Source: an uncultured Prevotellaceae bacterium
GTDB taxonomy: Bacteria > Bacteroidota > Bacteroidia > Bacteroidales > Bacteroidaceae
NCBI GenBank assembly: GCA_900321835.1
Contig: ONXQ01000058.1
Location: forward strand, 1-32,160
Direction of reading: 5' to 3'
DNA: 32,160 nt
The number at the start of each line of letters is the position of its first letter. The first letter of the stretch is position 1. The position numbers were made by a program, and so were the translations under genes. The notes under the pieces were generated by a model. The model saw only the letters and a list, made by a program, of their open reading frames with translations. It was not told the DNA's origin and searched no databases. Below, in pieces: positions 1-32,160 of the stretch.

Positions 1-2747
1 CACTTCGCGGAACACACGGGCGAAGTGTTCACGGTCGCTGTAGCCGAGGCGGCGGGCCACGTCGGACACGCTGGCCGTGTGCTGCGTCAGCATCTTCTGC
101 GCCTCGCCCATCTTGATGTCGCGGACAAACTGAAGAGGTGTCTGGCCCGTAATCGCCTTGAGTTTGCGCACCAGCGTCGAACGCGACATGTTCATGTTGT
201 CGGCCAGGTCGTTCACTCCGAAGTCGGCCTCGCCGAGGTGCTGAAGCACGATGTCGCGGGCACGGTCGAGCAGCATCTGGTCGATGGCTGCATGAGCCGG
301 CACACTGGGCTGCGAAGCCGGCGCAGAGACATAGTCGTGCATGGCCACCAGTTCGGCGCTGTCGTGCCAAATCTGTTCCTCGGCCCGGCGCGAGCGGCGC
401 ATGAAGTAGCGGACGATGAGCACGAGCAGCAGCAGACCTCCAATGATGTACAGAATGTAGGCTACTGTGGTTTCGTACCATCGGGGCTGACGGCTGAAGC
501 GGAAGGTGGTCACGTCGTCGCTCCAGAGCCCGTTGGCATCGGTGGCACGCAACTGCAACTCGTGTTCGCCCCGCGACACGTGGGGCAGGTGGAGCGTGTT
601 GATGCCGATGCGCAGCGTGGTCCACGGGCCGTCGTCCAGGCGATAGGCGTAGCGCTGGGTGGCAGCGTGAAGGTGGTCGAGCGAAGAGAAATGGATGGCG
701 ATGTCGCGGGCGTCGGCAGGCAGGGGGGCAGACAGGGGCACACTGTTGCCGGCCACGCTGAGGTCGGTGACGCACACAGTGACCCTGTGCGCCATGCCCT
801 CCAGTTGGAGCGAGGGATGGCAGACGAGCATTCCGTCGAAGCCGCCGACCAGCACGTCGCCGCTCGCGGCATCGAGCGTGATGGCCCGGGGCATGAAGCG
901 CGGCAGCGAAAGGGTCGTGTGGGTGTTCGTAACCCGATAGACCTCAGTCTTGGGGTCATATTCGGTCAGTCGGCTGTTGGTCAGTATCCAAAGGTGGTTG
1001 AAGGCGTCGGCAACTATCTTCTCGACCATGTCGCCGTTCATGCCCGCCGACTCCGAACAGTCGTGCAGGACCGACGCAAGTCGTTCAGCCGCCTTTCCGT
1101 CGCGAAGCGCCGCCGAAGGGATGCTCAGCAGACGCCCGTCGCCCGTGCCCAGCCAGAGGGTGCCGTCGGAAGTGGAGGTCAGGCAGAGCAGGTCGGTGGG
1201 CAGCGGAACGATGCGCTGAAGGCGTCCGTCGCTGTGCAGGACGGCGATGCCCCGGCCTGTGATGGCGGCATAGACGGTGCCGTCCTGCGTTTGAGTCAAA
1301 CTGGTGGTGTGCCCCAGCGCCTGTCCGTCTTGCTCGACGGCAGAGAGGCGACGGTTGGCAGGTGTATAGCGGAACAGCGCGTCGTAGGTCCCAATCCACA
1401 GGGCGCCGTCGGCCGCCTCGAACACCGTCTTGGCGTGCTGACCGTCAGGCAGTTGGATGCTGTGCGTGAGGCGCATCTGCTCACCGTCGGCGGCTACGCC
1501 ATAGACAAAGTCGGTGGCCGTCACCGTCCAGATGTGGTGCGGCTGGGCCGAAGGAATGAGTTCGTGGACGAAGTCGAGGTGTGACGCTGCGGTCGAAGGG
1601 CAGTCGGCATAGGTCGTCAGCCGCTGCGTTTGAGTGTCGTAGAGTCCGAGACCTACACGCTCCTGCGAAATCCAGTAGCGTGTGCCGGCATCCCGACAAA
1701 GGGACAGCAGCAGGGTCGAGCGACTGAAACGTTGCTGGATGGGCGGCACATTGTAGCGCTCACGGCTGAAGGTTTCAAAATTGACCACAAGGCTCTGGCG
1801 GTCGTAGCCTGCCACCCAGATGCTGCCGTCGCGGGTGCGAATCAGTTCGTTCAGCATCTTCATGCCGGGCGTGTAGCCTCGCAGGACAGACGTGAGGTCG
1901 AGCGCTTGCAGCGTGCCTGCGGAGTCGATGTCGAAGGCGTGCAGGTCGTCGAGCGATGTGGCCCAGAGGCGGTGTCCGTCCGCTTCAGGCTTCAGGTAGA
2001 AGAAGTGGTGAACAGGCTGACCGATGGCATTGCGCACTTCGGGCTGCACCACATAGCGATCCTCCAGGCGCTGTGCCTTCATGTCGAGTCGGACGATGCC
2101 GCGGTCGCGCGTCGCCAGCCACAGGTAGCCGGCGGCCTGCGCCATGTTGCTGACGGGAAGGCGGGCGGCGACGGAGTCGAGCGGTGTCCACTTGCGGGTG
2201 GAGGGCTGATAGCGGCAAAGTCCGAGGTTGTAGAAGGCGGAGAGCACTGTGCCGTCGGCGGTTTGGAAGAAGCCTGCGGAAACGTCGCGGGCGGTCTGCA
2301 CGGGTTGCTGGCCTGGGGCAGCGAAATAGGTGGAGTGTGACGTGGAAAGAAACAGACTGCCGTCGGCTGCGCAGAAGACCTCTTGCACCTGCTTGTCGGC
2401 CAGGGTGTCGGGACAGAAGGGGCGCACCTGATAGTCGGCCTTGTCCAGGTAGAAAGCGCCGGAGGGTGTGCCGAAAACGATGCGGTGGAGGCTGTCTTCG
2501 CAGATGCAAAGGATGAGGTTGCTGCGAAGGGGTCGTTGCGAAACACGCGGACATCGTAGCCGTCGTCGCGGCAGAGGCCGTCAACAGTGCCGTACCAGAT
2601 GTAGCCTTCTGTGTCCTGCATGAGACGGTGGACACTGAGCACGGGAAGCCGCTCGACGCCGCGGACGGGCTGCAGCGTGGCGACGGGCTGGGCGTTGACG
2701 GTGACGAAGGAGGCAAGGAAGGCCAGGAGAGGGAGGAAGCGTGTCAT
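1..2747 (-). pseudogene. Frameshifted, 3'-partial membrane regulator: propeller/Y_Y_Y sensor fused to AraC-type HTH
   Basis: The gene starts at 2747 with a signal peptide (MTRFLPLLAFLASFVTVNA) and a first regulator-propeller repeat ('HRLMQDTEGYIWYGTVDGLC'). The frame is lost after about residue 70. The matching continuation ('LILCICEDSLHRIVFGTPSG') lies in another frame and stays open to the left edge. Restoring one C in the CCCC run (GGGG on the plus strand, 2529-2532) gives '..NDPLRSNLILCICED..', a normal propeller repeat, so a one-base deletion or sequencing error is likely. After the propellers come a Y_Y_Y-type beta domain (about 720-500), one membrane helix ('AYILYIIGGLLLLVLIVRYF', about 470-410), and an AraC helix-turn-helix running off the window ('RRLGYSDREHFARVFREV' at 54-1). 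No HisKA, HATPase or receiver domain lies between membrane helix and HTH, unlike classical hybrid two-component systems. It overlaps the HD gene by 4 bp (ATGA), so the two are probably co-transcribed. Target genes are not visible. Confidence 0.75.
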
Positions 2748-4834
2748 GACTTTTCTTCTTCGCTGCTGAGCGAGGGATAGACGATGCGGGTGTGATAGAT
2801 GTTGCGGAGGCGTTCCTTGAGCACGGTCTTGGCGATGGCGATGTCGCGGAAAGTGATGGCGCAGGCGGTGAAGTAGCCGTCGGTCACCTGTTGGTCAACG
2901 ATGCGATCGACGAGTTCGTCGATGCTCTGCTCGGTGTATTCGGGCAGGGAGCGCGAGGCGGCTTCGACACCGTCGCACATCATGAGGATGGCCTCTTCGA
3001 GGGTCTCGGGGTTGGGGCCGGGATAGGTGAAGGGGGCGGGATCGACCGGTTGGTCGGGATGGGCATTGCACTCGGTGACGTAGAAGTAGCGGACGAGGCC
3101 TGCGCCGTGGTGGGTCGTGATGAAGCGGCGCACGGAGGCGGGCAGGTTGTACTGGGCGGCGAGTTGGAGTCCGTAGGTGACATGGCGGATGATGACTTCG
3201 GCCGACTTCTGGGGGGTGAGATGCTTATGGGGGTTGGCGCCGCTTTGGTTTTCGGTGAAAAAGACAGGGCGTTCCATCTTGCCGATGTCGTGGTAGAGGG
3301 CGCCGGTGCGGACCAGTTGGACTTTGGCGCCGAGGCGCTGGGCGACGTCGGCCGCAAGGTTGGCCACCTGCATGGAGTGCTGGAAGGTGCCAGGGGCTTC
3401 CTCGGTGAGGCGGCGCAGCAGCGGGTTGTTGATGTTGGTGAGTTCGACGAGCGTCACGTCGGAGACGAAGCCCAGTCCGCGTTCAATAATCCAAAGGAGG
3501 GGATAGGTGAAGAGGATGAGCAGGCCGTTGATGAGGAAATAGATGAGGTGGCTGCGGTCGATGTCGGTGAGTTGCACGCCGAGAGTGAGTTGGTAGGCGG
3601 CATAGAACACGATGTAGGTGATGGTGATGACGAGGGCGGTGTGGATAATCTGGCTGCGCTGGTTGAGTTCGCGCAGGTTCTGGATGGCGATGATGCCGGC
3701 GACGACCTGCAGGATGACGAACTCGTAGGGGTAGTTGAGCACGAGGGAGATGAGGATGACGGTGGCGGTGTGGAACATATAGGCCGTGCGCGAGTCGAGG
3801 AACACGCGCACGATGACAGGCAACATGCAGACGGGCAGGGCAAAGATGTGGAAGAGGTGGCGCGTGACCATCTGGCTGCCGGCGATGCAGAAGAGGGTGA
3901 GCAGGGCATAGAGCAGGATGGCGGAGCGCTGGTCTTCAAGATAGTCGCGTCGGAAGAGGTGGAGGTAGGACATGAGGACGGCGAGGATGAGCAGCACCAT
4001 GACGACCTGTCCGAGGATGATGTAGGGCAGCCGCTCATTGCGGGCGTTCTGCTGGCGCATCACGCGTTCGTAGGAGCGCAGTTTGAGGTAGGTGTCGTGG
4101 GTGATGATGTCGCCGCGATCCACGATTTTCTCGTTGGCCATGACAAAGCCGATGCCGGTGGAGAGTTGGGAGAGCAGCAGTTGCATCTCGTCTTCGCTCT
4201 TGAGGAGGTCGTAGGTGAGGTTGTCCTCGAGCACGGTGTTGAGATTGAGTCGAGTGAGTTGGCGAACCATGACGGTGTCCGTCGTGTGCTGCAGGATGTA
4301 GCGGTAGGCCTGCTGCTGGGTGAAGGTCTGGACGATCGGCATACTTTCGGCCACATTGTCGCGCACGATGCGCACATTCTCAATGCCTTCGGCCAGGAGG
4401 CTGTCGCGCAGTTGCGGAGACATGATGCCGCGCATGTAAACCGTGTCGAGCAGGCTGGCAGCATAGTGGACGACGGGGCGCAGCAGCGGGTCGCGCTGTG
4501 CCTGCACGCGGTGTCCGTCGGTGGTCACCTCGGTGGCCAGCAACTTGGCGCGCATGGCCGTCAGCACCGTCGTATTCATGTTGAAGTAGGGCTGGAACTC
4601 GTGGCGCAGGCTGTCGTGCTGGGCCTCGACGGCCGAGTCGCTCATCTGGATGTTGAACTTCTGCGCGGCATAGAGCGTGCCGTAGCGCCAGGGCTGGCCG
4701 ATGCGGTATTCGTAGTTGAAGGCATCGGTGCGTGGCATGAAATAGACGATGAGCAGGGTTGAGACAATCACCAGCGCGGTGCTGAGCAGCCAGACGTTGC
4801 GCGTGTCCTTGCGCTGCATTTTCTTGGGCTTCAT
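2744..4834 (-). CDS. 7TM-HD family phosphodiesterase (PgpH-like, probable cyclic-di-AMP hydrolase)
   Basis: About 696 residues. A first membrane helix (residues ~14-33, 'VWLLSTALVIVSTLLIVYFM') is followed by an extracytoplasmic 7TMR-HDED-type domain (~40-265), a block of seven hydrophobic helices (~270-450), and a cytoplasmic HD domain. In the HD domain the metal ligands are visible as H486 ('HSMQVANLAADV') and H515-D516 ('YHDIGK'), with further His in 'HKHLTPQKSAEVIIRH' and 'TTHHGAG'. This is the PgpH architecture; family members hydrolyse c-di-AMP to pApA, which is inference here. The frame stays open to an ATG at 4924, but that start lies inside a perfect hairpin and would add a basic, low-complexity leader. 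The ATG at 4834 (MKPKKMQRK) puts the first membrane helix at the expected distance and is preferred. The end overlaps the regulator gene by 4 bp. Confidence 0.87.
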   Translation of the reverse strand: MKPKKMQRKDTRNVWLLSTALVIVSTLLIVYFMPRTDAFNYEYRIGQPWRYGTLYAAQKFNIQMSDSAVEAQHDSLRHEFQPYFNMNTTVLTAMRAKLLATEVTTDGHRVQAQRDPLLRPVVHYAASLLDTVYMRGIMSPQLRDSLLAEGIENVRIVRDNVAESMPIVQTFTQQQAYRYILQHTTDTVMVRQLTRLNLNTVLEDNLTYDLLKSEDEMQLLLSQLSTGIGFVMANEKIVDRGDIITHDTYLKLRSYERVMRQQNARNERLPYIILGQVVMVLLILAVLMSYLHLFRRDYLEDQRSAILLYALLTLFCIAGSQMVTRHLFHIFALPVCMLPVIVRVFLDSRTAYMFHTATVILISLVLNYPYEFVILQVVAGIIAIQNLRELNQRSQIIHTALVITITYIVFYAAYQLTLGVQLTDIDRSHLIYFLINGLLILFTYPLLWIIERGLGFVSDVTLVELTNINNPLLRRLTEEAPGTFQHSMQVANLAADVAQRLGAKVQLVRTGALYHDIGKMERPVFFTENQSGANPHKHLTPQKSAEVIIRHVTYGLQLAAQYNLPASVRRFITTHHGAGLVRYFYVTECNAHPDQPVDPAPFTYPGPNPETLEEAILMMCDGVEAASRSLPEYTEQSIDELVDRIVDQQVTDGYFTACAITFRDIAIAKTVLKERLRNIYHTRIVYPSLSSEEEKS

Positions 4835-4891
4835 GGTATGCTTCGGTTGGAGGGTTTTCGTTCTGTTTTCTCGCTTGGGGTGCAATGCGTT

Positions 4892-4939
4892 GAAAGTTTT
4901 AAGTGCTTGAAACTTTATTTTCAAGCACTTAAAACTTTC
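4892..4939 (-). terminator. Perfect 19-bp inverted repeat after thrC
   Basis: Arms GAAAGTTTTAAGTGCTTGA (4892-4910) and its exact complement (4921-4939) flank a 10-base loop. The hairpin starts 6 bp past the thrC stop and ends 57 bp before the chosen start of the HD gene, so it most likely ends the threonine operon transcript or stabilises its 3' end. No T-run follows on the minus strand, so it is not a textbook intrinsic terminator. The stem is itself AT-rich. Confidence 0.6.
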
Positions 4940-4945
4940 TGTCCA

Positions 4946-6253
4946 CTATGCCTGAAGGCTGAGCAGCCACGACTTGAAGTCGGCGAACGCTGCTGTCATG
5001 GGCACGCTCTGCTTCTCGCCCTGCATGAAGGCGGCGAGGCGTGGCGGAATCTGCACCGAGGTGCCGATGATGGGCTCGACCGTGTCCTTGAACTTGGCAG
5101 GATGGGCGGTTTCGAGGAACACACCGACATGGTCTGCCTGCAACTGCTCTTCCAGAGCTCGCAGGCCGCAGGCGCCGTGGGGGTCGCACAGGTAGCCGGT
5201 GGTGCTGTAGGCCGTGCGGATGGTGTCGGCAATCTGGGCGTCGGTGTAGGTGCAGCCGCTGATGTCGGCAGCGATGCGGGCGTGGCTCTTGCCGTAGAGG
5301 TCGTAGATGCGGGCAAAGTTGGAGGGGTCGCCCACGTCCATTGCGTTGGCGATGGTCTGCACCGACGGACGTGCCTCGTAGCGGCCCGTCTGCAGGTATT
5401 CGTAGAAGACGCTGTTGGCGTTGTTGGCAGCAATGAAGTGGCTGATGGGCAGGCCCATGCGCTTGGCGAACAGTCCGGCGCAGATGTTGCCGAAGTTGCC
5501 TGAAGGCACGCAGACGACGATGTCTGTGAGTCCGCGCTTCTTCAGTTGTGCATAAGCCCAGAAGTAGTAGAACGCTTGGGGCAGGAAACGGGCGACGTTG
5601 ATGCTGTTGGCCGAGGTGAGGCGCATGTGGCGGTTCAGTTCGTCGTCCATGAAGGCCGACTTGACCAGCCGCTGGCAGTCGTCGAACACGCCATCGACCT
5701 CGACGGCCGTGATGTTCTGGCCGAGTGTCGTGAACTGGCACTCCTGGATGGGGCTGACCTTGCCTTTCGGGTAGAGCACAAAGACGTGGATTCCATCGAC
5801 GCCGAGAAATCCGTTGGCCACGGCCGAGCCGGTGTCGCCGCTCGTGGCCACGAGTACATTGACCTCGCGTCCGTCGCTCTCCTTCTTGATGAAATACTGC
5901 AGGAGGCGTGCCATGAAGCGGGCACCGACGTCCTTGAAGGCGAGCGTCGGGCCGTGGAAAAGTTCGAGGGCGTAGATGTTATTCTTGACAGGGACGATAG
6001 GGCAGTCGAACTGCAGGGTGTCGCAGACGATGCGGTGAAGGTCGGCCTGCGGCACATCCTCGCCGAAGAAGGCGTCGGCCACGGTGCAGGCCACCTGCTG
6101 GAAGGTCATGTCCTGGATGTGGTCGAAGAACTCCTGCGGCAACTGCTTAATGCGCTCCGGCATGTAGAGCCCGCGGTCCTCGGCCAGACCCTTCACCACA
6201 GCCTTCTCGAGCGAAGCCAGCGGTGCTTGGTTGTTTGTGCTGTAGTATTTCAT
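4946..6253 (-). CDS. thrC: Threonine synthase
   Basis: 435 residues, full length for the short bacterial form. It converts O-phosphohomoserine to threonine using pyridoxal phosphate. The N-terminus 'MKYYSTNNQAPLASLEKAV' is the usual start of this family. The cofactor lysine is K107 in 'FHGPTLAFKDVGARF', and the phosphate-binding segment 'VATSGDTGSAVANGF' follows at about 135. It is the last gene of the thrA-apgM-thrC operon. Its ATG overlaps the stop of the upstream gene (ATGA, 6250-6253), which suggests translational coupling, and a strong hairpin follows its stop. Confidence 0.96.
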   Translation of the reverse strand: MKYYSTNNQAPLASLEKAVVKGLAEDRGLYMPERIKQLPQEFFDHIQDMTFQQVACTVADAFFGEDVPQADLHRIVCDTLQFDCPIVPVKNNIYALELFHGPTLAFKDVGARFMARLLQYFIKKESDGREVNVLVATSGDTGSAVANGFLGVDGIHVFVLYPKGKVSPIQECQFTTLGQNITAVEVDGVFDDCQRLVKSAFMDDELNRHMRLTSANSINVARFLPQAFYYFWAYAQLKKRGLTDIVVCVPSGNFGNICAGLFAKRMGLPISHFIAANNANSVFYEYLQTGRYEARPSVQTIANAMDVGDPSNFARIYDLYGKSHARIAADISGCTYTDAQIADTIRTAYSTTGYLCDPHGACGLRALEEQLQADHVGVFLETAHPAKFKDTVEPIIGTSVQIPPRLAAFMQGEKQSVPMTAAFADFKSWLLSLQA

Positions 6254-7494
6254 ATTGTCATGAAGGTTTTGATAAATTCGTCTTTCTTCAAAAGTCCGAG
6301 GCAGCCCGTCGCGCAGCCGGCCTCGCTGTACATCGTCACAGCGTCGGCCTCGATGCCCTCGTGCCAGATGCAGAAAGGCACAGGCTCGTTGACATGGATG
6401 CGCAGTTCGACGGGTGTGGGATGGTCGGGCAGCACAGCCACGCTGACTGCCTCCTGCATCTCCTTCACCGCCTCAAGAACAGGACGGATGAGGCGCTGGT
6501 CGAGATAGTTGATGGCGCGGAGTTTGAGGTCGAGGTCGCCGTCGTGACCGGCCTCGTCGGTCGCCTCCACATGGACAAAGACGAAGTCGTCGGTCTGCAA
6601 AGCATCAATGGCTGCCTGCGCCTTGCCCTCGTAGTTGGTGTCGGCCAAGCCTGTCGCACCAGGCACTTTCACAATCTTCAGCCCGGCATAACTGCCGATG
6701 CCCTGGATCAGGTCGACCGCCGAAATGACCGTGCCCCGGCGCACCTGCGGAAAGCGCTGGCCGAGGGTCTGCATCGACGGACGATAGCCTCCGCTCCAGG
6801 GCCAGATGCTGTTGGCCGGACGCTGACCGGCTGCGATGCGCTGCTGGTTGTAGGGATGTTCGGAGAGAATCTGCTGGGAGCGCAGAATCAGGTCGTTGAG
6901 CAAGTCGGCCGTTTCCTGACCCGTCATCGTGTGCAGGCCGTCGGAGCGGTTTTCCCATCCCGCTTCGCTCTGCACGAGCAGGGGACGCCACGGCTCGTTG
7001 GGATGATCGTGGGGCGGATTGCAGACAATATGCTTGTTCCCGCCCTTGATGACCAGCAGATGGCGATACTGTATGCCGCGGACAAAGCGCACACGTTCGC
7101 TGCCGAGGCGTTCGTTCAGCAGGTCGATGAGCACAGCAGCGTCCTCCGTCTGCAGGTTGCCGCCGTTGTGGGTGACGATGCGGCCGTCAGCCAGTGTGAT
7201 GATGTTGCAGCGGATGGCCATTTCGTCATCGGCCAAGTCGTAGCCGATCGACGCCGCCTCCAGTGGTCCACGGCCCTCGTACACCTGATTGAGGTCGTAG
7301 CCGAGGATGCTGGTGTTCGCCACTTCGCTGCCCGGAGGAAAACCCTCGGGCACGGTGGACAGCATTCCGCAACGGCCATGCTGTGCCAGCCAGTCCATGC
7401 AAGGCTTGTCTGCCACCTGCAGCAGTGTCTTTCCGCCGAGCCGCTCCACCGGATGGTCGGCCATGCCGTCGCCAAGTATGATGATATGTTTCAT
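6250..7494 (-). CDS. ApgM-family phosphoglycerate-mutase-like protein, probable homoserine kinase analogue
   Basis: 414 residues of the archaeal-type cofactor-independent phosphoglycerate mutase family (alkaline phosphatase superfamily, COG3635). Visible motifs are the N-terminal metal-binding 'IIILGDGMADHP', 'PGSEVANTSILGYDL' holding the expected nucleophile region at about 56-70, and 'FVHVEATDEAGHDGD' near residue 320. It lies between thrA and thrC with a 20-bp gap upstream and a 4-bp overlap downstream. No GHMP-type thrB is present in the window. In Bacteroidota this gene position has been interpreted from genome context as a functional analogue of homoserine kinase (homoserine to O-phosphohomoserine). 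The family call is firm. The kinase role is inference from the operon. A glycolytic mutase role is the alternative. Confidence 0.9.
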   Translation of the reverse strand: MKHIIILGDGMADHPVERLGGKTLLQVADKPCMDWLAQHGRCGMLSTVPEGFPPGSEVANTSILGYDLNQVYEGRGPLEAASIGYDLADDEMAIRCNIITLADGRIVTHNGGNLQTEDAAVLIDLLNERLGSERVRFVRGIQYRHLLVIKGGNKHIVCNPPHDHPNEPWRPLLVQSEAGWENRSDGLHTMTGQETADLLNDLILRSQQILSEHPYNQQRIAAGQRPANSIWPWSGGYRPSMQTLGQRFPQVRRGTVISAVDLIQGIGSYAGLKIVKVPGATGLADTNYEGKAQAAIDALQTDDFVFVHVEATDEAGHDGDLDLKLRAINYLDQRLIRPVLEAVKEMQEAVSVAVLPDHPTPVELRIHVNEPVPFCIWHEGIEADAVTMYSEAGCATGCLGLLKKDEFIKTFMTI

Positions 7495-7514
7495 GGAATG
7501 AACCGTTTAATGAT

Positions 7515-9944
7515 TTAGATGTTAGCGATGGACATGATGTCGGCAAAGACACCGGCGGCGGTGACGCTGGCGCCTGCACCGTAACCCTGGATTTGCATGG
7601 GGTAGTCGTGGTAACGCTCTGTGGTGATGAGGATGATGTTGTTCGACCCCTCAAGCGAGTAGAAGGGATGGCTCTTGCCGACCGCCTTGAGTTCGACGCG
7701 GGCTTGGCCGCCGTCGAGCGAAGCCACAAAGCGCCAGCGCTTTCCCTCGGCTTCGAGTGCACTGCGGCGCTTCTCAAAGTCAGCGTCGAGCGAAGGCAAC
7801 TGCTGCCAGAACTCTTCTTGTGTCCCTTCGAAAAGTTTGTCGGGAATGAACAAATGTTTTTCGACGTCGCTCTGGTTGAGGCGGTAACCGGCTTCGCGGC
7901 CGAGGATGACCAGTTTGCGAATGACGTCGGTGCCGCTCAGATCGACGCGTGGGTCAGGCTCGCTGTAGCCTTCGTCTTTGGCACGGCGCACGGTCTGGGA
8001 GAAAGGCACCTGGGCCGAGAGGGTGTTGAAGATGAAGTTGAGTGTACCGCTGAGCACAGCCTCCAGTTTCAGAATCTTGTCGCCGCTGTTGATGAGGTCG
8101 TTGATGGTGTTAATGATGGGCAGACCGGCGCCGACGTTGGTTTCGAAGAGGAACTTGACGCCGCGGCGACGTGCCGTAGCCTTGAGGCGGGCATAGTTGT
8201 CGTAGTCGGACGACGCAGCGACCTTGTTGGCGGCGACGACCGAGATGCTGTGTTCGAAGAAGTCGTTGTAGAGGCTGGCTACTTCGCTGCTGGCGGTGCA
8301 GTCAACAAAGACGCTGTTGAAGATGTTCATGCCTATGACTTCGTCGTGCAGGCGCTGCAGGTTGCTGGCAGGAGCGTTGCGCAGGTTCTCGCGGTAGTTT
8401 TCGAGGTCGAGTCCGTCGCGGCTGAACATGGCGTTGTGTCCGCTGGCGATGCCGACGACGTTGAGTCTGAGTCCGCGCTCTTTCATCAGGCGTTCGCGCT
8501 GGCTGGCAATCTGCTGGATGAGGCTGCTGCCTACGGTTCCGACGCCGCAGATGAAGAGGTTGAGCACCTGGTATTCCGAGAGGAAGAAGGAGTCGTGGAT
8601 GACGTTGAGCGACTTGCGCAGCAGACGGCTTTCGACGACGAAGGAGATGTTCGTCTCGCTCGCACCTTGTGCACAGGCAATCACGCTGATGCCGTTGCGT
8701 CCGAGGGTGCCGAAGAGTTTGCCGGCAATGCCGGGGGTGTGCTTCATGTTCTCGCCTACGACGGCGACGGTGGCAAGGTTTTTCTCGACCTTCATCTCGA
8801 ACATGGCGCCCATCTGGATTTCCTTTTCAAACTCGCTGTTGAGCACTTCGCAGGCCTTGTCGGCGTCTTCGTTGCGCACACCGATTGAGGTTGAGTTCTC
8901 GGACGAAGCCTGACTGACCATGAAGACCGAGATGCCTTCGTCGGCGAGGGCGGTGAAGATGCGGCGGTTGACGCCGATGACGCCGACCATCGACAGACCT
9001 GCCACGGTGATGAGGCTCGTGTCGTTGATGGAGGAGATGCCCTTGATGGCACGTCCTGCGTCGGACGGTTCCTGCTCAATCACCGTGCCTTTCGCTTCGG
9101 GGCGGAAGGTGTTCTTTATATAAATAGGTATATTCTTGATGCAGACGGGATAGATGGTGGGTGGATAGACCACTTTGGCGCCGAAGTTGCAGAGTTCCAT
9201 CGCCTCGACGTATGAGAGGCGGTCGATGGTGTAGGCAGCCGTGATGACGCGCGGGTCGGCAGTCATGAAACCATCGACGTCGGTCCATATCTCCAGCGCC
9301 TCGGCATCGAGGGCCGCGGCGATGATGCTGGCGGTGTAGTCGCTGCCGCCACGCCCGAGGTTGGTCACCTCGCCTGTGTGTATGTCGGTGGAAATGAAGC
9401 CGGGAACGACGCTGACCTTGCCGTGCTTCTTGAACTCACGTCGCACGAGCCGGTTGGTCGCCTCCGTCACGAGCAGGTTCTTCCCCTGCTTCTTCTCCGT
9501 CTTCACGAAGTCGAGGGCGTTGTGCCACGTCGCTCCGTCGATGAGGGTCGCAACGATGTGGGAAGACATGCGTTCGCCGTAACTGACGATGGCGCACAGC
9601 GTCTTCTCCGACAAGTCGCGGATCAGATAAACACCCTGGTAGATGCTCTTCAACTCGTCGAGCAGCGCATCTACCACTTGCAATAACTCTACTTGCTTCT
9701 CCATGTCGGGAATCACCGCGTCAATCATCCGGTGGTGGCGACTGACCATCTCGTGGTACAAACCGAGATAGGCCGCATCGCCTTCCTGGGCCATTTGTGC
9801 CGTGCGGATCAACTGGTCCGTCAGGCCGCCCAGGGCTGAGACCACCACGACGACTGCGTCCGTCGAGGCTTCCACGATTTCCTTGACATTGAGAATGCTT
9901 TCCACGGAACCTACGGACGTTCCGCCAAATTTCATGACTCTCAT
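7515..9944 (-). CDS. thrA: Bifunctional aspartokinase / homoserine dehydrogenase
   Basis: 809 residues, the normal length for ThrA. Residues ~1-300 are the aspartokinase ('MKFGGTSVGSVESI' at the start, later 'GRGGSDYTASIIAAALDAE'). Residues ~310-460 hold the paired ACT regulatory domains that usually bind threonine. Residues ~465-809 are homoserine dehydrogenase, with the NAD(P)-binding 'FICGVGTVGSSLIQQI' and the catalytic-region segments 'ETNVGAGLPIINTINDL' and 'LSGTLNFIF'. It catalyses the first and third steps from aspartate to threonine. It is the first gene of the operon and has a well-formed promoter about 42 bp upstream of the ATG. No threonine-rich leader peptide or attenuator is visible in the 5' leader, so control is probably allosteric or by another mechanism. 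Confidence 0.96.
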   Translation of the reverse strand: MRVMKFGGTSVGSVESILNVKEIVEASTDAVVVVVSALGGLTDQLIRTAQMAQEGDAAYLGLYHEMVSRHHRMIDAVIPDMEKQVELLQVVDALLDELKSIYQGVYLIRDLSEKTLCAIVSYGERMSSHIVATLIDGATWHNALDFVKTEKKQGKNLLVTEATNRLVRREFKKHGKVSVVPGFISTDIHTGEVTNLGRGGSDYTASIIAAALDAEALEIWTDVDGFMTADPRVITAAYTIDRLSYVEAMELCNFGAKVVYPPTIYPVCIKNIPIYIKNTFRPEAKGTVIEQEPSDAGRAIKGISSINDTSLITVAGLSMVGVIGVNRRIFTALADEGISVFMVSQASSENSTSIGVRNEDADKACEVLNSEFEKEIQMGAMFEMKVEKNLATVAVVGENMKHTPGIAGKLFGTLGRNGISVIACAQGASETNISFVVESRLLRKSLNVIHDSFFLSEYQVLNLFICGVGTVGSSLIQQIASQRERLMKERGLRLNVVGIASGHNAMFSRDGLDLENYRENLRNAPASNLQRLHDEVIGMNIFNSVFVDCTASSEVASLYNDFFEHSISVVAANKVAASSDYDNYARLKATARRRGVKFLFETNVGAGLPIINTINDLINSGDKILKLEAVLSGTLNFIFNTLSAQVPFSQTVRRAKDEGYSEPDPRVDLSGTDVIRKLVILGREAGYRLNQSDVEKHLFIPDKLFEGTQEEFWQQLPSLDADFEKRRSALEAEGKRWRFVASLDGGQARVELKAVGKSHPFYSLEGSNNIILITTERYHDYPMQIQGYGAGASVTAAGVFADIMSIANI

Positions 9945-9985
9945 GTGTTACAAGTTGTTCAGTAAAAAAAGTGCGTATGCGACTG

Positions 9986-10016
9986 CAAAGGTACAACAAA
10001 AAAGTCAAACGGCAAA
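9986..10016 (-). promoter_or_regulatory. Bacteroidota-type promoter of the threonine operon
   Basis: On the minus strand, TTTG (10016-10013), a 19-base spacer, then TACCTTTG (9993-9986) match the Bacteroidota sigma-ABfr consensus TTTG-N19/21-TAnnTTTG. Transcription should begin a few bases further on, leaving a leader of about 35 bases before thrA. Confidence 0.8.
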
Positions 10017-10072
10017 TGTCCGGGCGCAAAAAGTGGCAGGAGGGCAGCATAAAAGCGCTGGGAACGGACCGT

Positions 10073-11317
10073 TCACTTGTAGTTGCTGAACAGTCCGTGG
10101 CCTTCCATCATGTGGAGGACGGACTCTTCGAGTTCGGTGCGGCGGACGATTTCGTTCTTCTGCCAGAAGTCGGGGTTGTAGTCGGTGTGGCTGATGGCCG
10201 TCTTGAGGTCAGTCTGTTCCCCGATTTCCAGCGAGAAGTCGGGCTGTGTGCGGCCAGCCAGTTCGTTCTCGCCGAGGTTGTAGAGCACGCTGTGCAGGCT
10301 GACGGGCCGCCCGATGAAGGTCGTGGTGGCATGGGCGCTCACAGTCGTCAGTTCTGAATAACTCTGGCGTGAGTTGAGCGCGTCGTGGGTCTTGGGGTCG
10401 AAGCGGTCGCCCACACGCCGGAAGTTGATGGTGAAGTGGGCGACGAAGTCGTGCTCCTCGCCCGTGACGATGTCCTGCATGGTGAGTCCCAGCAAGTTGC
10501 CCTCGCAGCGCAGCAGTCCGAGCGTCTTCATGTCGACATAGACGACGGCCTGCAGGATGGGGCTTGAGACGATGGGGAGCGGTTCGAAATAGAGGACGTA
10601 GCAGTCGGGCGTCGTGGGCGACGTGCTGCGCAGGGTGTTGTACGTCACCTTGTAGTACCGCTCGAAGTTCTCGCGCAGCGGCGAGATGATGCCGTGCATC
10701 CCGGCACCGATGTCGGGCGTGACAACCGCAAGTTGCGAGAGGGTGAAGTAGTTGGTGACGTACTGGTAGCGGGTGAGTGAGTCGCTGGGCAGGCCGGCGT
10801 AGCGTCCTTCGAGCAGGTAGGCCGTCGGGAAGCAGAAGGAGGTGCGGCCCCAGAAGAAGGCTTCGATGTATTCGTTGCAGACGCTGTCGGTCTGCGTGAC
10901 CTGGCGGTAGAAATAGTTGCCCTGCACCTTGCGCGAACGGCGGAATTCCTTCACGGCCTTCTTGACGACGCGCCTTGCCAGCCGGTCGCCCGAGGGCAGG
11001 ATGGTCACTTCGGCAATGTCGTAGGTGGCCGGCCGCAGTTTCACGACCGGTTGGAGACGGCTCACGGGCAGGTTGACCGTTTCGTAGCCGACGAACGAGA
11101 TGCGCACGTGTGCCGTGTCGGCGGCAACGAAGCGGAAGTCGCCGTCGGCGTTGGTGATGGTGCCCTGTCCGCTGGTGGCATAGACATTGGCATAGCCGAG
11201 GGGATTCCCCGTCTTGCCGTCAATCACCCGAGCCTCGACCGTGCGCATCTGACCACTGACCGACAGGGTGCCTGCCAGCCAGAACATGATGAACAAGAAG
11301 CGTACCATACAATTCAT
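10073..11317 (-). CDS. Exported CarboxypepD_reg-like domain protein
   Basis: About 414 residues from the ATG at 11317 (MNCMVRFLF), chosen because it gives a clean signal peptide ending at 'LAGTLSVSGQ'. The ATG at 11308 (MVRFLF) is equally possible. The frame extends to 11440, but that leader falls in a repeat and is not credible. Residues ~25-115 are a carboxypeptidase-regulatory-like beta sandwich ('VEARVIDGKTGNPLGYANVY', 'GTITNADGDFRF', 'ISFVGYETV'), the domain that opens many Bacteroidota outer-membrane proteins. The remaining ~300 residues are a conserved all-beta region with no catalytic motif I recognise. No TonB-dependent barrel follows, so this is a stand-alone periplasmic or surface protein of unknown role. 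It sits between the threonine operon and repeat element A, which occupies its promoter region. Confidence 0.82.
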   Translation of the reverse strand: MNCMVRFLFIMFWLAGTLSVSGQMRTVEARVIDGKTGNPLGYANVYATSGQGTITNADGDFRFVAADTAHVRISFVGYETVNLPVSRLQPVVKLRPATYDIAEVTILPSGDRLARRVVKKAVKEFRRSRKVQGNYFYRQVTQTDSVCNEYIEAFFWGRTSFCFPTAYLLEGRYAGLPSDSLTRYQYVTNYFTLSQLAVVTPDIGAGMHGIISPLRENFERYYKVTYNTLRSTSPTTPDCYVLYFEPLPIVSSPILQAVVYVDMKTLGLLRCEGNLLGLTMQDIVTGEEHDFVAHFTINFRRVGDRFDPKTHDALNSRQSYSELTTVSAHATTTFIGRPVSLHSVLYNLGENELAGRTQPDFSLEIGEQTDLKTAISHTDYNPDFWQKNEIVRRTELEESVLHMMEGHGLFSNYK

Positions 11318-11324
11318 GCAGCAA

Positions 11325-11451
11325 ACACGTATCTCGATTCTTTCTGCCTCCACGTATCTCAAGTATCTCATGTATTCTTTTTTCGTCAAATTCGTAGTCG
11401 AAAAAATAATCCATGTGATACTCGAGATACGCGGAGCCATATTTCGTCGTC
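11325..11451 (-). repeat. Imperfect palindromic intergenic element, copy A
   Basis: Two arms of about 40 bases are near complements of each other: the plus-strand arm from about 11346 (GCCTCCACGTATCTCAAGTA) and the arm ending about 11437 (ACTCGAGATACGCGGAGCC). The centre is T-rich and TTCGTAGTCGAA-like. Read on the minus strand it matches copy B (22385-22500) at roughly 90% over the first ~70 bases, including the outer GACGACGAAA. The left outer end is degenerate and instead repeats CACGTATCTC. It lies between the terminator after the small gene and the start of the CarboxypepD_reg gene. Confidence 0.75.
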
Positions 11452-11459
11452 AAACAAAA

Positions 11460-11495
11460 GCCACCGCAGCGGCAGGAAGTGTGCGCTGCGGTGGC
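11460..11495 (-). terminator. Intrinsic terminator of the C10 peptidase / small-peptide operon
   Basis: Perfect 12-bp stem GCCACCGCAGCG (11460-11471) paired with CGCTGCGGTGGC (11484-11495). It is followed on the minus strand by TTTTGTTT and starts about 29 bp past the stop of the small WGDLW gene. Confidence 0.85.
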
Positions 11496-11524
11496 AGAAA
11501 AAGGGTGGGGCTGCGGACCGACCG

Positions 11525-11698
11525 CTACCAGAGGTCGCCCCAGTCGGTGTGCTCGTCTTCGTCGTGCGATTTGGTCTCGGCCACGTCGGGACCATTATCA
11601 CCGCCGAAGTGCAGCGAGTCGTCGCCGCAGATGTACTGGCGGACGTGCAGGGTCAGGGATTCCTGACCGGGTGTTTGATAGGATTTCTTATGGTTCAT
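11525..11698 (-). CDS. 57-residue peptide ending WGDLW (micro-gene 1)
   Basis: ATG at 11698 to TAG at 11525. The peptide starts MNHKKSYQTPGQESL and ends DEDEHTDWGDLW. It has no signal peptide or membrane segment, is acidic in its C-terminal half, and carries one Cys. Its ATG overlaps the TGA of the C10 peptidase gene (ATGA, 11695-11698), and a strong terminator follows its stop, so it is the last gene of that transcript and probably translationally coupled. Two further genes in the window (21550-21723 and 27515-27703) share the KK[ST]Y start and the WG..LW end, which argues that this short frame is real. Function unknown; substrate, inhibitor, propeptide or signalling peptide are all open. 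Confidence 0.75.
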   Translation of the reverse strand: MNHKKSYQTPGQESLTLHVRQYICGDDSLHFGGDNGPDVAETKSHDEDEHTDWGDLW

Positions 11699-14600
11699 TT
11701 GATCAGCACTTTTTGTCCGTTGATAATGTAGAGGCCGGGGGTTAATGGGGCATTGTCTGCCACGCGACGGCCTTGCAGGTCATAGACGGCACCAGAATTT
11801 TTCACATTTAACTTTTCACTATTCACTTCCCCGATGCCTGTGGCCGTGTCGTCGATGACGATGGCAAGGCGCTTTGCAGCCAGTGAGGCTGGAGCGGTGA
11901 AGTAGGCACGGAAGGGGGCTACATCGACGCTGCCGCTGGTTTTCCAGAACTTGTTCTGGGCGATGTAATAGACGTTGGCATCGGTGACGGCCTGCTGGGT
12001 ATAGGTGCCCAGGAGGCTCCAGCCGGCGAGGTCGGAGGCAGCCGTGGCGTCGGCGGTGGGAGCCACAGCGGCCGACGTGGCAAGGAAACCGACGGTGGCT
12101 TCGCCTTCGCCCAGACGGCGATAGACAGCCGGGGTGTTGGCGGCTACGCGGCTGACGGGGGTGAAACGCATCGATTCATCGCTGACCGAAGCGAGGGTGT
12201 AGAACTGCACGTCGGCATTGGTCTCGACGGAGTAGGGCAGCAGGAGCGTGCCCCACTGTTGCGTCATCGAGCGTTCGTAGCGGGCATTTAGAGCGGTGAA
12301 CGACTTGGGGAAGTCGAGCGCCACACCGTCGGTAAGGACGAAGTTGAGGCACTGGCCGTTGGCGACGACGTTGTTCTGCTCCGACTTGAACTGTGTGCCG
12401 GTGGCGGCGTAGATGACCTGGTTCTTGTTGCGCGGATAGAAGCGCACACCCGTAGCCTGTCCGTAGAGGGTGAGGTCGTTGCCTGCCGTGTAGTCAACAT
12501 AACCGGCATCGCGTCCGCCCCAGAAGTAGTCCTGACGCAGGTAGGAAGCGTCGGTCTCCTGCTCGGCAGCCGTTCCGCTGATGAACTGCAGGCGCACGTT
12601 CTTCATCTGGATATAACTCTTCAGGGCTCGGATGCCAAAGAAGACGGAATTGCTGGTCGTTGTGGCGGCACAGGTGTAGGTGCCAAAGGCGCGGGAGTCA
12701 CCGCTGTTGAAGGTGCTCACCTGCTCCGAAGCGCCGACACGCTCACCGATGATGAAGGCCACCATGTCGGCAGCGTCGCCCTCGAAAATCGTGCCGAGAT
12801 CGACACTGAGGCGGTAGGTACCGTTGGGCAGACCGCTGACGTTCTGGTTGATTTCCAGGTCGTTGAGCGTAGGATACCAAATATTATAGACGCGTGCGCC
12901 GTCCTGGTCGCGAATCCACACGTCGCCGTCGCCTTCCACGTTCTTGACACCCATTGTCCATCCGGCAGGGGCCTCGCCCGAGAGTGATGCGTCGGAGAGG
13001 TTGGCATTCACGACAAACTGCGTGGCGTCTTGGCCTGCCTCTGCAATCTTGGCACCGTTGGTCAGGACGGTGATGGCTGTCTGAATCTCGTCGGCTGTCT
13101 TCGTGGCATACTCGGCGTCAGTCCATTCGTACTGCGCCAAAGCCGCCGTGGCTGCACCCGGCGTGGAGGCCTCGTAGGTGTTGCGTGCGTTCTGGCAATA
13201 TGCAAGAGCACGGGCGTAGGGTGTTATGATTTCGACGTCGGCTCCGTAGCAGAGCACCACGGCATTGTCCCAACCGACCCAGTTGGCATCGGTGCCTTCG
13301 ATGAAGAGACCGGCCGTCACGTTGCCCTTAGCCGTGGCAGTGAACTTCTCGGTCGTGAAGTATTTAGGCGCGGCGTTGCCCGTGTGGCAAGCGACCGTCT
13401 TGTCGCCCAGGCGCAGCGTCACGCCACTCACACTGAGCGCAGTGTTGTTCTGACGTACAGCATTGACGGCTGCACGCAGCGCGTAGGTGCCTTTGTAGAG
13501 ATAGATGCTCTGCGTGACATTCATGTTGGCCAAAGCACCTTCTGACCCCGTCCACGACTCCATAAAGTCAGGATCGAAGTTGGCGTAGGTGGCTCCCTGT
13601 TTCCAAAGGTTGCCGCTGAGCGTCCAGCCCGTCAGGTCATCCTCCATGCGGGGGTTCGTCAGGAGCGGCAGACGGATAGGATTTGTGGCCGAAGCCAGTG
13701 CGTAGTAAGATTCCTCCGAACCTGCCCAGTAGAGGAACAGGTTGTCAACGCCCACCCAGTTGGCTGTCGTCATGTCGGTCTTCATGCCGAAGGTGAGGGT
13801 GCCGTCGGTCACGGTGACTTTCAGGGCGTAGATTTCGGGAACGCCGTTGTTGGTTCCGAGGCTGACGGCCTGGTCGCCGGCCCAGAACGTGACGCCTTCG
13901 ACGTTACGGCCTTCTCCGCCCTGTGCTGTAGCCATGAACGAACCGCCGATGTAGTAGGTGCCGTTCTGCAGTTCGCGGATGGTCTGCTGGAAACCGCCGT
14001 TGTCAAGCATTTTGGTGGATTCGGTCCAGCGCTCGATGAAGGGAGCCGACATTGCAGCGCCGTCGCTGCCGCTGTAGTTGCCCCAAGTGCCTATGGCAAA
14101 GCCGTTGTTGGTGTACTCTCCGAGCGAGGCTGTGGAGAGCCAGGGCGCAAAGGCGTTGGTGAGGTCGTAGTATTCCTGGCCTGCTGCAGCGTTCTTTACG
14201 GTGCTGTAGGTGTAGTCGGGGGTGTTCAGATAGCGGTAGAGGCGGAAGTCGTCGGCTTTGTACCAACTGCCGGCCTTGACGCCGATGGAGAGTTTTCCGT
14301 CGCTGCCGACGGTGATGCCGTCGATGCAGACGTCTGTGAGGTAGTATTTTCCGCAGTCGTGTGCGCCGGTGGTGGCGGTTTGTTCGCCTGCGAAGACGGT
14401 CACAGTGTTGCCGGGGTCGGTAGCCACTTTGGCTGTGAGCCGATAGGTGCCGGGCGCAAGTCCGGTCAGTGTCTGGCTGATGCCATTCCCCGTGTCGCCT
14501 GCGAGCCATGAGTCGAGCACCATCGTGCCGTTGCAGCCCACAGCGCGCCACGTGTCGTTGTCGGCAGGACGGCTGTATTGTCCGTCGGCATAGGTCCAGC

Positions 14601-16128
14601 CCGTCGGACGATTGCTGCTGTTGTAGATTTCGAACGACGGGTTTGTTATTTTGCTCGTGACGTCTTCAAAGTCGCCAGGAACTTTGATGCGGTCGAGGAT
14701 GTGGAAGGTGTTATCGACGACGGTGAGGTACCACACACTGCCTGCGCCGGGATTGACGGTGAAGGTGAGCGGTACGTTGGCTCCACCTGCGGGGATGGGG
14801 GTCCAGTCGGCCTGATAGTTTTCCCACGCAGTGGGCTGGAAGGGTTGTTCGGAGCAGAAAATGTTGATGGCTGCACTGTAGTCGAAGGTGCCGTTGTTCT
14901 GCACGTTCACGGTGACGGTGTTGTCGGTGTTGGCCTGGAAGTTCGGTGCCGAAATCTGCGCGCTGAGGTTCTGACGCTTCGGGTAGATGCGGTGGGTCAT
15001 GCTTTGATCGACATTGAAGCCATTGGCGTCACTGAGGGCGAAGTAGCCATTCCATCCGCCGTTCCAACCGAAGTCGAAATAATATTTCCCGTCGCTCAGG
15101 CGGTAGCCGTCGAGCACGAAGGCATGGCCTGCCCCGTCGCTGGCGTAGCCGCTGTAGAGGATGGGCCGTCTTGCCTCCAGGTTCTCGGCAATCAGTCCTT
15201 CCCATGTGTCCATGTTGTTGATGCCGCTGTACCAGGTGTTTTCTCCGTTCAGGTTGAACACGGCCAGTGCATTGGGCTGTTCGCTGCTCTGCGCACCGCT
15301 GGCACCTGCCTGATAGTCCATGTGGACGGCTGTGCCGACGATGGACACCAGTTCCGCGGCACTGGTGTAGTAGTCGCTGCCGTTGCCGTAGTTCGTTCCG
15401 TTATACGAGTCCTTCATCAGTTCCCAGCGCATGGGAAAACCGGCTGGGTAGCCCTTCACGGCTATCTTTTTGGTCCATGTCGTATAGTCGTCCGTTTTGT
15501 TCAGAGTGTAGCGGGGGCAGTCGCGCCGCCAATAGTGAATCACTGACGAGGTGCTCGTGGCCACGCATCCTGTGGCACTGCGGCCTCCGCCAGCCTCGTC
15601 CCAGGGGCACAGGTCGAAGTAGGGCCAGCCTTGTCCCCAAGCCGATGTCATCAAGGGGGCAATGTCGCGCGAAGGTGCTTTGCGCACACGTGGGGCCTGG
15701 CGCCGTGCTTTCACGACCTGCCGTGCCGCCTCTTCGCCGTTTTCGGCCACGTAGGCATGGTATTTGTCGAGTGCCACCTCGAAGCCCATGAGGTAGTCCT
15801 GCAGGGCGGGCGGCATGTTGGATGGGTCGTAGTTGCCCTGTTCGGTGTAGCCGATGATTTCGGGCAGGAGGTCGTCGCCTGCGACGATGACAAATCCCTG
15901 GTTCTCACCGCGTGAGAAGATGTAGTAGGGTTTTGTCGTGGTGGAGAGTCTGGCCGCAGCGCGACGCTTCAGATTCACACTCTGTCCGCCGTTCAGGAGG
16001 ACGGGCTGGCTACCGGCAGGGAGATAGGGGGCTGCCAGTTGCTTGGCTCTCTGGAGGCTGATGGGGTCGGCCCATGCAGCCAGGCTGGCCAGCGCCAGCA
16101 GAGCACACGAAAGTAGGGTTCTTTTCAT
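11695..16128 (-). CDS. Secreted C10 (streptopain-like) cysteine peptidase with carbohydrate-binding-like modules
   Basis: 1477 residues. Signal peptide 1-20 (MKRTLLSCALLALASLAAWA). A SpeB-type propeptide occupies ~21-150. The C10 catalytic domain spans ~155-385: oxyanion Gln166 in 'SAWGQGWPY', nucleophile Cys188 in 'RSATGCVATS', His335 in 'DGAGHAFVLDGY', and the Trp loop 'FGWNGGWNGYF' at ~353-363. All expected catalytic residues are present. Next come a CARDB-like beta domain (~390-485) and four jelly-roll modules of the 'NPSFE..GW..DNF.LY' type (~490-1200) that resemble carbohydrate-binding modules. The last segments are a beta domain and the end 'VYDLQGRRV...GLYIINGQKVLIK', which resembles a T9SS-type sorting signal. 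C10 enzymes are usually under 500 residues, so the ~1000-residue tail is unusual. A proteolytic enzyme anchored to glycans or glycoproteins is a reasonable inference. Confidence 0.93.
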   Translation of the reverse strand: MKRTLLSCALLALASLAAWADPISLQRAKQLAAPYLPAGSQPVLLNGGQSVNLKRRAAARLSTTTKPYYIFSRGENQGFVIVAGDDLLPEIIGYTEQGNYDPSNMPPALQDYLMGFEVALDKYHAYVAENGEEAARQVVKARRQAPRVRKAPSRDIAPLMTSAWGQGWPYFDLCPWDEAGGGRSATGCVATSTSSVIHYWRRDCPRYTLNKTDDYTTWTKKIAVKGYPAGFPMRWELMKDSYNGTNYGNGSDYYTSAAELVSIVGTAVHMDYQAGASGAQSSEQPNALAVFNLNGENTWYSGINNMDTWEGLIAENLEARRPILYSGYASDGAGHAFVLDGYRLSDGKYYFDFGWNGGWNGYFALSDANGFNVDQSMTHRIYPKRQNLSAQISAPNFQANTDNTVTVNVQNNGTFDYSAAINIFCSEQPFQPTAWENYQADWTPIPAGGANVPLTFTVNPGAGSVWYLTVVDNTFHILDRIKVPGDFEDVTSKITNPSFEIYNSSNRPTGWTYADGQYSRPADNDTWRAVGCNGTMVLDSWLAGDTGNGISQTLTGLAPGTYRLTAKVATDPGNTVTVFAGEQTATTGAHDCGKYYLTDVCIDGITVGSDGKLSIGVKAGSWYKADDFRLYRYLNTPDYTYSTVKNAAAGQEYYDLTNAFAPWLSTASLGEYTNNGFAIGTWGNYSGSDGAAMSAPFIERWTESTKMLDNGGFQQTIRELQNGTYYIGGSFMATAQGGEGRNVEGVTFWAGDQAVSLGTNNGVPEIYALKVTVTDGTLTFGMKTDMTTANWVGVDNLFLYWAGSEESYYALASATNPIRLPLLTNPRMEDDLTGWTLSGNLWKQGATYANFDPDFMESWTGSEGALANMNVTQSIYLYKGTYALRAAVNAVRQNNTALSVSGVTLRLGDKTVACHTGNAAPKYFTTEKFTATAKGNVTAGLFIEGTDANWVGWDNAVVLCYGADVEIITPYARALAYCQNARNTYEASTPGAATAALAQYEWTDAEYATKTADEIQTAITVLTNGAKIAEAGQDATQFVVNANLSDASLSGEAPAGWTMGVKNVEGDGDVWIRDQDGARVYNIWYPTLNDLEINQNVSGLPNGTYRLSVDLGTIFEGDAADMVAFIIGERVGASEQVSTFNSGDSRAFGTYTCAATTTSNSVFFGIRALKSYIQMKNVRLQFISGTAAEQETDASYLRQDYFWGGRDAGYVDYTAGNDLTLYGQATGVRFYPRNKNQVIYAATGTQFKSEQNNVVANGQCLNFVLTDGVALDFPKSFTALNARYERSMTQQWGTLLLPYSVETNADVQFYTLASVSDESMRFTPVSRVAANTPAVYRRLGEGEATVGFLATSAAVAPTADATAASDLAGWSLLGTYTQQAVTDANVYYIAQNKFWKTSGSVDVAPFRAYFTAPASLAAKRLAIVIDDTATGIGEVNSEKLNVKNSGAVYDLQGRRVADNAPLTPGLYIINGQKVLIK

Positions 16129-16211
16129 ACAGTTAGCAATCGGTTAAGTGTCATTGATTATCTAAAAAGTCGGGATGCAGGACGCCTGGTGGCGGTTTCG
16201 CATTTCGCGTA

Positions 16212-16219
16212 CAAAGTTA
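16212..16219 (-). promoter_or_regulatory. Probable -7 element of the C10 peptidase operon
   Basis: TAACTTTG on the minus strand matches the Bacteroidota TAnnTTTG element. No TTTG is present 19-21 bases upstream, so the -33 half is weak or absent. The leader to the ATG at 16128 would be about 77 bases. Confidence 0.55.
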
Positions 16220-16378
16220 TGAAAAAAAATCTTCCGTTGTTCGTATTCAGATGCAGAATGAAAGATTTTTTGTACTTTTTGACGAAATTCTACACATTTG
16301 GGAACATGAGCAATGGCAGTTTGCCGTATGGCTGGCGGAAAGCGAACCAGCCATAACTGGCACCGCAGTCGAACTGAA

Positions 16379-16440
16379 TTTCGTCCGCAGACGAAAAAAA
16401 TTTCGTCCGCAGTTGAAATAAATTTCGTCTGCGGACGAAA
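16379..16440 (+). repeat. Three-unit dyad array, site 1
   Basis: Units TTTCGTCCGCAGACGAAA (16379-16396), TTTCGTCCGCAGTTGAAA (16401-16418) and TTTCGTCTGCGGACGAAA (16423-16440), separated by 4 bases of A/T, then a T-run. The first and third units are nearly perfect palindromes. The T-run follows on the plus strand although both neighbouring genes are on the minus strand, so the array is not simply their terminator. Nearly the same three-unit arrangement recurs at 32012-32073. Confidence 0.85.
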
Positions 16441-16542
16441 TTTTTTTCATCTACGGAGGGGAAATCCGGGAAGCAGGAAGTGTCGCTCCACTTTCGCATG
16501 TGTTTTATTTGCGAAACGAAGATGTATTATTATATAATATAA

Positions 16543-16574
16543 AAGGTGTACGGAACAGGGAGTCCGTACACCTT
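16543..16574 (-). terminator. Intrinsic terminator of the phosphatase-GH127 gene
   Basis: Perfect 12-bp stem AAGGTGTACGGA (16543-16554) with TCCGTACACCTT (16563-16574) and an 8-base loop. On the minus strand it is followed by TTTTATATTATATAAT. It begins 25 bp after the stop codon at 16599. Confidence 0.85.
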
Positions 16575-16598
16575 GAACGTGTCTGAAAGTGAGGGCGG

Positions 16599-19500
16599 CT
16601 ACTTGACGAAGACTTTCTGGCCGTCGATGATATAGAGGCCGGGGGTTAATGAAGAATAGGTGTGACTTTCATTCTTCATTCTTAATTCTTCATTATTCAT
16701 ATTGCCGACGAGGCGGCCTTGCAGGTCATAGATTTTATTCTTCATTCTTAATTCTTCATTCTTAATTTCGCTTATGCCTGTGGCTGTGTCGCCCTCGAAG
16801 CGCACGACAGCCTTTGCCTCCTGGCTGTCCGGCGTGTCGAGCGTGAGGTAGGCACGGGTGCCCTTCATCGTTCCGGCAGCATCGCCGACGATGTAGAAAC
16901 GGTCGTCAGAGATGACGTAGTTGGCCTTGCCGCTGACGGTGCTGCGGCCGACGGTCGTTTCTGCCGCATAACTGCCGACAAGGCTGCCGCCGGTGAAGGT
17001 GGCTGTGCCGGCTGTGCCGGTCGTGGTCAGAATGCCGGGAAAGGCATAGGTGTTGTCGTCGCTGACGGTGGCAGGAACGAGGAGAAAGGGCACGTGGGCG
17101 GTGGTGGTCGTGAGCGTCTGGGTGGCGAGGATGCCTTCGGCGCTGTCGTACGACGTTATCTGCTCCATCACCGTTCCACTGCCGAACACCTGCTCGGCCA
17201 GTGCCTGCGTCAGTGCGAAGGGCAGCAGCAGCGTGTTGTGCTTGCCGGCCTTGAGCGTGCGGGTGAGTTGTGCAGCCGTGATGTTGGCCTGCTCAACCGT
17301 GTAGTCGGCACTCTCGTCGAGGGTGGCAGGGTGCAGATTGAGGCGGAAGTTGAACTGGCAGGCGCGGTGCTTGCCGGCATCGTCGGCCGGCGCCAGCATG
17401 AGGACCGAGCAGACGTAGGTGCCTGCCTGACAGGCGCCGGGACGCTGTCCGTGACCGAGTTTCAGCGTGCCGCCGTCGATGTAGAACCCCTCGATGTTGA
17501 GAAAGATGCGGGCCGTGGCTTCGTTCCAAGTGGGCTGGTTGTAGAGTGTGCCCGGAGTTCCGTCGGTGTTCTGATACCAGAAACCTTTGGCGTCGCTGGC
17601 GTTCTTTGTCCGGCTGATGCTGCTGTCGTCGAGCGGCGCATACATCATGTCGAGTTTGAACTGGCTGATTGGCAACTGGAGCAGTGTGGGCACGTCGCCG
17701 CCGGCACTGAGGCCCGTGACGTTGTGCGTGGCCCACTCGTCACGGACAGGGAAAAAGTCGATGTCGATGTCCTGTGTGTGGACGATGTTGAGGTTCGCCC
17801 TGTCCACCACCACGGGGTAAGCCTCGAAATATGCCTTGTCGGCCGTGCGAGGCATCCACACCTGCATGAGGCCGCGGCCACGGTTGTTCCAAGCATAGTA
17901 GGGAACGAGCGTGAGCGTGGCATCGGCAGCCGTGCCGGTGCTCTTCATCTTGCCTGCCAGGGTGATGCCCTTGAAGGCGTAGGTCGCGATGTTAGCGTCA
18001 CTGACGGTCGCGACAGCGTCGTCGGGAGCAAAGAGGGCTGTGAAATTGTCGGGATTGTCAACGCCTTCCATGCAATAGACGATAGGACCGCGCTCGATGG
18101 CCACAAGGCCCTGGTCGGCAGCCACGGCGTTGTTGGCCACGACGTGCTGCACTGGCATCGGCAGTGTGAAGGTGACCACGTCGCCCTGCTGCCAGGTGCG
18201 ATCGATGGTCATGTAGCCGTCCTGCATCGTGTAGTCCACCTGCACGCCGTTCACCTTGACGATGATGGTTTCGGTGGCAGCATCGACATAGGTGTAGAGG
18301 TCGCTCGGCACGGGCTGTCCTTTGGCCCATCCCGGCAGACGCAGCATCAGTGCGAAGTGGCTGTCGGTCAGGTGTTCATTGTCCACTGTAACCTGGATGT
18401 CGCCGTTCCACGGATAATCCGTCGTCTGCGTCAGGTTCAGTGTACCCTGCGTTCCGAGGTCGATGTCGGCCGAGCCCTGCATGTAGAGGTTCACATACAC
18501 TTTGTTGTCCTTGTGGGCATAGACATAACCGGGGACGGAGGCGATGAATCGACAGAGGTTGCTCGGACAGCAGGCGCAGCCAAACCACGGTTCGCGTTCA
18601 GCCGAACGGCCGTTGTAACCGTTGCCGTCGCTGGCCAGCGGATTGGGATAGAAGAAGCGGTTGCCGTCGAGATTGATACCACTGATCACACCGTTGTAGA
18701 GCGAACGCTCCAGCACGTCGTAGTATTTCGACTCGCCGTGCAGCAGGAACATACGCCAGTTCCAATAGACATTGGCAATGGCTGCACACGTCTCGCAGTA
18801 GGCTTCCTTGTTCGGCAGTTCGTAGTTGCTGCCGAAGGCCTCACCGGCGTGGCGCGCACCGATGCCGCCGTTGATGTAGAATTTCTTTTCTGCCACATTG
18901 GACCAGATCTTGTCGATGGCCTGCAGATAGTCGGCGTCGCCCATGATGGCTGCCACGTCGGCCATACCACTGTACATATAGGCGGCACGCACTGCGTGTC
19001 CCACGGCTTCGTCCTGCTGGACTACGGGCTTGTGTGTCTGGCTGTATTCCTGGCGCATCGTGCCGCGTGTTCCTCTCAAGTCGAGGAAATACTTCGCCAG
19101 CCGCAGATAGTCTTCCTTGCCGGTGACGCGGTAGAGTTTCACTAGACCCATTTCGACAATCTGGTGGCCCGGTTCGTAGGTCAGTCCGCCTTCGAGGAAG
19201 TCGTGGACAAGCAAGTCGGCGTTTTTCGTGGCTATGTCAAGCAGCGACGTCTTGCCTGTTGAGATGTAGTGGGCAGCAGCGGCCTCGTAGAGGTGGCCTG
19301 CGTTGTAGAGTTCGTGACTGAGGTCGGGGTCTTTCTCCCATCGGTTCTGTCCCACCCAGGCGTGCATTCCGGCCGGATTTCCGGCGGTGCGCGGTGTGTA
19401 GAGATAGCCGTCGGGTTCCTGGGCCGAGCCCACGATGGCGATGAGTTCGTCCATCTTGGCCGAGAGTTGGGCATTGGGCTGCACCTGAACGCTGTAGGCC

Positions 19501-21512
19501 ATGCCTTCGAGGATTTTGTAGATGTCGGTGTCGTCGAAGGTACATTCGGTGTCGAAGTAGCCGATATTCTCGCCGCGCAGGATGGCTGCGGCTTTCTGGA
19601 AGTTCAGCACGCGGTTGGAGTTGTAGCACTGTTCGATGGCAAAGGGGATGGTGACGCTCTGGTTTTGCACCATGCGTGGCTGCCAGAACTGGTCGGTCAG
19701 GTGGACGCGGCTGAAGTCAACGTTCTGAATCGGATAGTCGCCGTAGGTGACGACGGGAGTCTGACGGTGGCCCAGCACTTCCCATTCGGTCACGCCGACG
19801 GCTGAGTAGGTCGAAGTGCCCTTCTGACACTGCATCACGAGGCGGAGCCCAGTGGTCGTGACAGGCTGGATGCGTATGCTGCTGACGGCGGTGCGGCTCT
19901 GTGTGTAGGCCTCTCCGTCGAGCAGGACGACGTCCTTCCATGTGCTGGTCGTCTCGTCCCAATACTGGATGGTCCACGATGCAGGGATGAGCACGTTGTC
20001 GCCCGCTACGTCGTTGTCCGACCAGAAGGCCACGCGCACGCGCTCCACTGTCTGCGGTGTGCTCCATCCGTAGCGCAGCCACTGCGAGGCCGGGCGACTC
20101 GTGCTCCACGTGTTCCAGTGCTTCGCTTCGGGCAGTTCGCCGAAGCCGAGGATGCCGTCGTTCACGCTGTAGAGGTCGGTGGTGTTGTGGGTGAAACTGG
20201 CTTCGACCTGTGTGGCGTCGTAGGCCAGGTTGTCGAGTGCTTCGGGCAGGCCGGCGGTGTAGTCGGTCGTTGTGCCGAGCATGATTTGGCAAAACTCGTT
20301 GAGGTCGGCGAGCGAGACGTGTGCATGTTGGTGCCAGTAGTTGATGAACTGCTGCTGCAGTGTCGCACCGTCGAAGGTCTTGACATAGTTGACGATGGGC
20401 TCGACCATTGTCTTCGTGCGTGTCTCGCCTTCGGGGAAGGAGAGTGCCGTCAGTTCGTATTCCTGGTAGAGGTCGTCCTCCGACAGTCCGAGCAGGCCTT
20501 CGAGCATGAGTGCGAGTGTGCCGGTGCGGTCGGCGCCCCAGATGCAGTGGAAATAGACGGTGCGGCCTTCGCGCAGGTTCTTCAAGATGAAGTCGAAGTC
20601 GCTGCGCAGGTTGGGCCATGCCGTACGTACGCCGTCGAGGTAGTAGGGTTCGTTGACCACGCGGAGGTAGTTGACGTCGGTGCCCAGGGGCGACGAGGTG
20701 ATGCTCTTGGCCTGCAGATGGGTGCGCAGGTCGAGTTCGGCGCGGATGCCCACTTCGTCGTGCAGCAGGGTCAGGTCGGCCGTGCTGGCGGTGAATTTGT
20801 CACCCTGCATTTCGCAGCCGCGCAGCAGTTTGCCGTACAGCACGGTTTCGCCGCGCTCGGTCGTCCAACCGCCCAGGTCGCGGATGTTCTGCATCTGGCT
20901 GGCCTCGACGACGTGTACCCATTCGGGCGCCTCGTCGTCGGCACCGACCACCTTCAGCGTGAGGTCCATCTCGACGGCTTTCGTTCCGTTGACCACATAG
21001 AAGGTCGAGTGGTACGTGTCGCCAATCTTCGAGGTGTAGGCATTGTTATAGCCGCCTGCCTGACCTGTCCAGATGGTGTAGTTCGACGCATCGGAAGTGA
21101 CGGGCTGGATGAACCACCAACTCTGTCCTCCCCACGACGAGCGGCATCCCTGCTTGTCGTACCAGTTGTCGTTGTTGTGGCCGTAGGTGCCGTCGGTGAG
21201 CGGCAGGTAGGTCATGTTCACCATGTTGGAGGTCGAAACCGTCGTGCCGAGCAACGCCGTCAGTTCGGAGAACGGCACCTGCAGCGTCGTGTGGTCGTAG
21301 AGCGTGTTGGGGTTCTGCTCGGCCACCAGCACGTAGCGCACAGCCACGTCGAGCGTCTTCGACTCGGTCTTGTAGGTGAAGGCCACCTGCTTCGACACGT
21401 CTTCACGGGTCACGCTGCCTTTGCCGATTTCGGCATCGGCCCATGCAGCGGCAGCCTGCACCATGCACAGCACTGCCAGCAGCATCATTCGGTTGATTCG
21501 TCTCATTGTCAT
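16599..21512 (-). CDS. Secreted phosphatase / F5-8C / GH127 beta-L-arabinofuranosidase fusion protein
   Basis: About 1637 residues from the ATG at 21512 (MTMRRINRMMLL). ATGs at 21533 and 21506 are alternatives, and the upstream extension to 21671 lies inside the small gene. Signal peptide ~1-25. A beta domain (~27-195) is followed by a Y_phosphatase3-type domain (~205-415) starting 'QNIRDLGGW', with the CX5R loop HCIWGADRTG (C323, R329). Then comes an F5/8C-like module (~420-585). GH127 (DUF1680) covers ~595-1130: 'GEAFGSNYELPN' (E891), 'YCETCAAIANVYWNW' (E907, C909) and 'GCACCPSN' (C981, C982). These match the acid/base Glu and the Zn-binding Glu/Cys set with Cys nucleophile known for HypBA1, including the 16-residue spacing between the two Glu. 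A beta domain and the sorting-type end 'GLYIIDGQKVFVK' follow. The frame is continuous, so this is a true fusion. Likely role: removal of L-arabinofuranose from plant glycans or glycoproteins; phosphatase substrate unknown. Confidence 0.9.
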   Translation of the reverse strand: MTMRRINRMMLLAVLCMVQAAAAWADAEIGKGSVTREDVSKQVAFTYKTESKTLDVAVRYVLVAEQNPNTLYDHTTLQVPFSELTALLGTTVSTSNMVNMTYLPLTDGTYGHNNDNWYDKQGCRSSWGGQSWWFIQPVTSDASNYTIWTGQAGGYNNAYTSKIGDTYHSTFYVVNGTKAVEMDLTLKVVGADDEAPEWVHVVEASQMQNIRDLGGWTTERGETVLYGKLLRGCEMQGDKFTASTADLTLLHDEVGIRAELDLRTHLQAKSITSSPLGTDVNYLRVVNEPYYLDGVRTAWPNLRSDFDFILKNLREGRTVYFHCIWGADRTGTLALMLEGLLGLSEDDLYQEYELTALSFPEGETRTKTMVEPIVNYVKTFDGATLQQQFINYWHQHAHVSLADLNEFCQIMLGTTTDYTAGLPEALDNLAYDATQVEASFTHNTTDLYSVNDGILGFGELPEAKHWNTWSTSRPASQWLRYGWSTPQTVERVRVAFWSDNDVAGDNVLIPASWTIQYWDETTSTWKDVVLLDGEAYTQSRTAVSSIRIQPVTTTGLRLVMQCQKGTSTYSAVGVTEWEVLGHRQTPVVTYGDYPIQNVDFSRVHLTDQFWQPRMVQNQSVTIPFAIEQCYNSNRVLNFQKAAAILRGENIGYFDTECTFDDTDIYKILEGMAYSVQVQPNAQLSAKMDELIAIVGSAQEPDGYLYTPRTAGNPAGMHAWVGQNRWEKDPDLSHELYNAGHLYEAAAAHYISTGKTSLLDIATKNADLLVHDFLEGGLTYEPGHQIVEMGLVKLYRVTGKEDYLRLAKYFLDLRGTRGTMRQEYSQTHKPVVQQDEAVGHAVRAAYMYSGMADVAAIMGDADYLQAIDKIWSNVAEKKFYINGGIGARHAGEAFGSNYELPNKEAYCETCAAIANVYWNWRMFLLHGESKYYDVLERSLYNGVISGINLDGNRFFYPNPLASDGNGYNGRSAEREPWFGCACCPSNLCRFIASVPGYVYAHKDNKVYVNLYMQGSADIDLGTQGTLNLTQTTDYPWNGDIQVTVDNEHLTDSHFALMLRLPGWAKGQPVPSDLYTYVDAATETIIVKVNGVQVDYTMQDGYMTIDRTWQQGDVVTFTLPMPVQHVVANNAVAADQGLVAIERGPIVYCMEGVDNPDNFTALFAPDDAVATVSDANIATYAFKGITLAGKMKSTGTAADATLTLVPYYAWNNRGRGLMQVWMPRTADKAYFEAYPVVVDRANLNIVHTQDIDIDFFPVRDEWATHNVTGLSAGGDVPTLLQLPISQFKLDMMYAPLDDSSISRTKNASDAKGFWYQNTDGTPGTLYNQPTWNEATARIFLNIEGFYIDGGTLKLGHGQRPGACQAGTYVCSVLMLAPADDAGKHRACQFNFRLNLHPATLDESADYTVEQANITAAQLTRTLKAGKHNTLLLPFALTQALAEQVFGSGTVMEQITSYDSAEGILATQTLTTTTAHVPFLLVPATVSDDNTYAFPGILTTTGTAGTATFTGGSLVGSYAAETTVGRSTVSGKANYVISDDRFYIVGDAAGTMKGTRAYLTLDTPDSQEAKAVVRFEGDTATGISEIKNEELRMKNKIYDLQGRLVGNMNNEELRMKNESHTYSSLTPGLYIIDGQKVFVK
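16660..16770 (-). repeat. Simple-sequence repeat inside the C-terminal linker of the GH127 fusion
   Basis: Two blocks of a GAATGAAGAATTAAGAATGA-like repeat (minus strand) encode NEELRMKN twice, once just before 'KIYDLQGRLV' and once between that motif and 'SLTPGLYI'. Related AT-rich repeats of the GTGAATAGTGAA type lie at the equivalent point of the C10 gene (about 11800-11830) and of the plus-strand gene ending at 27496 (about 27373-27405). Confidence 0.75.
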
Positions 21513-21549
21513 TTTGTTTATTATAGTTATCATTTTGTTTACTTTTGGT

Positions 21550-21723
21550 TCACCACAGTTGTCCCCACTCGGCCGTCGGCTCTTCTGTGGTTTCTGTGCG
21601 CTGCTTGGCGTCGATGTCCATACTGCTGTCGAACTCGCCGCTGCCTTGCTGGAGATTGCAAATATAGTCATTCTCCAGCAAAATCTGAACGGTTTTGGGC
21701 TGAAAATACGTTTTTTTCATCAT
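21550..21723 (-). CDS. 57-residue peptide ending WGQLW (micro-gene 2)
   Basis: ATG at 21723 (MMKKTYFQPKTVQ) to TGA at 21550. It ends with 'SSMDIDAKQR' followed by an acidic stretch and EWGQLW. The frame is open further upstream, but a promoter -7 element lies 34 bp before this ATG, which favours the short form. It shares with micro-gene 3 (27515-27703) the KKTY start, a Gly/Asp-rich centre, the core MD[IV]DA[KR] and the WG..LW end. There is no signal peptide or membrane segment. It is the first gene of a two-gene operon with the phosphatase-GH127 gene, whose start is 17-44 bp further on. Function unknown. Confidence 0.75.
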   Translation of the reverse strand: MMKKTYFQPKTVQILLENDYICNLQQGSGEFDSSMDIDAKQRTETTEEPTAEWGQLW

Positions 21724-21756
21724 GTGATAAGATTTTTGTTTTTGATAAATCTGCTG

Positions 21757-21764
21757 CAAAATTA
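21757..21764 (-). promoter_or_regulatory. Probable -7 element of the micro-gene 2 / phosphatase-GH127 operon
   Basis: TAATTTTG on the minus strand matches TAnnTTTG. The nearest upstream TTTG (21792-21789) is 24 bases away, longer than the usual 19-21, and the dyad TCACACCGTGTGA (21776-21788) fills the spacer. That would suit a regulator-dependent promoter. Confidence 0.5.
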
Positions 21765-22112
21765 CGCGAACACCTTCACACCGTGTGACAAAAAAGCGTT
21801 CAAAAAAGTGATAAATTTCGTTCAAGCCCCATTTTGAACGTTTCGTCCCGCCGTTTTGAACCGATTTTCGGGGAGGTGTGGTGGACAAAACGTGAGTACA
21901 CCCGTTAACAATTCCGCGAATTTTAACATTTCCGCCCCTCGATTCTTGTCGGGAATTTTGCGTGAAATAGCACGTTTCGAGGGTTGGAACAGCGGATTTC
22001 CAGCCTCTTTGCAGCCGATTTTCCGTCGAAAACCGCAGGATTTTAACAGTTAACGTGCTTTTTCTGCCGTTTTTCTTCTGACGAATGACGGTCGGAAGGC
22101 AGTCGGAACGCA

Positions 22113-22152
22113 TTTCGACTGCGGACGAAATTTTTTTCGTCTGCGGACGAAA
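22113..22152 (+). repeat. Two-unit dyad array, site 2
   Basis: TTTCGACTGCGGACGAAA (22113-22130) and TTTCGTCTGCGGACGAAA (22135-22152), joined by a T-run. They are the same units as at 16379-16440 and 32012-32073. They lie between divergent genes, where no terminator is needed. Confidence 0.85.
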
Positions 22153-22384
22153 CTTTTTTGCACTGCGCTCCACACCCGATTTTTCTGCGGACAAACGAAA
22201 GAAAAAGCGAAGATATTTTTCTATCCTGCTGAGAACAAGCGCCTTACGCCGCTTGCTTGCAAAACCTCAAAATGCCTGCGAAATTTTCAGCAAAAAACCT
22301 CGCGACGATTTTTGCGCGATTGTCGGACGACGAACCGGGAAGGGCGAAGTTGTCAAAACAGCAAATAGTACACGAAGTTGTTTT

Positions 22385-22500
22385 GACGACGAAAGATGGC
22401 TCCACGTATCTCAAGTATCACATGGATTATTTTTTCGACTACGAATAGACTTAAAAAAATACTTGAGTACGCGAGATACGTGGAGTCTTCATTCGTCGTC
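22385..22500 (+). repeat. Imperfect palindromic intergenic element, copy B
   Basis: 116 bp bounded by GACGACGAA (22385) and its complement TTCGTCGTC (ending 22500). Inside are arms GGCTCCACGTATCTCAAGTA and a near complement ending ATACGTGGAGTC, with a T/A-rich middle. It is homologous to copy A read on the minus strand. Its right end is 33 bp before the -33 element of the phosphatase gene promoter. Confidence 0.8.
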
Positions 22501-22533
22501 GAAATAAATACGTGAGATTTTTTTTGTGATATA

Positions 22534-22565
22534 TTTGTAACTTTCGTGGAAATGCTGTAACTTTG
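22534..22565 (+). promoter_or_regulatory. Bacteroidota-type promoter of the phosphatase gene at 22613
   Basis: TTTG (22534-22537), a 20-base spacer, then TAACTTTG (22558-22565). This is a close match to TTTG-N19/21-TAnnTTTG. The leader to the ATG is about 40 bases. Confidence 0.85.
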
Positions 22566-22612
22566 CACAAATCTGCAAACATCCAAATCATCTAATCAAT
22601 ACCAAAACGCTT

Positions 22613-25600
22613 ATGAAAAAGTCTATCTTTTTTCTGCTGTCAGCCTTGCTGCTCATGCCTCTGGGCGTGAGGGCACAAGTGACAGCCGGCACCTATTATT
22701 TCTATAATGTGGGTGCAAGGAAGTATTTGAACTACGGCGGCAGCGACGACTACACCGCCTGCCTGAAGCCGCACGGCGAACCGCTCGTGCTGACAGCAAG
22801 TGGCACGGGATTCACGGTGCAGACGGCACTCGACAACCGCTACCTCAGCGCGACGGCTACTACGGAAAACGCCCGTCAGTCGTCGGGAACGGTGTTCACC
22901 TTCACACAGCAGTCGGACGGCACCTACACCATTTCGTCGTCGGCCGGCTACATGGGATTTGGCGGCACAGTGGCGTCCAACCTCGCGGGCACGCTGGTGC
23001 AGATGAATCTCAGCGACGCCACAAGCGACAACGCCCGCTGGCAGTTGCTCACGAAGAACGACCTGATGGCCCGACTGAACAGCGCTTCGGCTTCCAACCC
23101 CGTCGATGCCACGTTCTTCATTACCTGCCCCAACTTCGACCGTCACCATGCTCAACTCTCGGCATGGACCGACTATACGACGGGCAACAACGTGGGCTAT
23201 CTCTGCAACAACGCCGCCTACAAGTTCGACTCGAACACAACGGTGCAGCAAACTCTCAGCGGAATGCCCAACGGTGTGTATCTGCTGAAGGCGCAGGCCT
23301 TCTATCGCCACGGTTCGAACGGCACGGCTACGGGCTATTCCAACCCCGACGACATGCCCGTGAAGGGTGTGATGTTCGCTGGGAATGACCAGGTGGCAGT
23401 GGCCAATATCCTGTCGCCCGACCAGCGCTCGGCCACCGACATCTTCAGCGCATACGGCTCTTACGGTCGTTCGTATGGCGGCGGCTACATCCCCTATGGT
23501 GCCAGCAACAACTATGCAGGAGCCTGCATCGCATTCGACAACGGACTCTACACCGGCAACGAACTGCAGACACTCGTCACCGACGGCACCCTCACCATTG
23601 GCTTCAAGATTACGGAACTGACTCAGTTTTCGTGGATAGCCTACGACAATATCGAACTCTATTATCTCGGCGCTCCTGTCGACCTCACTCCCTTCAAGGA
23701 AGCCTACTACGCCCTGCGCACCAAGATTCAGGACAACATCGTGGGGCAGACGGCTGTCTTCACCGACAATGACGGCGCACTTGCCTCCTACAACACCGTG
23801 CTCGCTGCACAGAACGACATCGTCGAAAATGCTTCGGCACAGGAAGACATCGAAGGCGCAAAGACCGCTCTCTGGCAGGCTGCACTCACCTTCCTCGAAT
23901 CGGTCAAGGTCAACAACGGACAATACTTCGACCTCACCTCCTTCATGGTCAACCCCGCCGTCGCCCCCGCCCCCAGTTCGACTACCGCTGCCGAAGGCTG
24001 GACCGCCAGCAAGAACATGAACTTCACCTCGTACCAGATTACACAGTTCCCCGGCTCGTCGGCCGACCCCCACTTCAACCTCTACCAAGTCGTTGCCGAC
24101 ATGCCGGCAGGCCAGTACACCGTGAAGGCACGCGGCTTCTATAGCCCTGGTGCACGTACCACCGACATGACAAGTGTATCCACGACCGAAGTGCCTGTAT
24201 TGCTCTATCTGAACGAAACGACCCAGCCGCTGCTCAACATCTGTGCCGACGGCTCAGCAACACAATTGTCAGAAGGCTATCAGACTTCAGTCAACGGCAC
24301 GACCCTCTATGTGCCAAACTCCCGTTCACACCTCCAGGCCTTCTACGACGCAGGCCACTACTGGAACGAGATGCCTGCCGTCGTCAGCGACCGCGGCGAC
24401 CTGACCATCGGCCTCAAGTACGACGCTTGGGTGTCGGGCGGATGGGGCGTCATCAGCGACTTCCACCTCTACTACCGCGGTGCGCTCGACCTCAGCGCCT
24501 GGCAGGAACAACTCGCACAGACAGTTAGTGCGGCACAAAACCTCGTCATCCCGACGTTGCCTCGTCGCCAGTTGACCGACGTCATTCAGCAGAACAACAA
24601 GACCTACACCACCGCAGAGGACTATCAGGCCGCCATCGCCGCCATCAACGCAGCAGTGGCCGTTGCAGAGCCCTACGTCGAACCGTATGCTGACTACAAG
24701 ACCATGCGGCAGATGATTCAAGAGCGCTTCATCGACCAGACCGCCGTCTATATCGACGAAGGCACAGCCGCCAGCGACTACAGCAGTGCGCTCTCCACGG
24801 CCAATACCAATGTGGAGAACGTCAGCAGCGTGGCTGCGCTCGAAGCCGAGAAGCAGAACCTCTGGGCCGCAGCCCTCACATTCCTGAAGAGCGTCACCAT
24901 CAACGAGGGACAAGGTTTTGACCTCACATGGATGATTCAGGACGCAGACTTCAGCGATACGAACTACAAGGCGTACTGGACAGAGACACTGGCCTCATCG
25001 ACGACTGTCGGAGTGACCAACGGCGTGATGCGCTACTACAACAGTTCGTTCGACCTCGGACAGACGCTGCCCTACACGCTGCCTGCCGGTGCGTACAAGA
25101 TGACGGTCGATGGCTTTGAGCGCACCAACGACCCGCGTGATACGGCTTGGGCTGACTTCCAGGCTGGCAATAGCGTTGTCACAGGAGCCATCTACCTCAA
25201 CAACAATGAGCAACTGGTGATGAACCTGTTCGACTATAAGACAAAGACGGACAACGGTTGGGGCGGCGAGCAACCCAGCGGCGCTTCGTTCTATATCCCT
25301 AACGGCAGCGGTGCAGCCAACACTTATCTGCAGAACGGGGCCTATCCCAACACGCTCATCGGTGTGCTGGCCGACGATGCCCTTGTCACCATCGGCTATC
25401 GCTGTGCCAACACGAAGGCTTGGACGGCTGTCGATAACTTCAAACTCTGGTACATCGGCGAAGTTCCTCAGGTGGCAATTAGCAACGAGGCTGGCGTACT
25501 CACACCTGTCTGCGCTCCGTTCACGCTCAGCACCGACGATGACAGTGTTGTCGAACTCTACGCCCTTGCTGGTGAGGAGCATGAGGGTAGCCTCTCAATC

Positions 25601-27496
25601 TATCCTGTCAACACCGTTCCAGCCGGCACGCCTTGCTATGCCAAGTTCAGCATCGCCAACTACAGTGCACCGATGGAGATGACGCTGACCAACGGCAAGA
25701 AGTTTGTCATGCCGTGGGCTGGCGGCTGGGCCAGGGTGAATGCTGCTAACGACACCTGGACCTACTACGGCATGGATGGAGATTCCCATCCAGATGCAGA
25801 GATAGGAAAGGTTGTGCTTGACTTCAATGACATGGAGTTCAATGTCAATATGGAGAACCTCGCTGCACGCAGGTATCTTAATTCAGTATTCTACAGCGGC
25901 AGCAGCGAAGCCTCTGAGGTTGCGGCCTACAACGTGGCTCCTCCCACACGCCGTGACATTCCCAATGCCGTAATGATACCGCTGCCGGCTCACAACGATG
26001 AAATAGAAATCACCATACAGAACAGCAATTTGGAAGAGGTGGTAAGCATCATGGTTCCTGCTGAAGCCACAGAAGCCTATGTCTATAACCTCTTGCCACA
26101 GGAGACCTATTACTTCGAGGCGATCACTGGCTATCGAGGTCAGTTCCATACGAAGGGTCACCTGCGCATGGTCTATGCACCGTCGGCCTACAACATCCGC
26201 GACCTCGGTGGTTGGGAGACGCAGGATGGATACCGCACTACCTACGGTCACCTCTTCCGTGGCTCGACGCTCAACGGCTACGTCAGTGCCACTGCCGAAG
26301 ACTTGCAGACACTGCGCGACCTTGGTGTGGGTGGCGAAATCGACCTCCGCTATCAGGAATCCTACGACAAGGATATGGGCTGCGGCACGTCGGCCTTCGG
26401 TTTTGGTGCGGACGACTACTACTTCGCCGCTGCCAACGACTACACGGCAGCCAACCTCAATGAGAGCGGCACTCAGCAGCGTCTGAAGCAGGAGTTCGAC
26501 TTCATCCTCAACCACTTCCGTCAGGGCAAGGCTGTCTATTTCCACTGCGCATGGGGTGCTGACCGCACGGGTATGCTCGCCTTCCTGCTCGAAGGCCTGC
26601 TCGGCTTGACGATCGACCAGATATACAAGGACTACGAACTGACTTCGTTCTCAGTTGCCGGTAACCGTCTGAAGACCTCATTCCAGGACCGCATCGACGT
26701 CATCCTCGCGCTTGAAGGTGCCACGCTGCGCGACAAGTTTGAAAACTACTTCCTGAACAAACTTGGCGTTCCTATGGACGACATCACCTACTTCCGCAGT
26801 GTGATGCTCGAAGTCTATCCGCTCACAGTCGATGAGGATGCAGCCATGCCCACCATCTACGACGGCGAAGCCGACATCCTCCTGCACCGCACGCTGAAGG
26901 CCGGTATGCACAACACCGTCGTCCTGCCTTGCAACCTCCCGCTGTGGAAGGCTCAGTATTACTTCGGCAGCGACGTGAAGATGGAGCGCATCACGGCCTA
27001 TGACGACGTGCTGGAGACGCAGGAAATCGATGAGGCTCCGGCCCACACGCCCTTCCTGCTCACACCGAGCGCTGTCAGTGCCGACCACACCTACCTGCTC
27101 GAAAAGGTCAAGGTTGTCGAAGGAACGTTGCAGGATGCCGAGTTCACGAACGGCAAACTCGTTGGTGTCTATGACGCAACGCTCCGCCTCGAGAAATCGA
27201 CCGAAACGGGCAAGGACTTCTATGTCATCTCCAACGACCGCTTCTACCGCGTCAATGCCGACCCGGCTCCGCTGCGCAACACCCGCGCCTACCTCGTGCT
27301 CGACACGCCGGCTGGCCAGGAGGCCAAAGCCGTCGTCCGCTTCTCCGACGACGAGACCACGGGCATCGGGGATGTGAATAGTGAACAGTTAAAAGTGAAC
27401 AATGATGCGGCCGTCTTTGACCTGCAAGGCCGTCGCGTGGCACAGCCGGCAAAGGGCCTCTACATCGTCGGCGGCAAGAAGGTGCTGATGAAGTAA
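22613..27496 (+). CDS. Secreted multidomain phosphatase with beta-trefoil-like and carbohydrate-binding-like modules
   Basis: 1627 residues. Signal peptide 1-22 (MKKSIFFLLSALLLMPLGVRAQ). The N-terminal ~25-160 repeats short beta segments ('GTYYFYNVGARKYLNYGG', 'LDNRYLSATA') and may be a ricin-type trefoil. Jelly-roll modules with the 'WIAYDNIELYYLG' or 'WTAVDNFKLWYIG' signature follow at ~160-970, separated by helical FIVAR-like segments ('AYYALRTKIQDNIVGQTAVF', 'TMRQMIQERFIDQTAVY'). After an FN3-like stretch (~1105-1180) comes the Y_phosphatase3-type domain (~1185-1400): 'YAPSAYNIRDLGGW' and the loop HCAWGADRTG (C1312, R1318). A beta domain ('RTLKAGMHNTVVLP') and the end 'VFDLQGRRVAQPAKGLYIVG' complete it. 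It likely dephosphorylates a tyrosine-, inositol- or lipid-type phosphate outside the cell; the substrate is unknown. It has its own promoter, and micro-gene 3 follows after 18 bp. Confidence 0.88.
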   Translation: MKKSIFFLLSALLLMPLGVRAQVTAGTYYFYNVGARKYLNYGGSDDYTACLKPHGEPLVLTASGTGFTVQTALDNRYLSATATTENARQSSGTVFTFTQQSDGTYTISSSAGYMGFGGTVASNLAGTLVQMNLSDATSDNARWQLLTKNDLMARLNSASASNPVDATFFITCPNFDRHHAQLSAWTDYTTGNNVGYLCNNAAYKFDSNTTVQQTLSGMPNGVYLLKAQAFYRHGSNGTATGYSNPDDMPVKGVMFAGNDQVAVANILSPDQRSATDIFSAYGSYGRSYGGGYIPYGASNNYAGACIAFDNGLYTGNELQTLVTDGTLTIGFKITELTQFSWIAYDNIELYYLGAPVDLTPFKEAYYALRTKIQDNIVGQTAVFTDNDGALASYNTVLAAQNDIVENASAQEDIEGAKTALWQAALTFLESVKVNNGQYFDLTSFMVNPAVAPAPSSTTAAEGWTASKNMNFTSYQITQFPGSSADPHFNLYQVVADMPAGQYTVKARGFYSPGARTTDMTSVSTTEVPVLLYLNETTQPLLNICADGSATQLSEGYQTSVNGTTLYVPNSRSHLQAFYDAGHYWNEMPAVVSDRGDLTIGLKYDAWVSGGWGVISDFHLYYRGALDLSAWQEQLAQTVSAAQNLVIPTLPRRQLTDVIQQNNKTYTTAEDYQAAIAAINAAVAVAEPYVEPYADYKTMRQMIQERFIDQTAVYIDEGTAASDYSSALSTANTNVENVSSVAALEAEKQNLWAAALTFLKSVTINEGQGFDLTWMIQDADFSDTNYKAYWTETLASSTTVGVTNGVMRYYNSSFDLGQTLPYTLPAGAYKMTVDGFERTNDPRDTAWADFQAGNSVVTGAIYLNNNEQLVMNLFDYKTKTDNGWGGEQPSGASFYIPNGSGAANTYLQNGAYPNTLIGVLADDALVTIGYRCANTKAWTAVDNFKLWYIGEVPQVAISNEAGVLTPVCAPFTLSTDDDSVVELYALAGEEHEGSLSIYPVNTVPAGTPCYAKFSIANYSAPMEMTLTNGKKFVMPWAGGWARVNAANDTWTYYGMDGDSHPDAEIGKVVLDFNDMEFNVNMENLAARRYLNSVFYSGSSEASEVAAYNVAPPTRRDIPNAVMIPLPAHNDEIEITIQNSNLEEVVSIMVPAEATEAYVYNLLPQETYYFEAITGYRGQFHTKGHLRMVYAPSAYNIRDLGGWETQDGYRTTYGHLFRGSTLNGYVSATAEDLQTLRDLGVGGEIDLRYQESYDKDMGCGTSAFGFGADDYYFAAANDYTAANLNESGTQQRLKQEFDFILNHFRQGKAVYFHCAWGADRTGMLAFLLEGLLGLTIDQIYKDYELTSFSVAGNRLKTSFQDRIDVILALEGATLRDKFENYFLNKLGVPMDDITYFRSVMLEVYPLTVDEDAAMPTIYDGEADILLHRTLKAGMHNTVVLPCNLPLWKAQYYFGSDVKMERITAYDDVLETQEIDEAPAHTPFLLTPSAVSADHTYLLEKVKVVEGTLQDAEFTNGKLVGVYDATLRLEKSTETGKDFYVISNDRFYRVNADPAPLRNTRAYLVLDTPAGQEAKAVVRFSDDETTGIGDVNSEQLKVNNDAAVFDLQGRRVAQPAKGLYIVGGKKVLMK

Positions 27497-27514
27497 TAAC
27501 AAACATAAATCCCA

Positions 27515-27703
27515 ATGAATATGAACAAGAAAACATATCAAGTGCCTCAGACCACTCTCGAAATGTATGGTCCGATGCTGCTTGCGGTCAATCCCGCTTC
27601 GGGCGACGGCGACTACCATGACGGCATGGATGTCGATGCACGCCGCCGCGACGACAGCGACGCCGAAAAGCAGGCCGACACGTGGGGCGAAGGCCTCTGG
27701 TGA
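27515..27703 (+). CDS. 62-residue peptide ending WGEGLW (micro-gene 3)
   Basis: Starts MNMNKKTYQVPQTTLEMYG (ATG 27515; 27521 is also possible) and ends WGEGLW. The centre 'GDYHDGMDVDARRR' matches 'GEFDSSMDIDAKQR' of micro-gene 2. It has no signal peptide. It begins 18 bp after the phosphatase gene and is followed 16 bp later by a strong terminator, so the two form one transcript. Short Bacteroidales proteins starting MKK.Y..P are common in my recollection and generally have no assigned function. Function unknown. Confidence 0.8.
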   Translation: MNMNKKTYQVPQTTLEMYGPMLLAVNPASGDGDYHDGMDVDARRRDDSDAEKQADTWGEGLW

Positions 27704-27719
27704 GGTCTGCGCCTGAAGA

Positions 27720-27763
27720 ACCACCGCAGTGGGACGGAAATTCCACTGCGGTGGTACTTTTTT
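27720..27763 (+). terminator. Intrinsic terminator of the phosphatase / micro-gene 3 operon
   Basis: Perfect 13-bp stem ACCACCGCAGTGG (27720-27732) with CCACTGCGGTGGT (27743-27755), followed by a run of eight to nine T. The stem core CCACCGCAG/CTGCGGTGG is the same as in the terminator at 11460-11495. Confidence 0.9.
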
Positions 27764-27822
27764 TTCACTGCGCTGGTACGTTTGTTCCACTGCGTTGGTA
27801 CAACTGTACCACTGCGGTGGAA
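27720..27822 (+). repeat. Variant dyad array, site 4
   Basis: Five units with a CACTGCG/CGCAGTG core. Two form the terminator; the others are TTCACTGCGCTGGTA (27764-27778), TTCCACTGCGTTGGTA (27785-27800) and TACCACTGCGGTGGAA (27807-27822). The spacing and CTGCGG core resemble the TTTCG...CGAAA arrays, but the arms are different and still self-complementary. Confidence 0.7.
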
Positions 27823-27881
27823 TTTTTTTGGTACAGCACCCAGTTTTTTTCCAGTATTAAAAGAAAAAAACGGTAGATAGG

Positions 27882-27912
27882 TTTGCAGGCATGAAAAGAT
27901 TTTGTAACTTTG
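27882..27912 (+). promoter_or_regulatory. Bacteroidota-type promoter of the phosphatase gene at 27979
   Basis: TTTG (27882-27885), a 19-base spacer, then TAACTTTG (27905-27912). The -7 octamer is identical to those at 22558-22565 and 16212-16219. The leader is about 60 bases. Confidence 0.85.
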
Positions 27913-27978
27913 CCCTATCATGCACGATTGTTGCAAAGAGAGAACCTGCGACCATAAACACCTAATTCCGAATCACCT

Positions 27979-30900
27979 ATGCTGAACCCGAAGAAAGTCC
28001 TTTCGCTCGTTGCCGCCATGCTGATGGCCGGCACGCTCATTGCCTGGGCACAGACCGAACCTGCACGCCAGGACATGACCGACCGCCTGCAGAACCCCTC
28101 GTTTGAAACCGGCACGACCGACGGATGGATCATCTCGACCGTCGGCGGCACCGAGGTCGGTGCTCGCGAAAACGCCAACGAAGTCTATAAAACCGCCGGA
28201 TGCGACGGCCAGTGGCTGTTCAACTCCTGGTATTCGGCCAACGACTACACCTTTGTCGCCCCCAACCAGTTTGTCGAACAGACGGTCACAGGACTGCCCG
28301 CAGGCGAATACCGCCTCGTGGCCCTTGCCGCCAGCGACACCTATCTGAACGTCAACACGCCTGTCGAACTCTTTGCCAACACCTACAGCCTCCAGTTCGT
28401 TCCCCAGCACAAGAGCACGTTCACCGAACACGAACTGCCCTTCTTCGTCAGTCCACAGACGCTGAACGTGAAACTCGGAATGCGCACGGCCAGTTGGTTC
28501 AAGTGCGACAACTTCCGTCTCTACTACCTCGGCCAGACCGATGCCTACAAGCACGAAATGGGGCTCGACGACGCGGCGACAGGACTGCATCCCCAACTTG
28601 TTGACTACCACGACGGCTACTACGCCGACGGCTGGCAGTTCACCGAGACTACGGCCCACACTCACGGCGACTTCCCGCTCGTGACCAACAACATGGACGA
28701 AACCATCTTCGAGGTGTCGCGCTTCCAGTTCTGGACCGGTCCGGCCTACCAACTCGGCAACGCCCGCATCACGTATGCCTACACGAACCTCCAGCCCGGA
28801 TGGTACGAATTTCGCTCGAAAGTGCGCGTCTATGACGAAAACGGCGACTTCGACGGAACGGCCAGCGGCCTGAACATCCTGGCCAACACCGCCACAACCC
28901 CCATTGAGGAGGGCAGCGAAATCGTGGCTGGCGGACTGTCGGGAAAAGGATTCACCGGCGAATACAGCGTCATGGCGCAGGTCGGTGCCGACGGCCGTCT
29001 GACCGTGGGCTTCGAGACCCAGGGTGCCACCTTCAACTGGCTCTCCTGGACCCAGGCCCGCGTGCTTTACTACGGCACCGAGCAACCCGTTGAGCAGACG
29101 TGGTTCCACGAACTCAGCCGACTGGCCAGCGTGGCCCGGCAGGCCGAAAACAGCGACGCCTTCACCCCAGTTTACCTCCAGGCACAGGCCGACCTCACAG
29201 CGGCCCACACCGACGCCGAGGCTGAGGCCGTCGTCCAGCGTGTGCGCAGCGCCGTCATCGACTTTGTCAAGACCAACCCTGCCCGCAACGGACGCTACGA
29301 ACTCTCCGCCCTCATTCCCAATGCCGACCTCACCGACGGCACCCGCGGATGGACCGTGCAGAACGCCACCCTGCGCTGCGGCGAGTCGGGCATCGGCAGT
29401 GTGGAAGGCACACGCAGCCGTGCCACCATCGGCCAAGTGCTCAAGGACATGCCCGCAGGCCACTACACACTCCTCGTCCAGGGCTTCTACCGCCCCGAAG
29501 CCTGGCCCGACGCCATCCGCAACTATGAGAACGGCATCGAGGACAACAAGGCTTCGCTCTACCTCGCCGATGCCACCACGCCCCTTCAGAGCGTGATGAA
29601 CGGACGCCGCTTCGTCTCGACGCGCACCAGCGGCATCCAGTCGCTCATCGACGGCAGCGGCGTCCCCATGAGCCGCGCCGCCGTGCCCACCTCGTTCGGC
29701 TACGGTGACTACTGGAACCAGGTCGATTTCACCCTCACGGCCGACGGCGACCTGCCCTTCGGCATCAGCATCGGCGCAACGACGAAGGCGAACAACTGGA
29801 CCGCCTTTGGCAACCTGCTCCTCTACTACGGCGACGACGTGCCCGACCTGACGCTGTCCGACTCCGACACGGAGTTCGGCGTCGAGGTGCCCACCCTTGC
29901 CCACGTCACACTCCAGAAGAAGTTCTCCGCCGGCATCCTCACACCCCTTTGCCTGCCCTTCGACATCACGACCGAACACTTTGCCGAAATCTACCGCGTC
30001 GGCGGCATCAACGAAAAGACCGCAACGCTCTACCCCGTGGACCGCGTTGCTGCCGGCACTCCGTGTGTCGTCAAGACCAGCGACGCCGCCGAATCCATTG
30101 ATTTCGGCATCGTCACGCTCAGCCCTGTGGTGCCCGACACCCACGTCCTTCCCTGGGGCGGCGGCTGGCTGCAGACCTTCTACATCAAGGAGGCACGCCG
30201 CGAGAGCAACTACAGTTGGAAATTCATGCCCCAGTCGAAGGGCAGCCTCACCCTCGCTACGTCGCTCACCTACTGCGTGACGGACCCCATGCACATGAAC
30301 TTCACAGCCACGCTGGAGAACCTCAGTGCCCGCCGTTTCCTTTCGGAGAACCTCTATTTGCTGACAGGCGACAGCCAGATGAAAAACTACTACAGCACGG
30401 CACCTCCGCAGCGGCGCGACATCCCGAATCCCGTCATGGTGCCCGTGGGCATCGCCGACGCCACGAACGTCTATGTGGAGTGGAGCACCGACAAGTCGTT
30501 TGCCAGTGCCGAGCGTCGCGGAGTGGTACCCGGTGCCAACGCCTACATACCGAACCTCTACCCGCAGCGCACCTACTACTACCGCGTGGTGGCCGACGGC
30601 ACGACGGTCGGTCAAGGCCGCTTCACGACCGACGGCCGTCTGCGCATGATTTATGCGCCCAGCGCCAACAACATCCGCGACCTGGGCGGATGGCTGGTGG
30701 ACGGCAACACGAAGCGCGTTGCCTACGGCCACATTTTCCGCGGTTCGGAACTGAACGGAGCACACATCGCCACAGGGCACGACCTGCAGGTGCTGCGCGA
30801 CCTCGGCGTGGGAGCCGAAATCGACTTGCGCTGGAACAGTTCGTGGGACAATGACGGTGTGGGCATCTCGGCGTTTGGATTCACCGACACCTACTACTTC

Positions 30901-31974
30901 GCCGCAGGCAATGACTGGCTCGCCGAGGACCTGAACAAGGAGGAGTCGATCGGCCACTGGCGCGACGAGTGGAAACTGCTGCTCAAGTCGCTGCGCGAGG
31001 GCAAGGCGCTCTACTTCCACTGTGTGTGGGGAGCCGACCGCACAGGCCTCTTCGCCATGCTCCTCGAGGGCATCCTCGGATTCTCCTTCGATGCCATCTT
31101 TAAGGACTATGAACTCACGTCGTACTCGCTGGCCGGCTTGCGCGAAAAGTCGGGCTGGCAGGACCGCATCGAGGTGATCAACGCCCTGGAAGGCGCGACG
31201 CTGGGTGCCAAGTTTGAGAACTATTTCCTGAACACGCTGAAGATACCTCAGGAGGAAATCGACTACTTCCGCAGCGTGATGCTCGAAGACGTGGCAGTGG
31301 ATGCCGTCGTCATCGACGAGACGACCGACTACGACAGCAGCCTCGACGGCAAGACGGACGTGGAACTCCACCTCAGCCTGAAGGCCGACCAGCGCAATGC
31401 GGTGGTGCTGCCCTTCGGCCTCAGTTCGCAGCAGTTGCGCGGGATGTTCGGCACGGGTGTGCTGGTTGAGCAGGTGAGCGGCTTCGACGGCAAGGAACTC
31501 TCGACCCGCAAGATTTACAGCACCACGGCTAATGTGCCCTTCCTCGTCACCCCTGCCGAAGTGAGCGCCGACGGTACGTACCGTCTGGAAGGCGTGACCC
31601 TCGTGCGTGGCGGAGCCCTCAGTTCGTCGTTTGCCAACGGCCACTTCAGCGGCAACTACGATGCAGCCCTCGACGTGCGTGAGGCTGGTGGCGACGTGGC
31701 CCACAGCAGTTACGTCGTGCAGGACAGGTGTCTCTACAAGGCCGGTGCTGCGACGCCAAGCCTGCCGAGCCTGCACGCCTACATCGTGCTCGACCGTCCC
31801 GACACGTCCGCTGCCGGCACCGTCTATTTCCTGGGCGAGACCCCCACGGCTGTTGAGGCTGTGCGCCGTGAAACCGAGGCCGACGCCGTGGTCTATGACC
31901 TCATGGGCCGTCGTCGGTCCCACGTGCAGCCGGGTCTGAACATCGTGAACGGCAGGAAGGTGCTGGTGCGATAG
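27979..31974 (+). CDS. Secreted multidomain phosphatase with carbohydrate-binding-like modules (second plus-strand copy)
   Basis: 1331 residues. Signal peptide 1-25 (ends GTLIAWAQ). Jelly-roll modules: ~33-190 ('NPSFETGTTDGW' to 'KCDNFRLYYLG'), ~205-365, and ~435-620 ('NADLTDGTRGW'), with a helical FIVAR-like segment at ~370-430. After an FN3-like stretch (~815-880), the Y_phosphatase3-type domain covers ~885-1105: 'YAPSANNIRDLGGW', then HCVWGADRTG (C1015, R1021). The same order as in the gene at 22613, and sequence similarity through the last ~700 residues, show the two are paralogues by duplication. The beta domain 'LSLKADQRNAVVLPFGL' and a degenerate sorting-type end 'YDLMGRRRSHVQPGLNIVNG' finish the protein. 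It has its own promoter, and no WG..LW micro-gene follows it. Substrate unknown. Confidence 0.88.
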   Translation: MLNPKKVLSLVAAMLMAGTLIAWAQTEPARQDMTDRLQNPSFETGTTDGWIISTVGGTEVGARENANEVYKTAGCDGQWLFNSWYSANDYTFVAPNQFVEQTVTGLPAGEYRLVALAASDTYLNVNTPVELFANTYSLQFVPQHKSTFTEHELPFFVSPQTLNVKLGMRTASWFKCDNFRLYYLGQTDAYKHEMGLDDAATGLHPQLVDYHDGYYADGWQFTETTAHTHGDFPLVTNNMDETIFEVSRFQFWTGPAYQLGNARITYAYTNLQPGWYEFRSKVRVYDENGDFDGTASGLNILANTATTPIEEGSEIVAGGLSGKGFTGEYSVMAQVGADGRLTVGFETQGATFNWLSWTQARVLYYGTEQPVEQTWFHELSRLASVARQAENSDAFTPVYLQAQADLTAAHTDAEAEAVVQRVRSAVIDFVKTNPARNGRYELSALIPNADLTDGTRGWTVQNATLRCGESGIGSVEGTRSRATIGQVLKDMPAGHYTLLVQGFYRPEAWPDAIRNYENGIEDNKASLYLADATTPLQSVMNGRRFVSTRTSGIQSLIDGSGVPMSRAAVPTSFGYGDYWNQVDFTLTADGDLPFGISIGATTKANNWTAFGNLLLYYGDDVPDLTLSDSDTEFGVEVPTLAHVTLQKKFSAGILTPLCLPFDITTEHFAEIYRVGGINEKTATLYPVDRVAAGTPCVVKTSDAAESIDFGIVTLSPVVPDTHVLPWGGGWLQTFYIKEARRESNYSWKFMPQSKGSLTLATSLTYCVTDPMHMNFTATLENLSARRFLSENLYLLTGDSQMKNYYSTAPPQRRDIPNPVMVPVGIADATNVYVEWSTDKSFASAERRGVVPGANAYIPNLYPQRTYYYRVVADGTTVGQGRFTTDGRLRMIYAPSANNIRDLGGWLVDGNTKRVAYGHIFRGSELNGAHIATGHDLQVLRDLGVGAEIDLRWNSSWDNDGVGISAFGFTDTYYFAAGNDWLAEDLNKEESIGHWRDEWKLLLKSLREGKALYFHCVWGADRTGLFAMLLEGILGFSFDAIFKDYELTSYSLAGLREKSGWQDRIEVINALEGATLGAKFENYFLNTLKIPQEEIDYFRSVMLEDVAVDAVVIDETTDYDSSLDGKTDVELHLSLKADQRNAVVLPFGLSSQQLRGMFGTGVLVEQVSGFDGKELSTRKIYSTTANVPFLVTPAEVSADGTYRLEGVTLVRGGALSSSFANGHFSGNYDAALDVREAGGDVAHSSYVVQDRCLYKAGAATPSLPSLHAYIVLDRPDTSAAGTVYFLGETPTAVEAVRRETEADAVVYDLMGRRRSHVQPGLNIVNGRKVLVR

Positions 31975-32011
31975 TTCCCTACGTTTGTCTGCCGACTGTG
32001 GACGGCCCGAA

Positions 32012-32073
32012 TTTCGTCCGCAGTTGAAATTTATTTCGTCCGCAGTCGAAAAAAATTTCGTCTGCGGACGAAA
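32012..32073 (+). repeat. Three-unit dyad array, site 3
   Basis: TTTCGTCCGCAGTTGAAA (32012-32029), TTTCGTCCGCAGTCGAAA (32034-32051) and TTTCGTCTGCGGACGAAA (32056-32073). Unit lengths, 4-base spacers and the closing T-run match site 1. Confidence 0.85.
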
Positions 32074-32080
32074 TTTTTTA
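32053..32080 (+). terminator. Probable terminator of the phosphatase gene at 27979
   Basis: Perfect 10-bp stem AAATTTCGTC-TGCG-GACGAAATTT running into TTTTA, about 80 bp after the stop. It is the last unit of dyad array site 3. Beyond it, to 32160, I see nothing identifiable. Confidence 0.65.
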
Positions 32081-32160
32081 TTGATTATCCGCAAAAATAC
32101 CACACACCCGAGATTTTGGTCCTTCTGAAAGAAATTAGCAGAAATTATCCAGAAATTCAT

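Follow-up and report, generated by a model that had tools for sequence, protein, structure and literature searches.

The window, by which we mean the whole stretch of 32,160 nucleotides that was analysed, carries a gene in which a phosphatase and a GH127 glycosidase are joined in one chain. This fusion gene lies on the minus strand, which the preliminary description did not state. The longest ORF runs from 16599 to 21671 and would give 1690 aa from its first ATG; the start was placed at position 21512, which is Met54 of this ORF, because orthologous proteins start there and a signal peptide comes next. The preliminary description had claimed one uninterrupted frame with the CX5R phosphatase loop HCIWGADRTG and a GH127 domain, and this was borne out: the joined frame has no stops, both domains were found by Pfam, and the residues it named (C323, E891, E907, C909, C981 and C982) are all as stated in Met54 numbering. 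Two parts had escaped it, the DUF4859 module and, at the C-terminus, a weak match to a T9SS-type tail (E 0.008); the domain order given by Pfam is DUF4859, Y_phosphatase3, a weak F5/8C-like match, three GH127 domains and the weak T9SS-type tail. The features are the following:

16599-21512, minus strand: fusion gene (1637 aa when read from Met54), start matched to orthologues
21438-21512, minus strand: likely signal peptide (MTMRRINRMMLLAVLCMVQAAAAWA), read from the sequence and aligned with orthologue starts
20979-21242, minus strand: DUF4859 module (Pfam PF16151, E 5.3e-07, above cut-off)
20394-20903, minus strand: Y_phosphatase3 (CX5R) phosphatase domain (Pfam PF13350, E 3.6e-21; AlphaFold; PDB fold matches)
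20724-20738, minus strand: ELDLR motif with Asp261 (E, D, L and R invariant in 62 homologues)
20520-20549, minus strand: P-loop HCIWGADRTG with the catalytic Cys323, Met54 numbering (sequence; 62 homologues)
19842-20159, minus strand: F5/8C-like (galactose-binding-like) module (Pfam PF22633, E 4.3e-04, below cut-off)
18531-19706, minus strand: GH127 catalytic domain with E891, E907, C909, C981 and C982 (Pfam PF07944, E 1.5e-108)
18156-18503, minus strand: GH127 middle domain, GH127M (Pfam PF20736, E 1.2e-22)
17850-18152, minus strand: GH127 C-terminal domain, GH127C (Pfam PF20737, E 1.1e-23)
16623-16763, minus strand: weak T9SS type-A-like sorting tail (Pfam Por_Secre_tail, E 0.0077, below cut-off)
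26180-26683, plus strand: Y_phosphatase3 domain in the secreted product of the first neighbour, 22613-27496 (Pfam)
30658-31152, plus strand: Y_phosphatase3 domain in the secreted product of the second neighbour, 27979-31974 (Pfam)

The two genes beyond the fusion both encode large secreted Y_phosphatase3 proteins, and in this genome, which is 87% complete, no Y_phosphatase3 gene was found besides these two and the fusion. Downstream of the fusion, 11695-16128 (minus strand) encodes a C10 (streptopain-type) peptidase of 1477 aa with an I69 propeptide, as identified by Pfam. The fusion, its two phosphatase neighbours and the peptidase-like gene also occur together in the genome RUI437, in which the gene at the place of the peptidase is like it in size, start and tail. 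Most neighbours of the fusion are not obvious glycan-degradation genes, and among the listed genes of regions of roughly 9-20 kb no unfused phosphatase was found beside an unfused GH127 gene.

The fusion protein is probably exported and held at the cell surface via type IX secretion. The genome encodes SprA (2726 bits), which makes type IX export of the fusion plausible; that its match to Por_Secre_tail stays below the cut-off (16.9 bits vs 27) counts against this route. In several secreted proteins, short repeats of the type NNEELRMKN / VNSEQLKVNN stand in the linkers that lead up to the sorting-like tail at the C-terminus, or in the tail itself; such repeats occur at window positions 16623-16770 (two copies, in the fusion) and in the tails of 22613-27496 and 11695-16128.

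The same fusion is found in the Bacteroidaceae MAGs RUI437, Tb.RUG.125, RGIG5947 (from sheep omasum), RUG483 and RGIG6791 (from sheep rumen), the last of which reaches the end of its contig before the GH127 part. It is rare: it was present in five of 399 genomes of the family, the window's own included, in 3 of 13 genomes of the window's genus and in 2 of 4 of a second genus, and none was found outside Bacteroidaceae in a 393-genome sample of the order. The assembly that supplied the window is fragmented and MAG-like (226 contigs, 87% complete), and one might ask whether the fusion is an artefact of assembly or gene calling. The probability of this is practically nil, for five other MAGs, from different isolate series and ruminant sources, carry the same architecture and the frame contains no stops; such recurrence in independently assembled MAGs excludes both an assembly artefact and chance. 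In four pairwise comparisons of orthologues, dN/dS was 0.07-0.20 in the phosphatase and 0.08-0.15 in GH127 (with dS near saturation for G044); purifying selection acts on both catalytic halves. The fusion is therefore real and, since at least five other bacteria of the rumen retain it, probably useful. Within the fusion gene, the segment 17316-17765 (minus strand; residues about 1250-1400 in Met54 numbering) has about 99% DNA identity to the RUI437 orthologue, whereas the flanking parts are mostly 64-90% identical, a peak that suggests recent recombination or gene conversion.

The phosphatase half was assigned to Y_phosphatase3 with a score of 76.7 bits, against a gathering cut-off of 22.2. 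In 62 homologues the H, C, G, D, R, T and G of the P-loop are invariant, and the RD.GG motif, the aspartate of the DLR motif, the Cys and Arg of the P-loop and other positions are invariant across the orthologues as well as these homologues. By analogy with the role described for MptpB, we take Asp261 to be the likely general acid. The AlphaFold model built from the 62 homologues has a mean pLDDT of 92.4, and its best fold matches in the PDB are the C. difficile PTP (CdPTP) and MptpB, followed by TpbA, PTPMT1 and SIW14, at TM values of about 0.5 that indicate a shared core and not a close match. A predicted pocket unable to bind phosphate was what the preliminary description saw as speaking against its reading; the model obtained is confident and its P-loop intact. 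With the CX5R P-loop, the catalytic Asp and the PTP fold all present, the phosphatase domain should be active, as far as motifs and a predicted structure can tell. Some pseudophosphatases retain their fold, and the domain stands beside lectin-like modules, so it could also be imagined as a non-catalytic module for phosphate binding or docking. We give this a very slim chance, since the invariance of the Cys, the Arg, the DLR aspartate and all other catalytic residues in orthologues and homologues alike would be unexpected for a pseudoenzyme.

CdPTP (8dhj) and MptpB (1ywf) belong to the same PF13350 family and have in common with the fusion the motifs RDLGG, DLR and HCx5RTG, but the identity in the fold matches is only 14-19%, and the fusion phosphatase, in contrast to both, is secreted and joined to a glycosidase. 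Its P-loop also has Ala where MptpB has Lys (loop HCFAGKDRTG, motif HCxAGKDRTG). Two observations would fit a phosphatase whose targets are phosphotyrosine or phospholipids in cells of the host, of protozoa or of fungi, with the GH127 and F5/8C parts used for binding: these two enzymes are the nearest solved structures, and the gene next to the fusion is that of the C10 peptidase with its I69 propeptide. We consider this quite improbable: the GH127 catalytic set is complete, which exceeds the needs of a binding module, the hosts are rumen bacteria with no signs of pathogenicity here, and the Lys of the MptpB loop is replaced. The glucan phosphatases laforin and SEX4, in which a phosphatase is combined with carbohydrate-related modules and dephosphorylation lets glycosidases work, offer an analogy only. 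Their P-loop signature is CxAGxGR, which the loop of the fusion (CIWGADR) does not have, and they carry no fused GH; the fusion is not a member of this group.

For the GH127 half, PF07944, PF20736 and PF20737 all exceed their cut-offs, and E891, E907, C909, C981 and C982, which comprise the Zn-binding Cys3-Glu set, the Cys nucleophile and the Glu acid/base, are invariant in the homologues. Among solved structures its closest relative is 6ex6 (700 bits), which the fold search names as BT3674, with a TM of 0.91 by target length and 50% identity. BT3674 is the GH127 beta-L-arabinofuranosidase used by Bacteroides thetaiotaomicron in arabinogalactan breakdown. It shares with the fusion the catalytic family and the active-site residues, the 50% identity extending over about 630 residues. 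The usual relatives, of ~800 aa, lack a phosphatase and have an EWxVK-type module at their end, whereas the fusion carries the phosphatase and the F5/8C-like module before GH127 and, in addition, DUF4859 and the sorting-like tail. BT3674-like enzymes are common in Bacteroidaceae: a GH127 match at E <= 0.001, a threshold that also counts more distant GH127 proteins, was obtained in 95 of 121 genomes of the family, and the best matches were mostly proteins of ~800 aa. Assignment to the aceric acid hydrolases of NCBIfam (NF049879) was rejected, the score of 466.5 bits being below the required 950.

The match of the F5/8C-like module to F5_F8_type_C_2 is weak (21.3 bits vs a cut-off of 27.8). A GH127 protein of another genome, at L040:6488-11044 (plus strand), has an N-terminal F5/8C-like module and no phosphatase, and the two modules are 44% identical. 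In the fusion, the F5/8C-like part is therefore probably a companion of GH127, to which the phosphatase was joined. The L040 gene adjoins a regulator with Reg_prop, Y_Y_Y and AraC domains, and in L035 a regulator with Reg_prop and AraC domains flanks the fusion. The model of the phosphatase, F5/8C-like and GH127 parts together has a mean pLDDT of 76.7 and a linker of low confidence, so we draw from it no conclusion on how the two active sites lie to each other.

In a FastTree phylogeny the fused phosphatases form a group of their own (support 1.0) apart from those of the neighbours (P0002 and P0005); the tree is midpoint-rooted, and the sister group of the fused clade is therefore uncertain. 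An origin by local duplication of the two neighbouring phosphatases is not supported by this topology. Dozens of further large proteins secreted by Bacteroidaceae contain Y_phosphatase3 too, and its partners in them vary widely: among 35 scanned these were LRR_5 (9), NAGPA (3), Big domains, dockerin and ricin lectin, and L048 provides a fourth NAGPA fusion. Like the fusion, these proteins have a signal peptide, a phosphatase of this family and a similar tail at the C-terminus, but their phosphatase is usually near the C-terminus and none of those examined contains GH127. The same phosphatase with so many partners indicates a mobile module, and the fusion alone is then no proof of a shared pathway. 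Such mobility, together with the occurrence of the GH127 and F5/8C unit without a phosphatase in L040, is what one would expect if the two halves had unrelated targets, the phosphatase being a general scavenger of phosphate (from phytate, inositol or sugar phosphates in feed) joined by chance to a surface GH127. This is possible, if somewhat unlikely, given that six genomes of two or more genera retain the pairing, with both halves constrained.

In four large secreted proteins (L047, L048, L049 and L069), NAGPA, a phosphodiester glycosidase, is found with LRR_5 and Y_phosphatase3 in one chain, an architecture which may point to phosphorylated glycan substrates. The human NAGPA enzyme cuts sugar-1-phosphodiesters and leaves a phosphate monoester. 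A phosphatase could remove this monoester, so that the pairing would be sensible on phosphorylated glycans, and this is our main reason for favouring glycan phosphates. The NAGPA-linked phosphatases form a separate branch from that of the fusion, with the loop HCAIGRDRT, and by analogy they offer a hint and no more.

The reading that we prefer, and to which we give roughly an even chance, is that of an exported enzyme with two activities, trimming beta-L-arabinofuranose and removing phosphate, tethered for work on the same plant debris. Its GH127 half would use a Zn-bound cysteine mechanism to release terminal beta-L-arabinofuranose from plant glycans of the arabinogalactan or extensin type, a substrate presumed from the 50% identity to BT3674. 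The N-terminal CX5R domain would be a working phosphatase acting on a phosphate monoester, more likely of a glycan or inositol than of phosphotyrosine; that its closest solved relatives are named tyrosine phosphatases counts against this, as do the absence of the glucan phosphatase signature from its P-loop, the separate branch of the NAGPA-linked phosphatases and the scarcity of obvious glycan-degradation genes nearby. With the two activities in one chain, the cell may take both phosphate and arabinose off the same debris. We infer the substrate class of the phosphatase, as we do the benefit of tethering and any placing of both cuts on one molecule. A narrower proposal, that an undescribed rumen glycan carries both a phosphate monoester and beta-L-arabinofuranose and that the phosphatase must precede GH127 or the reverse, is in our view unlikely. 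The preliminary description had suggested a substrate bearing both groups, or else a phosphatase that would dock or regulate the enzyme; its interpretation is supported in part, for the single chain and the two intact active sites. Because the phosphatase family partners so promiscuously, independent tethering is at least as likely as one shared phosphorylated arabinofuranosyl glycan.

The limited open-access literature that we searched contained no phosphatase-GH127 architecture, and accordingly none of the many described proteins that the preliminary description had seen as speaking against its claim of novelty; searches for yeast-mannan phosphatases and for NAGPA in Bacteroides also found nothing. 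The fusion is a new combination of two known catalytic families and not a new kind of system. If both halves work, a single exported enzyme would link the removal of phosphate with that of arabinose, and this would point to phosphorylated glycans of plants or microbes, so far little studied, as substrates in the rumen; a substrate shared by the two activities would, if true, be interesting. The finding also draws attention to the secreted multi-domain phosphatases of Bacteroidaceae, some of them fused to NAGPA, which are a large and little-described class.
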